From Chromobacterium amazonense (GTDB lineage: Bacteria; Pseudomonadota; Gammaproteobacteria; Burkholderiales; Chromobacteriaceae), in contig NZ_MKCR01000018.1 in assembly GCF_001855565.1 (NCBI RefSeq), positions 1-52,760 of the forward strand: 52,760 nt of DNA, in the 5' to 3' direction. Under the pieces are notes generated by a model that was given only the letters and a program-made list of their open reading frames with translations, was not told the origin of the DNA and did not search any database. Shown here piece after piece: positions 1 to 52,760 of this stretch (its first letter is position 1; every line of letters begins with the position of its first letter). The position numbers and the translations under genes are program-made.

Positions 1-610
1 GCGGCGTGGATGTGGCTTGCGACGTAAGTCATGTAGGAATTCCCCGTTTAGCTGTTTAAACCGCAAACAGTTCTCAATGGGGGCGACAACCAGGAGGCGA
101 GTGCAGGAAGCGATCTCCGCGTCTAGGTTTTGGCACTATGCAACGTATCCTGCCAGGGAAGTCACTTTGGGCTAAACCTTAATCCGATAAAGCCTGTCCT
201 AACCTTGGGCGTCTCTCGACGTCGTCAGATCAGTGACCTGTGTTTGCATAGGAGCCTCGCCGAACGAGATACTGCATCTTTTCGATGAGTTGGGCGCCGG
301 CCGGTCTTTGAGGAACGGGCGCGGCATCCGTCTGGCCGGCCCGCTTGGGCGTCAGCCAGACAGGTCTGAGCCAGGATAGTCGCTTTTGTTCCGTATTTTT
401 TCGTTTTCCTTATAATAAATATCATTATCATAAACAAGAAGCGCGCCAATCTGCCGTGGACATGCGCGCTCCGCGATCATGCCCCACCCGGCAGATCGTG
501 GGCCGCGCAATAAAGCCGCCGCGCCATCGTGCTATGCTGTGCCGGTCGCGCAACCCAGCCGCGGCCCGCGATCGTGCCCGCGCAATCGGCACTGCGTTCT
601 GGAACCACCT
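1..610. other. Left-edge region without a supported gene
   Basis: No reading frame here has a credible start, ribosome site and recognisable protein. The short frames encode basic, low-complexity peptides that look like chance translations. The region contains an AT-rich stretch (about 385-435) holding a promoter and Fur-type site, annotated separately, and a GC-rich inverted motif (GCCGGCC/GGCCGGC, about 297-345). It could be the end of an intergenic region whose left gene lies outside the window, or it could encode a small RNA. Confidence 0.5.
386..429 (+). promoter_or_regulatory. Putative sigma-70 promoter overlapping a Fur box
   Basis: A perfect -10 hexamer TATAAT lies at 411-416, with a TTGTTC/TGTTCC -35 candidate at 386-392 (spacer 18-19). 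The 19 bases at 411-429 match the classic Fur consensus GATAATGATAATCATTATC at 15 positions on this strand and 16 on the other. Fur binding here would cover the -10 and repress in iron-replete cells. The next gene downstream is nagD, about 190 bases after the expected transcript start, so the transcript is either a long-leader nagD mRNA or a small RNA. The sites are seen; regulation is inferred. Confidence 0.55.
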
Positions 611-1387
611 ATGAGCAAGAGCATCATTTCCGACATGGATGGCGTGATCTATCGGGGCAAGCAGTTGATCCCCGGCGCGCGCGAGTTTGTCCAACGCCTG
701 ATCGATACCCAAACCCCCTTCCTGTTTCTAACCAACAATGCGGAGCAGACGCCGCTGGATCTGCGGCTGAAGCTGGAAGGCTTGGGAATCATTGGGCTGA
801 CCGAGGACAACTTCATCACCAGCGCGATGGCGACGGCGATGTTCCTGAAGAGCCAGACCCGCAAGGCCATGCCCACTGCCTATGTGGTGGGCGGCGCCGG
901 CCTGATCAACGAGCTGTACAACGTGGGCTTCTCGATTTCCGAATCGCACCCGGACTACGTGGTGGTGGCCAAGTCGCAAACCTTCAGCTTCGAGCAGATC
1001 AAAAAAGCCGTGCGCTTCATCGACCAAGGCGCCAAGTTCATCGGCACCAACCCGGACATGATCGACCCGATCGAGGGCGGCTACGAGCCGGCCGCTGGCA
1101 CCCTGCTGGCCGCCATCGAGGCCGCCACCGGCAAGAAGCCTTATATCGTCGGCAAGCCCAACTCCCTGATGATGCTGCTGGCCACCCGCAAGCTGGGCGT
1201 CCATCCGGAAGAGGCGGTGATGATAGGCGACCGCATGGATACCGACATCGTCGGCGGCCTGGAGGCCGGCATGTGCACCGCGCTGGTGTTGTCCGGCGTC
1301 TCCACCCGCGAATCGATGGAGCAGTTTCCGTATCAGCCGGACTATGTGTTCGACAGCGTGGCGGACATTGATCCGCATGCCTTGTAG
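611..1387 (+). CDS. nagD: HAD-superfamily phosphatase, NagD family
   Basis: A 258-residue cytoplasmic phosphatase of HAD subclass IIA. Motif I is DMDGVIY at residues 8-14 with the nucleophile Asp8. Motif II is the Thr of LTNNAE (Thr41). The lysine motif is in IVGKPNS, and motif III is GDRMDTD. The length is close to E. coli NagD (250), a nucleotide monophosphatase. The start ATG at 611 is chosen because the protein begins directly before motif I, as in the family; the frame is open further upstream, but that part is low-complexity. It faces the antiporter gene on the other strand, 23 bases away. The substrate in this organism cannot be read from sequence. Confidence 0.9.
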   Translation: MSKSIISDMDGVIYRGKQLIPGAREFVQRLIDTQTPFLFLTNNAEQTPLDLRLKLEGLGIIGLTEDNFITSAMATAMFLKSQTRKAMPTAYVVGGAGLINELYNVGFSISESHPDYVVVAKSQTFSFEQIKKAVRFIDQGAKFIGTNPDMIDPIEGGYEPAAGTLLAAIEAATGKKPYIVGKPNSLMMLLATRKLGVHPEEAVMIGDRMDTDIVGGLEAGMCTALVLSGVSTRESMEQFPYQPDYVFDSVADIDPHAL

Positions 1388-1410
1388 CCGATTCGCTGCA
1401 TCGGTTTCGG

Positions 1411-2409
1411 CTAGCTACAGGCGACGACGAAGGCCACGAATACGCCATACAGGCCGCTGACGGCGATCAGCGCCCGGCTGTCCACTGCGCCGCGCCGGAA
1501 CAGCAGCCATAGGAAGGCGATAGCCAGCGAGGTGATGACGCCGGAGGCCAGCAACGGGCCATCGAAGCGCCAGGGCGTGAAGAACATGCCCAGCGCGCTG
1601 GGGATGGTGGCCTGGATCATCATCGCGCCGGAGATGTTGGCCAGCGCCAAGCGCTCCTTGCCCTGGCGGACCCAGATCAGCGCGTTCATGGTTTCCGGCA
1701 GCTCCGTCGCCACAGGGCTGAGCAGCAGCGCCACCAGATGGGGCGACCATCCCATCAGCGTGCCGATGGCTTCGAGCTGGGCGACGAAGAGATGCGACGC
1801 GAAGCCGATGACCGCCAAGGCCAGCAGGGTTTGCAGTCCGGCCCAGGCCAGCGAGGGCTGGCTGTTGCGCGGGCGGATTTTCAGCGGTTCCAGCGCATCC
1901 TCGTCCGCCGCGGTATCGGCATCGCGGATTTCGCGCCAGACATAGATGGCGTAAGCGGCGAGAAACAGCACGCCCAGCCAGGTCTTGATGGCGAAGGCGG
2001 CCAGGCCGAGCGCCACCTTGACGACGAACACCGCCAAAAATGCGGCCTGGTCGCGGCTAAGCCGGGCATGGTCGACCCGCACCCGATGCGAGCCCCGAGC
2101 CAGGCGTTTGCGATTGAGCAGCAGGGCGAAACCGACCACGGCGTAGGCCAAGGTGGCCAGAACCAGCGGCCCGCCCATCGCGGCGCCTACGCCAAGATCC
2201 TTATGCGCCGGCGTGTCTCCAAACACCACGGCCATGAAGGTGACGGCGCTTTCCGGCAGCGCGGTGCCGAAGGCCGCCAGCACAGAGCCCACAGCGGTGG
2301 CGCCGAGCTTCATGCCGCGGCCAACCCATTCAATGCCATTGACGAAATATTCGCAGGCGAGATAGATCGCTACGGCTGACAGGAAAAACAGGACAAGAGT
2401 GAGAAACAT
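1411..2409 (-). CDS. Sodium/calcium-type cation antiporter (CaCA family)
   Basis: A 332-residue inner-membrane exchanger with about ten hydrophobic segments and the two inverted alpha repeats of the Ca2+:cation antiporter family. The first repeat contains GTALPESAV and the second contains ATELPETMNAL. The acidic residues in these motifs are the ion-binding sites known from the family. The central loop (RDADTAADEDAL region) is acidic and probably cytoplasmic. The start at 2409 (MFLTLVLF) places the first membrane segment at the N-terminus; an upstream in-frame ATG would add eight residues. The transported ion (Ca2+ or other) is uncertain. Confidence 0.8.
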   Translation of the reverse strand: MFLTLVLFFLSAVAIYLACEYFVNGIEWVGRGMKLGATAVGSVLAAFGTALPESAVTFMAVVFGDTPAHKDLGVGAAMGGPLVLATLAYAVVGFALLLNRKRLARGSHRVRVDHARLSRDQAAFLAVFVVKVALGLAAFAIKTWLGVLFLAAYAIYVWREIRDADTAADEDALEPLKIRPRNSQPSLAWAGLQTLLALAVIGFASHLFVAQLEAIGTLMGWSPHLVALLLSPVATELPETMNALIWVRQGKERLALANISGAMMIQATIPSALGMFFTPWRFDGPLLASGVITSLAIAFLWLLFRRGAVDSRALIAVSGLYGVFVAFVVACS

Positions 2410-2653
2410 GAAACGGTCCGGCCGGGCAAGCAAGATTCCAATGGCGCGGCAACGCGGCTTGCCCGGCTGGCAAAGCGCATTGCGGCCAAAGGTCTCGCCG
2501 GGCTCACGCTGCTGCTGCAGCGGCTGACCACGCCATGAGACAGCTGTCTCAAGTTTGTTGACGTGGTCTTCCCAGCGGGGCGCTGGGAATGGCTACTCCC
2601 CAATGACTACAGCGGGCGATGTTACCAGCTTGATGCCATCCTGTCTTCTGTTA

Positions 2654-2835
2654 GGGGCTGTTGACGTTTGGTGAGTGGATCGCGTTTGAGCTTCGCCAAA
2701 CCCGCAGGGCCGGGCGCCTTTCGCGCCGACTCTTCGTTGTTCCGCGCTGGCAGAGAATGAAATGCGGCGCGCGAAACGCCTCGATTCGGCGCAAAACGCA
2801 TCCCGGCGCGACCTCTCCCAAACGTCAACAACCCC
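2654..2835. mobile_element. MITE, copy 1 (GGGGCTGTTGACG ends)
   Basis: This 182-bp sequence recurs at 38430-38612 with only a few differences. Its ends are imperfect inverted repeats: GGGGCTGTTGACGTTTGG on the left, complementary to CCAAACGTCAACAACCCC on the right. It is preceded by TA and followed by TG, so one side of a TA duplication appears degraded. There is no transposase inside; the short frames on the minus strand are chance. It is a non-autonomous element that needs a transposase in trans. The TA target preference suggests an IS630 or related origin (inference). Confidence 0.8.
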
Positions 2836-3129
2836 TGGGCCCGCTGGCGCAATGCGCGGCCTGTTCAGGATTCCGCCTTGCGTAAATAAGGAACCGACTG
2901 CGGTTGCCAGGAGCATACGCCATCGCGCAGAGGTTTCACGGTTTGGCGCGGGTTGCCGGATTGCCCTGGACCGATGCGGCGTTGTCGAGAATGGATAGGC
3001 GTTTTGCCCGATAAATCTCCCAGCCTGATCGGTCGCGGGAAAGCAACTTGGGCAAGCTTTAAGTGCTTTCGCTTACACCAATGCCTGGGTACTCCTATAG
3101 TGAATCATTCTGCCGTGGGAGGGATGGCT

Positions 3130-5007
3130 ATGCGAGCGCGGCTCAAGGTCGCCCACAAACTGGTGCTGTTGATTGCGCCGCTGGTGCTGGCGCTGTTCGT
3201 GGCGACGCTTGGCTATGCCTGGCATCAACGCCAGCTGTTGAGGGAGTTGAACCGGGATCAGTCGTTGGCGGAAAACATCGCGCTGGCAGGCGATCTGATT
3301 CATGACCTGCAGGCGGAGCGCGGGCTGAGCTATGGCTATCTGAACCTGCATCAGCCGCTGCCCCCGCCGCTGAGCCAGGCCAGGGCGGCGGCGGACGATG
3401 TGCTGCAGCGTCTGCAACGGCAGCCGCGCGCCGACATGTCCGATGAACTGCGCGCCTATCTCGACAACGCCGTGCCGCGCCCGGACGCCTTGGCGCAATT
3501 GCGGCGCGACATCGATGCCCGCCATATCTCTCCCGATCCGGCATTTCTGCGCTACTCCGACATGATCGAGCAGCTGTCCCGCATCGTCGCGCTGTTCCAC
3601 GCCAACACGCAGCAAGTGCAGGCCTTGGTGTTGCAATGGTCGGCGCTGAATTGCCAGAAGGAATACACCGGCCGCGCGCGCGGGCTGATCACCGGGGTGC
3701 TGACGGTGGGCAGCTTCAGCATCACCAATTTCCGCCAGGTCAGCGGGGTCGTGTCGCAGGAGGAGCTGTGCCGGGCGCAATACCGCCAATACGGCGGCGA
3801 CGAGTCCGTGCTGCAGGCGGCCATGGACAGCTCGCGCCAGTTCGAGTCGGCGCGCGACGCCGTGCTGGCGCGCGGGGCCGGCGCCATGCAGAGCTTGCGT
3901 CCGGACGAGTGGTTCCAGGTGTCCAGCCGGCGGGTGGACGCCTTGATGGGGGTGGAGAAGGCCATCCTGGCCCAGATCAGCCGCTTGCTGGAGCAACAGG
4001 CCAGTTCGGCGCGGCTGAGCAGTTATCTGGTGCTCTTGGGTTTGCTGCTGCTGTTGATGCCGGTAGGGCTGGCGGTGGTGGTGGGCCGCAACATCATCCG
4101 CACCCTGGGCGCGGAGCCGGACGAGGTGGCGCAGGGCATGCGCGAGCTGTCGGCCGGACGGCTGGATTTCTTCCTGCCCTTGCGCGAAGGCGATACCCAT
4201 AGCCTGGCCGCCCACATCCGCCAGATGGGGCAGCGGCTGTCCGGGGTGATCATGCAGGTCAAGGAAGATGCCGATGCGGTGGCCAATGCTTCGGACGAGC
4301 TGAATTCGGCGTCGCAGGGGCTGTCGCAGGGCGCGGCGCGAGCGTCGGCCGATGTGGAGGGCACCAGCACCTCGGTGGACGATATCGCCGGCTGCATGTT
4401 CCGCATGGCTAACGACGCCAATCACGCCGGCGGCATGGCCGATACCGCCAGCGTCCAGGCGGCGGAGGGCAACCGGGTGGTGCAGCAGACGATCGCGGCG
4501 ATGCACAAGATCGCCAAGCGCACCGACATCATCGACGACATCGCCTACCAGACCAATCTATTAGCCTTGAATGCGGCGATAGAGGCGGCGCGGGCCGGCG
4601 AGCACGGCAAGGGTTTCGCCGTGGTGGCGGACGAGGTGCGCAAGCTGGCCAAGCGCAGCCAGGCGGCGGCGCAGGAGATCGGCCAGGTGGCGATCAGCAG
4701 CGTGCAACTGGCCGAGAGCGCCGGCCAGCAGTTGAGCGATATCGTGGAGTCCAGCCTCAAGACGCTGGAGCTGGTGAAGGGCATTTCCTGCGAGGCCACG
4801 CAGCAGGCGCAACGGGTGGGCGGCATCAACCAGGCCATGCAGCGGCTGAACCAGCTGTCGCAGGACAACGCCGCCGCCAGCGAGGAACTGTCCGCGGCGG
4901 CGCAGGAGGTGGCGATGCGGGCCGATAGCCTGCGGCGCCAGATGCAGTATTTCCAGCAGGGGGCGGAGCCGGCGCAGCAAAACGGCCCCGCAGAGGCGGG
5001 GCCGTAG
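3130..5007 (+). CDS. Methyl-accepting chemotaxis protein with NIT-type sensor
   Basis: A chemoreceptor of about 625 residues. A membrane segment lies at about 10-30 ([20 protein letters not shown]), followed by a long all-helical periplasmic region with a QAERGLSYG motif resembling the nitrate/nitrite-sensing NIT domain. A second membrane segment ([20 protein letters not shown]) and a HAMP-like linker follow, then the signalling domain with the hairpin tip [20 protein letters not shown]. The start at 3130 is preferred because GGGAGGG lies six bases upstream; ATG 3124 is too close to it. The last codons form a perfect 9-bp GC hairpin. The ligand is unproven. Confidence 0.88.
4983..5004. terminator. 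GC-rich hairpin at the end of the chemoreceptor gene
   Basis: CGGCCCCGC (4983-4991) pairs perfectly with GCGGGGCCG (4996-5004) across a 4-base loop. It overlaps the last codons of the chemoreceptor gene and sits just before the stop. No U-run follows on either strand. It lies between convergent genes and may limit read-through or protect the mRNA 3' end. Confidence 0.45.
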
Positions 5008-5039
5008 CGGTCAAGCGGTAGAGCCGCTCGGGCTGGCGT

Positions 5040-6044
5040 TCAGCGCACTTCGCGCAAGTCGTCGCGCGCGATCTTCAGCCGCACCTGGGTGCCGCCGGCC
5101 AGCAGATCGGCCGCGTTGCGGTTCAGCCGGTCTACTTGCAGCATCGCGCCGTGGGCTTCCACCTGATAACGGATGACGTTGCCCAGCAGCTGGTGCTGGC
5201 GGATCACCGCTGGCAGGGCGCCTTCGGTCGGATCGTCGTGGCTCAGCAGCTGGACCGATTCCGGGCGGATGGCCAGATGGCCGCTGATCTCCATCCCCAG
5301 CAGCGCGTGGCTCTGCTGCGCCGTCAGCAGGTTGTAGTTGCCCATGAAGCGGGCGACGAATTCGGTGGCCGGCTGGGTGTAGATGGTCTCCGCCGCGCCT
5401 TCCTGCTCCACCTTGCCCTGGTTCATCACGAAGATGCGGTCCGACATGGTCAGCGCCTCTTCCTGATCGTGGGTGACGAAGACGGTGGTCAGGCCCAGGC
5501 GGCGCTGGATGTCGCGGATCTGCTCGCGCAGGTTCTTGCGGATGCGGGCGTCGAGCGCGGACAGCGGCTCGTCCAGCAGCAGGAGGCGCGGCTCCACCAC
5601 CAGGGCGCGGGCAAGGGCCACGCGCTGGCGCTGGCCGCCGGACAGCTGGTGCGGGAAGTGCTTCTCGCGGCCGTTCAGCTCCACCAGCGCGATCACCTCG
5701 CCCACCTTGTGGCGGATTTCATCGGCCGAGCGCTTCTGCATCTTCAGGCCGAAGGCGATGTTGTCGGCCACGTTCATATTGGGGAACAGGGCGTAGCTCT
5801 GGAATACCATGCCAATGCCTCGCTTTTGCGGCGACTGGCGGGTGATGTCGTCGCCGGCCAGGCGGATGTTGCCGCCGCTGGGCGTTTCGAAGCCGGCGAT
5901 CATGCGCAGCACCGTGGTTTTGCCGCAGCCGGACGGGCCGAGGAAGGTGACGAACTTGCCGGCCTCCACCTGCATGTTGAAATCGTGGACCACGGCTTGC
6001 TGGCCGAAGCGCTTGTTCAGATGGTCGATGTGCAGAAATGCCAT
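5040..6044 (-). CDS. ABC importer ATP-binding protein (PotA/FbpC-like)
   Basis: A 334-residue cytoplasmic ATPase. Walker A is GPSGCGKTT (36-44), the signature is LSGGQRQR, Walker B is LLLLDEP, and a C-terminal TOBE-like region contains IRPESVQLL. This is the architecture of importers of polyamines, iron, 2-aminoethylphosphonate or similar small solutes. The start at 6044 has GGAAACGGAAAG upstream; an in-frame TTG six codons earlier is less likely. It is last in a four-gene minus-strand operon after two permeases and a binding protein. The substrate cannot be assigned. Confidence 0.88.
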   Translation of the reverse strand: MAFLHIDHLNKRFGQQAVVHDFNMQVEAGKFVTFLGPSGCGKTTVLRMIAGFETPSGGNIRLAGDDITRQSPQKRGIGMVFQSYALFPNMNVADNIAFGLKMQKRSADEIRHKVGEVIALVELNGREKHFPHQLSGGQRQRVALARALVVEPRLLLLDEPLSALDARIRKNLREQIRDIQRRLGLTTVFVTHDQEEALTMSDRIFVMNQGKVEQEGAAETIYTQPATEFVARFMGNYNLLTAQQSHALLGMEISGHLAIRPESVQLLSHDDPTEGALPAVIRQHQLLGNVIRYQVEAHGAMLQVDRLNRNAADLLAGGTQVRLKIARDDLREVR

Positions 6045-6063
6045 GATGCTTTCCGTTTCCAAT

Positions 6064-6864
6064 TCAATGTTCGTCGGCGCCGAGCGCGGCGCGGTTGCGG
6101 CTGACCACCTGCATCAGCCCCATCGCGGCCCAGGTGACCAGGAAGGCGATGATGGCCAGTGCGGCCGGTTCGTAGGCGCGGTTGGCGCCGATCAGCTGCA
6201 AGTAGGGGCCGAAGGCCGGACGCGCCAGCAGGCTGGCCAGGGTGAACTCGCCGATGACGATGGCGAAGGTCAGGAAGGCGCCGGACAGGATGGCGGTTTT
6301 CAGATTGGGGAAGATCACCAGCCTGAGGATGTCGAACCAGCCGCTGCCCAGGCTTTGCGCCGCTTCGGTCAGCGAGCGCACGTCTATCGCCGACAGGCCG
6401 GTGTCCACCGAGCGGTACAGATAGGGCAGGGCCAGCGTCACGTAGCCGAACACCAGCAGCAGATCGGTGCCGCGCTCGCTGCCGGTGAACGGCAGCCAGC
6501 CGCCGCTGCCGTAGAGGCGCAGGTAGCCGAACACCAGCACGATGGCGGGGATCACCAGCGGCAGCAGGGTGATGAACTCGATCAGCGGGCGCAGCCTGGG
6601 CAGCTTGAGCTGGATCCAGAAGGCGGTGGGCACTACCAACACAATGCCGGCCAGAATAGTCAGCAGCGCCAGCAGCGCGGAGTAGCCGAAGCTGGCCTGG
6701 AAGCCGGGATCGCTCAGAACGACTTTATAGGCTTCCAGGCTGTAGCCTTCGCGCCTCATCTTCAGGCTAAACTCGAAGGTGGCGATCAGCGGCAGCAGGA
6801 AGTAGCCGCTGCCCAAAAGAATGGCGAGCCAGGCGCCCAGGCGCGAGGTGGCGGTAGGTTTCAT
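6064..6864 (-). CDS. ABC importer permease 2
   Basis: A 266-residue inner-membrane protein with six predicted membrane segments. The ATPase-coupling EAA loop is visible as LTEAAQSLGSGWFDILRLV. Its first segment follows a short cytoplasmic N-terminus (MKPTATSRLG). The start at 6864 overlaps the stop of the preceding permease gene in an ATGA arrangement, which indicates translational coupling. It forms the second half of the transport channel with the neighbouring permease. Confidence 0.87.
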   Translation of the reverse strand: MKPTATSRLGAWLAILLGSGYFLLPLIATFEFSLKMRREGYSLEAYKVVLSDPGFQASFGYSALLALLTILAGIVLVVPTAFWIQLKLPRLRPLIEFITLLPLVIPAIVLVFGYLRLYGSGGWLPFTGSERGTDLLLVFGYVTLALPYLYRSVDTGLSAIDVRSLTEAAQSLGSGWFDILRLVIFPNLKTAILSGAFLTFAIVIGEFTLASLLARPAFGPYLQLIGANRAYEPAALAIIAFLVTWAAMGLMQVVSRNRAALGADEH

Positions 6865-7766
6865 GCGGCCTCCCTTTGGCTGCGCTTGCGCAGCCAGATG
6901 TAGCCGGCGTTGGCGCTGCCGGTGATCAGGACCATGCCCAGCGCCAGCGCGTAGCCCAGGTTCTGGTCGTGCAGCACGTCGCCGTGGATTTGCGCGTACA
7001 ACAGGATGGTGACGATATTCAGCGAGCTGCCGGTCAGCGCGTAGGCGGTGGCCACCGCGCCGAAAGCGTTGGCGAACAGGAGCAGCGCGGCGCCGACCAG
7101 GCTGGGCCACAGCACCGGCAGCGCGATGTGGCGCCAGTAGGCGAGGCCGGAACCGCCCAGGCTCTCGCAGGCCTCGCGCCATTCGTCCTTCAGGCCTTCC
7201 ACAGCGGGGGCGATGATCAACACCATCAGCGGCACCTGGAAGTACAGATAGGTCAGGGTCAGGCCGGCGAAGCTCAGGATGGAGAAGCCGCCGGCGTACA
7301 GGTCGACGTCCAGATACTTGCGCAGCAGCATCGTCACCAGGCCCATCCGGCCCAGCGTGGACAGGAAGGCGAAGGCCAGCGGAATGCCGGCGAAGTTGGA
7401 CGCGACGCCGGAGAAGGTGGTCAGCGTCGGGCGGATCCAGGCGGGCAGGCCGCCGCGGATGGCGGCCAGCGCCAGCAGCAGACCGAGCAAGGTGCCCAGG
7501 ATGGCCGAGGCGGCGCTGATCTGCAGGCTGATCTGGTAGGCGCCGAGGATGTTGTCGTCGAACAGGCGGACGATGTTGTTCAGCGTGAAATGGCCCTGCG
7601 CGTCCTGGAATGCGCCCACCATCAGCATGCCGGTGGGCAGGATCAGGAACAGCAGCGCGAAGATCAGGAAGGGCGCGGCGCCCAGCCAGGACAGCAGCGG
7701 GGCGCGGGTGCCTCCGGCGGCTGCGCCGGCGACGGGCGTCGGTATGGATTCGGTGGATGCGGACAT
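6861..7766 (-). CDS. ABC importer permease 1
   Basis: A 301-residue inner-membrane protein of the binding-protein-dependent transport family. After a Pro/Ala-rich N-terminus it has about six membrane segments and an EAA-type loop (REACESLGGSGLAYWRHIALP). Its stop overlaps the start of permease 2. A hairpin lies between it and the binding-protein gene, so it is probably transcribed at a lower level than the binding protein. Confidence 0.87.
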   Translation of the reverse strand: MSASTESIPTPVAGAAAGGTRAPLLSWLGAAPFLIFALLFLILPTGMLMVGAFQDAQGHFTLNNIVRLFDDNILGAYQISLQISAASAILGTLLGLLLALAAIRGGLPAWIRPTLTTFSGVASNFAGIPLAFAFLSTLGRMGLVTMLLRKYLDVDLYAGGFSILSFAGLTLTYLYFQVPLMVLIIAPAVEGLKDEWREACESLGGSGLAYWRHIALPVLWPSLVGAALLLFANAFGAVATAYALTGSSLNIVTILLYAQIHGDVLHDQNLGYALALGMVLITGSANAGYIWLRKRSQREAA

Positions 7767-7791
7767 CGTTGTTTTTCTCGAGCGAGGTAAA

Positions 7792-7812
7792 AGGGCCGCC
7801 CTGGGCGGCCCT
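7792..7812 (-). terminator. Intra-operon attenuator hairpin
   Basis: AGGGCCGCC and GGCGGCCCT pair perfectly over 9 bp with a 3-base loop. On the minus strand the stem is followed by TTTTACC. It sits between the binding-protein stop and the permease start, a usual place for partial termination that makes the binding protein more abundant than the membrane components. Confidence 0.55.
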
Positions 7813-7833
7813 GGCGACTGACGAGGGAGCGGC

Positions 7834-8934
7834 TTACTTGACGTTGCTGCCCACTACGCTGTCCCACTGCTTGGTGATGCCGGCCTTGTAGCCTTCTTGC
7901 TGCTCGATGGTCGGGAACACGGCCTTCTTGTAGGCGGCGGCGTCCGGCAGCTTGTTGATCAGATCGGCCGGAATCTTGTTCTTGGCGGTCAGATCGTTGA
8001 AGCGGATCGGGTGGCAGTAGCCCTTCAGCCAGGCCACTTGGCCTTCGTCGGAGAACAGGTATTCCATCCACAGCTTGGCAGCGTTCGGGTGCGGCGCGTA
8101 GGCGCTGATGCCCTGAGCGTAGACGCCGGCCACGACGCCGGTCTTCGGCACGATCACGTCAATTTTGGGGTTGCCCTTCAGCGTGTCGCGGTCGGCCAGC
8201 GCGTTGTAGTCCCAGCGCACGATGATCGGGGTGGTGCCCTGGGCCAGCGAGGCGGCCTTGCCGATCACCGGCACGAAGTTGCCGTTCTTGTTCAGTTGCG
8301 AGAAGAACTTCAGGCCGGCGTCGGCGGACTTGCCCACATCGCCCTTGGCTTGGGACAGGCCGGCGGCGAACACGCCCTGGATGGCCTGGTTGGCGGCGCG
8401 CGGGTCGCCGGCCAGGGCTACGGCGTTCTTGTATTCCGGCTTCAATAGGTCGGCCCAGTCGGCCGGCGCTTTGCTGATCAGGTCTTTGTTGACTTGGAAG
8501 GTCAGTACGCCGTAGTAGTCGCCGTACCAATAGCCGTCCTTGTCCTTGACGTTGTCCGGGATGGTTTTCCAGGTGGATACCTTGTACGGCTGCAGCAGGC
8601 CCTGGGCCTTGGCTTGCGGGCCGAAGGACAGGCCGACGTCGATCACGTCCGGCGCTTGCGGTCCCTTGTTGTTCTTGTTGGCCTTGATGGCTTCCAGCTC
8701 GTCGGCGGAGCCGGCGTCCGGATTCAGTTCGTTGACCTTGATGCCGTACTTGGCCTTGAAGCCGGCGATGACGTTGCCGTAGCCGCACCAGTCGTGGGGC
8801 AGGCCGATCACGGTCAGTTCGCCTTCCTTCTTGGCGGCCTTGACCAGGGCATCGAGGTTGGCGGCCAGAGCGGCGTTGGCAATCGTGGCCAGCGCGCCGG
8901 CAACGGCGAGGTAAGCGAGCTTATTCTTCATCAT
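7834..8934 (-). CDS. ABC importer periplasmic solute-binding protein (family 1)
   Basis: A 366-residue protein with a Sec signal peptide (cut near ANAALA-AN, about residue 24). The mature part begins LDALVKAAKKEGELTVIG, typical of family 1 extracellular solute-binding proteins used by iron, polyamine, thiamine and phosphonate importers. It contains two cysteines (in PHDWCGYG and KGYCHP). It starts the importer operon; GGGGACC precedes the start. Because hcnABC upstream ends in its own hairpin, the importer is probably a separate transcript. The ligand is unknown. Confidence 0.85.
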   Translation of the reverse strand: MMKNKLAYLAVAGALATIANAALAANLDALVKAAKKEGELTVIGLPHDWCGYGNVIAGFKAKYGIKVNELNPDAGSADELEAIKANKNNKGPQAPDVIDVGLSFGPQAKAQGLLQPYKVSTWKTIPDNVKDKDGYWYGDYYGVLTFQVNKDLISKAPADWADLLKPEYKNAVALAGDPRAANQAIQGVFAAGLSQAKGDVGKSADAGLKFFSQLNKNGNFVPVIGKAASLAQGTTPIIVRWDYNALADRDTLKGNPKIDVIVPKTGVVAGVYAQGISAYAPHPNAAKLWMEYLFSDEGQVAWLKGYCHPIRFNDLTAKNKIPADLINKLPDAAAYKKAVFPTIEQQEGYKAGITKQWDSVVGSNVK

Positions 8935-9010
8935 TGGTCCCCTTTCACGGCCAGTGGCCTATCTATCGAAAAACTGATGCGATGGTATGAGGGATTGATG
9001 ACAAAACGAC

Positions 9011-9024
9011 GTCATTAATATGAC
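9011..9024. promoter_or_regulatory. Possible operator upstream of the importer operon
   Basis: GTCAT and ATGAC arms flank a TAAT spacer (9011-9024), within a short AT-rich stretch where TGACAAA occurs twice. It lies about 80 bases upstream of the binding-protein start on the minus strand, where a regulator of the importer would be expected to bind. The site is seen; its role is a guess. Confidence 0.3.
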
Positions 9025-9065
9025 AAACTGGTTTCAAGGGGAGATGACAAGGCGGTGGGAGGAAA

Positions 9066-9092
9066 GCCGCCAGGCCAAAAGACCTTGGCGGC
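9066..9092 (-). terminator. Terminator hairpin after hcnC
   Basis: On the minus strand GCCGCCAAGG pairs with CCTGGCGGC (one bulged base) around an 8-base loop, followed by TTTCC. It lies 24 bases after the hcnC stop and before the importer operon, suggesting that hcnABC and the importer are separate transcripts. Confidence 0.55.
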
Positions 9093-9115
9093 GCAGGCTG
9101 TGGGCTGGGCCTTGA

Positions 9116-10375
9116 TCAGGCGTGCAGCGCGAAATCCATTTCTTTTTCGGTGCGGTTGGGGAAGCGGCCGGCCAGGAAGGGTGTGATGTCCAGCGGCAGC
9201 GGTTCGCCGCGAACCAAGCCGTTCAGCAGCACGCCAGTGATGGCCGAGGTGAGGATGCCGGTGCGGAAGTGGCCGCAGGCGTTCAGATAGCCTTGGATGC
9301 CGTCTTCCGGCCCCAGGATAGGCAACTCGTCGGGCGTGCCGGGGCGCAGGCCTGCCCAGCAGCGCTTGATGTTGACGTTGGCGAGCTCCGGCACGCAGCG
9401 TATCGCGCCCTGCACCAGTCCGTTGATTTCCGGATAGGTGATGGCGGTGTCGTAGCCCTTGTCCTCGGTGGTGCTGCCGATCAGGATTTCGCCGTTGTCC
9501 TTCTGCGCGATGTAGCAGTCGCTGGTGGTGATGCAGCCGCGCAAGAGCTTGGGCATCTTCTCCGACAGCACGATCTGGCCCTTGACCGGCTTGACCGGGA
9601 TGGTGCGGCCAGTGGCCCAGCGCGACAGCTCGGCCGCCCAGGAGCCGCCGGCGTTGATCAGGGTGTGGCAAGAGAAGTCGCCGGCCTCGGCGGTGCGCAC
9701 GCCGGTCACGCGGCTGCCCTGGCGGGTGACGCCGGTGACGTTGACGTTGAAGAACACGTCGACGCCGTTTTGCCGCGCCGCCTCGGTGTAGGCGTCGGTC
9801 AGGCGGAACGGGCTGACCTGATGGTCGCACAGGAATTCCAGCGCGCCTTGCGCCTCGCCGCTGACGTAGGGTTCGCTCTCGCGCAGCTGGGCGCGGTCCA
9901 GCCAGCTCACCTGGCTGGCCAGATGCGGAATCTGGGCGGCGATGTGCTCGGCGTACAGCTGGTCTTCTTCATCGTAAATGATGTACTTGAGCCCGGTGCG
10001 CTCGAACTTGAAGTCCATGCCGTGGTTTGCCATCAGCTCCTGGTGCAGGGCCGGGTACAGCGCGTTGGAGGCCAGCGCGAAGTCGAAGAAGCTCTGCGGC
10101 AGGATGTGCGGCGTGCTGGCGTCCACCGCCACCGCCGCGCCGGCCGCCTCGCGCTTGCGCTTGGCCGAGGTCATGCGGAAGAAGATCACGCCGCAGCCCA
10201 GGCCTACCGATTCGCCTATCGCCCACAGGCCGCCGGCGGAGGCGCGTGACGCGTTGCCGGGGCGCTTGCTGTCGATCAGGGCGATCTTCAGGTCGCGATT
10301 CTTGGACAGCTGGTAGGCGCAGGAGGCGCCGATCACGCCGCCGCCGGCGATCACGATGTCGTATTGCTTGCTCAT
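9116..10375 (-). CDS. hcnC: Hydrogen cyanide synthase subunit HcnC (FAD-dependent glycine oxidase-like)
   Basis: A 419-residue D-amino-acid-oxidase-family flavoprotein. The dinucleotide-binding motif GGGVIG is at residues 11-16, and the FAD domain closes with GLRPGTPDELPILGP. HcnC acts with HcnA and HcnB to oxidise glycine to HCN and CO2 at the inner membrane. The length matches Pseudomonas HcnC (about 420). It starts two bases after the hcnB stop, in one operon. The identification rests on family resemblance plus the diagnostic hcnA and hcnB neighbours. Confidence 0.92.
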   Translation of the reverse strand: MSKQYDIVIAGGGVIGASCAYQLSKNRDLKIALIDSKRPGNASRASAGGLWAIGESVGLGCGVIFFRMTSAKRKREAAGAAVAVDASTPHILPQSFFDFALASNALYPALHQELMANHGMDFKFERTGLKYIIYDEEDQLYAEHIAAQIPHLASQVSWLDRAQLRESEPYVSGEAQGALEFLCDHQVSPFRLTDAYTEAARQNGVDVFFNVNVTGVTRQGSRVTGVRTAEAGDFSCHTLINAGGSWAAELSRWATGRTIPVKPVKGQIVLSEKMPKLLRGCITTSDCYIAQKDNGEILIGSTTEDKGYDTAITYPEINGLVQGAIRCVPELANVNIKRCWAGLRPGTPDELPILGPEDGIQGYLNACGHFRTGILTSAITGVLLNGLVRGEPLPLDITPFLAGRFPNRTEKEMDFALHA

Positions 10376-10376
10376 G

Positions 10377-11783
10377 TCAAATCTCTTCAGTCTGTTGGGC
10401 GTCGATGGCGGAGAAGGCCGAGAACGGCAGCGGGTCCAGCGGGAAGCGCGGGCGTATCCAGCCCACGTCGCGCTTGCCGGTGTGCTCGCGCAGGCGGTCG
10501 CTGCAATAGCCGACGCACATCTTGCCCTGGCAGTCGCCCATGCTGACCCGGGTGCGCATCTTCAGGCTGATCAGGTCGTTGACGCCTTGTTCCAGGGCGG
10601 TGTCGATGTCCTGGCGGGTGGCGTGCTCGCAGCGGCAGATCACAGTGTCGGGGGTGGGCAGCGCCAATTGGCCAAGGCCGCGTCGGGTGAAGCTGTCTAT
10701 GCCCTTGCGGAAGCGCAGGATGGACGCCATCTGGTCCAGGCACGCCTGGCGTTGGCGCAGCGCCTGTTGTTCGTCAAGCTTGCCCAGCTGCAGCAGCATG
10801 GACAGCGCGGCGATGCGGCCGCTGATCATCGCCGCTTCGCCGCCGCGCAAGCCGCCGATGTCGCCTGCCAGGTGGATGTCGCCGCGGCTGCTGCGCTGCC
10901 ATTCGTCGTTGACCGGCTTCAGGAAGCCGTCGTCGGCGTAGCGGTGCTCCAGGCCCATCTGCTGGGTCAGCTGGGTGCGCGGGATGAAGCCGTAGCCGAC
11001 GGCCAGCGTTTGCGCGGGGAAGCGGCGCGCGCGCGTCAGGTCGGCGCGCCAGTCTGCGTCATAGGGCGCGACCGTCACTTCGTTCAGCTCGGCATCGCCA
11101 TGGGCTTCCACCACGCCCCAGCCGTAGTGCAGCGGGATGCCGTGGCGCTTCAGGTAGGCCACCATGCTCAGGCCGTCCAGGAACAGCTGCGGCTGGTTGA
11201 GCAGGGCGATCGTTTCCTTGGCCAGCCGGCCGAAGGCGCTGGCTTCGTAAACGCCGGCCACTGCGGCACCGGCGCGGTGCAGCTGGCACGCCACCAGCGG
11301 CAACAGTGGGCCGGTGCCGACCAGCACGGTGCGTCCCAGCGGCTTGACCACGCCGCTCTTGATCTGAAGCTGCAGGCCGCCCAGCATGATCACGCCCGGC
11401 AGGGTCCAGCCGGGGAAGGGCACGCTGCGCTCATGGCAGCCGGCGGCCAGCAGCAGCTGGGAAAAAGGGACGGCCTCGACTCGTTCGTCCGGCGTCAGCG
11501 CGAACAGTTCGCCTTCTCCGCCGCCGACGACGCGGGTGTTCAGCCGGATGTCGATGCGATCGCGGACTTGTTCGAATTCGCGGTGCAGCGCCTGCATGTT
11601 TTCGCGATAGCGCTCGCCCAGGTAGTCCAGCACTACGCCTTCCCGCAGCGGGCCGCGATAGACCACGCCGCCCACGCGGGAGGCCTCGTCCAGCAGCACG
11701 CACTCCACGCCGTGGCGCGCCAGCTCCATGGCGGCCGACATGCCGGCCGGGCCGCCCCCTACGATGACGGGTTTGGCGCTCAT
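10377..11783 (-). CDS. hcnB: Hydrogen cyanide synthase subunit HcnB
   Basis: A 468-residue flavoprotein disulfide-reductase-like subunit. An N-terminal FAD motif GGGPAG is at 9-14 and a second nucleotide-binding motif is VGTGPLLP. The C-terminal BFD-type [2Fe-2S] region has CRCEHATRQD followed by MGDCQGKMCVGYC. The start at 11783 (MSAKPVIVGGG) overlaps the hcnA stop as ATGA, so the two are translationally coupled. The in-frame extension upstream simply reads across hcnA and is not used. The size matches Pseudomonas HcnB. Confidence 0.93.
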   Translation of the reverse strand: MSAKPVIVGGGPAGMSAAMELARHGVECVLLDEASRVGGVVYRGPLREGVVLDYLGERYRENMQALHREFEQVRDRIDIRLNTRVVGGGEGELFALTPDERVEAVPFSQLLLAAGCHERSVPFPGWTLPGVIMLGGLQLQIKSGVVKPLGRTVLVGTGPLLPLVACQLHRAGAAVAGVYEASAFGRLAKETIALLNQPQLFLDGLSMVAYLKRHGIPLHYGWGVVEAHGDAELNEVTVAPYDADWRADLTRARRFPAQTLAVGYGFIPRTQLTQQMGLEHRYADDGFLKPVNDEWQRSSRGDIHLAGDIGGLRGGEAAMISGRIAALSMLLQLGKLDEQQALRQRQACLDQMASILRFRKGIDSFTRRGLGQLALPTPDTVICRCEHATRQDIDTALEQGVNDLISLKMRTRVSMGDCQGKMCVGYCSDRLREHTGKRDVGWIRPRFPLDPLPFSAFSAIDAQQTEEI

Positions 11784-12091
11784 TGCAGACCCTCCGTATC
11801 GAAGCGGTTGCTGGCGGTTTCCACCTTCATGCCGGGGCGGACCACGGTCTGGCAGGCGCGGCGCTTGTGGCGGCCGTCTATGCGGACCTGGCAGCAATGG
11901 CAGACACCCATTCCGCAATAGGAGCCGGCGATCTGTTGATTGTCATTGCGGCTGAGCCGGCGCAGGCCGACAGCGTTGAGCACGCTCAGCACGGTTTCTC
12001 CAGGGGCGGCGACAACCGCTTCTTCGTTGATGTGTATGGTGAGTGTCTGGCCTTGCAGGGCCTGGATGTCATGATTGCGTTTTAGAGCCAT
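11780..12091 (-). CDS. hcnA: Hydrogen cyanide synthase subunit HcnA ([2Fe-2S] protein)
   Basis: A 103-residue small ferredoxin-like subunit, first gene of the cyanogenesis operon. Cysteines at 59, 64, 67 and 80 (CGMGVCHCC, then RRAC) form the expected [2Fe-2S] ligand set. The stretch ETVLSVLNAVGLRRL is characteristic of HcnA. The start is preceded by AAGGTG. In other bacteria hcn is controlled by the oxygen regulator ANR/FNR and by quorum sensing; a weak ANR-like site and a strong palindrome lie upstream here. Confidence 0.94.
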   Translation of the reverse strand: MALKRNHDIQALQGQTLTIHINEEAVVAAPGETVLSVLNAVGLRRLSRNDNQQIAGSYCGMGVCHCCQVRIDGRHKRRACQTVVRPGMKVETASNRFDTEGLQ

Positions 12092-12273
12092 GAAACACCT
12101 TGCTGAATGGAAGATTTGGCGGGCGTGTTTGTATCTGCATGCGTCGGGAGAGCCGCCCTTCCTTTCCCGCCATGCTTTACTTGTTTGCCCATGGGGCGAG
12201 TATTGATTGAATGAAAATAATTATGACATAAGGAAATTAACTTAATTTGAATAAATTTTTATCATCACTTGAA

Positions 12274-12297
12274 TTTTGTTCATTTAACAAAAATCAA
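12274..12297. promoter_or_regulatory. Inverted repeat with weak ANR/FNR-like site upstream of hcnA
   Basis: TTTTGTT (12274-12280) and AACAAAA (12286-12292) form a perfect 7-bp inverted repeat with a 5-base spacer. Overlapping it on the minus strand is TTGATTTTTGTTAA (12284-12297), which matches the FNR/ANR consensus TTGAT-N4-ATCAA at 8 of 10 defined positions. It lies about 195 bases upstream of hcnA. Oxygen-dependent control of hcn by ANR is established in Pseudomonas; its use here is inferred. Confidence 0.35.
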
Positions 12298-12324
12298 ATT
12301 TTGAATTCATATCTTTCGGAAAAT

Positions 12325-12343
12325 GACAGTTTTCCAAACTGTC
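12325..12343. promoter_or_regulatory. Perfect palindromic operator candidate between hcnA and the lipoprotein gene
   Basis: GACAGTTTTCCAAACTGTC has 8-bp arms that pair exactly around a 3-base centre. CTGT/ACAG-type half-motifs recur within the next 25 bases (CTGTTAC and GGACAGTCTGTTC at 12342-12369). This is the architecture of a dimeric repressor or activator site. It does not match the CviR quorum-sensing box, whose half-sites are CTGNCC/GGNCAG four bases apart. The cognate protein is unknown. Confidence 0.5.
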
Positions 12344-12591
12344 TGTTACTTTTTTCGGACAGTCTGTTCATGCGAATTGGGCCGATTTCTTAACAGAATT
12401 TCATATAAAAACCTTGTTTAGAAATTTCTATTTAAAACAAATATGACTGCGACGCGAGGCGGCTACAAACCCTTACATGCCGAAACCTAAAGCGCGCTGA
12501 AAGCGCAGGCGATCGCTGCCATGCTGTGATCAGCGGGAGTTTGCTTCGGACTCCGGAAACATCGAGAAGACAGATTCCAAGGAGATGCAAG

Positions 12592-13110
12592 GTGGAATGG
12601 AAGAAACAGGGCTGCAAATGGATAGCCTTGATGCTGGCGGCCGCCAGCCTCGGCGCTTGCGTGGTCACGCCGCCGCGCGCCCAGGTGGTGTATCAGCCGG
12701 CATCGGTGCGCCTGGACTTGCCGCGAGAATGGCGGCCGGCGGAGCACCCGTACTACCTGCATGCGATGAGCGATTTGCGTCAGGCGCGGGCTTATCTGGC
12801 GCGGCCGGATTATCCGCAGATAGCCGATGACGAGCGCCGCGCGGTAGGCGAGATCGATGCCGCGCTGAACGAGATGCAGCGCGCCGCGATTGAGGATGGC
12901 AAAGACCCCTGGCGCTATGAGCAGCCCGACGCGCGCATGAGCCCCACCGACCGCTTCCACAAGGCGCTGGAGTTGCTGGATGCCGCCCGCCGCGACGCCA
13001 GCCATCAGGAAGACGATCCGTGGGTGCGCGATCTGCAGCATCGCATCCTTCATCACATAGACGGCGCCCACCATGCCGTGCAGCAGGCTATCAAGGACGC
13101 CCTGCGCTAA
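12592..13110 (+). CDS. Putative lipoprotein, tandem paralogue A
   Basis: A 172-residue protein of unrecognised family. The GTG start at 12592 is chosen because AAGGAG lies seven bases upstream and it gives a clean lipoprotein signal with lipobox LGAC (Cys23). The mature region is Tyr/His/Arg-rich and helical. It shares with the next gene EHPYYLHAMSDLRQAR, LARPDYPQ, DDER and EDGKD blocks along the whole length. It is probably anchored in the outer or inner membrane facing the periplasm. The pair reads away from hcnA. No function can be assigned. Confidence 0.75.
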   Translation: MEWKKQGCKWIALMLAAASLGACVVTPPRAQVVYQPASVRLDLPREWRPAEHPYYLHAMSDLRQARAYLARPDYPQIADDERRAVGEIDAALNEMQRAAIEDGKDPWRYEQPDARMSPTDRFHKALELLDAARRDASHQEDDPWVRDLQHRILHHIDGAHHAVQQAIKDALR

Positions 13111-13146
13111 GCGCTGGGTAAATCGGATAATTTCGAGGAGACAAGC

Positions 13147-13650
13147 ATGAAACTGCGTGCAATGTTCACTGTTCTGGCTTTTGCAGCCGCCGGTAACGCC
13201 ATATTGAGCGCCCCCGCCTGGGCCGATGGCTGGCGCGAGGGAGATCCGTGGAACTGGCAGCAGCACCAATGGCATCCGGAAGAGCACCCGTACTATCTGC
13301 ACGCGATGAGCGATTTGCGCCAGGCGCGCGATCTGTTGGCCAGGCCGGATTATCCGCAGGTCATGGATGACGAGCGCCATGCCGTGGATGAGATAAACAA
13401 GGCGATGCGCAAGATGCGCGACGCGGCCATCGACGATGGCAAGGACATCTACGACCGCATGCCGCCGGATGCCCGCTGGCGGCCGGAAGACCGCTTTCAC
13501 CAGGCCAAGGAACTGCTGGCCAAGGCGCGCCAGGACGCGACCCATCGCGAGGATGATCCATATCTGCGCTCGCTGCAGCGCGACATTGTCCATCACATCG
13601 ACCAGGCCCAGCGCGCCATTGATCAGGCAGTCAACGACGCATTGCGCTGA
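13147..13650 (+). CDS. Putative periplasmic protein, tandem paralogue B
   Basis: A 167-residue homologue of the preceding gene, co-directional and 36 bases downstream, so probably co-transcribed. It has a standard Sec signal (about 26 residues, cut after AWA) instead of a lipobox, so this copy should be soluble. The ribosome site GAGGAG precedes the ATG by six bases. The shared core has repeated amphipathic helices with conserved Pro-Tyr-Tyr-Leu-His and Asp-Asp-Glu-Arg blocks. Function unknown; tandem duplication followed by a change of anchoring is the simplest history. Confidence 0.78.
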   Translation: MKLRAMFTVLAFAAAGNAILSAPAWADGWREGDPWNWQQHQWHPEEHPYYLHAMSDLRQARDLLARPDYPQVMDDERHAVDEINKAMRKMRDAAIDDGKDIYDRMPPDARWRPEDRFHQAKELLAKARQDATHREDDPYLRSLQRDIVHHIDQAQRAIDQAVNDALR

Positions 13651-13727
13651 GTCCGGCCTGCAGCCGGTGTGACGCCGGATAGGGCTTGCGCTACCATCAG
13701 GCAAGATTAAGCCAGATGGAGTATGCA

Positions 13728-14723
13728 ATGAGCCGAATCCTGGTGCTCTACACCGGTGGTACCATAGGCATGGACCACACCCCCGATGGCCTGGCGCCCG
13801 TGCCGGGTCTGCTGCCGCGCCTGCTGCGGCGTTTCGAACGTCCCGGGCTGGAGTTCGACATCGTTGAATTCGCGCAGCTGATCGACTCGTCCGCCATCAC
13901 CCCGCGTCAATGGAACGAGATCATCGACGCCTTGGTCTCGCGCTATGCGCAATACGACGGCTTCGTCGTGATCCACGGCACCGACACCATGGCCTATACC
14001 GCCAGCGTGCTTGCCTTCGCCCTGCAGGGCTTGGCCAAGCCGGTGGTGCTGACCGGCGCCCAGTTGCCGCTGGTGCATCCGCGCTCCGATGGCTGGGCCA
14101 ATCTGGCAGATGCTTTCGAGGCCGCTTGCCAGCCGGATCTGCATGAAGTCGCCATCGCTTTCAACCGCCTGCTGCTGCGCGGCTGCCGAGCCCGCAAGCT
14201 GGACGTTGAACATTTTGACGGCTTCAACAGCCCCAATGCCGAGCCGCTGGCCGAGTTCGCCATTCATGCCCATTGGCGACGCGATCGCTGGCTCAAGCAG
14301 GATGGAGGATGGCGGCCGCAACGGGTCAATGAGGAACTGAAGCTGGCCGCGCTGATGCTGACGCCGGGCTATGGCAGCGCATGGGCCGGGCGCGCCTTGC
14401 AAAGCGGGGAGCTGGATGGCGCCATCGTGCTGAGCTACGGCAGCGGCAACGCTCCCGCCGATCCCGCGCTGCTGGACGGCATAGCGGCGATGACGGCGCG
14501 CGGCTGCCCAGTGTTGACCTTGACCCAGGTGGTGAAGGGCGCGGTGGAGGTGGGCGCTTATGCCGCCAGCCAGCCGCTGGCGCGAGCCGGCGCGCTGCCG
14601 GGAGGAGATCTGACGCCGGAGGCGGCGCTGGCCAAGCTGCATGTGCTGTTGTCGGCGGCGCCGTCCGCCGCGGCGCTGCGAGAGGCGCTGGCTTGCTCCT
14701 TGCGTGGCGAGATCACCCTGTAG
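13728..14723 (+). CDS. L-asparaginase, type I (cytoplasmic)
   Basis: A 331-residue asparaginase. The first catalytic threonine is in LYTGGTIGM near the N-terminus, and the second motif is HGTDTMAYTAS. A later lysine is in TQVVKGAVE. The absence of a signal peptide points to the low-affinity cytoplasmic type I enzyme, converting asparagine to aspartate and ammonia. The start at 13728 (MSRILVLYTGG) has GGAG upstream; an in-frame ATG four codons earlier is possible. A strong terminator follows directly. The gene symbol is left open because ansA versus related paralogues cannot be separated by eye. Confidence 0.85.
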   Translation: MSRILVLYTGGTIGMDHTPDGLAPVPGLLPRLLRRFERPGLEFDIVEFAQLIDSSAITPRQWNEIIDALVSRYAQYDGFVVIHGTDTMAYTASVLAFALQGLAKPVVLTGAQLPLVHPRSDGWANLADAFEAACQPDLHEVAIAFNRLLLRGCRARKLDVEHFDGFNSPNAEPLAEFAIHAHWRRDRWLKQDGGWRPQRVNEELKLAALMLTPGYGSAWAGRALQSGELDGAIVLSYGSGNAPADPALLDGIAAMTARGCPVLTLTQVVKGAVEVGAYAASQPLARAGALPGGDLTPEAALAKLHVLLSAAPSAAALREALACSLRGEITL

Positions 14724-14745
14724 GGCGCGTCGGGCGCCGAAGCCA

Positions 14746-14774
14746 GGCTGCCTAAAAAACGGGCAGCCTTTTTT
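14746..14774 (+). terminator. Rho-independent terminator after asparaginase
   Basis: GGCTGCC (14746-14752) pairs exactly with GGCAGCC (14762-14768), followed by TTTTTT. The loop contains the A-tract of the first unit of the repeat array that begins here, so terminator and repeat core overlap. Confidence 0.8.
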
Positions 14775-15240
14775 CATGCTTGGCATTCAATGACTTGCCG
14801 AGCGTGTCCACAACGCTTCCACATTTTTCTACACCGGAGATGTGGGCAAGCGCCTCGTCCGGCGCGGAAGATGGAAGCGGCGGCTTGCATTGCCGCCTGC
14901 CTAAAAAATAGTCAGATCGGCCTGGGTAAAGCAAAATCAGCCACTTGCGCTGTTTGTCCACAATCGGCGCGCAGGATTGTGTACCGTAGGTGGGGATTTC
15001 TCTGGAGGGGCGGGGGGATGGATTTGCCTAAAAAATAGGCGATCAGATTTTTTCTTTGGATTTCATCGGCTTGCTCAAGCTATCCACAGCGGGTCCACAC
15101 AACGCTTCACTTGAACTGGTGGAAAAGTTCCCGCTTGATTAAAAAATAGACGGGTGGGCAAATGTCTTATTCCATCAAGCCTTTGGCTGGGTTTTCCACA
15201 GCCGGCTCACAGCGCTGTCCCCGTCTATTGTTAAAAACGC
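14749..15240 (+). repeat. Regular repeat array, block 1 (units 1-4)
   Basis: Four units of 111-149 bp. Each begins with TGCCTAAAAAATAG or a variant (14749, 14898, 15025, 15136). Then 58 or 59 bases later comes a DnaA-box-like TTGTCCACA/CTATCCACA/TTTTCCACA motif (TCCACA at 14807, 14957, 15083, 15195). In units 1, 3 and 4 a second TCCACA or CTCACA follows exactly 11 bp on. In units 1-3 a reverse GTGG motif lies 33-36 bp after the first box. Unit 4 is bracketed by a 10-bp inverted repeat (15145-15154 and 15220-15229). No open reading frame fits. Confidence 0.8.
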
Positions 15241-15261
15241 GGAAAGCCTTTGCCGTCGCGG

Positions 15262-15267
15262 TATAAT
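15262..15267 (+). promoter_or_regulatory. -10 element before the NadR-like gene
   Basis: A perfect TATAAT lies about 64 bases upstream of the chosen start of the NadR-like gene, directly after repeat block 1. No good -35 hexamer is seen at the right distance, so an activator or a protein bound to the array might help recruit polymerase. Confidence 0.45.
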
Positions 15268-15330
15268 GGCGGGCTTGGCCGAGCGATGGCCGGCGCGTCC
15301 TGCCGGCGGCTTGGCGCGGATGCGAGGGCA

Positions 15331-15882
15331 ATGCGGCAACAATATGGCGACAAGCCGATCCGGGTGGCGATAGTCGGCCCGGAGTCCAGCGGCAAGAGCA
15401 CATTGGCGGAAGATCTGGCGCGCCGCTTGCGCGGGCTAGGGTGGGCGGCGACCTGGGTGGAGGAATATTCCCGGGCCTATTACGCCGATAAGCCCTATGT
15501 CTCCACGCCGGCCGACATCGAGGCGATCGCCGCCGGCCAGCTGGCGGCGGAGGACGCGGCGGCGGCTGGCAGCCGCATCCTGCTGTGCGACACCACGGTG
15601 CTGACCTGCAAGATCTGGGCGGAAGTGGCCCACGGCGCGGCTTCGGCGGCGCTGCTGGCCTTGTACCGGCCGCATGATTACGACTTGACGCTGCTGGCCT
15701 GCCCGGACATTCCCTGGCAGCCTGATCCATTGCGCAGCCACCCCACCCAGCGCGACTGGCTGCTGGCGCTGCACAGGCAGGAACTGGCGCGGCAGGGCAT
15801 CCAAGCCGTGGAATTGCGCGGCGAGCGCGAGCCGCGGCTAGAGAGGGCGCTGCGGTCGGTCTTGGCCCTGTTGGCTGCCTAA
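15331..15882 (+). CDS. NadR-type ribosylnicotinamide kinase-like ATPase
   Basis: A 183-residue P-loop protein resembling the C-terminal kinase domain of NadR (AAA_28 family). Walker A is GPESSGKST near residue 15; EYSRAYY, LLCDTT and DIPWQPDPLRSHP are the other shared blocks. The family phosphorylates nicotinamide riboside in NAD salvage, but NMN adenylyltransferase and DNA-binding domains of full NadR are absent. The start at 15331 follows GAGGGC and lies downstream of the TATAAT; ATG 15286 is an alternative. The stop codon is embedded in the core of repeat unit 5. The gene sits inside the repeat array. Confidence 0.75.
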   Translation: MRQQYGDKPIRVAIVGPESSGKSTLAEDLARRLRGLGWAATWVEEYSRAYYADKPYVSTPADIEAIAAGQLAAEDAAAAGSRILLCDTTVLTCKIWAEVAHGAASAALLALYRPHDYDLTLLACPDIPWQPDPLRSHPTQRDWLLALHRQELARQGIQAVELRGEREPRLERALRSVLALLAA

Positions 15883-16088
15883 AAAATAATCAGGGGCGAA
15901 ACGGGCAGGAAAAACAGCGGCTTGCCGCGCTTGTCCACAGCGCCTCCACAAGATTGTTCGCCGCGAGCGTGGATAGCCCGGCGCGGCTGCCTAAAAAATG
16001 GGCGGCAAGAAAAACATCAGACAGATTAAGGGCTTGGCGGCCTTGTCCACAGGCCGCTCACAAGCCTGTCCAGAATGAGTGTGAAAAA
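15876..16088 (+). repeat. Regular repeat array, block 2 (units 5-6)
   Basis: Two further units, starting with TGCCTAAAAAATA at 15876 and TGCCTAAAAAATG at 15988, 112 bp apart. Each has TTGTCCACA with TCCACA exactly 58 bases after the unit start (15934, 16046). A second TCCACA or CTCACA comes 11 bp later. A reverse GTGGATAG or GTGTGAAAA lies 33-35 bp after the first box. Unit 5 starts inside the last codons of the NadR-like gene; unit 6 runs up to the start of the S4 gene, so it may also shape that gene's leader. Confidence 0.8.
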
Positions 16089-16304
16089 ATGAAAGAAACC
16101 TTCAAGCTGTCCAGCGAATACATCGCGCTGTGCGATCTGCTCAAGGCTTGCAACGTCTGCCATTCCGGCGGCGCCGCCAAACATTTCATCGGCGAGGGCA
16201 ATGTGCGGGTGGATGGGCAGGTTGAGCTGCGCAAGACCTGCAAGATCCGCGCCGGCCAGCAAGTCAGCGGCGATGGCTTCAGCATCGTGGTCGAGGCCGC
16301 CTGA
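16089..16304 (+). CDS. Small S4-domain RNA-binding protein (YbcJ-like)
   Basis: A 71-residue protein made up almost entirely of one S4 RNA-binding fold: YIALCDLLKACNVCHSGGAAKHFIGEGNVRVDGQVE, with a closing basic strand. The length equals E. coli YbcJ (70). Such proteins bind structured RNA, possibly ribosomal. The start at 16089 gives the family length; its ribosome site is weak (GAGTG). The longer frame upstream runs through repeat units 5-6 and is not credible as protein. The next gene starts one base after its stop. Confidence 0.82.
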   Translation: MKETFKLSSEYIALCDLLKACNVCHSGGAAKHFIGEGNVRVDGQVELRKTCKIRAGQQVSGDGFSIVVEAA

Positions 16305-16305
16305 C

Positions 16306-16500
16306 ATGATCGACCCGGCTGACATCAGGCCGGAGCCGCCGTTCGAGGTCAGCGACGACATGTGCTGCGGCAGCGGCTGCGAGCCGTGCATCCTGGACCT
16401 GCATCAGCAGGCGCTGCGCGAATACCGCGTCCGGCTTGCGGCTTGGGAGCGGCGGCAGGCCGCACCGCAGGGAGAAGGAGAATACGATGGCCGGCATTGA
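16306..16500 (+). CDS. Oxidoreductase-like N-terminal domain protein (Cys-rich)
   Basis: A 64-residue protein carrying the short motif PPFEVSDDMCCGSGCEPCILD, which matches the Oxidored-like family: proline-rich lead, then four close cysteines. The family is widespread as a stand-alone small protein in proteobacteria; metal binding is plausible but unproven. It lies between the S4 gene and the PHP phosphatase and overlaps the latter's start by 14 bases, so all three are probably one operon. Confidence 0.72.
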   Translation: MIDPADIRPEPPFEVSDDMCCGSGCEPCILDLHQQALREYRVRLAAWERRQAAPQGEGEYDGRH

Positions 16501-17338
16501 CCTGCATTTCCATTCCCGCACCTCGGACGGCGCGCTGACGCCGACCGAGGTGATAGACCGCGCCGCCTTGCGCCAGCCGGCGCTGCTGGCGCTGACCGAC
16601 CACGATTGCACCGGCGGCTTGGCCGAGGCCGCCGCGGCTGCGGCCAGGCATTGCATAGGCTTTTTGAACGGCGTCGAAATTTCGGTGAGCTGGGGCCGCC
16701 ATACTGTGCATATCGTCGGGCTGGGCGTCGATCCCGAAAACGCCGCGTTGGCAGCCGGACTGCAAAGCATACGCCACGGGCGGCTGGAGCGGGCGCGGCA
16801 GATGGCTGACTCGCTGGCCGCGGCCGGCATCGCCGGTTGTTTCGAGGGTGCCATGCGCTGGTGCGACAATCCGGAAATGATCAGCCGCACCCACTTCGCT
16901 CGCCACTTGGTCGATTGCGGGGCGGTCAAGGACGTGCGCACCGTGTTTCGCAAGTATCTGACGCCGGGCAAGCCGGGCTACGTGGCCCACGAATGGGCCA
17001 GCCTGGAAGACGCCGTCAGCTGGATCGTCGGCGCCGGCGGCATGGCGGCCATCGCCCATCCCGGCCGCTACGACATGGGCCGCACCCTGATCGAACGGCT
17101 GATCCTGGACTTCAAGGCCGCAGGCGGGCAGGGCATAGAAGTGGCCAGCGGCAGCCATAGCCTGGACGATATGCACAAATTCGCGCTGCACGCGGACCGG
17201 CACGAGTTGTTCGCCAGCAGCGGCAGCGATTTCCACGCGCCGGGCGAGGGTGGCCGCGACGTCGGCCACACCGAGGATTTGCCGCCTATCTGCCGGCCGA
17301 TCTGGCGCGAGCTGGATGCGCGCGTTATCCGGGCGTAG
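16487..17338 (+). CDS. yciV: PHP-domain 3',5'-nucleotide bisphosphate phosphatase / RNase AM
   Basis: A 283-residue metal-dependent PHP hydrolase. Ligand motifs in order are DLHFHSRTSDG (HxH near residue 5), LTDHD, GVEIS, RTHFARHL, IAHPGRYD and GSDFHAP. The family (YciV/TrpH) removes phosphate from 3',5'-bisphosphonucleotides and, in E. coli, trims rRNA 5' ends. A C. violaceum member was characterised as a 3',5'-nucleotide bisphosphatase (established knowledge). The start at 16487 is set by GGAGAAGGAG six bases upstream. Confidence 0.9.
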   Translation: MAGIDLHFHSRTSDGALTPTEVIDRAALRQPALLALTDHDCTGGLAEAAAAAARHCIGFLNGVEISVSWGRHTVHIVGLGVDPENAALAAGLQSIRHGRLERARQMADSLAAAGIAGCFEGAMRWCDNPEMISRTHFARHLVDCGAVKDVRTVFRKYLTPGKPGYVAHEWASLEDAVSWIVGAGGMAAIAHPGRYDMGRTLIERLILDFKAAGGQGIEVASGSHSLDDMHKFALHADRHELFASSGSDFHAPGEGGRDVGHTEDLPPICRPIWRELDARVIRA

Positions 17339-17361
17339 CCCCGGAACTCAAGAGGGATGAT

Positions 17362-17943
17362 ATGAAAAGCGTTCATGGTGACGTCTGTTGCGTAGCGTAT
17401 ATGGCTACCAGTCTGGATGGTTATATTGCTCGGGAAGATGGCGGCTTGGAGTGGCTGAACCAGGTGGCCGTTGAGGGCGAGGATTATGGCTATAGCGCTT
17501 TTATGGAGACGGTGGATGCGCTGGTGATGGGGCGCGGCACGTTCGCCAAAGTGATGGGCTTTGCCGAGTGGCCATATCCTGGCGTGAAAGTCGTGGTGGC
17601 CAGCTCCAGCTTGAGCGAGGCTGACTTGCCAGCGGCGCTGCGCGACAAGGTGACGGTGAGCGCTGACGCGCCGGCTGAGCTGGTGGCAAGGCTTGCAGCA
17701 GATGGGGCGCGCTGCGTGTATGTTGATGGCGGACGCTTGGTCACGTCTTTTTTGGCGGCGAGGGTGTTGAACCGCGTCATCATCAGCCGGGTGCCTATCC
17801 TTTTGGGCGGCGGCATTCCCCTGTTTGGCAGCTTCGGGCGCGAGGTGGCGTTGCAACATCAGTCCACTCGCGCTTTTGCCAGCGGGCTGGTGCAGAGCGA
17901 TTATCTGATCAATAGCAACAGCCGTACTGAAACACGGCTTTGA
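17362..17943 (+). CDS. RibD C-terminal/dihydrofolate reductase-like protein
   Basis: A 193-residue protein of the RibD_C/DHFR-like family (YyaP type). It starts with a VAYMATSLDGYIAREDGGLEW-type substrate region, followed by LVMGRGTFAKV, VVVASSS and DGGRLVTSFLAA. The C-terminal LLGGGIPLF is also typical. NADPH-dependent reduction is expected, but the substrate is unknown. AGGGATG precedes the start. The gene is less GC-rich in codon choice (GTT, TTG, GCT) than its neighbours, which could mean later acquisition. Confidence 0.8.
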   Translation: MKSVHGDVCCVAYMATSLDGYIAREDGGLEWLNQVAVEGEDYGYSAFMETVDALVMGRGTFAKVMGFAEWPYPGVKVVVASSSLSEADLPAALRDKVTVSADAPAELVARLAADGARCVYVDGGRLVTSFLAARVLNRVIISRVPILLGGGIPLFGSFGREVALQHQSTRAFASGLVQSDYLINSNSRTETRL

Positions 17944-17956
17944 AGCGACGGTAAAC

Positions 17957-18580
17957 ATGGCTCAGTTTTTTATCATTCACCCCGACAATCCGCAGGCCAG
18001 GCTGATCCGCGAGGCGGTGAAGATCCTGCGCGAAGGCGGGGTGATCGTCTATCCCACCGACTCCTGTTACGCGCTGGGCTGCATGCTGGGCGACAAGGCC
18101 GCGCTGGAGCGCATCCTTGATATTCGCGGCGTGGACCTCAAGCAGCGCATGATGACGCTGGTGTGCCACGATCTGTCCGAACTGGCCAATTACGCCAAAG
18201 TGGACAACGGCCAGTTCCGCGTGCTGAAGTCCACCACCCCGGGCAGCTATACCTTCATCCTGCAGGCCACGCGCGAGGTGCCGCGCCGCACGCTGCACCC
18301 CAAGCGCTCAACCATAGGCCTGAGAGTGCCGGACCATAAAGTGGCGCTGGCCTTGCTGGAAGAGCTGGGCGAACCCATATTGTCCTGTACGCTGCTGCTG
18401 CCCGGCGACGCCGAACCGCTGTCCGATCCGTACGAAATCCGCGAGCGGCTGGAGCATGCGGTGGACGCGGTGATAGACGGCGGCTGGTGCGGCACCGAGC
18501 CGACCACCGTGATCGACATGACCGACGGCATGGAGCTGGTGCGCCAGGGCAAGGGTCCGCTGGCGCCGTTTGGTCTGTAA
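17957..18580 (+). CDS. yciO: YciO-type Sua5/YrdC-domain protein
   Basis: A 207-residue protein, nearly the length of E. coli YciO (206). The Sua5/YrdC fold is visible as VIVYPTDSCYALGC, KQRMMTLVC, GSYTFILQAT and STIGLRVPDH. YrdC relatives make threonylcarbamoyl-AMP for tRNA modification; YciO is a side branch whose role is less clear. The gene is followed within 20 bases by the first site-2 protease paralogue, which suggests co-transcription. Confidence 0.88.
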   Translation: MAQFFIIHPDNPQARLIREAVKILREGGVIVYPTDSCYALGCMLGDKAALERILDIRGVDLKQRMMTLVCHDLSELANYAKVDNGQFRVLKSTTPGSYTFILQATREVPRRTLHPKRSTIGLRVPDHKVALALLEELGEPILSCTLLLPGDAEPLSDPYEIRERLEHAVDAVIDGGWCGTEPTTVIDMTDGMELVRQGKGPLAPFGL

Positions 18581-18600
18581 CCCCATTGCAATAGGAAATC

Positions 18601-19242
18601 ATGCAGTCCCTGTCCCTGATTCAACAACTGGCGGTGTCCATTCTTCCCATCCTGTTCGCCATCACCATTCCGGCCGGCGCCCAGGCTTTCATGGCGGATT
18701 ATCTGGGCGACCGCACCGCCTACATGACCGGCCGCCGAACCTTCAGCCCGCTGGCCCACATTGACCCCATCGGCTCCATCGCGTTGCCGTTGGCCGGCGT
18801 GGCCATGGGCGGCTTCATCATGGGCTGGCCCAAGTCGCTGCAATTCAATCCCGGCGCCATGCGCAAGCCGCGCAGCGCGCTGGCCAAGGTGGCGGCAGTG
18901 ACGCCGCTGGCCAATCTGGCGATGGCGTTGCTGTGGGCCGGCGTGGCGTTGGCAGCCGACCATCTGTCGGTCTACTTCGGCGAGCCGCTGCAACTGATGG
19001 CGCTGATAGGCATCAAGGTCAATGTGGCGCTGATGATCTTCACTTTGATCCCGCTACCGCCGCTGCCGGGCGGCATCATTGCGCAGGCCTTGCTGCCGGC
19101 GCGCGCCGCATGGCAGTTCTCCAAGGTGGAGCGCTACAGCTTCTGGATACTGCTGCTGTTGATGTTCAGCGGCATTCTGGGCAAGGTGCTGTTGCCGCTA
19201 GTGCAGGCCATCGTAATGCTGATAGTCGGCGCGGCGCTGTGA
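18601..19242 (+). CDS. Catalytically dead site-2 protease-like membrane protein (M50 pseudoenzyme)
   Basis: A 213-residue polytopic membrane protein that aligns without gaps over the first ~165 residues with the next gene. The zinc-protease motif HEAAH at 24-28 of the neighbour reads PAGAQ here. Asp156 of the LDGG motif reads Pro (PLPGG), and Asn148 reads Thr. All zinc ligands and the catalytic glutamate are therefore missing, while scaffold blocks such as GDRTAYMTGR, HIDPIGS and MRKPRS are retained. It is full length with no frameshift, so a non-proteolytic role such as substrate capture or regulation of the active paralogue is likely (inference). Confidence 0.88.
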   Translation: MQSLSLIQQLAVSILPILFAITIPAGAQAFMADYLGDRTAYMTGRRTFSPLAHIDPIGSIALPLAGVAMGGFIMGWPKSLQFNPGAMRKPRSALAKVAAVTPLANLAMALLWAGVALAADHLSVYFGEPLQLMALIGIKVNVALMIFTLIPLPPLPGGIIAQALLPARAAWQFSKVERYSFWILLLLMFSGILGKVLLPLVQAIVMLIVGAAL

Positions 19243-19263
19243 GCGCCGTTAAGCCAATGAACA

Positions 19264-19281
19264 GGCCGCGCACGCGCGGCC
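19264..19281. repeat. Hairpin between the two site-2 protease paralogues
   Basis: GGCCGCGC and GCGCGGCC pair perfectly over 8 bp with a 2-base loop, followed 8 bases later by the ribosome site of the active protease gene. No U-run follows, so it is unlikely to terminate; it may stabilise or segment the transcript. Confidence 0.4.
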
Positions 19282-19300
19282 GGATAGACAAGGAGTGGGG

Positions 19301-19939
19301 ATGGATCTCGACCTGATGGTGCAGCGTGTCGCCATTTATGCCTTGCCGGTGCTGCTGGCGATCACCATGCATGAGGCGGCGCACGCGTATGCGGCTCGCC
19401 GTTTTGGCGACAGCACGGCTTATATGATGGGCCGGATGACGCTGAACCCGCTGAAACACATCGACCCGGTGGGCACGGTGTTGCTGCCGCTGCTGACGGT
19501 GTGGATGGGCGGTTTCGTGTTCGGCTGGGCCAAGCCGGTGCCGGTGAACTTCGGCGCGCTGCGCAAGCCGCGCCAGCACAGCCGCTGGGTGGCCGCAGCC
19601 GGGCCGGCCGCCAATTTCGCCATGACCATAGGCTGGACGCTGCTGCTGAAGCTGGCGCTGCATACCGACAATGCCTACACCGAGCCTTTGATGCTGATGA
19701 GCAAGGCCGGCATCGCCATCAATATCTCGCTGATGCTGCTCAACCTGCTGCCGATTCTGCCGCTGGACGGCGGCCGCATCGTGGAGAGCCTGCTGCCGCC
19801 TGGCACGGCCTGGAAGTATTCCCAGACCGAGCGTTACGGCATGTGGATACTGTTGCTGCTGATCGCCACCGGTTTGCTGGGCACCATTCTGCAACCGTTT
19901 TACCAGTTGATGTATCATCTGCTGCAACTGTTTTTCTAG
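19301..19939 (+). CDS. Site-2 protease family membrane metallopeptidase (M50)
   Basis: A 212-residue intramembrane zinc protease. HEAAH is at residues 24-28, GPAANF near 101-106, and the third ligand Asp156 in PLDGGR. It has about five or six membrane segments. This compact type has no PDZ domain. Substrates of the class are usually anti-sigma factors or signal-peptide remnants; none is identifiable here. The ATG at 19301 follows AAGGAG by five bases. In many betaproteobacteria one such gene sits just before trpS, as here; the extra upstream paralogue is unusual. Confidence 0.9.
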   Translation: MDLDLMVQRVAIYALPVLLAITMHEAAHAYAARRFGDSTAYMMGRMTLNPLKHIDPVGTVLLPLLTVWMGGFVFGWAKPVPVNFGALRKPRQHSRWVAAAGPAANFAMTIGWTLLLKLALHTDNAYTEPLMLMSKAGIAINISLMLLNLLPILPLDGGRIVESLLPPGTAWKYSQTERYGMWILLLLIATGLLGTILQPFYQLMYHLLQLFF

Positions 19940-19956
19940 AACCCTGCGCGGGCCAG

Positions 19957-19982
19957 GCCGCCGGATGGTGCCGGCGGCTTTT
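19957..19982 (+). terminator. Terminator before trpS
   Basis: GCCGCCGG (19957-19964) and CCGGCGGC (19971-19978) form a perfect 8-bp stem with a 6-base loop, followed by TTTTGC. It separates the site-2 protease genes from trpS. Confidence 0.6.
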
Positions 19983-20014
19983 GCTTTCCCGCGGCCAATC
20001 GAGAGCACAATAAT

Positions 20015-21211
20015 ATGTCCGCCAACCGCATCCTTTCCGGCATGCGCCCCACCGGCAGCCTGCACCTTGGTCACTACCATGGCGTGATCAAGAACTGGGT
20101 GGAACTGCAGCATCATCACGAATGCTTCTTCATGGTGGCCGACTGGCACGCGCTGACGACCAATTTCGACGACGTTTCCATCATCGGCAAATCGATCAAC
20201 GAAATGGTGATCGACTGGCTGGCTTCCGGCGTCGATCCGGAAACCGCCACCATCTTCGTGCAGTCCAAAGTGCCGCAGCATGCCGAGCTGCACCTGGCGC
20301 TGTCCATGGTGACGCCCCTGGGTTGGCTGGAGCGGGTGCCCACCTACAAGGACCAGCTAGAGAAGCTGAGCCACAAGGACCTGACCACCTACGGCTTCCT
20401 CGGCTACCCGCTGCTGCAGGCGGCGGACATCCTGGTGTACAAGGCCGGGCTGGTGCCGGTGGGCGAGGACCAGGTGCCGCACATCGAGCTGACGCGCGAA
20501 GTGGCGCGCCGCTTCAACCATATGTTCGGTCGCGAGCCCAATTTCGAAGAGCTGGCCCGCGCCGCCGTCAAGAAAATCGGCAAGACCGGCAAGCTGTTCG
20601 AGCAGTTGCGCAACCGCTATCTGCAGGACGGCGAGGTGGAGGCCCTGGCGCAGGCGCGCGATATCCTGGCCGCCAGCCAGAACCTGGGCAGCGCCGACCG
20701 CGAGCGTCTGTATGGCTGGCTGGAAAACAAGGGCAAGAGCATCCTGTCCGAGTGCGAGGCCAAGCTGACCGCCGCCTCCAAAATGCCGGGCCTGGACGGC
20801 CAGAAGATGTCCAAGTCTTACGGCAACACCATCACCATGCGCGAAGCGCCGGAGACGGTGAGCAAGAAGATCCGCGGCATGCCGACCGATCCGGCGCGCG
20901 TGCGCCGCACCGATCCCGGCACTCCGTCCAAGTGCCCGGTGTGGCAGCTGCACGAGGTGTACAGCGACGGCGCAACCAAGGAGTGGGTCAAGGCCGGCTG
21001 TACCAGCGCCGGCATCGGCTGTCTGGATTGCAAGCAGCCGGTGATCGACGCCGTCGTGCGCGAGCAGCAGCCGATGTTCGAGCGCGCCGAGAAATACCTG
21101 GCCAATCCCAAGCTGGTCACGGAAATCCTGGCCGACGGCAATGCCCGCGCCGAGAAGGTGGCGCGCGAGACCATGGGCGAGGTGCGCGCGGCGATGGGCT
21201 TGGGCTACTAA
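20015..21211 (+). CDS. trpS: Tryptophanyl-tRNA synthetase
   Basis: A 398-residue class I synthetase that charges tRNA-Trp. The HIGH-type motif is SLHLGHYHG near residue 15-23 and the KMSKS motif is intact (GQKMSKSYGN). It is about 60 residues longer than E. coli TrpS; the extra segment lies between the catalytic core and KMSKS (IGKTGKLFEQLRNRYLQDG region), as in many betaproteobacterial enzymes. It is a housekeeping gene facing the PAS chemoreceptor, with a shared hairpin between them. Confidence 0.96.
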   Translation: MSANRILSGMRPTGSLHLGHYHGVIKNWVELQHHHECFFMVADWHALTTNFDDVSIIGKSINEMVIDWLASGVDPETATIFVQSKVPQHAELHLALSMVTPLGWLERVPTYKDQLEKLSHKDLTTYGFLGYPLLQAADILVYKAGLVPVGEDQVPHIELTREVARRFNHMFGREPNFEELARAAVKKIGKTGKLFEQLRNRYLQDGEVEALAQARDILAASQNLGSADRERLYGWLENKGKSILSECEAKLTAASKMPGLDGQKMSKSYGNTITMREAPETVSKKIRGMPTDPARVRRTDPGTPSKCPVWQLHEVYSDGATKEWVKAGCTSAGIGCLDCKQPVIDAVVREQQPMFERAEKYLANPKLVTEILADGNARAEKVARETMGEVRAAMGLGY

Positions 21212-21239
21212 GCCGCAGACCTGCTTGTGATGCCGGTTT

Positions 21240-21260
21240 GCGCCGTCCGGCGGACGGCGC
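21240..21260. terminator. Hairpin between convergent trpS and PAS chemoreceptor genes
   Basis: GCGCCGTCC and GGACGGCGC form a perfect 9-bp stem with a 3-base loop midway between the two stops. Neither side has a U-run; it may act as a weak bidirectional terminator. Confidence 0.45.
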
Positions 21261-21265
21261 CCGGC

Positions 21266-22591
21266 TCAGCTTTGCTGCAGCAGTTCCGACACCTCGCGCA
21301 CGACTTGCACCACATCGCGCGCGCCGCTGCGGATTTCCTGAATCGCGCCGCGCGCTTGGTCGGCCAGCTGCAGGCTGTTGTCGGCCAGCGTCTGCATCTG
21401 TTGCATCGCCTCGATCGCCGAGCGCGAGTCGTCCTGAATGCTCTTGACGATGCCGGAAATCTCCCCGGTGGACTGGCTGGTGCGTTCCGCCAGCTTTCTT
21501 ACCTCATCCGCCACCACGGCGAAGCCGCGGCCCATTTCGCCGGCGCGCGCCGCCTCTATCGCCGCGTTCAGCGCCAAGAGGTTGGTCTGGTCGGCGATGT
21601 CGCTGATGGTGTCCACGATGCTGCCGATCTGGCTGGAGCTGTCGCCCAGTTTGGCCAGAATGCTGGACGAGGTTTCCACGCTGCCTGCCACCCGGTTGAT
21701 TTCGCTGGCAGCCTGTTCCAGCACCGATGTCCCTTGAATCGACAGTTGCTCGGTGTTCTGCGAGGCTTCTACCGCGCTTTGCGCGTTTTCGGCCTGTTGC
21801 CGCAACCGCAGCATCTGCTCGCTGATGTCGCTGGCGAACTTCACCACCCGCACCGGACGGCCGTCCGGGTCCAGCACCGGATTGTAGGTGGCCTGAAGCC
21901 ACACCGTGTCGCCGTTCTTGCGCAGGCGGCGGAACTGGCCCTCCATAAAGTGTCCCTGCCTAAGCTGTTGCCACAATTTGCCGTATTCCGGACTGGCGGC
22001 GTAGCTTGCCTCGCACAGCATGCGGTGGTGTTTGCCTATCACTTCGCCGCGAGAATAGCCGAAAACCTTCAGAAAGTTATCGTTGGCGTCGAGGATATTG
22101 CCGTCCAGATCGAATTCGATGCGCGCCATCGAGTGGTCTATCGCCTGGCGCAAAGCCAAGCTGTCCTGCTCCGCGCGCACTTGGGCCGTGATGTCGATCG
22201 CCACCTTGATCACGCCGGTAACCCGCCCGGATTGATCGCGAATCGGCGTGTAATTGGCTTCCAGCCAGATTTCCGATCCGTCCTTGCGCAGTCTGCGCAC
22301 GCGGCCGGATTGGAATTCTCCCTGTCCCAGCTTGTGCCAGAAATCGCGATAAGCCGGGCTGGCCGCGTAAGCCTGGGGGCAGAAAATGCGGTGGTGCTGT
22401 CCGGCGATGTCCTGCATCTGGTAACCCATCGCCCGCAGAAAGTGTTCATTGGCATGGCGGATAGTGCCATCGGCTGCAAATTCGATCACCGCCATAGAGC
22501 GATCGATGGCCGCGAGACGGCTGCGGGCTTGCTCAAGCTCCAGGCGGACGGCGTCGAGTTCGCGGGAGAGGCCGCGGTTGAAAAATGACAT
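21266..22591 (-). CDS. Soluble chemoreceptor with two PAS domains
   Basis: A 441-residue protein without membrane segments. A short coiled coil is followed by two similar PAS domains with PAC segments ([20 protein letters not shown] and [20 protein letters not shown]). The methyl-accepting signalling domain has the tip [19 protein letters not shown]. This Aer2/BdlA-like layout usually senses redox, oxygen or flavin/haem-linked signals in the cytoplasm. The start at 22591 is fixed by AAGGAG six bases upstream. An IS4-type MITE lies upstream and ends transcription coming from the TonB-receptor gene, so this gene needs its own promoter; TTGACT at about 22669 (minus) is a -35 candidate. Confidence 0.9.
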
Positions 22592-22720
22592 GGCGTGCTC
22601 CTTGAAAAGCCATGCAACCTTCGCGCAGGGACCGGCGAGGGATGCATTGGGACGTGACGGCACAGTCAATATTAGTAGAAATACGGATCGTTATGATGCG
22701 TCATGCCATGGCAAAAGCGC

Positions 22721-22866
22721 CCGCTAGGGCGGTAATGCCGTTCACTTAAGGATTTTCGGGCGACTTTTCTGGCCTTGAGAGCACAGGAATCCACAAAAAA
22801 AGCACCGTTTCCCATGCATGGAGACGGTGCTTTTCTCTTAAGTGAACGGCATTACCGCTAGGGCGG
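22721..22866. mobile_element. IS4-type MITE with 12-bp target duplication and internal terminator
   Basis: The 122-bp element (22733-22854) has perfect 18-bp inverted ends, TAATGCCGTTCACTTAAG. These closely match the ends of E. coli IS4 (TAATGCCGATCAGTTAAG, from memory). It is flanked by an exact 12-bp direct repeat CCGCTAGGGCGG (22721-22732 and 22855-22866), in the size range known for IS4. No coding capacity remains. Inside is a long terminator hairpin, annotated separately. The intact repeats and target duplication suggest a fairly recent insertion. Confidence 0.88.
22793..22834 (-). terminator. Strong terminator inside the IS4-type MITE
   Basis: The arms 22799-22812 and 22820-22833 pair over 14 bp with one G-T wobble around a 7-base loop. 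On the minus strand the stem runs into seven T residues, and on the plus strand into four. It therefore acts best on transcripts coming from the TonB-receptor gene, which ends about 70 bases before it. Confidence 0.8.
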
Positions 22867-22905
22867 GCGCTTCTGATCGGGCCGGACGGCCAATGGGCAC
22901 GAGAG

Positions 22906-25494
22906 TCAGTCCAGCTTGTATTGCGCGCCCAGTATGAAAGTGCGGCCGGTAGGGTCGTATTGGCTGGAGTCGAAGTAGACGCCGCTGTGGGCATCCCATG
23001 GCGGGCGCTTATTGGTCAGGTTGTCCACCGCGGCGGTCAGCGTCAGCCGTTTGAAGCCTTTGTAGCTGGCGCTGAGGTTGAAGGTGTCGGAACCCTTGAC
23101 CCAGGCCTGATCATTGTCGTCGTCGCGGGTGGCCTGGGTATAGCCATTGGTATGGAACCAGGTCAGCGTGCCGCTCCAGTCGCGGGCCTCCCAGTTGGCC
23201 GAGGTCTGGCCCTTCCAGCGCGGCAGCGCGCCGTGGACATTGCTGCCGGCGCCTTCTACCTGCGGGCTGTTTTGCTGCAGCGGCTTGCTGAACGACAGCA
23301 GCCGGGTCCATTGCGCGGCCAGCGTAAGCTTGCCGGGCGCGAATTTCCAGCTTTGCGACAGCTCGAGGTCAAAGCCGGAAGTGCTTTGCGAACTCAGGTT
23401 GATGAATTTCTGGGAGATCGATTGCAAGCGGCCCTGGCTGTCGCGCACCACTTGGCCAGGATAGGCCTGCGGATTGCGGATCAACGTTTCGGGGTCCTCC
23501 AGCCCGATGACGTCTTTTTGGCGGATGCGATAGTAGTCGACGCCTATGCTTGTGCTGGCGGTCGGGGAAAAGACAAAGCCCAGGTTCAGGTTGTTCGAGC
23601 GCTCCGGCTTGATGGCCGGATTGGCCACCACCAGGTGGGTGAACGATACCGAACGCCCTGGCGTCACCGGGTCGAATGGGTCCTGGGCGCTGCTGTAGCT
23701 GACTGCGGTGCTCTGGGTGATTTCCGGCAGCGAGGGCGCGCGAAAACCTTTGGACACCGAGCCGCGCAGCGTCAGGCTTTCCAGCGGCTGATAGCGCAGG
23801 CCCAGCTTGGGCGAGAAGGCGTTGCCGAAATCGCTGTAGTGGTCGGCGCGGGCGGCGGCGCTCAGCGACAGGTTCTTCAGCAGCGGCACATTCAGTTCCG
23901 AGTAGGCCGCCTGGATCAGGCGCGAGCCGTCGATCAGGTCCAGCGCCGGACGCAGCTCGGTGCCGCTCAGCACTTGCCAGGAGGTGCCGGCGTTCATGAC
24001 TTCGCGCCGCAGCTGGTAGCCGGCGGCAAAGCCGATCGGTCCCGCCGGCAGCCGGCCTAGTTCGGTGCTGGCGGTGGCGTCCAGGCTCATCACCCGGTAG
24101 TAAGCCGGGCGCAAGGTATTGATGCGCAGGCTGTCCTTGACCGCTTCGCTGTTTTTCGAGGGATCGGTGAAGCTGTAGCCGCCGTTCTGCAGCAGGGCTT
24201 CATAGGCGTAGCGGTTGACGAAGTTGTAGGCGTATTCGCGCAGCCGGCTGTCGGAATACAGGCCGGAGACATCCCAATCCCATTTATCTCCGCTGCCCTT
24301 GACGCCGGCCAGCAGGCGGCGGAAGGAGGTGCTGTCGGTCTTGTCGCGCTCGCCCTGCCCGAACAGCACGGTGCTGAACGGCGTAGGCGCGGCGTTGGGA
24401 TTGTCGGGATGGCCGACCGGCAGCGTGGTGCTGATCGGCACCAGTTTCTGATCGGCGGCGTCCCAGGCGCGCAGCGAGCTGGTGAGCGGCAGCGGACCGG
24501 CGAAGATGGCGCTGGCGTGGCTGGCGCCGTACAGGAATTCGGCATAGGCCTCGGCTGTGGCGTTCAGCCTGTAGCTGCCGTGCAGGGCGGCGTGATAGCG
24601 CTCGATGGCCGGCATCAGCGTGGTGTACTGCGCCGGGTTGTAGGCCCAGACGCGGCCGCTCTTTGCCGGGTTCAGGGTCGAGTAGTCGGTATCCTGCAGC
24701 GGGCCGACGGCCTTGGGGAAGCGATTGGTCGGATCCGATCCATAGTAGTTGGTGACCGCCCAGTTCAGCGAGCCGCCGGGCAGGCCGCGAAAATCGTTGT
24801 CTTTCAGCCAGGACACGTCGGTCTGGTCCAAGCGGCCGCGCTTTTGCGAATCGAAAGCGAACCAGACGTTGTAGCCGTCTTGCTCCAGATCGCCCTTGCC
24901 GGCCAGCAGGTTGAACTTTTGTTGGTTCTGGCCGGTGCTGCTGTCGCGGCTGAACTCCACGCCGGCCTCGGCGCCCTGGTAGTCGGGGTAAAGAATGATG
25001 TTGACCACGCCTGCGATGGCGTCCGATCCGTAAATGGCCGAGGCGCCGTCCTTCAGAATCTCGATGCGCTTGACGGCTTTCAGCGGCAGCGCATTCAAGT
25101 CGACAAAGGTTTCCTGCAACTCCTGCGCGGTGGCGTAATTGGAAACCCGCTTGCCATTGACCAGCACCAGCGTGTTGCGCTGGCCCAGGCCGCGCAGCGA
25201 AACGCCGGCGGTGCCGGCGGAGAAGCTGCCGGTGACTTGTTCGTTGAAGCTGTTGCCGCTGTTCACCGCCAGCGAGCGCAGCACGTCCGGGAGGTCGGCT
25301 TTGCCGCTTTTGGCGATGTCGGCGGCGGTGATCACCTGGACCGGATTGGCCTTGGCTTTGACGCTGGCGCGGATATTGCTGCCGGTGATGGTGACGCGTT
25401 CCAGGGTGTTGTCGGGCGCGGATGAGTCGGCGGCGAGAGCGGAAAAAGGCAAAGCGGCGCCCAGCCCGGCCAGCAGCAGGGTGTGTTTCATCAT
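22906..25494 (-). CDS. TonB-dependent outer-membrane receptor
   Basis: An 862-residue receptor. A signal peptide is cut near ALA-AD (residue 22). An N-terminal TonB-box-like segment (LERVTITGSNIR) leads into a plug domain with VSLRGLGQRNTLVLVNGKR and RIEILKDGASAIYGSDAIAGVVNI. A 22-strand barrel fills the rest and ends in ILGAQYKLD. This subgroup (plug starting ITGSNI) often takes up peptides or sugars as well as siderophores, so iron transport is not assumed. ATG 25494 and 25491 are adjacent options. No TonB or ExbBD gene is nearby. Confidence 0.9.
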   Translation of the reverse strand: MMKHTLLLAGLGAALPFSALAADSSAPDNTLERVTITGSNIRASVKAKANPVQVITAADIAKSGKADLPDVLRSLAVNSGNSFNEQVTGSFSAGTAGVSLRGLGQRNTLVLVNGKRVSNYATAQELQETFVDLNALPLKAVKRIEILKDGASAIYGSDAIAGVVNIILYPDYQGAEAGVEFSRDSSTGQNQQKFNLLAGKGDLEQDGYNVWFAFDSQKRGRLDQTDVSWLKDNDFRGLPGGSLNWAVTNYYGSDPTNRFPKAVGPLQDTDYSTLNPAKSGRVWAYNPAQYTTLMPAIERYHAALHGSYRLNATAEAYAEFLYGASHASAIFAGPLPLTSSLRAWDAADQKLVPISTTLPVGHPDNPNAAPTPFSTVLFGQGERDKTDSTSFRRLLAGVKGSGDKWDWDVSGLYSDSRLREYAYNFVNRYAYEALLQNGGYSFTDPSKNSEAVKDSLRINTLRPAYYRVMSLDATASTELGRLPAGPIGFAAGYQLRREVMNAGTSWQVLSGTELRPALDLIDGSRLIQAAYSELNVPLLKNLSLSAAARADHYSDFGNAFSPKLGLRYQPLESLTLRGSVSKGFRAPSLPEITQSTAVSYSSAQDPFDPVTPGRSVSFTHLVVANPAIKPERSNNLNLGFVFSPTASTSIGVDYYRIRQKDVIGLEDPETLIRNPQAYPGQVVRDSQGRLQSISQKFINLSSQSTSGFDLELSQSWKFAPGKLTLAAQWTRLLSFSKPLQQNSPQVEGAGSNVHGALPRWKGQTSANWEARDWSGTLTWFHTNGYTQATRDDDNDQAWVKGSDTFNLSASYKGFKRLTLTAAVDNLTNKRPPWDAHSGVYFDSSQYDPTGRTFILGAQYKLD

Positions 25495-25537
25495 GGATGA
25501 GGCTTTCTTTGTTATCGGTTTGAGGTATACGGGTGCG

Positions 25538-25571
25538 CCTGTCCGGCGAGTCTTGGTTTTAGCCGGACAGG
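25538..25571. promoter_or_regulatory. Perfect hairpin in the TonB-receptor leader
   Basis: CCTGTCCGGC (25538-25547) and GCCGGACAGG (25562-25571) form a perfect 10-bp stem with a 14-base loop, in the predicted 5' leader about 45-75 bases before the start codon. It could affect translation or mRNA stability. It is too small to be a cobalamin riboswitch. Confidence 0.5.
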
Positions 25572-25623
25572 CTGCGACAGCGGAAAACGGGGAAGGAGGT
25601 CGGCGTAATGGAAGGCATTTTTG

Positions 25624-25661
25624 GATACAAAATACATAATCTGATATGCAAAATGTATCAA
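25624..25661 (-). promoter_or_regulatory. Promoter and overlapping palindrome for the TonB receptor
   Basis: On the minus strand a -35 TTGATA (25656-25661) and a -10 TATGTA (25633-25638) are separated by exactly 17 bases. GATACA (25624-25629) and TGTATC (25654-25659) arms bracket the promoter, so a bound regulator could occlude it. The predicted leader is about 130 bases long. No Fur-box match is seen, which argues against simple iron control. Confidence 0.5.
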
Positions 25662-25879
25662 TGCGAATCGGGTATGTGAAATGAAAGATTGCGCTTAGCT
25701 AATCACGGAGACGGGATAGGGCATGAGGCCGGCCGGTGGCATGCGTTCGATGCCAAGATGGCGCTTGAAGCCGCTTGGGAGCGCGCCCAGGCAGGGCAAG
25801 GGAGCATCTGCGCGCGATCTGGCCCCCTGCAGTGTGGTTGACAAGCCATAGTGCTGGATGCGTCGCGCTCCGGCGCGCC
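25662..25879. other. Intergenic stretch between the TonB-receptor promoter and flgA
   Basis: About 220 bases with no supported gene or clear signal. FlgM and FlgN genes, which follow flgA in many flagellar loci, are not present here. Confidence 0.5.
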
Positions 25880-26569
25880 TCACTCCAGCGGATCGACCTC
25901 GCCGTCCGCGCTGACGCGGGCACGGATGGTCTTGCCGCTGCTGAGGTTGCGCACCGGGATGATCTCGCCCTGCCGGCCGTTGGCCAGGGCCTCGCCGGCC
26001 ACGGTCACTTCGATGCCGTCCTGCCGCGCTACGATGCGCAGGCCGGCGCCGCGTTTCACCAGTTGCGGCGCCTGCAGTTGCCGGCGTCGCAGCGGCTGGC
26101 CGGCGCTGAGCGTCGAGCGGACCTGCAGGCCTTGCGGCGGCGCGGCGGGGCCGAACAGATCGGCTGGGTCGGCAATCGGGCGTTCTTCCCAGGCGATGTC
26201 TTCCGCTTGCAGCATTTCGCCGGCGCGCAGGTCGCGGGCGGCGACGGCGACGCGCGCGGACACCGCGGCGCGGACGATGGCAGTGCCGCGCCAGCCCATG
26301 CCCGGGCATGCCAGAGCGAAGCGCATGCGGCTGAAGGCGCGCGTATCGGCTGCCTCTGCCTGCCAGGGCGCGGAGCAGGCGGGCATGTCGCGCGGCGGCA
26401 GCAATTGCAACTGCGTGCCGCTGGCTTCCAGTCCTGCCTCCTGCAGACGCTGATTAATCCGGGCTTCCGCCTGTTGCCGGATGGCGGCGTCCGGTCCTGC
26501 GGCGGCCGGTATGGTTTGAGGCATGACGAGGGCGAGCAGCGTCAAGGCTTGAGTCGTGAATTTTGCCAT
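25880..26569 (-). CDS. flgA: Flagellar P-ring assembly chaperone FlgA
   Basis: A 229-residue periplasmic protein with a signal peptide cut near PAAA-GP. The C-terminal half has the SAF-type region of FlgA: VAVAARDLRAGEMLQAEDI, STLSAGQPLRRRQL, RGAGLRIVARQDGIEV and GEIIPVRNLSSGKTIRARV. FlgA chaperones FlgI during P-ring assembly. It is divergent from flgB with 124 bases between, the arrangement found in lateral and many polar flagellar loci. The usual downstream flgMN are missing. Confidence 0.9.
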   Translation of the reverse strand: MAKFTTQALTLLALVMPQTIPAAAGPDAAIRQQAEARINQRLQEAGLEASGTQLQLLPPRDMPACSAPWQAEAADTRAFSRMRFALACPGMGWRGTAIVRAAVSARVAVAARDLRAGEMLQAEDIAWEERPIADPADLFGPAAPPQGLQVRSTLSAGQPLRRRQLQAPQLVKRGAGLRIVARQDGIEVTVAGEALANGRQGEIIPVRNLSSGKTIRARVSADGEVDPLE

Positions 26570-26693
26570 TCGGAATTGCTTGGTAATTGTTGCGTATACG
26601 ATGCTGGATTCACTTATTAGTATCGCTTTCCAATTAAAGGGCTATTTGTAGCGAATAGCTTGAACATGGTAGTGAACTGATAGGGTCAAGGCA
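26570..26693. promoter_or_regulatory. Divergent flgA-flgB control region
   Basis: A 124-base AT-rich spacer. GCTATT (26641-26646) and AATAGC (26654-26659) form a 6-bp inverted repeat with a 7-base spacer about 40 bases before flgB. No sigma-54 (GG-N10-GC) or sigma-28 (TAAA-N15-GCCGATAA) promoter with correct spacing could be found, so the operon may depend on a sigma-70 promoter plus an activator. Confidence 0.35.
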
Positions 26694-27050
26694 ATGGGCT
26701 TACATCTGGACAAGGCCCTGAGCATCCATCCCGAGGCCTTGCGGCTGCGGGCGGAGCGGACCCGGGTGTTGGCGTCCAATATCGCCAACGAAAACACCCC
26801 GGGTTATCAGGCGCGCGATATCGATTTCAAGGCGGCGCTGGCATCGGCCGGCGCCGACTCCCCATTGGCGCTGGATGAAGGCGGCGATCTGCTGTACCGG
26901 CTGCCCAATCACCCGTCCCGCGACGGCAATACCGTCGAGCTGGGCGTGGAACAGGCCGAATTCTCCCAAAACGTTTCCGAATTCCAGACCAGCCTCACCT
27001 TCATCAATATGAAGCTGCACGGGCTGGCCAAAGTCATTGCGGGGCAATAG
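26694..27050 (+). CDS. flgB: Flagellar proximal rod protein FlgB
   Basis: A 118-residue rod subunit, shorter than the usual ~135. The family motif ASNIANENTPGYQARDIDF is near residues 27-45, and the C-terminal helix (EFQTSLTFINMKLHGLAKVI) is intact. It is the first gene of a twelve-gene operon and is exported by the flagellar type III apparatus, so it has no signal peptide. The C-terminal 'EFSQNVSEFQ' block confirms the frame. Confidence 0.94.
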   Translation: MGLHLDKALSIHPEALRLRAERTRVLASNIANENTPGYQARDIDFKAALASAGADSPLALDEGGDLLYRLPNHPSRDGNTVELGVEQAEFSQNVSEFQTSLTFINMKLHGLAKVIAGQ

Positions 27051-27053
27051 GCC

Positions 27054-27458
27054 ATGTCATTTCGCGATATCTCGCGCATTGCCGGCTCGGCGATGACCGC
27101 GCAAACGGTGCGCCTGAATACGGTGGCCAGCAACCTGGCCAACGCCGATGCCGCTGCCGGCAACGAGCAGGCGGCCTATCACGGCCGCAAGCCGGTGTTC
27201 TCCAGCCAGATGATGGGCGAGGGCGTCGGCGTGCAGGTGCTGGATGTGGTGCATAACCCGGAGCCGGTGCGCAAGGCCCACGAGCCGGGCAATCCGCTGG
27301 CCGACGCCGACGGCAATGTCTACTACAGCAACGTCAACTCAGTGGAAGAAATGACCGACATGCTGTCCGCCAGCCGCGCCTTCCAGACCAATGTCGAAGT
27401 GCTGGCGCGAGTGAAAACCATGCAGCAGGACCTGCTGAAGCTGGGAGACAACGCATGA
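27054..27458 (+). CDS. flgC: Flagellar proximal rod protein FlgC
   Basis: A 134-residue rod subunit. The N-terminal helix contains AQTVRLNTVASNLANADA and the C-terminal helix contains NSVEEMTDMLSASRAFQTN, the paired helices that pack in the rod. It starts three bases after flgB, and its stop overlaps the flgD start. Typical family length. Confidence 0.95.
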   Translation: MSFRDISRIAGSAMTAQTVRLNTVASNLANADAAAGNEQAAYHGRKPVFSSQMMGEGVGVQVLDVVHNPEPVRKAHEPGNPLADADGNVYYSNVNSVEEMTDMLSASRAFQTNVEVLARVKTMQQDLLKLGDNA

Positions 27459-28144
27459 GCGTGAATCAGACGCAGTCGTCGCAACAGTCCCCGGGCGGCC
27501 AGGCCTCGTCCGCCGCGCCGCAAGTGGCGCCGGCCGCCGGCAAGAAGAATGATACCCAGGACATGTTCATGACCTTGTTGCTGGCGCAGATCCGCAACCA
27601 GAGTCCGCTGGACCCGGCCGATCCGTCGCAGTTCGTCAGCCAGTTGGCGCAGATGAACCAAGTGCAGTCGACTCAGGACATGGTCAAGCTGCTGCAAAGC
27701 CAGAGCGGCATGCTGCGCGAGCTGCAAGGACTGGCGCTGGGCGCGCAGGTGGGCAAGCCGGTGCTGGTGCAGACCGACCGCTTCCGCAGCGACGGCCAGA
27801 CCGCCCTGTCCGGCCGCTTGACCCTGTCCGGCGCGGAGGAGGCCAATACTTTGATCCTGACCGACGCCGCCGGCCGGCGCACCCGCATCGAGCTGGGCAA
27901 GCGCGCCGCCGGCGCCAGCGACTTCCAGATCAAGCTGGCCGATCATGGCCTGGCGGCCGGCGATTATCAGCTGGAGCTGGCCACCGCTTCCGGCAGCGCC
28001 GGCTTGCTGGAACTGAAGGCCAACGTCAACGGCGTGCGCCTGCCGGTCAACGGCGGCGAACCGGTATTGTCGCTGGCCGGCTTGGGGGAATTCCCGTCGT
28101 CCTCCGTTTCCGCCCTGCTGGGTCTGCCCGGCGCTTCCGCTTAA
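27455..28144 (+). CDS. flgD: Flagellar hook cap FlgD
   Basis: A 229-residue hook-capping scaffold. The conserved N-terminal block DMFMTLLLAQIRNQSPLDP and FVSQLAQMNQVQ drive export and capping; the C-terminal half has the FlgD Ig-like domain. The N-terminus is rich in Gln, Ser and Ala (about 30 residues) and likely disordered. Its ATGA overlap with flgC couples translation. Confidence 0.94.
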   Translation: MSVNQTQSSQQSPGGQASSAAPQVAPAAGKKNDTQDMFMTLLLAQIRNQSPLDPADPSQFVSQLAQMNQVQSTQDMVKLLQSQSGMLRELQGLALGAQVGKPVLVQTDRFRSDGQTALSGRLTLSGAEEANTLILTDAAGRRTRIELGKRAAGASDFQIKLADHGLAAGDYQLELATASGSAGLLELKANVNGVRLPVNGGEPVLSLAGLGEFPSSSVSALLGLPGASA

Positions 28145-28164
28145 AGTCCTGTTCGGAGAGTCCT

Positions 28165-29349
28165 ATGAGTTTCGAAATCGCCCTGTCCGGCATCCACGCC
28201 GTCAACGATCAGCTCGGCAGCATCAGCGACAATATCGCCAACTCCGCCACTTACGGCTTCAAGTCCGGCCGCGTGACCTTCGCCTCCGCCTATGCAGGCA
28301 GCCAGGCCATGGGCGTCGATAGCCGCGGCAACAGCCAGAACATCGGCCGCAACGGCGGCCTGGTGAATACCGGCCGCGCGCTGGACGCCGCCATCGACGG
28401 CCGCGGTTTCTTCGTTTCCAAGAGCGCGGCCGGCACGGTCAGCTACAGCCGCGTCGGCATTTTCGATACCGACAAGGATGGCTATCTGATCGACGCCAAC
28501 AAGGGACGCATCCAGGGTTTCGCCCGCTCGCCGGACAGTCCGGCGCTGGGGGCGCTGGGCGACATCCAGATCCCCACGGGCAATATTCCGGCCAAGGCCA
28601 GCGACGCGCTGCAGTACACCGGCAATATGTCGGCCGGCTGGGCGACGCAGACCATCCCGTTCGATAAAGGCAAGCCCCAGAGCTTCAACCACTCCAGCGT
28701 GTCCACTGTCTATGACTCCCTGGGCAACAAGCACAATCTGACCCAGTACTTCTGCAAGAGCTCGGACAGCACCGTTACCGTGCACTACGCGCTGGACGGC
28801 AAAGACCTGACGGCAAGCACCGATCTCAAATTCGACAGCAACGGCAAGCTGACCCAGCCGGCGGCCGCGGTGGCACTGGACCTGGGCACGCCGGCCAGCG
28901 CTTCGCCGCTGAAGCTGGCCGTCGATTACAGCGGCACCACCCAGTTTGCCGGCGAGGCCAGCACCAGCCGCAACGCCGCCACCGGCTATCCGCCTGGCGC
29001 GCGCACCGGCGTCAGCCTGGGCGAGCACGGCGAGGTGATCGTCAGCTACAGCAATGACCAGAAGCAAGTGATCGCGCAACTGGCCATCGCCAATTTCGCC
29101 AACGAGAACGCGCTGGCCGCTTCGTCGCAGACCAGCTGGCAAGAAACCGCCGAATCCGGCGCGGCCCTGTTGTCCACCGCCGGCAGCAGCATGGCCGGCA
29201 AGCTGGCCACCAGCTCGCTGGAGCAATCCAATGTCGACGTCACCTCGGAGCTGGTGACGCTGATGACCGCGCAACGCAACTATCAGGCCAACACCAAGGT
29301 GATCTCCACCGAAAACCAGGTGATGCAGGCGCTGATGCAGGCGGTGTAA
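28165..29349 (+). CDS. flgE: Flagellar hook protein FlgE
   Basis: A 394-residue hook subunit. The N-terminal SISDNIANSATYGFKSGR and C-terminal VTLMTAQRNYQANTKVIS helices form the hook core, and the middle provides the surface domains. It is close to E. coli FlgE in length (402). GGAGAG precedes the start by four bases. The hook is the universal joint linking rod and filament. Confidence 0.95.
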   Translation: MSFEIALSGIHAVNDQLGSISDNIANSATYGFKSGRVTFASAYAGSQAMGVDSRGNSQNIGRNGGLVNTGRALDAAIDGRGFFVSKSAAGTVSYSRVGIFDTDKDGYLIDANKGRIQGFARSPDSPALGALGDIQIPTGNIPAKASDALQYTGNMSAGWATQTIPFDKGKPQSFNHSSVSTVYDSLGNKHNLTQYFCKSSDSTVTVHYALDGKDLTASTDLKFDSNGKLTQPAAAVALDLGTPASASPLKLAVDYSGTTQFAGEASTSRNAATGYPPGARTGVSLGEHGEVIVSYSNDQKQVIAQLAIANFANENALAASSQTSWQETAESGAALLSTAGSSMAGKLATSSLEQSNVDVTSELVTLMTAQRNYQANTKVISTENQVMQALMQAV

Positions 29350-29353
29350 GGCG

Positions 29354-30085
29354 ATGGACGCGCTGATCTACACCGCGATGAGCGGCGCGGGCCGCTTGCT
29401 CAAATCGCAGCAAATTCATGCCAACAATCTGGCCAACGCCGAAACCGGCGGCTTCCGCGCCGACATCGACACCGCCGTCAGCCAGGCGGTGCCGGGCTAC
29501 GGCTACGACGCCCGGCTGCTGAGCCAGAACGCGCCGACCGCGCTGGACACCCGCAACGGCACGGTGGTGGAAACCGGCCGCGATCTGGACGTGGCGCTGC
29601 AGGGCGATGGCTTCCTCGCCATCGCCGCGCCGGACGGCAGCGAGGCCTACACCCGCGCCGGCGGCATGGTGGCCGGCGCCGACGGCACGCTCAGCGTCAA
29701 CGGCCATCCGGTGCTGGGCGACGGCGGGGCGATCCGCCTGCCGGAAGGCTATCTGAAGGTCAGCGTCGCCGCCGACGGCACCGTGTCGGTGCTGAATCCC
29801 GGCGATGCCGAGATGCAGCCGGTGGACAAACTGAAGCTGGTCAAGCCCGATGCGCGCGAGCTGGCCAAGAGCGCCGACGGCTTGATCGTGCCGCGGCAGG
29901 GCGCGCCGTTCCCGGCCGACGACAGCGTCACGGTGCAAAGCGGCCATCTGGAACGCAGCAATGTGTCCGCGGTGGAGGAAATGGTGGCCACCATGACGCT
30001 CAACCGCAATTTCGAAATGCAAATGAAGCTGTTCAACGCCGCCAGCGACATGAACGAGGCGGGCAACCGCCTGCTGCGCGGCTGA
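29354..30085 (+). CDS. flgF: Flagellar proximal rod protein FlgF
   Basis: A 243-residue rod subunit. The N-terminus is AMSGAGRLLKSQQIHANNLANAE with the family tail GGFRAD. The C-terminus has LERSNVSAVEEMVATMTLN followed by a final helix. The middle resembles FlgE/FlgG (GDGFLAIAAPDGSEAYTRAG). It starts four bases after flgE. Confidence 0.93.
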   Translation: MDALIYTAMSGAGRLLKSQQIHANNLANAETGGFRADIDTAVSQAVPGYGYDARLLSQNAPTALDTRNGTVVETGRDLDVALQGDGFLAIAAPDGSEAYTRAGGMVAGADGTLSVNGHPVLGDGGAIRLPEGYLKVSVAADGTVSVLNPGDAEMQPVDKLKLVKPDARELAKSADGLIVPRQGAPFPADDSVTVQSGHLERSNVSAVEEMVATMTLNRNFEMQMKLFNAASDMNEAGNRLLRG

Positions 30086-30097
30086 TAGGAGAGTTCG

Positions 30098-30886
30098 ATG
30101 AACCCGGCACTGTGGATCAGCAAAACCGGCATCCAGGCGCAGGACGCGCGCCTGACCGCCATTGCCAACAACCTGGCCAACGTCAACACCAAAGGCTTCA
30201 AACGCGACCGCATGGTGTTCGAGGACATGTTCTACCAAGTGGACCGCCAGCCAGGCAGCAAGGTGGACGACAACAATCTGTCGCCGTCCGGCGTGCAGCT
30301 GGGCAACGGCACGCGCTTGGTGGGCAGCCAGAAGGTGTTCACCGAAGGCAACCTGACCACCACCAACCAGACGCTGGACGTGGCCATCGTCGGCCAGGGT
30401 TTTCTGCAGGTGAAGATGAGCAACGGCGAAACCGGCTACACCCGCGCCGGCGAGCTGCAGCTGAACGCGGACGGCCTGGTGGTCAACGCCCAGGGCCTGC
30501 CGCTGGAGCCGGAAATCAAGATTCCGGCCACCGCCACCAAGATTTCCATCAGCGAAACCGGCGTGGTGTCGGTGACCGAGGGCAGCGCCACCACGCCCAC
30601 CGACGTCGGCCAGATCACGCTGGCCAACTTCGTCAACCCTACCGGCTTGTTGGCGCTGGGCGACAATCTGTTCCAGGAAACCGCCGCCAGCGGCAATGCC
30701 ACCACCGGCAACCCCGGCGCCGATGCGCTGGGCAAGCTGAAGCAGGGCAGCCTGGAAGGCTCCAATGTGCAGGTGGTGGAGGAAATGGTGGACATGATCG
30801 CGGCGCAGCGCACTTATGAAATGAACACCAAGGTGTTGAGCGCGGCCGACAATATGCTGCAGCAACTGGGCCAGTCGGTGCGATGA
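30098..30886 (+). CDS. flgG: Flagellar distal rod protein FlgG
   Basis: A 262-residue distal rod subunit, matching the near-invariant family length of about 260. Diagnostic blocks are IANNLANVNTKGFKRDR, GQGFLQVKMSNGETGYTRAG, and a C-terminal EGSNVQVVEEMVDMIAAQR. GGAGAG precedes the start by four bases, and its stop overlaps the flgH start. Confidence 0.96.
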   Translation: MNPALWISKTGIQAQDARLTAIANNLANVNTKGFKRDRMVFEDMFYQVDRQPGSKVDDNNLSPSGVQLGNGTRLVGSQKVFTEGNLTTTNQTLDVAIVGQGFLQVKMSNGETGYTRAGELQLNADGLVVNAQGLPLEPEIKIPATATKISISETGVVSVTEGSATTPTDVGQITLANFVNPTGLLALGDNLFQETAASGNATTGNPGADALGKLKQGSLEGSNVQVVEEMVDMIAAQRTYEMNTKVLSAADNMLQQLGQSVR

Positions 30887-31536
30887 GCCGGCTCAGCCCA
30901 TTTGCGCTCGCCGCGCTGCTGCTGGCCGGCTGCGCCCAGTTCCAGCCGGCGCCGCCGCCGCCGGATCCGCTGCCCGAGCTGGTGCGGCAGTCCGCCGAGG
31001 CGCCGCGCGGCGGCGGCGTGTTCACCGCAGGCGGCACGCTGTCGCTGATCTCGGATAACCGCGCTTTCCGCCCCGGCGACATCCTGACCGTGGTGCTGGA
31101 AGAAACCACCCAGGCCAGCAAGCAGGCCGGCACCACTTTCGGCAAACAATCCGGCGCCAAGATCGGCCCGTCGCTGATCGGCAACACCACCTTCAACGCC
31201 CAGGTGGGCATAGACGCCAATCGCAATTTCAACGGCTCGTCCACCTCCACCCAGCAGAACGCGCTGGCCGGCTCGCTGACCGTGGTGGTGCATAAGGTGC
31301 TGCCGAATGGCCTGCTGCAGGTCAAGGGCGAGAAGCAGCTGACGCTGAACCAGGGCGAGGAGTCTTTGCAGCTGGCCGGCTATGTGCGGGTGGAGGACAT
31401 CGACACCGACAACCGCGTGTCCTCGCTGCGCATCGCCAACGCCCGCATCGGCTATTCCGGCAGCGGCGCGCTGGCCGACGCCAATAATCCCGGCTGGCTG
31501 ATGAAGTTCTTCACCAGTCCGCTGATGCCGTTCTAG
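30883..31536 (+). CDS. flgH: Flagellar L-ring lipoprotein FlgH
   Basis: A 217-residue outer-membrane lipoprotein. The lipobox LAGC ends a 16-residue signal, so Cys17 is lipidated. A proline-rich tether follows, then the L-ring core with [19 protein letters not shown] and [18 protein letters not shown]. It forms the outer-membrane bushing around the rod. ATGA overlap with flgG. Confidence 0.95.
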
Positions 31537-31544
31537 GGCTATCG

Positions 31545-32651
31545 ATGAGATTGACACTTTTGAAGCGCCTGATCGTCGCCGCCAGCCTGGCGGCGTTGTC
31601 GCTTGCCGCCGCCGCCCAGCCGCTGCGCCAACTGGTCAATGTGGAAGGCATACGCGACAACCAATTGATAGGCTACGGCATCGTGGTGGGCCTGGACGGC
31701 ACCGGCGACAACTCGCAGGTGAAGTTCTCCGGCCAGTCCGTGGCCAATATGCTGAAGCAGTTCGGCTTGAAAATGCCGGAAAAGACCGACACCCGCGTCA
31801 AGAACGTGGCGGCGGTGATGGTCAGCGCCAGTCTGCCGCCCGGCTACAGCCGCGGCCAGACCATAGACGTGACGGTGTCGTCGCTGGGCGACGCCAAGAG
31901 CCTGCGCGGCGGCACCTTGCTGTTGACGCAGCTGAAGGCGGCCAACGGCGAGGTGTACGCCCTGGCCCAGGGCAGCGTGGTGGTCGGCGGCCTGTCGGCG
32001 CAGGGCAAGAGCGGCTCCAGCGTCACCGTCAACACGCCCACCGCCGGCCGCATTCCCAACGGCGCCAGCATAGAGCGCGAGATTCCCAGCGATTTCGAAC
32101 AGGGCGATTCGGTGCGGCTCAGCCTGCGCCGCCCTAGCTTCGAAACCGCCACCAATGTGGTGAAAACCATCAACCGCAGCTACGGCAAGATCGCCAGCAC
32201 CCGCAATGCCACCACCATAGAAGTGCGGGCGCCGCAGGACCCGACCGAGCGCGTGGCCTTCGTCGCGCGGCTGGAAAAACTCAATGTGGACGTGGGCCAG
32301 GAGATTCCGCGAGTGGTGTTCAATTCGCGCACCGGCACCGTGGTGATCAGCGAGGGCGTCACCGTGCGGCCGGCTGCGGTATCGCACGGCAGCTTGCGCG
32401 TGGTGATCTCCGAGTCGTCCCAGGTCAGCCAGCCCGGGCCGTTCAGCAACGGCGACACCAAGGTGGTGCCCAATTCCAGCGTGCAGGTGGAGCAAGGCCA
32501 GGGACGCATGTTCAAGTGGCCGGCCGGCGCCAGCCTGCGCGCCATCATCGATACCGTCAACCGCACCGGCGCCACGCCGGACGACGTGATGGCCATCCTG
32601 CAGGCGCTGGATCAGGCCGGGGCGATAGATGGCGAGTTGGTGGTGATATAA
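31545..32651 (+). CDS. flgI: Flagellar P-ring protein FlgI
   Basis: A 368-residue periplasmic ring protein with a Sec signal cut after LAAAA near residue 24. Family blocks include [30 protein letters not shown] and [15 protein letters not shown]. Assembly needs the FlgA chaperone encoded at the other side of the locus. It is close to the usual length (365). Confidence 0.96.
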
Positions 32652-32792
32652 AAGCTCGCGTTTGCAGCTTGTGAATCCGCTTCGCGAGGGCGGGCTTGAA
32701 GGGACTGGGCGCGACGAAGACGCATGGCTTGCGGACCAGGCATGCCTCTATGGCAAGCAAATACTATGAACAGTTTCTATGGAGAGTCTGCG

Positions 32793-33215
32793 ATGCTGAA
32801 CAATGACTTGCAAAACCCGTCGGCGCAAGGCGGAGCCGAGCAGCCTGTCTCGCCGGCCAGCCCGGAATACCGCAAGAAAGCCGAAAAAGCCGCCGAGATG
32901 TTCGAGGCGCAGTTCGTGCGCGAGATGTTCAAGCAGATGCGCAAGACCACGCGCGAAGTGGCCGGCGAGGACAGCGTGTTCGCCAAGTCCGTCAACGACG
33001 ACATGCTGGACATCGCCGACGGCGCGCTGGCGGACCAGCTGGCCGGCAAGCGCGCTTTCGGGATCGCCAACCTGATCCTGGCGCAGCTGCTGCCGGCTGA
33101 CGGGAATATTCCCCTTAAGAACCCGGACCAGGCCGTCGCCAGTCTGCAGCAGGGGCGCGACGCCGGCCAGGGTTTGGCGGCTTTCTCCGCGCCGATGTTT
33201 CCACTTTCCAAGTGA
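32793..33215 (+). CDS. flgJ: Rod-binding FlgJ without muramidase domain
   Basis: A 140-residue protein that contains only the rod-binding half of FlgJ: KAAEMFEAQFVREMFKQMRK, then VNDDMLDIADGALADQL and FGIANLILAQL. E. coli FlgJ is about 313 residues because a C-terminal muramidase opens the cell wall for the rod; that domain is absent. Another lytic enzyme must do this step. The start at 32793 is set by GGAGAG six bases upstream; ATG 32766 would add nine residues. Confidence 0.88.
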   Translation: MLNNDLQNPSAQGGAEQPVSPASPEYRKKAEKAAEMFEAQFVREMFKQMRKTTREVAGEDSVFAKSVNDDMLDIADGALADQLAGKRAFGIANLILAQLLPADGNIPLKNPDQAVASLQQGRDAGQGLAAFSAPMFPLSK

Positions 33216-33227
33216 TGACCGCCCACG

Positions 33228-34595
33228 ATGCGCATGATCGATAACGCGCTGACCGGCGCGCAGGCCGCCCAGGTCGCGCTCAATACGGCCAGCCAGAACA
33301 TCGCCAACCAGCAGACGCCCGGCTACTCGCGCCAGGGCGTGGTACTGGCCACGCAAACGCCGGGACTTGGCGATCCCAATAGCGCCGGCTATGGCGTGTC
33401 GGTGGCCAGCGTGCGCCGCTTCAGCGACGACTACAAGAATCTACAGCAATGGCAGGCCGGCTCCCATGTCGGCGCCCTGTCTGCCGCCCAGCCTTACTTC
33501 AGCCAGCTGGAAAAGGTGATGGGTAGCGACGGCAGCAGCCTGTCCGCCGGCTTCGACAAGTTCTTCGCCGCGCTCAACGCCGCCAGCCTGGATTCCAATA
33601 CCATGCGCGACCAGGTGGTGCGGGAAGCCGGTTCGCTGGCGCAGCGCTTCAACAATCTGTACGGCGTGCTGACCTCGCAGCAGGCGGCCATCGCCGAACA
33701 ACGCTCCGCCACGCTAACCCAGATCAACAGCGCCACCGCCAATCTGGCGACGCTGAACCAGAAACTGATCGCGGCGCGGGCGCAGGGCATCAATACCTCC
33801 GGCCTGGAGGACGAGCGCGACCGGCAGATCGACGCGCTGGCGTCCCTGGTGGAAGTGCGGGTCGTGGCGCAGCCGGACGGCGGAAAGTCCATTTCGTTGA
33901 CCAACGGCCTGCCGCTGGTGTCCGGCGACAGCGCCGCCGCCCTGTCCAGCGAGGCGCAGCCGGATGGCAGCCAGCAGCTGAAGCTGGCCTTCGGCACCGA
34001 GAAATACGCCATGCCCGGCGGCGATCTGGGCGGCCAGCTGGGCGGACTCAACCAGTTCGAGGTCCAGGTATTGCGGCCGGCGCAGGACCAGGTGCGAGTG
34101 CTGGCCGGCGAACTGGCCGGCCGCGTCAACGGCCAGCTGGCCAAGGGCTACGACATGAATGGCCAGAGCGGCAAGCCGCTGTTCCAGTTCGACCCCGGCG
34201 CGGCGCACGGCTTGTTGCAAACCACCGGCATCGGCGCGGCGGATCTGGGCTTTTCCGCCGATCCGGCCAAGCCCGGCAACAACGACAATCTGCAGCAGAT
34301 CCTGGCGATCCGGCAGCAGCGCTTCGCCTTGTCCGGCATTGGCCAGGTGACGCTGGGCGACGCGTACTCGCAGATGATCGGCCACCTGGCCATCGCCAGC
34401 CAGCAGAACAAATCTGGCCTGGACACCGCCAATGTGATACGCGCCGAGTCGGAAAAAAACTGGCAGGGCACGTCCGGCGTCAACGGCGACGAAGAAGCGG
34501 TGAGCTTGATCGAATTCCAGAAGATGTACCAGGCCAATATGAAGGTGATTTCGGTGGCGAACCAGCTGTTCGAAAGCACCTTGGCCATCCTGTAA
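33228..34595 (+). CDS. flgK: Hook-associated protein FlgK (HAP1)
   Basis: A 455-residue hook-filament junction protein. The N-terminal helix contains ALNTASQNIANQQTPGYSRQ and the C-terminal helix SLIEFQKMYQANMKVISVA. The middle region carries NLATLNQKLIAARAQGI and LEDERDRQIDALASLV, both typical. It is shorter than E. coli FlgK (547), so the exposed variable domain is reduced. It starts twelve bases after flgJ. Confidence 0.93.
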   Translation: MRMIDNALTGAQAAQVALNTASQNIANQQTPGYSRQGVVLATQTPGLGDPNSAGYGVSVASVRRFSDDYKNLQQWQAGSHVGALSAAQPYFSQLEKVMGSDGSSLSAGFDKFFAALNAASLDSNTMRDQVVREAGSLAQRFNNLYGVLTSQQAAIAEQRSATLTQINSATANLATLNQKLIAARAQGINTSGLEDERDRQIDALASLVEVRVVAQPDGGKSISLTNGLPLVSGDSAAALSSEAQPDGSQQLKLAFGTEKYAMPGGDLGGQLGGLNQFEVQVLRPAQDQVRVLAGELAGRVNGQLAKGYDMNGQSGKPLFQFDPGAAHGLLQTTGIGAADLGFSADPAKPGNNDNLQQILAIRQQRFALSGIGQVTLGDAYSQMIGHLAIASQQNKSGLDTANVIRAESEKNWQGTSGVNGDEEAVSLIEFQKMYQANMKVISVANQLFESTLAIL

Positions 34596-34603
34596 GGACG
34601 AGA

Positions 34604-35512
34604 ATGCGTATCTCCAGCAACCAGTACCAGTCCGTCGTGCTGCTGGCCATGCAGAACAGCAGTTCCGGCATGGCCGAGCTTCTGCAGAAGATGTCCAGCG
34701 GCAAGAGCATGCTGGCGCCGTCGGAAAACCCGATCGCCAGCGTGCGCCTGCTGCGGCTGCAGCGCGAAGAGGCTGCGTTGTCCCAGTACCGCGACAATAT
34801 CGGCGCGCTGAAGTCCCGGCTCAGCCAGAATGAAACGCTGCTGGGCGGCATCAGCGCCAATCTGCGCGACGCGCGCGACATCCTGGTGGCGGCGGCCAAT
34901 CCCGCGCCGGCCGAAGACCTGAAGGCGATGGCGTCGCCCTTGGTCAGCCTGCGCGACAGCATCCTGTTCGCCGCCAACACCAAGGACAGCGAGGGGCGTT
35001 ATTTGTTCTCCGGCAGCGCCGTCAACAGCGCGGCCATCAAATTCGACGCCAGCCAGGCAGCCGGCAGCCGCTACAGCTTCAGCGGCAACACCGATCGCCA
35101 GCAGGTCACGGTGGGCGAGGGCGTCACCCAGGCATCCAACGTCACGCTGGAGTCCATGCCGGCGCTGCTCAACCAATTGGACAAGGCGATCGCCACGCTG
35201 CAAAGCCCGACGCTGGACAGCAAGGACCCGGCGGTGGGCGCGGCCGTGCGCGCCACCATGGACAGCGTGGACAGCGCCTTGTCCAGCGTCAGCGGCAGCA
35301 TTTCCGAGCTGGGCGGCGCGCAGAACGTGCTGCAGACCCTGGACGGCAACCACAATAGCCTGAGCCTGGCCAATCAACAGAGCCTGCTGGAGCTGGGCGG
35401 TCTGGACTACGGCACCGCGTATATGAATATGGGTCAGTTGTCGATGGCGCTGCAGGCCAGTCAGAAAGCCTACGGCAAGGTCAGCCAGCTGACGCTGTTC
35501 AATGTGATCTGA
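34604..35512 (+). CDS. flgL: Hook-associated protein FlgL (HAP3)
   Basis: A 302-residue flagellin-like junction protein. The N-terminal block MRISSNQYQSVVLLAMQN and MSSGKSMLAPSENPIASV matches FlgL. The C-terminal helix runs LGGLDYGTAYMNMGQLSMAL. It sits eight bases after flgK and four before the next gene, all in one operon. Confidence 0.9.
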   Translation: MRISSNQYQSVVLLAMQNSSSGMAELLQKMSSGKSMLAPSENPIASVRLLRLQREEAALSQYRDNIGALKSRLSQNETLLGGISANLRDARDILVAAANPAPAEDLKAMASPLVSLRDSILFAANTKDSEGRYLFSGSAVNSAAIKFDASQAAGSRYSFSGNTDRQQVTVGEGVTQASNVTLESMPALLNQLDKAIATLQSPTLDSKDPAVGAAVRATMDSVDSALSSVSGSISELGGAQNVLQTLDGNHNSLSLANQQSLLELGGLDYGTAYMNMGQLSMALQASQKAYGKVSQLTLFNVI

Positions 35513-35516
35513 CGCC

Positions 35517-36548
35517 ATGCCCGCCACACTCGGTTCCATTTCCCATTCGCCGGCTGACAAGCGCTGGAGCAAGGACGGCGCGCCGATCGCGGCCGCCGCG
35601 CGCAACGGCGTCGTCGCTTCCCGCGCCGCCTTGGCCAGCGCCCGTCCGCAGACGGGCGGGGCTTCCGGTTGGCGCTACAGCACCCAGCTGAACGAACAGC
35701 TGACGTCGGCGCAGTGCGCGCTGGACTACGTGGAAGACATGCTGAGCCAGCTGCAAGGCTTCAAGGACAGCCTGAGCCAGCAACTGACGCAGCGCCGTCT
35801 GGATACTGAAGGCTTGAATGCCCAGCGCGACGCATTAGGCCAGGCATGGCAGCGCCGCCGGAATGACAGCGCCGGCAGCCTGGACAGCCAGCTGCGCCTG
35901 TCGCTGGGCGCGCCGGCGCGGCAGCGTTTCGTCGCGCGCGGACTGGACTTGGACAGCCTGACCTCCGGCCAGCCGGAAACGCTGGTTTTTTCGGTCGGCG
36001 GCGGGGCACCCGCCGCGGTGCGCGTCGGCGAGGGCATCCGGCGAGACGAGGCATTGCGCGGCTTGAACCAGGCTTTGGGGCCGGCCGGCGTGCGTTGCGA
36101 ACTCGATGACTATGGGCGGCTGGGCTTCAGCTGCAGCGAGCGGGACTGGGACAGCCTGCAAGGCGCGCTGACCGTGCGCGGCGGGGGTGTGCGTTTCCCA
36201 GGCGGCGTGCCGCAGCCGCTGGCGCTGGAGGCCGAGGCTCCTGCGATCGATGCCTCGCGCTGGCGGACGGACGATCACGCCCAGGTGCGCCTGGCCTTGC
36301 AGGACGTGCTGCGCGCCATCGCCCGGCTGCAGCAAACGCATTCGGCGATTGACGGCGCCATCGCCGAGGCCCGGCAATCGATCAGCCAGCTGTCGCGCAC
36401 GGAAGAGCAAAGCTGGGCCAGCGGTTTCGTCAGCGACTTCAATGCCCGGCTCAACCAAACCGCCGATTTCAACCATCTGCAGCAACTGGTGCCGGCGCTG
36501 CTGGGCATCAGCCGCTACCGGGTGCTGGCGCTGCTTTCGCTTCGTTAA
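35517..36548 (+). CDS. Flagellin-IN-motif protein, candidate LafW-like hook-associated protein
   Basis: A 343-residue protein at the end of the flg operon, four bases after flgL. Long helices lie at both ends (about 65-115 and 250-310), as in axial flagellar proteins. The middle segment TLVFSVGGGAPAAVRVG, RRDEALRGLNQALGPAGV and YGRLGFSC resembles the flagellin hook IN motif of FliD and some flagellins. No signal peptide is present, consistent with flagellar type III export. In the E. coli Flag-2 locus, lafW directly follows the flgL homologue, so position and motif together suggest a LafW-type cap or junction protein. Direct family membership is not proven. Confidence 0.6.
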   Translation: MPATLGSISHSPADKRWSKDGAPIAAAARNGVVASRAALASARPQTGGASGWRYSTQLNEQLTSAQCALDYVEDMLSQLQGFKDSLSQQLTQRRLDTEGLNAQRDALGQAWQRRRNDSAGSLDSQLRLSLGAPARQRFVARGLDLDSLTSGQPETLVFSVGGGAPAAVRVGEGIRRDEALRGLNQALGPAGVRCELDDYGRLGFSCSERDWDSLQGALTVRGGGVRFPGGVPQPLALEAEAPAIDASRWRTDDHAQVRLALQDVLRAIARLQQTHSAIDGAIAEARQSISQLSRTEEQSWASGFVSDFNARLNQTADFNHLQQLVPALLGISRYRVLALLSLR

Positions 36549-36573
36549 CAGGCCGCAGCGGGTCTGTCTTGAT

Positions 36574-36599
36574 GGCTGCCTTTGGGGGCAGCCTTTTTT
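36574..36599 (+). terminator. Rho-independent terminator of the flg operon
   Basis: GGCTGCC (36574-36580) and GGCAGCC (36587-36593) form a perfect 7-bp stem with a 6-base loop, followed by six T residues. It lies 25 bases after the last flg-operon gene and closes the twelve-gene transcript. Confidence 0.9.
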
Positions 36600-36665
36600 C
36601 ATGTCGGGTACATACTCGCTTAACATGGCCATGTCATGATCTGAGATTTTCCGAAGGAAGCCCTC

Positions 36666-37880
36666 ATGTCCAAACGCTGGTGGCCGCTGGCCCTGGCCAT
36701 GGCAGCCTCGCTGGCCCGCGCCGATTTCTCCATTTCCGGTTTCGAACTGGTGCATACCGCGCCGCAACATGCGCATCTGGATACACCCGATCTGCGCGAC
36801 CCGGCCACGGTGTGGAGCCATTTGTTCGACGCTGCCAAGCGCGAAATTGTGTTGGAACAGTTCTATGTGGCCGGGCACGATGGCGGCAAGCTGGATCAGG
36901 TGATCGATCATCTGGACGCCGCCGGCCGCCGCGGCGTGAAGATCCGCTTTCTGATGGAAAAGAAGGGCATGTTCGCCAGCGAAGCCTCCACCATAGAACG
37001 GCTGAAGCGCATCCCCAATCTGGAATACCGCCAGCTGGACTACAACCAGCTGACCGGCAACGGCATCATCCACGCCAAGTTCATCGTGGTGGACGGGCAG
37101 TCCGCTTATGTCGGCAGCCAGAACTTCGACTGGCGCTCGCTGCAGCATATCCATGAAACCGGGCTCAAAGTCGATGACGCGGCGATGGCCGGCCGCATGC
37201 AGGCCATCTTCGAGCAGGATTGGGCGGCGCAGGCGACGCTTGCCGCCGGCGGAAAGGTCAAGCCGCTGCGGACGGCGGAGCAAGCTGCTGACTTGTCGCA
37301 GCCCGCGGCGCTGCTGGCCAGCCCCAACGCCTACAATCCGGACGGCGTCGGCGATTCCGAAGAAGCGCTGCCGCGGCTGATGGCGGAGGCGAAGCGCGAG
37401 GTGCGCATCCAGCTGCTGGATTACGCGCCGCTCAGCTTCGGCAAGCCGCGCAGTTACTATCCGATGTTCGACAACGCCATCCGCGGCGCGCTGGCGCGCG
37501 GCGTCAAGGTCAAGCTGATGGTGTCGGACTGGAATCTGGAAAAGCCGGGCGTGGACTACTTGAAGAGCCTGGTGGTGCTGCCCGGCATGGAGGTTCGCGT
37601 GGTGGCCATTCCGCGCGATGGCACCTGCATCCCGTTCGCCCGCGTCATCCACAGCAAAACCATGGCGATAGACGGCAAGATCGCCTGGGTGGGCACCAGC
37701 AACTGGAGCGGCGGCTATATGGACAAATCGCGCAATCTGGAAGTGGTGCTGCGCAACGAGGCGATGGCGCAACGCATCGCCGCCTTGCACGACCAAACCT
37801 GGTCTTCGCCGTACGCCGCGCCGCTGGATGTCAGCCGCGCATACCAAGCGCCGGACAAGGCCTGCCGCCAGGCAGGCTAA
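36666..37880 (+). CDS. Secreted phospholipase D-like protein
   Basis: A 404-residue protein with a short signal peptide (cut near LARA, residue 19). Two HKD catalytic motifs are present: HAKFIVVDG (His136, Lys138, Asp143), and a second, HSKTMAIDG, followed by GTSNWSGGY. Both halves are needed for the phosphatidyltransferase or nuclease chemistry of the family. Substrate could be phospholipid or nucleic acid. An export signal and exact duplication of the active-site half favour a periplasmic or secreted lipid enzyme. It is separated from the flg operon by a terminator. Confidence 0.82.
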   Translation: MSKRWWPLALAMAASLARADFSISGFELVHTAPQHAHLDTPDLRDPATVWSHLFDAAKREIVLEQFYVAGHDGGKLDQVIDHLDAAGRRGVKIRFLMEKKGMFASEASTIERLKRIPNLEYRQLDYNQLTGNGIIHAKFIVVDGQSAYVGSQNFDWRSLQHIHETGLKVDDAAMAGRMQAIFEQDWAAQATLAAGGKVKPLRTAEQAADLSQPAALLASPNAYNPDGVGDSEEALPRLMAEAKREVRIQLLDYAPLSFGKPRSYYPMFDNAIRGALARGVKVKLMVSDWNLEKPGVDYLKSLVVLPGMEVRVVAIPRDGTCIPFARVIHSKTMAIDGKIAWVGTSNWSGGYMDKSRNLEVVLRNEAMAQRIAALHDQTWSSPYAAPLDVSRAYQAPDKACRQAG

Positions 37881-37886
37881 GGCCGC

Positions 37887-38330
37887 TCAGCGCGGCGGCC
37901 GCACCGGCCGCTCTGCCAGCGGCGTGGACAGAATGATGGAGGTGCGGGTTTCGCCCAGGTCGTTCAGCTGCGCCACCAGCATTTCCAGATGGGACACGTC
38001 GCGCGCCAAGAGCCTGAATACGTAGGAGTCCACGCCGGTCACATGGTGGCATTCCATCACCTCCGGCATGGCCTCCAGCCGCGCGAGCAGGGTTTTCTTG
38101 TCTGGCTGCGGCACGGTGATGCCCACCAGCGCCGACAGCGCGTAACCGGCGCGCAGCGGCGCCACCCGCGCGTGATAGCCCTGGATTACGCCGGCTTCCT
38201 CCAGCCGCTTGACCCGTTCCGACACCGCCGGCACCGACAGGCCCACCGCCTGCGCCAGCTCGGTCAGCGATTGCCGGGCGTTGGCCTGCAGAGCGGTCAA
38301 TATCGCCCAGGATTTGGCATCGACTTCCAT
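37887..38330 (-). CDS. Lrp/AsnC-family transcriptional regulator
   Basis: A 147-residue regulator. The N-terminal helix-turn-helix includes SLTELAQAVGLSVPAVSERVKRLEEAG; the C-terminal RAM domain has CHHVTGVDSYVFRLLARD for amino-acid sensing and oligomerisation. It is divergent from a LysE-type exporter gene 314 bases away. Lrp-family regulators often control such exporters, so the exporter is the likely target. A MITE copy now lies between the two. Confidence 0.9.
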   Translation of the reverse strand: MEVDAKSWAILTALQANARQSLTELAQAVGLSVPAVSERVKRLEEAGVIQGYHARVAPLRAGYALSALVGITVPQPDKKTLLARLEAMPEVMECHHVTGVDSYVFRLLARDVSHLEMLVAQLNDLGETRTSIILSTPLAERPVRPPR

Positions 38331-38427
38331 TCGTAAACGCTTTCCCGCTTTTGATGACGTTTTTGAAGGTTAGCATGGTTGATGGCCGAAAAAACCTCAT
38401 GGGCCGCCACGCTCCGCGCAGGCAGAC

Positions 38428-38614
38428 TAGGGGCTGTTGACGTTTGGTGAGTGGATCGCATTTGAGCTTCGCCAAACCCGCAGGGCCGGGCGCTTTTCGC
38501 GCCGACTCTTCGTTGTTCCGCGCTGGCAGAGAATGAAATGCGGCGCGCGAAACGCCTCGATTCGTCGTAAAACGCATCCCGGCGCGACCGCCCACCAAAC
38601 GTCAACAGCCCCTA
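38428..38614. mobile_element. MITE, copy 2, with TA target duplication
   Basis: The 183-bp element (38430-38612) has perfect ends, GGGGCTGTTGACGTTTGGTG and its complement. It is flanked by TA on both sides (38428-38429 and 38613-38614). Restoring the target gives agacTAgcag, which contains CTAG, the preferred IS630 target. It is nearly identical to the copy at 2654. It ends 30 bases before the LysE-type exporter start, so it occupies the exporter's promoter region. Confidence 0.85.
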
Positions 38615-38644
38615 GCAGCATCGCAAATACGAAAGGAGGCGGCA

Positions 38645-39253
38645 ATGTTTTGGCAGGCGGCTTGGATAGGCATCGCCATCGCGGCGCCGGTGGGACCGAT
38701 AGGTTTGCTGTGCATCAGCCGCACCCTGCGCGGCGGTCCGCGGCTGGGGCTGGCCACCGGCCTGGGCGCGGCGAGCGCCGATGGTTTGTTCGCGCTCTCT
38801 GGCGCATGGGGAAGCGGTTTCGCCATGCAGCTCGCCGGAGCCTTGGCCCGGCCGCTGGGGTGGGCGGCTTGCCTGCTGCTGGCTTGGCTTGGCATCGCCA
38901 CCTTGCGCCGGCCCGCCGCAGAAGGACGGGATGACGCGGAACGGCATCTGGGCAAGGCCTACCTCAGCGCCTTGTTGCTAACGCTGGGCAACCCGATGAC
39001 GATATTGTCTTTCGCCGCGGTCGCCGCCGCTTTGTCCGGCGGTTTGCGCCTTGACGCCGCGCGGCAACTGGAAATCGTGGCGGGCGTGTTTTGCGGTTCG
39101 GCCATGTGGTGGCTGCTGCTGTCCTATGGCGGCGGCGCGCTTTTGCTGAGGCTGGGGCCACGCGGCCGGCGCGGGTTGGACTTTGCCTGCGGCCTTGTCT
39201 TATTGGGCTTCGCCATCGGTTTGGCGCTGCGCATGGCGGGGCGAGGGCAATGA
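38645..39253 (+). CDS. LysE/RhtB-family amino-acid exporter
   Basis: A 202-residue inner-membrane protein with about six hydrophobic segments. The N-terminal IGIAIAAPVGPIGLLCISRTLRGG and the LTLGNPMTILSF block are LysE-family signatures. It exports amino acids or related compounds; the substrate is not predictable. AGGAGG lies five bases upstream of the start. The divergent Lrp-type gene is its probable regulator. Confidence 0.87.
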   Translation: MFWQAAWIGIAIAAPVGPIGLLCISRTLRGGPRLGLATGLGAASADGLFALSGAWGSGFAMQLAGALARPLGWAACLLLAWLGIATLRRPAAEGRDDAERHLGKAYLSALLLTLGNPMTILSFAAVAAALSGGLRLDAARQLEIVAGVFCGSAMWWLLLSYGGGALLLRLGPRGRRGLDFACGLVLLGFAIGLALRMAGRGQ

Positions 39254-39275
39254 AAAAGCCCGGCCAGGCCGGGCT
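39253..39275 (-). terminator. Terminator after the dCache chemoreceptor gene
   Basis: AGCCCGGCC and GGCCGGGCT pair over 9 bp. On the minus strand the stem is followed by TTTTTC, and it lies 20 bases after the chemoreceptor stop. Its end touches the stop of the exporter gene. Confidence 0.7.
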
Positions 39276-39295
39276 CCCAAAGCAGCGGGCGTCGA

Positions 39296-41377
39296 TTACA
39301 ACTTGAAGTGCCCCACCAGTTGCTCCAGTTCGCTGGATAGCTCGCGCAGGCGGCTGACGGCATCGCTGACTTCGCGCACGGTCTGGTTATTGCTTTGCGC
39401 CATGCCGCTGATGCGCTCCACATTCTGGGCGATTTCCTGGCTGGCGCTGGATTGCTGGCGGGTGGCCGTGGCGATGTCGACAATGCTGGCCACTAGCTGG
39501 CGATTGTAATTCTGCACTTCGCGCATGGCCTGATTGGCTTCTTCGGCGATGCCGACGCTGAGATCGACCTGCTGGCTGCTGTTCTGAACGTCCCCCACCG
39601 CCTGGCGCGTTTCGCTGCTGATCGCTTCGACGATGCGAGTGATCTGCACCGTGGCCTCGGCGGTGCGGCCGGCCAGGTTGCGCACTTCGTCCGCCACCAC
39701 GGCGAAGCCGCGGCCCATTTCACCGGCCCGCGCCGCTTCGATGGCCGCGTTCAGGGCCAGCAGATTGGTCTGGTCGGCGATGTCCTTGATCACGCCGACG
39801 ATGGTGGTGACCTCATTGGAGCGGTTGCCCAGGCCGCTCATGCGGTCGGCCAGCGCGTGCATGGTGTCGGTCATGCGCTGGATTTCGCCGGTGACGCGGT
39901 TGACCTTGGCCACGCTCTGTTCGGTCAGTTCGCCGGTTTCGCGGGCGATGCTGCCGGCCTGCTGCGCGGTGTCGGCGATGTGCTGGGCGCCGACGGTGAC
40001 CTGCTGCACGCTGGCGGCGCTGGCGGAGGCGGCATCGGATTGCTGGGTGGACGCGTCATGCACCTGATTGGCGGAATGGCTGAGCTGGCTAGCGGCGGCC
40101 GAAACCTGGCGGCTTTGCTCCCGCACCTGGATGAACATGTCGCGCAGACTGTCCAGGAAGCGGTTGAAGGCATAGGCGGTGCGGCCGATCTCGTCGCGGT
40201 TGGCGATGGCGATGCGCGAGGTCAGATCGCCGCCGCCGTTGGCCAGTTGCTCCATGGTTTCCGCCAGTTTGATCAGCGGTTTGGTCAGCGTGCGGATCAC
40301 CACGGTCAGCAACAGCAGGATCAGCGCCAGCGCCGCCACGCCAATGGCGATGGCCGCGAACATCGAGCGCCGGGCCTCGGCAGTGATGGCGGCGGTGGGA
40401 ATGCTGATGCCGATGGACCAGAACTGGCCGGTTTCGCCGACGCGTATGGGGTGGAAGAAATGGGTGAATCCCCCGTCCTCATAGACGAAGTCGCTGCCTT
40501 TTTTAATGTCGGGCAGGTGGGCGAACAGCGGATCTTCCTTGGCCACCGGCTTGCCCAACAGCTCGGCCTGGGGATTGACGACATAGATGCCGCCTTCGGA
40601 CACGATGCGGACGAAGCCGGTTTCGCGCGGGTGGATGGGGCCAAAGCGTTTTTGCAGCTGGTCCAGGGCCAGGTCGGTGGCCGAAACGCCGCTCATCTTG
40701 CCGCTGGCGTCCTTCATGACCACGGCCAGGGAACTCTCCAGCACCTTTTTGCCTTGCACCTCGTAGGGGTAGGGCTCGGTGATGGTGTCGCGTCCGCGTT
40801 GCTTGGGCACGTAGTAGAAATCGCCCCAACCCGGCTTTTCGTAATCCGGTTGATAGGCTTCAGGATGTTCCTTGTATTTGGGAAATTGCTTGACGCGGTC
40901 GCTGTCCACCATCACGTCCATCTGCGCCTTGCCCTGAGCATTGCGGGTAATGTAGGGCTGATAGCGGCCGGATGGGTCATGGCGCGGCCAGTCGAAGCGG
41001 AAAGCGTTGTCGTTGCCGTCGAAAGCGTTAGGCTCCCACAGCATCCATAGCCCGATGGATTGCGGCGCGTTGTCCAGCAATTGCATGATCATCGCGTCGG
41101 TCTGCTTGCGGTCCGGTTTGCCGGTGCGGCGTATGCCCTCGATGGCGCCGGCCAGGTGTTTGGGCAGTTGAAAGCCGCGGTCGAAATCGCTTTCGGCATC
41201 CTTGGCGTAGCTGGCGGCTTGCTCCGTTGCCAGCTGGTAACCGTTGTCGATGGCTTCGTTGTAATTGAGCTTGGCGATCAGCGTGATCATCACCGCGAAC
41301 GCTACCGTGATGGCGGCTGCCGCGACCAGGATGATGCGGATGCCCAGGTGGCCCCATTTCTGCTGCGTCTGACTCAT
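39296..41377 (-). CDS. Methyl-accepting chemotaxis protein with periplasmic dCache sensor
   Basis: A chemoreceptor of about 693 residues. TM1 lies near residues 13-35 and is followed by a ~310-residue periplasmic dCache domain ([40 protein letters not shown]). TM2 is [24 protein letters not shown] follows with [19 protein letters not shown]. The signalling tip is [19 protein letters not shown]. dCache receptors usually bind amino acids or small organic acids. Start 41377 has AGG nine bases upstream; GTG/ATG 41383 is an alternative. Only about 50 bases separate the start from a palindromic insertion and IS5 copy A. Confidence 0.9.
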
Positions 41378-41425
41378 GACCATTACCTGCTAAACCATAT
41401 GTTGTTCGGGGGCTGCGATGGGCTA

Positions 41426-41542
41426 TAAGAGTGGCTAACAAAACTCCTGATGCGGCGTCGCGCCGACTTGCCGTACTCAAGTACTGCCTGCGTCGGCGCG
41501 CCTTGAATCAGCCGTGAAACTGATTTTTGTTAGCCGCTCTAA
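41426..41542. mobile_element. 111-bp palindromic MITE-like element with TAA duplication
   Basis: The element (41429-41539) has imperfect inverted ends, GAGTGGCTAACAAAA and TTTTGTTAGCCGCTC (14 of 15). Its centre forms a long GC-rich stem around GTACTCAAGTAC. TAA flanks both sides (41426-41428, 41540-41542), like the 3-bp duplications of some IS5-family subgroups. There is no coding capacity. Its right end is shared with the CTAA target duplication of IS5 copy A, so the IS landed exactly at its border. Confidence 0.7.
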
Positions 41543-42704
41543 GGAAGGTCTGAACAAGTCTCCAATCTTCCCGTAAACTGACTCCCCCTCAGTCAGATCC
41601 AGGACGCCAGCATGCGACAGCAGATGACCTTCACCGATCTCGAACTCGCCGCTAAGAAGAAGCGCACCCGCCGCGAAATCTTTCTGACAGAGATGGATCA
41701 GGTCATGCCTTGGGCGCAGCTCGAAGCCGTCATCGATCCAGTGTATCCCAAGCCTGGCAACGGTCGCCGCCCCTACCCGTTGTCCGCCATGCTGCGCGTC
41801 TACTGCCTGCAGCACTGGTACAGCCTGTCCGATCCCGCCATGGAAGAAAGCCTGTACGAGATCGCCTCCATGCGCCAGTTCGCCGGCCTCTCCCTGGACG
41901 CCGTCCCGGACGAAACCACCCTGCTGAACTTCCGCCATCTGCTGGAAAAGCACCAGCTGACCCACGCTCTGTTTACCGCCATCCACCAGCATCTCTGCGA
42001 CAAAGGGCTGATGTTGAAGCAAGGCACCATCGTCGATGCCACCCTGATCCACGCGCCCAGCTCCACCAAAAACGCTCAGGGCGAGCGCGATCCGGACATG
42101 CATCAAACCAAGAAGGGCAATCAGTGGTACTTCGGCATGAAGGCCCATATCGGCGTCGACGCCCAGTCCGGCTTGGTGCATCACGTGGCCGGCACCCCCG
42201 CCAATGTGGCGGATGTCACGATGGTCGATCAGTTGTTGCACGGCGAGGAAATCGATGTGTTTGGCGACGCCGGCTTTGCTGGCGTGCACAAGCGAGCCGA
42301 ACACCAATCGCGAGCGGTGCGTTGGTGGATTGCGATGAGGCCCGGCCAGCGCAAAGCGCTGACCGATTCAGCCGACGACCGGCAGATCCAGCTGGGCGAA
42401 ATGGTCAAAGCCAAGATTCGGGCCAAAGTGGAGCATCCGTTTCGGGTCATCAAGCAGCAGTTTGGCTACCTGAAAACACGCTACCGCGGTTTGAAGAAGA
42501 ACACCGCGCAACTGATGACGCTGTTTGGGCTGGCCAACATCTGGCTGGCGCGAAAGGCCTTGCTGGCGGCGAGTTAAAAGGCCGGATGACCGGAAGCACC
42601 CGGTCATCCTCATGGCGGGCGATCTGGAATTGGTGGGTGAAATGCAACCGAAGCCCCGCGAGAAATTGCATTTCTGTTTGCGTGGCAGGTTGTTCAGACC
42701 TTCC
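41543..42704 (+). mobile_element. IS5-group insertion sequence, copy A (1162 bp)
   Basis: A complete insertion sequence. The inverted ends begin GGAAGGTCTGAACAA on both sides, closely like E. coli IS5. A 4-bp target duplication CTAA flanks it (41539-41542 and 42705-42708), fitting the YTAR target of the IS5 group. One intact transposase gene fills most of it. Copy B lies 86 bases away in the opposite orientation. Confidence 0.93.
41612..42577 (+). CDS. IS5-family transposase (copy A)
   Basis: A 321-residue DDE transposase. Catalytic-region blocks resemble E. coli InsH: GNGRRPYPLSAMLRVYC, TIVDATLIHAPSSTKN (first Asp), DVFGDAGFAGVHKR (second Asp) and KIRAKVEHPFRVIKQQFG (the Glu). It is intact and identical in amino acids to copy B, so both copies could be active. 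Stop codon TAA here, TGA in copy B. Confidence 0.95.
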   Translation: MRQQMTFTDLELAAKKKRTRREIFLTEMDQVMPWAQLEAVIDPVYPKPGNGRRPYPLSAMLRVYCLQHWYSLSDPAMEESLYEIASMRQFAGLSLDAVPDETTLLNFRHLLEKHQLTHALFTAIHQHLCDKGLMLKQGTIVDATLIHAPSSTKNAQGERDPDMHQTKKGNQWYFGMKAHIGVDAQSGLVHHVAGTPANVADVTMVDQLLHGEEIDVFGDAGFAGVHKRAEHQSRAVRWWIAMRPGQRKALTDSADDRQIQLGEMVKAKIRAKVEHPFRVIKQQFGYLKTRYRGLKKNTAQLMTLFGLANIWLARKALLAAS

Positions 42705-42790
42705 CTAAGTAGTTCTTCTTATTTGGTTTAAATATACCGGTATCCGCTTTTTATCGGCAATCCCTTTGAGAAAAGCGGAAAGACGGTTAG
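42705..42790. other. 86-base spacer between inverted IS5 copies
   Basis: An AT-rich remnant of the original locus. Its edges are the target duplications of the two insertions (CTAA and TTAG). It encodes nothing recognisable. It would be inverted or retained if the two inverted copies recombined. Confidence 0.6.
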
Positions 42791-43953
42791 GGAAGGTCTG
42801 AACAACCTGCCACGCAAACAGAAATGCAATTTCTCGCGGGGGCTTCGGTTGCATTAGACCTACCAATTCTAGATCGCGCGCCATGAGGATGACCGGATGC
42901 TTCCGGCCATCCGCCCTTTCAACTCGCCGCCAGCAAGGCCTTTCGCGCCAGCCAGATGTTGGCCAGCCCAAACAGCGTCATCAGTTGCGCGGTATTCTTC
43001 TTCAAGCCGCGGTAGCGTGTTTTCAGGTAGCCAAACTGCTGCTTGATGACCCGAAACGGATGCTCCACTTTGGCCCGAATCTTGGCTTTGACCATTTCGC
43101 CCAGCTGGATCTGCCGGTCGTCGGCTGAATCGGTCAGCGCTTTGCGCTGGCCGGGCCTCATCGCAATCCACCAACGCACCGCTCGCGATTGGTGTTCGGC
43201 TCGCTTGTGCACGCCAGCAAAGCCGGCGTCGCCAAACACATCGATTTCCTCGCCGTGCAACAACTGATCGACCATCGTGACATCCGCCACATTGGCGGGG
43301 GTGCCGGCCACGTGATGCACCAAGCCGGACTGGGCGTCGACGCCGATATGGGCCTTCATGCCGAAGTACCACTGATTGCCCTTCTTGGTTTGATGCATGT
43401 CCGGATCGCGCTCGCCCTGAGCGTTTTTGGTGGAGCTGGGCGCGTGGATCAGGGTGGCATCGACGATGGTGCCTTGCTTCAACATCAGCCCTTTGTCGCA
43501 GAGATGCTGGTGGATGGCGGTAAACAGAGCGTGGGTCAGCTGGTGCTTTTCCAGCAGATGGCGGAAGTTCAGCAGGGTGGTTTCGTCCGGGACGGCGTCC
43601 AGGGAGAGGCCGGCGAACTGGCGCATGGAGGCGATCTCGTACAGGCTTTCTTCCATGGCGGGATCGGACAGGCTGTACCAGTGCTGCAGGCAGTAGACGC
43701 GCAGCATGGCGGACAACGGGTAGGGGCGGCGACCGTTGCCAGGCTTGGGATACACTGGATCGATGACGGCTTCGAGCTGCGCCCAAGGCATGACCTGATC
43801 CATCTCTGTCAGAAAGATTTCGCGGCGGGTGCGCTTCTTCTTAGCGGCGAGTTCGAGATCGGTGAAGGTCATCTGCTGTCGCATGCTGGCGTCCTGGATC
43901 TGACTGAGGGGGAGTCAGTTTACGGGAAGATTGGAGACTTGTTCAGACCTTCC
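42791..43953 (-). mobile_element. IS5-group insertion sequence, copy B (1163 bp)
   Basis: A second complete copy, inverted relative to copy A. It is flanked by its own target duplication TTAG (42787-42790 and 43954-43957), so the two arrived by separate transpositions. The transposase coding part is almost identical to copy A, but the ~90 bases after the stop differ at about ten positions. Confidence 0.93.
42919..43884 (-). CDS. IS5-family transposase (copy B)
   Basis: A 321-residue DDE transposase with the same amino-acid sequence as copy A. The catalytic Asp, Asp and Glu blocks are intact (IVDATLI, GDAGFAG, VEHPFRVI). Only about two base differences from copy A are visible in the coding region, both silent. 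The gene is complete and presumably functional. Confidence 0.95.
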   Translation of the reverse strand: MRQQMTFTDLELAAKKKRTRREIFLTEMDQVMPWAQLEAVIDPVYPKPGNGRRPYPLSAMLRVYCLQHWYSLSDPAMEESLYEIASMRQFAGLSLDAVPDETTLLNFRHLLEKHQLTHALFTAIHQHLCDKGLMLKQGTIVDATLIHAPSSTKNAQGERDPDMHQTKKGNQWYFGMKAHIGVDAQSGLVHHVAGTPANVADVTMVDQLLHGEEIDVFGDAGFAGVHKRAEHQSRAVRWWIAMRPGQRKALTDSADDRQIQLGEMVKAKIRAKVEHPFRVIKQQFGYLKTRYRGLKKNTAQLMTLFGLANIWLARKALLAAS

Positions 43954-44028
43954 TTAGGAATTTCACGATAGACCAAGATTGGCCTCATGCCTGGCTTGGC
44001 CGCGCGGCGAAGGGTGGGCTTGGACACT

Positions 44029-45795
44029 TCAGGCTGTCCGGGCGGCCCCCTGTCGGGCTGAGGGCAGATAGAGCGCCAGCAGTTTCTGCAGTTGGCCAAA
44101 GTTGAACGGCTTTTCCAGTTTGCCGGTGAGCAGCGTGTGGCGTGGATCGGAGAACTCCTGCTTGAACGCGGTCATGCCGATGACTGGCGTTTTCAGGTTG
44201 GTCAGCGCTTGCCGCGCCGCCTCGGCCACTTCGTAGCCGCTGGCGTTGCCGACCTGCAGATCGAGCAGCAGCAAGTGGTAGCGCTGCGACAGCACTCTTT
44301 CAATGGCCGCCGGCACCGTGGCCACGGTATCGACGGCATAGCCCTTGGCCTCCAGCAAAGCTTGGTAGGACTCGCGGATTTGGTCGTCGTCGTCGAGCAG
44401 CAGGATGCGTCCCGGCTGCGGCTCCGCCTCTTCAAGCTCGGCCATGCTTGCCGCCTCCAAGGCGGGCAACAGCAGCCGGAAGCAACTGCCGGCGCCTACT
44501 TGGCTGGAAACCTTGATGGTGCCGCCGAACAGCATGACCAGCTCGTGGACGATGGCCAGGCCCAGGCCGCTGCTGCCGGGGCGGCGGTTCTTGCCGCGGG
44601 CGAAAGGCCGAAACAATTGGGCTTTGATTTCATCCGGAATGCCGACGCCGGTATCCCGAACCCATATTTCCAGTTGCCGCGATGAGTAGCGCAGGGTCAG
44701 CTCGATCTGGCCGTGGTCGGTGTAGCGTATGGCATTGGACAGCAGGTTCCAGACGATTTGCCGCAGCCGATGGCCGTCCAGCCACAATGCCGGGAGGGCC
44801 GGACAGTCTATGCGCAGGCTCAGGCCCTTGGCCTCGGCATGGCTTCTATGCGCCAGCTCTACGGTTTCGATCAGCGCGGCGACGTCGGTGGCTGCCGGCT
44901 CCAGCGTCAGTTGATGGTTTTTCAGCGCCGAGATGTCCATGATGTCGCGCACTTGCTCCAGCAAGTGCTCGGTGCTGTGCTTCAGTCGGGCGAGGTAGCC
45001 ATAGCCCGGCGTGTCGGGCTGCACGCTGTACTCCAGCAGTTCGACGCAAGTCTGTATGCTTTGCAGGGGCGAGCGGATTTCATGGCTGATGGTGGCGAGG
45101 AAGGTGTCGCGCGCCAGTTCGCTTTGCACCAGCGCCGCGCGCGCCGCCTGCTCGCGCTCCAGGATCTGCTGCTGCTGAGAGGCCTGGCGCTTGATTTTGC
45201 CGAAGCGGTGCATCACTACCCAGAACAGGCAGAGAAAGCCCAGCCAGCAGGTCAAACCCAGCAGATACATGGTCTGATGGTTTTCCATCAGCCTCATCTG
45301 CTGCACCATCTCGCTGTTTTCTCGCTGCCGGGCCTGGACGGCGAAGTCCGCCAATTGCGAACGCAGCTGCGCCAAGTCCTGGGACAATTGCTGAGCGTCT
45401 TGCCGGCTCCATTGCCGCTGCGGACGCTCGAACACGCCGGCCAGCGCTGCCCGCAGTTCCGGGAAGCCGGGCACCGCCGCCAGGATGGCATTGGCGGCGG
45501 ACGGCTGCGAGTACATGCGGTATTTGCTGACGGCGATGGCGTAGCTGCTGTCCACCTCCTGTCGGGGAATCTGTCCGGCCTGGTAGCGCCAGGCGTCCAT
45601 TTCCACGCGGTTCAGCGATAGCTGCAGCTGCGCCACCATCCAGTACAAATCGCTGGCCTTGTCTGGAATCGGCCGCTTGATCACCGATGAGTACAGCGCT
45701 GCGGAAATCAGCAAGGTGGCGCACAGCGATATCGCCATGATGGCGCGGCCATAGCCTAACAGCTCGCTCAGCGAGAAGCGTTTGGCGAGGCTCAT
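44029..45795 (-). CDS. Hybrid sensor histidine kinase with C-terminal receiver
   Basis: A 588-residue membrane kinase. TM1 is near 17-37 and a ~135-residue helical periplasmic domain follows; TM2 is near 176-195. A short coiled coil leads to the dimerisation region with ISHEIRSPLQS (His238), then the ATPase domain with NLLSNAIRY, DTGVGIP and GSSGLGLAIV. A receiver near 463-580 has LLLDDDD and the phosphoacceptor Asp in LLLLDLQ. The start at 45795 follows GGAGGTGAG and overlaps the stop of the preceding gene as ATGA. The coupled secreted protein is the likely signal partner. Confidence 0.9.
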   Translation of the reverse strand: MSLAKRFSLSELLGYGRAIMAISLCATLLISAALYSSVIKRPIPDKASDLYWMVAQLQLSLNRVEMDAWRYQAGQIPRQEVDSSYAIAVSKYRMYSQPSAANAILAAVPGFPELRAALAGVFERPQRQWSRQDAQQLSQDLAQLRSQLADFAVQARQRENSEMVQQMRLMENHQTMYLLGLTCWLGFLCLFWVVMHRFGKIKRQASQQQQILEREQAARAALVQSELARDTFLATISHEIRSPLQSIQTCVELLEYSVQPDTPGYGYLARLKHSTEHLLEQVRDIMDISALKNHQLTLEPAATDVAALIETVELAHRSHAEAKGLSLRIDCPALPALWLDGHRLRQIVWNLLSNAIRYTDHGQIELTLRYSSRQLEIWVRDTGVGIPDEIKAQLFRPFARGKNRRPGSSGLGLAIVHELVMLFGGTIKVSSQVGAGSCFRLLLPALEAASMAELEEAEPQPGRILLLDDDDQIRESYQALLEAKGYAVDTVATVPAAIERVLSQRYHLLLLDLQVGNASGYEVAEAARQALTNLKTPVIGMTAFKQEFSDPRHTLLTGKLEKPFNFGQLQKLLALYLPSARQGAARTA

Positions 45796-46352
45796 CTCAC
45801 CTCCATGCGGGTGACCTGCCAAATCAGCTTGGAGGTGAACGTGCCGCCGGTTTCGTCAGACGGCATCGTCGGAATCGGGTACATCACCCAGAACGGGCCG
45901 TAGTTTTCCAGCTGCAGCGGTTTGCCGTTCCAGCGCCAGGCCAGAATCACGTCGTAGCGGCTGAAATCGGCAATCGGCACGGTGATGCTGTAATCGTCAG
46001 CGCCGTAGAACTTGACTTGCGTGCCGCGGGCGCCTGCCTTGGCCAGCAGATCGCGCAGCAGCGGCCCGCTGAACGTGCCCTTGGGCGTCCAATCGGTGGC
46101 TGTGGTGATATTGCGCTGCGGCATGCTGGCCAGGCTGGGCAAGCTGATGGTGTAGGTTTTGCTGCCGGGATCGGTGAAGTGGCCGATATCGCCGCTGATG
46201 GTCAGCGCGGGGGAGAGTCTGTCTGCCGCCACGCCGCCAGCGCCCGGCGTGCCAGCCAGGACGGCCGATAGCAGAGCGGCTGCCGGACGGAAGCGGTATG
46301 GCGCGCCGCTGACGCGACGACAAGCAGGGTCAGGATTCATGGGCAAGGGCAT
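45792..46352 (-). CDS. Secreted sulfite-oxidase-fold protein lacking the Mo-ligand cysteine
   Basis: A 186-residue protein with an N-terminal hydrophobic export segment (about 20-45). The mature part resembles a truncated oxidoreductase molybdopterin-binding domain: TDWTPKGTFSGPLLRDLLAKAG, VKFYGADDYSITVPIADF, DVILAWRWNGKPL, YGPFWVMYPIP. The position where sulfite oxidases carry the molybdenum-ligating cysteine has no Cys; the only cysteine is in the signal region. It is therefore probably a ligand-binding or sensory relative, not an enzyme. It is translationally coupled to the hybrid kinase. ATG 46340 is an alternative start. Confidence 0.72.
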   Translation of the reverse strand: MPLPMNPDPACRRVSGAPYRFRPAAALLSAVLAGTPGAGGVAADRLSPALTISGDIGHFTDPGSKTYTISLPSLASMPQRNITTATDWTPKGTFSGPLLRDLLAKAGARGTQVKFYGADDYSITVPIADFSRYDVILAWRWNGKPLQLENYGPFWVMYPIPTMPSDETGGTFTSKLIWQVTRMEVR

Positions 46353-46497
46353 GCGGAATGGACGAAAGAAAGCGCCGGGACGGAGATAAGGCCCTGACGC
46401 TTGCTTGGGTTATTTTATGCCATTGACGATTCATACGGCAATGCACATATGTCCAGTATCTTGCCCGGTCCGTTAGAAAGGCCAGGCCCCGCGCCGA

Positions 46498-47487
46498 TCA
46501 CGCGCCTATCATTTCCCCGGGATCGCCCACGATCAGGGGATCCGGCGCGTGGGCGACGCGCGCGTCCTTGCCCGGATAGTCCAGCCGCGACAGGAAATGG
46601 CGGATGCAGTTGAGGCGGGCGCGTTTCTTGTCGTCCGACTTCACCACCGTCCAGGGCGCGTCTCCGGTGTGGGTATGGAAGAACATCGCCTGCTTGGCTG
46701 CGGTGTAGTCGTCCCATTTATCCAGCGACTGTATGTCTATCGGAGACAGTTTCCAGTGTTTCAGCGGATCGTCGCGGCGCGAGATGAAACGGCGCAGCTG
46801 CTCCTCGCGGCTGACCGAGAACCAGTACTTGAACAAGCGGATGCCGCTATTGACCAGCATGCGCTCCAGCTGCGGCGCCTGGCGCATGAACTCCAGATAT
46901 TCCACCGGCGAGCAGAAGCCCATCACGCGCTCCACGCCGGCGCGGTTGTACCAGGAACGGTCGAAAAACACGATTTCGCCTGCGCTGGGCAGGTGGGCGA
47001 TGTAGCGCTGGAAATACCATTGGCTGCGCTCCTGCTCGCTGGGTTTTTCCAGCGCCACCACGCGCGCGCCGCGTGGATTCAGGTGCTCCATATAACGCTT
47101 GATGGTGCCGCCCTTGCCCGCGGCGTCGCGCCCCTCGAACAGGATGACGATTTTCTGTCCGCTCTCCTTGACCCAGCTTTGCACTTTCAGCAGCTCGATC
47201 TGCAGTTCCTGCTTCACCCGCTCGTATTCCGGGCGGCGCATCCGCGTATGGTAGGGGTAGCCGGGCGGCAGCTCGGCCGTGGTGCTGTCCTCGTTGCTGC
47301 CATGCGGCGCGCGGGCAACCTGCTGCGCCATCGGTTGCTGGCTGATCTCCTCGATGGTCTGCACCGATTCCGCATGCACGCGCTGCACATTGCGCTCGCG
47401 CGCGCTTTGCCGGCGCTTGGGGGCAGGGGCGGTTTCCGGCGCCTCGTTTTCCAGCGTTTGCGTGGTCTTGTTCTGGTCTTGCGTCAT
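46498..47487 (-). CDS. ppk2: Polyphosphate kinase 2
   Basis: A 329-residue kinase that uses polyphosphate to phosphorylate nucleotides. Walker A is GRDAAGKGG (119-127), the lid includes QERSQWYFQRYIAHLP, and Walker B is VFFDRSWYNR. About 80 residues of charged, probably disordered sequence precede the domain. Single-domain class I PPK2 enzymes favour nucleoside diphosphates. The start at 47487 (MTQDQNK) has GGAG upstream; an in-frame ATG nine codons earlier is weaker. It diverges from the envelope ABC operon. Confidence 0.92.
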   Translation of the reverse strand: MTQDQNKTTQTLENEAPETAPAPKRRQSARERNVQRVHAESVQTIEEISQQPMAQQVARAPHGSNEDSTTAELPPGYPYHTRMRRPEYERVKQELQIELLKVQSWVKESGQKIVILFEGRDAAGKGGTIKRYMEHLNPRGARVVALEKPSEQERSQWYFQRYIAHLPSAGEIVFFDRSWYNRAGVERVMGFCSPVEYLEFMRQAPQLERMLVNSGIRLFKYWFSVSREEQLRRFISRRDDPLKHWKLSPIDIQSLDKWDDYTAAKQAMFFHTHTGDAPWTVVKSDDKKRARLNCIRHFLSRLDYPGKDARVAHAPDPLIVGDPGEMIGA

Positions 47488-47627
47488 CTTTCGCTTACTC
47501 CATGAAGAGGGCATGGTTTAAATCGTACGCCGCATGCAGGCGCATGTCATGCGCTTGGCGACGGCGGGGCGCATTTCGCGCCGCGTTGCCGCATTTTGTC
47601 GCAGGCCGCGGCAGGCGGCGCTGCGGC

Positions 47628-47644
47628 TGTTTACAGTACAAACA
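47628..47644. promoter_or_regulatory. Possible operator upstream of the envelope ABC operon
   Basis: TGTTT and AAACA arms surround ACAGTAC at 47628-47644, about 25 bases before the ATPase start in the ppk2-ABC divergent spacer. It may mark a regulator site; no match to a known LytTR direct repeat was found. Confidence 0.3.
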
Positions 47645-47669
47645 TTCCCATTGACCCAGGAGAGCGCAG

Positions 47670-48368
47670 ATGTGGACCGTGGAGATGCATGGCGTTTGCA
47701 AGCATTACCAGTTGGATCAGATCACGGTGCCGGCGCTGCAGGATGTGGCGCTGGCCATCCGTCCCGGCGGTTTCACCGTATTGGCCGGTCCGTCCGGCAG
47801 CGGCAAGACCACATTGCTGAACCTGATAGGCGGCGTGGATAGACCGGACGCAGGCTCCATCTTGGTGGCAGGGCAGGACATCGTTCACCTGGGCGACGAC
47901 GCGCTCAGCGATTTCCGCGCCCGCCATATCGGTTTCATCTTCCAGAACTTCAACCTGCTGCCGGTGCTGTCGGCATACGAGAACGTGGAGTATCCGTTGA
48001 TCTTGAACCGGGTGCCGGCGCCGGAGCGCAAGAGCCGGGTGATGGAGCTGCTCGACGCGGTGGGACTGTCGGACAAGGCGCGCAACCGGCCAGGCCAGCT
48101 GTCCGGCGGCCAGCGCCAACGCGTGGCCATCGCCCGCGCGCTGGCGCATCGGCCTTCGCTGGTGCTGGCGGACGAACCCACCGCCAATCTGGACAGCCAG
48201 ACCGGCGCGGCCATTCTGGCCTTGCTGCGCGATTTGCAGCGACAGTACCAGCTGACCGTGGTGTTCTCCTCGCATGATCCTCAGGTAATCGCCGCCGCGG
48301 ACGACCGCTACCATGTGCGCGACGGCCGCGTCAGCCACCAGCGGCAAATCGAAAAGGAAATCGCATGA
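47670..48368 (+). CDS. ABC transporter ATPase, LolD/MacB type
   Basis: A 232-residue ATPase. Walker A is GPSGSGKTT (about 40-48), the Q-loop is GFIFQNFNLLP, the signature is LSGGQRQRVAIARAL, and Walker B is LVLADEP. This subgroup powers mechanotransmission permeases such as LolCDE, MacB and FtsEX instead of classic import channels. GGAGAG precedes the start. It is the first gene of a five-gene run with an FtsX-type permease, LolA-like protein and barrel candidate. Confidence 0.9.
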   Translation: MWTVEMHGVCKHYQLDQITVPALQDVALAIRPGGFTVLAGPSGSGKTTLLNLIGGVDRPDAGSILVAGQDIVHLGDDALSDFRARHIGFIFQNFNLLPVLSAYENVEYPLILNRVPAPERKSRVMELLDAVGLSDKARNRPGQLSGGQRQRVAIARALAHRPSLVLADEPTANLDSQTGAAILALLRDLQRQYQLTVVFSSHDPQVIAAADDRYHVRDGRVSHQRQIEKEIA

Positions 48369-49741
48369 GCACCGTCAAATTGGCCTGGCGCAATCTCTTG
48401 CGCAACCGCCGCCGCACCCTGGCCACGCTGGGCACCATGGTGGCGGGCGTGGTGGCCCTGCTGCTGTTCGGCGGCTACAACCGCACCGTGCAGTACGGCC
48501 TGCAAACCAGCTTTGTGCGCGGCATGGGCCATCTGCAAATCCAGCAGAAGGATTTTTTCCTGTATGGCAGCGGCAATCCTGCCGCTTACGGCATCCGCGA
48601 TTACCAGCGCGTGATCCGCGTGGTGGAGAACGATCCGATCTTGAAACCCATGCTGACGGTGGCCACGCCCACGCTGTCGCTGGGCGGCATCGCCGGCCAT
48701 TACGCCGCAGGCGCGTCGCGCACCGTCTTCGCCCAGGGCAGCGAGGTGGACGGGCAGAACCGCATGCGGCAGTGGGACGACTACCATTTCGGCATCCCGG
48801 GCAAGCCGACGGCGCTGACCGACAGCGCGCCCGATGCGGCGGTGATAGGCAAGGGCCTGGCGCGGGTGCTGCAGCTGTGCGGAGCGCTGAAAGTGGAGCA
48901 TTGTTCGCCGCCGCCGAAGCAAGACAAGAGCGGCGAAAGCATGCCGGCGGATCTCGCCGCGCTGTCCGCCTCCACGCCGCAGCCAAAGGCCGACGGCAGC
49001 ATCGAGCTGCTGGCCGCCACCGCCAGCGGCGCGCCCAATGTGGCTAGGCTGCAGGTGGTGAAGGCGCAGAGCATGGGGGTGAAGGAGCTGGACGATATGT
49101 TCGTCAGCCTGCATCTGGCCCAGGCGCAGCGGCTGGTGTATGGCTCGGACGAGCCGCGCGTCACCGCCATCGCGCTGCAGCTTCGGCACACCGCGCAAAT
49201 TCCGGCGGCGCGCGCGCGGCTGGCTCAGCTGTTCGCCACCTCGCTGAAGGATCAGCCGCTGGCGGCGTATGACTTCAGCGAGCTGCAGCCGCAATACGGC
49301 CAGATCACCGGCATGTTCGGCACCATCTTCGGTTTCCTGTCCATCCTGATCGGCTGCGTCTCGCTGTTCACCATCGCCAACACCATGAATATGGTGGTGA
49401 TGGAGCGAACGGTGGAGATCGGCACGTTGCGGGCCATGGGTCTGCGCCGCGGCGGCATCCAGCGCCTGTTCCTGTGCGAGGGCGTGATGCTGGGCGGCTT
49501 GGGCAGCGTCTGCGGCATCGCCTTGTCCTTGCTGCTGGCGGCGTTGATCAATCACGCCGGGCTGACCTGGCTGCCGCCGGGGCAGGTGGATCCGTCGCCC
49601 ATTTATGTCCGGCTGTGGGGCGAGAACGGCATGATGCTGGCCACCGCGCTGGGGTTGATGCTGATGGCCACCTTGTCCGCCTGGTGGCCGGCGCGCCGCG
49701 CCGCCCGCGCCGTGATCGTGGACGCGCTGCGCCATGCTTGA
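48365..49741 (+). CDS. ABC permease, FtsX/MacB_PCD type
   Basis: A 458-residue inner-membrane protein. One N-terminal membrane segment (TLATLGTMVAGVVALLLFGGY) precedes a ~220-residue periplasmic domain. Three C-terminal segments follow, with MVVMERTVEIGTLRAMGLRRGGI, a hallmark of FtsX-domain permeases. ATGA overlap with the ATPase gene. It belongs to the class that moves lipoproteins, lipids or peptides from the inner membrane into the periplasm instead of through a classical channel. Confidence 0.88.
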   Translation: MSTVKLAWRNLLRNRRRTLATLGTMVAGVVALLLFGGYNRTVQYGLQTSFVRGMGHLQIQQKDFFLYGSGNPAAYGIRDYQRVIRVVENDPILKPMLTVATPTLSLGGIAGHYAAGASRTVFAQGSEVDGQNRMRQWDDYHFGIPGKPTALTDSAPDAAVIGKGLARVLQLCGALKVEHCSPPPKQDKSGESMPADLAALSASTPQPKADGSIELLAATASGAPNVARLQVVKAQSMGVKELDDMFVSLHLAQAQRLVYGSDEPRVTAIALQLRHTAQIPAARARLAQLFATSLKDQPLAAYDFSELQPQYGQITGMFGTIFGFLSILIGCVSLFTIANTMNMVVMERTVEIGTLRAMGLRRGGIQRLFLCEGVMLGGLGSVCGIALSLLLAALINHAGLTWLPPGQVDPSPIYVRLWGENGMMLATALGLMLMATLSAWWPARRAARAVIVDALRHA

Positions 49742-49751
49742 GGAAAAGAAG

Positions 49752-50519
49752 ATGAAAACGACGCTGATGACCCTGACTTTTGCCCTGGCCGCTCCGTTCG
49801 CGCTGGCCGCGCCGGACGCGCAGACCATACTGGCGGGCAGCGATGCGGTGCGCAATCCGGACAAGCCGTTCGGCCTGATCGTCTCGCTGGTCAGCTACAA
49901 GGACGGCCAAGAGAACGAGCGCAGCGCGCTGGCGGTGTATTCGCGCGCCGATAAGAACAGCGGCCAGTTTCGCAGCCTGCTGCGTTTCGTCAGCCCGGCG
50001 CGCGACGCCGGCAAACTGATGCTGAAAAACGGCAACGATCTATGGTTTTACGACCCGGCCAGCAAGGCCAGCGTGCCGATCTCGCCGCAACAGCGCCTGT
50101 TGGGCCAGGCTTCCAACGGCGACGTGGTGACGGTGAATCTGGCGCTGGACTATACCGCCAAGCTGGACGGAGAGGAGGACATCCAGGATGGCGACCGCCA
50201 GAGCCAGCATTGCTACAAACTGCATCTGTCGGCCCGCAACGGCGGCGTCACTTATCACGCCATCGACCTGTGGCTGGACAAGGACGGCTATCGCAGCCGC
50301 AAGGCCAAGTTCTACTCGGAGAGCGGCAGCCTGCTGAAAACCGCCTATTACCGCGGATATCGGCAGGTGTTGGGCCGCGAGCGGCCCACCGAGACCGTGA
50401 TCATCGACGGCCTGAACCCCAAGTGGGTGACGGTGATGCGCAACAGCGACTTCGCCTGGCGCGAGGTGCCGGAGGCCTGGCTGCAGCGCGACTACCTGCC
50501 GCGCTTCAGGGCGGAGTGA
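49752..50519 (+). CDS. LolA-like periplasmic lipoprotein-sorting family protein
   Basis: A 255-residue protein with a Sec signal (cut near ALAAP, residue 20). The mature chain has the long antiparallel-sheet pattern of the LolA-like family (DNPDKPFGLIVSL-type first strand, RSLLRFVSPARDAGKLML, NDLWFYDPAS, YHAIDLWLDKDGYR). Such proteins form a hydrophobic half-barrel that carries lipid-linked cargo. The start at 49752 follows GAGGA; ATG 49734 would overlap the permease. Its neighbours suggest it shuttles cargo between the permease and the outer-membrane protein next door. Confidence 0.8.
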   Translation: MKTTLMTLTFALAAPFALAAPDAQTILAGSDAVRNPDKPFGLIVSLVSYKDGQENERSALAVYSRADKNSGQFRSLLRFVSPARDAGKLMLKNGNDLWFYDPASKASVPISPQQRLLGQASNGDVVTVNLALDYTAKLDGEEDIQDGDRQSQHCYKLHLSARNGGVTYHAIDLWLDKDGYRSRKAKFYSESGSLLKTAYYRGYRQVLGRERPTETVIIDGLNPKWVTVMRNSDFAWREVPEAWLQRDYLPRFRAE

Positions 50520-50522
50520 GCG

Positions 50523-51746
50523 ATGCGCGCCTGGTTGATGCTGTCTTTGGCGGCGCTGTCGGCGGCAGCCTGGGCCGATGACGACGCGGCGGCGCTGCAG
50601 CTGGCGGACCAAACGCCGGCGATGAGCGACAAGCCGCGCGACCTGAAGCTGCTGTTCGAATCCGCCGCCATCGTCAATCAAGCGATGCCGGACGCGCAGC
50701 GGCTGTCCTTCGACCTGCGCTGGGATGGCCGCCTGAACGCGGACTGGCGCGGCGTGTTCTCGGACCGGCTGGATCAGCGTTTCGACAATTCGCTCTCGCG
50801 CAGCCATGGCGTCAATACGCTGCGCGAGGCCTATCTGAGCCGCGCCTTCGGCAGTGAGAGCATTTTTGACATCGGCCGCGTCAACACCCGATACGGCGTC
50901 GGCGTGGGCTATAACCCGACCGACTTTCTGGGCGAGGGCACGGTGCGCTCGGTGGTGTCGGCAGACCAGGAAAGCCTGCGCGAAAACCGGCTGGGCAACG
51001 CCATGCTGCGCTGGCAAAAATTGTGGGATAGCGCCTCGCTGACCGCGATCTGGTCGCCCAAGCTGGCGGACGCGCCTAGCGGCAACGGCCTGAGCGCGGA
51101 CTGGGGCGCGAGCAACCCCAGGGAGCGGATGTTGCTGGCTTTCAGTTGTCAATTTTCCGAAAGCTGGAACCCGCAATGGCTAGCGTTCCGCCAGCAGGGC
51201 GGCTCGCCGCAGCTCGGATTCAATCTCAGCCATGTGCTGACCGACTCCACCGTCGCCTACGTCGAATGGGCCGGCGGAAAGACAAAGAGCGATTGGCGGC
51301 GCTGGCTGGGTGAGGAGGCTGGCGGCTGGCGCAACCGGCTGGCGCTGGGCAGCACCTGGACCGGCGCCAACAAGCTGAGCTTGACGCTCGAGGGCCAGTA
51401 CGATGGCGCGGCGCCGGAGGCGGCCGAGTGGGACCGTCTGCGGCAAAGCCTGTTCTATGGGTCTTATCGCCAGAGCATGGCAAACTCGACCTCGCTGTTG
51501 ACGCGGCGGGCGGCCCTGTTGCGCGCCAGCTGGCAGGACGCGCTGGTGGACAGCCTGGACCTGACCGCGATGCGGCAGACCAGCCTGGTGGACCATAGCG
51601 GCATGAACTGGGCGGAGGCGCGCTACCATTGGCCCCATGTCGATCTGGCCTTGCAGTGGCAGCGATTCGACGGCGGAGCGCTGACGCAGTATGGCGCGGC
51701 GATGCCGCAGCAGAGTTGGCAGCTGGTGTTTGATTATTTTTATTGA
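50523..51746 (+). CDS. Putative outer-membrane beta-barrel protein
   Basis: A 407-residue protein of unrecognised family. A signal peptide ends near AWA-DD (residue 19). The rest shows alternating hydrophobic/polar strands separated by short turns and ends with VFDYFY. An aromatic terminal residue is typical of proteins inserted by the BAM complex. It starts three bases after the LolA-like gene. It would be the outer-membrane end of the ABC/LolA pathway. Barrel status is an inference from strand pattern and C-terminus. Confidence 0.65.
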   Translation: MRAWLMLSLAALSAAAWADDDAAALQLADQTPAMSDKPRDLKLLFESAAIVNQAMPDAQRLSFDLRWDGRLNADWRGVFSDRLDQRFDNSLSRSHGVNTLREAYLSRAFGSESIFDIGRVNTRYGVGVGYNPTDFLGEGTVRSVVSADQESLRENRLGNAMLRWQKLWDSASLTAIWSPKLADAPSGNGLSADWGASNPRERMLLAFSCQFSESWNPQWLAFRQQGGSPQLGFNLSHVLTDSTVAYVEWAGGKTKSDWRRWLGEEAGGWRNRLALGSTWTGANKLSLTLEGQYDGAAPEAAEWDRLRQSLFYGSYRQSMANSTSLLTRRAALLRASWQDALVDSLDLTAMRQTSLVDHSGMNWAEARYHWPHVDLALQWQRFDGGALTQYGAAMPQQSWQLVFDYFY

Positions 51747-51755
51747 GGCCTAATC

Positions 51756-52760
51756 ATGAATGCATTCCAGCGCTGGTCCGGCGTACTTCAGGAGTTTGCC
51801 CTCTGCAGCGGCATCAACCTGGCCATCGCTTTGTTCTTTTCCTCGTTGGGCGGCTGGGGCCGGCTGTACGACAATGTGCTGATTTCGTTTTGCATAGGCT
51901 ACAGCTGCTGGTTGAGCGGCAGCGTGCTGGGCGGCTGGTTCAAGCTGAATCGCGCCCTGGTCTATGTCTTGGTGCTGCTGTTCAGCGTGCCGTTCGGCTT
52001 CAAGCTGGCGGCCTGGCTGGGCGCATTCGATGTGTTGGCGCTAGCTTTGCGCGTGCCTGAGCGCGCGTATCTGTTTCTCGTGCCGACCTTGCTGGTGGCG
52101 ATGTTCGCCATGACGCTGAGCCTGCTGTACTACCGTTCTCAGGCGCTGGCGGGCGAACTGGAGGCCACGCGCCGGCGCGAGGCGGAAAGCCGCGAAGCGC
52201 AGACGGCGGCGCAACTGGCCATGTTGCAGGCGCAGATCGAGCCGCATTTCCTGTTCAACACCCTGGCCAATGTGCAAAGCCTGATCGAGACCGATCCGCC
52301 GCGCGCGAGCCGCATGCTCGGCTATTTGAATACCTATTTGCGAGGCAGCCTGGCGCGCAGCCGCAGCGCAAGCGGCACGCTGGGCCAGGAACTGGACATG
52401 GTGGGCGCGCTATTGGACATCGCCGCCATCCGCATGGGCGAGCGGCTGCGAGTCAGCGTGGAGGTGGCGGAGGAGCTGAAGGCGCTGCCGCTGCCGCCCT
52501 TGCTGCTGCAGCCTCTGGTGGAGAATGCGCTGAAGCATGGGCTGGAACCCAGCGTGGCCGGCGGCGAAATCGTCATCCGCGCCGAGCGGCAGGATGGTTC
52601 GCTCCACTTGCTGGTGCGCGACAGCGGGGTAGGCATCGCCGAAGCGGCGCCGGCCGGGGTCGGGCTGGCCAATATCCGCGAGCGGCTGGCTGCCCTGTAC
52701 GGCCCGGCGGCGCAGCTGCGCTTGTCGCCGGAACAGCCGCGCGGCGTGCTGGCCGAGCTG
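51756..52760 (+). CDS. LytS/YehU-type sensor histidine kinase (partial, runs off the window)
   Basis: An open frame of 335 codons that continues past the right edge, which is why it lacks a stop. About four N-terminal membrane segments (residues 15-125) precede a coiled coil and the His_kinase motif QIEPHFLFNTL, with His164. The ATPase part shows PLPPLLLQPLVENALKHGL and VGLANIRERLAAL. Kinases of this type pair with LytTR response regulators, which should lie just downstream. It follows the barrel gene by nine bases and may sense the state of the envelope system. Confidence 0.9.
   Translation, partial: MNAFQRWSGVLQEFALCSGINLAIALFFSSLGGWGRLYDNVLISFCIGYSCWLSGSVLGGWFKLNRALVYVLVLLFSVPFGFKLAAWLGAFDVLALALRVPERAYLFLVPTLLVAMFAMTLSLLYYRSQALAGELEATRRREAESREAQTAAQLAMLQAQIEPHFLFNTLANVQSLIETDPPRASRMLGYLNTYLRGSLARSRSASGTLGQELDMVGALLDIAAIRMGERLRVSVEVAEELKALPLPPLLLQPLVENALKHGLEPSVAGGEIVIRAERQDGSLHLLVRDSGVGIAEAAPAGVGLANIRERLAALYGPAAQLRLSPEQPRGVLAEL

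Follow-up and report, generated by a model that had tools for sequence, protein, structure and literature searches.

The array of six units, each about 110 bp long, that lies near a NadR-like gene in the window (the whole 52,760-nucleotide stretch of Chromobacterium amazonense DNA analysed here) probably represents six tandem compact DnaA-reactivating modules of the DARS2 type, a reading to which we assign a probability of about two in three. In each unit, a Fis-type 15-mer dyad is followed after 20–21 bp by an IHF-type 13-mer and, 6 bp further on, by four DnaA-box-like 9-mers, of which three are forward (gaps of 2 and 3 bp) and the last one is reversed and placed after 5 bp. A preliminary description of this DNA had listed a DnaA-reactivating site among several possible roles of the units, and the geometry of the last three boxes supports this role by analogy with E. 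coli. The apparent Fis form of the dyad, the IHF-type site, and the likeness to a DARS core had been overlooked, and an element of this form, of which that description knew none, has in fact been described, since the E. coli DARS core has the same box geometry.

Organization of the Array

The Fis-type dyad is the A-tract unit start of the preliminary description ("TGCCTAAAAAATA"), and all six starts were found at the positions that it had given. As it had also claimed, a TCCACA box is present at a fixed distance from each A-tract start (6/6 units), a second TCCACA or CTCACA follows 11 bp on in 5/6 units (unit 2 has GCGCA instead), and a reverse GTGG or GTGTG motif comes after the boxes in 5/6 units (unit 4 has TGTTA instead). 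A pattern scan of the window for the 15-mer dyad with TCCACA at the fixed spacing returned the six copies in the array, and none in the other 51,160 window bases on both strands. The exact GCCTAAAAAATA occurs three times in the 4.0-Mb genome, always in the array, and a profile search of this genome (E up to 0.1) detected the six units of the array, two units at one other place, and one weak unit. The many scattered copies that had been named as a possible refutation do not occur in this genome, and a scattered repeat was rejected on these counts.

The dyad of unit 1, GCCTAAAAAACGGGC (14750..14764), matches GnnYRnnnnnYRnnC with 0 mismatches, and a terminator scan also placed it within a terminator-like hairpin that follows the asparaginase gene. 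The IHF-type 13-mer of this unit, ATTCAATGACTTG (14785..14797, plus strand), differs from WATCARNNNNTTR by one mismatch. It is followed by DnaA boxes predicted from motif matches: box 0 (GTGTCCACA, 14804..14812), box III (GCTTCCACA, 14815..14823), and box II (TTCTACACC, 14827..14835), all on the plus strand, and the reversed box I (TTGCCCACA, 14841..14849, minus strand). The strands are the same in the remaining units, the dyads being assigned to neither strand, and the dyads and boxes 0 are motif matches throughout. Unit 2 consists of the 15-mer GCCTAAAAAATAGTC (14899..14913), the IHF-type site AATCAGCCACTTG (14935..14947; 0 mismatches), box 0 TTGTCCACA (14954..14962), a weak box III position CGGCGCGCA (14965..14973; 5 mismatches), the box II position TTGTGTACC (14977..14985; 3 mismatches), and box I AAATCCCCA (14991..14999; 3 mismatches). 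In unit 3, the 15-mer GCCTAAAAAATAGGC (15026..15040) and the IHF-type site TTTCATCGGCTTG (15061..15073; 2 mismatches) precede box 0 CTATCCACA (15080..15088), box III GGGTCCACA (15091..15099; 3 mismatches), the box II position CGCTTCACT (15103..15111; 4 mismatches), and box I TTTCCACCA (15117..15125; 3 mismatches). Unit 4 contains the 15-mer GATTAAAAAATAGAC (15137..15151), the IHF-type site CATCAAGCCTTTG (15173..15185; 1 mismatch), box 0 TTTTCCACA (15192..15200; 0 mismatches), the box III and II positions CGGCTCACA (15203..15211) and CTGTCCCCG (15215..15223), with 4 mismatches each, and box I TTTTTAACA (15229..15237; 1 mismatch).

The NadR-like AAA_28 kinase gene (15331..15882, plus strand; PF13521, 97 bits) lies between units 4 and 5, outside the module. 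Its 3' end is overlapped by the 15-mer of unit 5, GCCTAAAAAATAATC (15877..15891), after which come the IHF-type site AAACAGCGGCTTG (15912..15924; 1 mismatch), box 0 TTGTCCACA (15931..15939), box III GCCTCCACA (15942..15950; 3 mismatches), the box II position TTGTTCGCC (15954..15962; 3 mismatches), and box I CTATCCACG (15968..15976; 2 mismatches). Unit 6 is composed of the 15-mer GCCTAAAAAATGGGC (15989..16003), the IHF-type site GATTAAGGGCTTG (16024..16036; 2 mismatches), box 0 TTGTCCACA (16043..16051), the box III position CCGCTCACA (16054..16062; 4 mismatches), the box II position CTGTCCAGA (16066..16074; 3 mismatches), and box I TTTTTCACA (16080..16088; 0 mismatches), which abuts the start codon of the S4-domain gene (16089).

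The Last Three Predicted DnaA Boxes Have the Geometry of the E. coli DARS Cores

The box positions were located by an offset scan of 105 units from 19 genomes, from which one opposite-strand PWM match of 15.1 bits had been excluded. The mean number of DnaA-box matches, of 7 scored bases, was 4.53 at +11, 4.55 at +23, and 5.77 at the reversed +37, compared with a background of 1.66 and with 3.80 at the best other offset (reversed +24). These peaks indicate four box positions with gaps of 2, 3, and 5 bp, and the earlier proposal that the boxes are DnaA-box-like is supported.

The last three boxes form a 9-3-9-5-9 arrangement identical in orientation and gaps to the cores of E. coli DARS1 (TAATACACA, 3 bp, TTATCCACA, 5 bp, reversed TTATCCACT) and DARS2 (TTCTTCACA, 3 bp, CTATCCACA, 5 bp, reversed TTATTCACC). 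Thus, as in a DARS core, boxes II and III of the units share one orientation and box I has the opposite one, at fixed spacing. An excerpt of PMC5742627 describes the box spacing of DARS1 and DARS2 as identical, with box I opposite in orientation, and the part of Table 1 that we used from PMC11317965 includes exactly these DARS III–II pairs among the ChIP-bound pairs. DnaA favours box pairs 2 or 3 bp apart (PMC11317965, in part). The mismatches to TTWTNCACA in the window number 0–3 for box I, 2–5 for box III, and 2–4 for box II, compared with 0–1 for boxes III and II of E. coli DARS; despite this weak consensus match of boxes III and II, the box columns are highly conserved among the units. The strongest box in the units is box 0, which the E. 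coli DARS cores lack.

We also searched 20 kb of E. coli sequence, unfiltered, with profile R2, made from 46 chosen units that all come from this order; the E-values of the profiles are rough. The DARS1 core was the second of 30 matches (E 0.027), aligned without gaps to model positions 78–111, and the DARS2 core ranked seventh (4.5 bits, E 0.49). First place (E 0.012) went to a segment located immediately upstream of mutH, which is not a DARS core. The genus profile R1, used with default filters, gave no match in the E. coli DARS loci.

Fis-Type and IHF-Type Sites Lie at Fixed Distances from the Core

In alignment A2, which holds 79 of the 105 units (from 14/19 genomes), the Fis-type 15-mer has G at −7 and C at +7 in 79/79 units and Y-R at both ±(3–4) steps in 78/79, whereas G at −8 or C at +8 occurs in 0/79. 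Its centre is A/T-rich in either direction (AAAAAA, TTTTTT, or AAATTT). A portion of PMC4784862 gives the same rules for Fis sites, namely those for the G and C at ∓7, the Y-R steps, and the A/T centre, and for the absence of G and C just outside, at −8 and +8, respectively. The pattern GnnYAnnnnnTRnnC, a Fis pattern according to part of PMC8682772, was matched by 64/79 units. A protein that matches E. coli Fis with 41–51% identity was present in 16/16 genomes tested, and IHF-beta scored above the cut-off in the genome that carries the array.

The consensus of IHF sites is WATCAANNNNTTR. With position 6 of the IHF pattern relaxed to R in the light of the data, an IHF-type site with at most one mismatch was found at the fixed place in 39/79 units and anywhere in 41/79, compared with 31/395 composition shuffles; the match is imperfect in 66/79 units. 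At the level of motifs, the units thus resemble DARS2: their IHF and Fis sites both lie to the same side of the core, at fixed distances from it. DARS2 has the order core, IHF, Fis, and a 5-bp shift of the sites lowers its activity (excerpt of PMC4245941); that its IHF and Fis sites lie on the box III side we deduced from peak coordinates in a part of PMC11317965.

The likeness to DARS2, which in E. coli is located upstream of mutH, has limits. DARS2 is a single 455-bp copy whose two IHF and several Fis sites are spread over a regulatory region of about 400 bp, whereas the units of about 110 bp contain single Fis and IHF sites at short fixed distances, occur in six copies, and have an extra strong box 0 only 2 bp from box III, their boxes III and II being weaker. 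The packing of the Fis and IHF sites into 110 bp counts against the DARS reading, and so does the presence of DnaA, IHF, and Fis parts together at oriC and of DnaA and IHF parts at datA. The mismatches of boxes III and II, the strong box 0, the imperfect IHF matches, the outcome of the R1 search, and the top match of R2 outside the DARS cores point the same way, as do the genomes of the order with no match and the two sites beyond 0.85 of the replichore described below. DARS1, located upstream of uvrB, has the core identical to that of the units, but it is a single copy with near-consensus boxes and is reported to release ADP in vitro without additional factors (PMC5742627, in part). The "double DnaA boxes" of E. 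coli, tandem boxes separated by 2 or 3 bp of which one may be weak (PMC11317965, in part), are similar to the units in this respect; the units differ from them in having three boxes in a row (gaps of 2 and 3 bp), a reversed fourth box, and Fis- and IHF-type sites.

Position on the Replichore and Proposed Function

Mapping in 23 genomes placed 0/29 sites in the first 30% of the replichore, 27/29 at 0.30–0.85, and 2/29 beyond 0.85. From a 22-genome set, G274 was left out (no dnaA match), as were G059, G426, G437, and G359 (no listed unit position). On the same replichore scale, DARS1 of E. coli lies at 0.66, DARS2 at 0.41, and datA at 0.20, given the coordinate that we assume for E. coli oriC. 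The units, like DARS2, are thus located between oriC and the terminus. They differ in position and geometry from datA, in which origin-proximal boxes surround a single IHF site.

This position bears on the possibility that the array is a DnaA titration sink that delays initiation, with Fis and IHF merely stabilizing the complexes. With 24 box positions along its 1.3 kb, box 0 being the strongest kind, the array would suit such a role; any DnaA cluster titrates somewhat, and both titration and a concentration of boxes near oriC are reported for E. coli (PMC12371093, in part). The array, however, lies in mid-replichore rather than close to the origin, and its conserved reversed box, IHF-to-box distance, and Fis dyad are not needed for titration, which makes a sink unlikely. 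We regard as quite unlikely a datA-like function, in which IHF-bent DnaA complexes would stimulate hydrolysis of DnaA-bound ATP. Both datA and the array are intergenic combinations of DnaA boxes with an IHF site at an important or fixed distance, and where two units are spaced by 112 bp, DnaA boxes flank the IHF site of the second one on either side, as they do in datA. However, datA contains a single IHF site and lies near oriC, and Fis sites are not among the parts reported for it (PMC10380432, in part); the best 9-3-9-5-9 core of the E. coli datA region has 6 mismatches, compared with 2 in DARS1 and 3 in DARS2.

Under the DARS2-type reading, the units would be bound by DnaA, IHF, and Fis, as their motifs predict. 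Fis would bind the 15-mer and IHF the 13-mer, both bending the DNA, while a head-to-tail row of DnaA molecules, spaced by 2 and 3 bp, would form on the strong box 0 together with boxes III and II. The reversed box I would take one more DnaA, and the head-to-head contact of DnaA on boxes II and I would make ADP-DnaA shed its ADP, a step that we propose by analogy with E. coli. The freed DnaA could then rebind ATP and start replication, so that six modules in mid-replichore would act as a multi-copy recharging station. If so, some bacteria carry their DnaA-recharging sites as multi-copy arrays. DnaA reactivation, in the portions of the literature cited here, was worked out in E. coli. The short module and its arrays across the order would allow one to ask how many recharging sites are needed, why their number varies, and which geometry is essential, and the ADP-release complex could be studied structurally with the unit as a small substrate.

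Conservation of the Array and Its Gene Neighbourhood

Units were detected by profile in 19/19 genomes of the genus, 61/61 of the family, and 178/399 sampled from the order (221/399 had no profile match at E 0.001), with 1–9 units per genome; the family and order names of the relatives are those that we presume. A pattern search of genome contigs with the unit pattern found 44 stretches. Eleven genomes of the genus have an array of six units, 7 have five units (one array being truncated by a contig end), and 1 has four. The spacing is kept in relatives, as the protein-assembly view of the preliminary description requires: units 5 and 6 are 112 bp apart, and the next pair upstream 111–112 bp apart, in 19/19 genus genomes. 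Positions in the array are orthologous, with 74% identity between genomes compared with 56% between positions within one genome (73 columns, 11 six-unit genomes). The exact unit pattern had 0 matches in viral contigs, by which a phage origin was rejected.

The S4 gene adjoins the array at 37/37, and nadR at 36/37, of the family loci examined (37 of the 61 genomes), and box I of unit 6 stands directly before the S4 start codon, as if the units could be a DnaA-dependent regulator of the nadR-like and S4 genes. Nevertheless, the units are retained in G013, where nadR is absent between them, and in G007, where other genes separate units 1–4 from nadR, and in other families of the order, 17 loci (L087, L095–L110) showed no match to any of the neighbouring genes. 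Regulation of the NadR-like kinase, suggested earlier as a role, was rejected as the purpose of the units because of G013 and G007. A secondary replication origin was the other form of this alternative. Like the units, E. coli oriC has rows of weak DnaA boxes with IHF and Fis sites, but its boxes are head-to-tail, whereas the units have the head-to-head II/I pair (PMC10380432, in part), and it contains a DUE. Profile R1 had no match at the dnaA loci of 7 genus genomes, and a secondary origin, as judged by similarity to dnaA loci alone, is not favoured. Overall, gene regulation or an origin appears very unlikely.

The genes intervening in G007 seem, from a reading of their translations, to be an efflux operon, and G011 has a similar gap of about 4 kb.

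The Units Are Unlikely to Be a Structured RNA

We consider it highly improbable that the units are a small structured RNA family or an RNA element of the ansA–nadR–S4 region. Some observations would fit an RNA: the terminator-like hairpin inside unit 1 (4 such matches in the region compared with 2.5 in shuffles), plus-strand folding better than shuffles in units 1, 4, and 6 (z −6.4, −2.9, and −4.1) and minus-strand folding better in unit 4 (z −4.1), and the column pair 12–22, which pairs slightly more often over the 79 units (48) than after shuffling (39.9), the observed value being reached in 64/2000 shuffles. However, units 2, 3, and 5 on the plus strand fold no better than shuffles (z −0.3, −1.2, and +0.5), Rfam gave no match in the array, and a net insertion of 10–12 bp, about one helical turn, is present in 11/12 matches from two other families of the order (four genomes). 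Where the dyad is not followed by a T-run (64 units), pairing within it equals that of shuffled columns (full pairing in 21/64), so the dyad lacks the excess of compensatory pairing that would mark a structured RNA. An RNA hairpin or sRNA was rejected because of this lack of excess outside the terminator copies, the inconsistent folding, and the absence of an Rfam match. The proposal that a protein assembly, and not a transcript, is conserved is supported.

Related Modules in Other Orders and Classes

Tentatively, and with somewhat less than even odds, the compact Fis–IHF–DnaA module may be the ancestral and most widespread DnaA-reactivating site in Pseudomonadota, with tandem amplification in the Chromobacterium family and in further families of its order, and with the DARS1/DARS2 split of E. 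coli being derived. If so, the module would be single-copy in many orders, and DnaA recharging in arrays would be multi-copy and dosage-tuned. Fis and the DARS2 core are called specific to gamma-proteobacteria near E. coli in a section of PMC4245941, and a review mentions beta and gamma (PMC5742627, in part).

Weak matches were apparently present outside the class too (27/46 positive genomes of a phylum sample). These weak distant matches are not composition noise, because with an HMM from the alignment of R2 no score exceeded 13.2 bits in 5.1 Mb of first-order random sequence. Of 38 loci from other orders or classes, 28 are all the loci of the class search (L171–L198) and 10 were hand-picked from the phylum list; in 29/38 of these profile-chosen loci, a core of at most 4 total mismatches lay within the match. 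Altogether, 33 cores with at most 4 mismatches were found in 31/38 loci. The profile that selected them includes the Fis and IHF parts, which makes the offsets of these parts only partly independent: a Fis-type 15-mer stood at exactly −66/−65 in 20 of the 33 cores and in at most 1 at any other offset, and an IHF-type site stood at exactly −30 in 15 and in at most 4 at any other offset.

Six conserved blocks at fixed distances

The six-unit array at positions 14749-16088, for which the preliminary description had noticed a fixed spacing, proved to be real on checking. Seventy-nine units, covering 14 of the genus's 19 genomes, were aligned, and the column statistics revealed that each unit is built of six short conserved blocks with fixed distances between them: a 15-bp dyad, a 13-bp block of the form W-A-T-C-A-R-N4-T-T-R, and four DnaA-box-like 9-mers. 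The dyad is separated from the 13-mer by 20 or 21 bp and the 13-mer from the first box by 6 bp, while the gaps between successive 9-mers are 2, 3, and 5 bp. In a profile-free test with 105 units of 19 genomes, the DnaA-box score peaked at four offsets: 0, which is set by the anchoring, then +11 and +23, and +37 in the reverse orientation; the mean scores (of 7) at the last three were 4.53, 4.55, and 5.77, as compared to 3.80 at the best other offset.

The spacing of units is conserved in relatives: units 5 and 6 are 112 bp apart in 19/19 genomes of the genus, and 112-bp pairs occur also in Aquitalea, Vogesella, and Crenobacter. In other families of the order the spacing of neighbouring units is variable. 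In a comparison of 73 columns across the 11 six-unit genomes, units occupying the same position in different genomes were 74% identical, and units at different positions within one genome 56%, indicating that the array is old and has not been homogenised. The most conserved is unit 6 (89% identity between genomes), box I of which abuts the start codon of the S4-domain gene (window 16080-16089).

The dyad as a Fis-type site

Judged from its sequence, the dyad is a Fis-type site and not an RNA hairpin. The 15-mer ends with G and C in 79/79 units, pyrimidine-purine steps are present at both +/-(3-4) positions in 78/79, the centre is rich in A and T regardless of direction, and none of the 79 units has a G just outside the 15-mer core. 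PMC4784862 and a figure legend of PMC8682772 name these dyad features as the rules that high-affinity Fis sites follow. The hairpin reading was rejected because no pairing excess was seen outside the copies with a T-run: in the 64 units whose dyad is not followed by a T-run, arm pairing was at the level of shuffled columns, and full pairing occurred in 21 of them. In its favour, all 79 units together had a slight pairing excess at one of the four arm pairs, and in unit 1, as an exception, the dyad lies inside a terminator-like hairpin. Alongside the Fis-type reading, we found a Fis homologue in 16/16 genomes tested, and IHF-beta in the own genome.

Likeness to DARS1 and DARS2

The cores of E. 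coli DARS1 and DARS2, the sites that recharge ADP-DnaA, consist in MG1655 of box III, 3 bp, box II, 5 bp, and reversed box I. The unit's last three boxes match this layout in both orientation and gaps. Table 1 of PMC11317965 gives the E. coli III-II pairs as we read them and lists them as bound by DnaA in ChIP-seq. The unit also has the same order of core, IHF-type, and Fis-type sites as DARS2, which, according to PMC4245941 and PMC5742627, depends on IHF and Fis sites placed at defined distances from its core and releases ADP by means of the head-to-head II-I pair.

A best-core scan with the DnaA consensus alone found the E. coli cores, in 6-7-kb stretches, at 2 and 3 mismatches. The same scan of the 7-kb stretch with datA, which promotes the hydrolysis of DnaA-bound ATP, gave no core better than 6 mismatches, and among 112 random control sequences of 3 kb, three reached 6 mismatches and none fewer. 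The R2 profile, made from 46 units of the genus and other families and run unfiltered over 20 kb of E. coli DNA, placed the DARS1 core at rank 2 of 30 and the DARS2 core at rank 7. Its top match (L054:2087-2153, minus strand, E 0.012), just upstream of mutH, is outside the known core and contains a Fis-type A-tract and a TTTTCCACA box.

Chromosomal positions were obtained for 29 sites in 23 genomes, all complete or nearly so; they fall at 0.32-0.98 of the dnaA-to-antipode distance, 27 of them between 0.30 and 0.85, a count of listed positions in related genomes that is not a clean probability. The E. coli values on this scale are 0.66 for DARS1, 0.41 for DARS2, and 0.20 for datA.

We file the array as a candidate multi-copy variant of DARS2-type sites, with which its geometry, associated motifs, and position agree, and its box strength partly. 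Among the titles listed in open-access literature searches on DARS-type sites in beta-proteobacteria and Pseudomonas or in arrays, none concerned an element of this form. As one sentence of PMC5742627 already mentions conservation of the DARS2 core-IHF-Fis spacing in E. coli-proximal beta- or gamma-proteobacteria, DARS in beta-proteobacteria are not claimed as new; what we claim as new is the compact module and its arrays.

Distribution within the order

The exact A-tract string is found in the own genome at this locus only, and the locus could be aligned in 19/19 genomes of the genus. With the sequence-only profile R1, made from genus units, units were detected in 61/61 family genomes at E up to 0.01; of the 399 genomes sampled for the order, 178 had them at E up to 0.001, with 1-9 matches per genome. 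A degenerate pattern yielded 44 stretches in the named genome collection, 40 of them in records under the names Chromobacterium, Aquitalea, Vogesella, Paludibacterium, Crenobacter, Craterilacuibacter, Iodobacter, Chitinimonas, Parachitinimonas, Chitinilyticum, Gulbenkiania, Laribacter, or 'Neisseriaceae bacterium'. The other four, from Xenophilus sp., an unplaced proteobacterium, a 'Tenericutes' MAG, and a Gordonia record, may in part reflect chance or misbinning.

The S4 gene neighbours the units in 37/37 family loci (from 37 of the 61 genomes) and nadR in 36/37. Units are kept in genome G013 though no nadR lies between its two unit pairs, and in G007 though other genes separate unit 4 from nadR. 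A net insertion of 10-12 bp is present in 11/12 matches from two other families of the order (f31 and f49; four genomes together). We read it as one extra 11-bp box step, as a helical row of proteins would predict.

A second locus of the own genome, L111:3472-3687 on the plus strand (G000:C32:107971-108186), has two units spaced by 111 bp, one strong and the other weak. They adjoin a gene that we read from its translation as an ABC-F ATPase gene, and the same gene stands beside the units of loci L113-L115. In L174, from a genome of another order, a unit-like match lies behind a gene that shares 47% identity with this ATPase gene, a hint of ancient synteny. A third, weak match in the own genome (L112:1849-1939, minus strand, of G000:C31), with similar ones in L116-L118, combines a DARS-like core, from which box 0 is missing, with a Fis-type 15-mer and a terminator-like hairpin.

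Matches beyond the order

R2 matched 47/369 genomes sampled from the class (the own, one of the order, and 45 others) and 46/299 sampled from the phylum, 27 of these outside the class. Of the 38 loci fetched from these matches, 31 contained cores with no more than 4 mismatches, 33 cores in all. A Fis-type 15-mer was present at -66/-65 in 20/33 cores (any other offset, at most 1), and an IHF-type site at -30 in 15/33 (any other offset, at most 4). As the loci were profile-selected, these offsets are suggestive and not conclusive. The core of L191 has no mismatch, and its 5-bp spacer is that of E. coli DARS1. In L202 and L204, of two families outside the class, the unit-like matches are accompanied by further tandem DnaA boxes and adjoin what is seemingly the same NAD-dependent epimerase gene.

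Other features in the window

The window also contains, on its minus strand, an M-box (ykoK) magnesium riboswitch at 108-275 (143.9 bits) and a yybP-ykoY manganese riboswitch at 2472-2616 (61.3 bits). On the plus strand, two neighbouring ORFs (12526-13110 and 13147-13650) encode similar proteins with the common stretch HPYYLHAMSDLRQAR and probably arose by tandem duplication.
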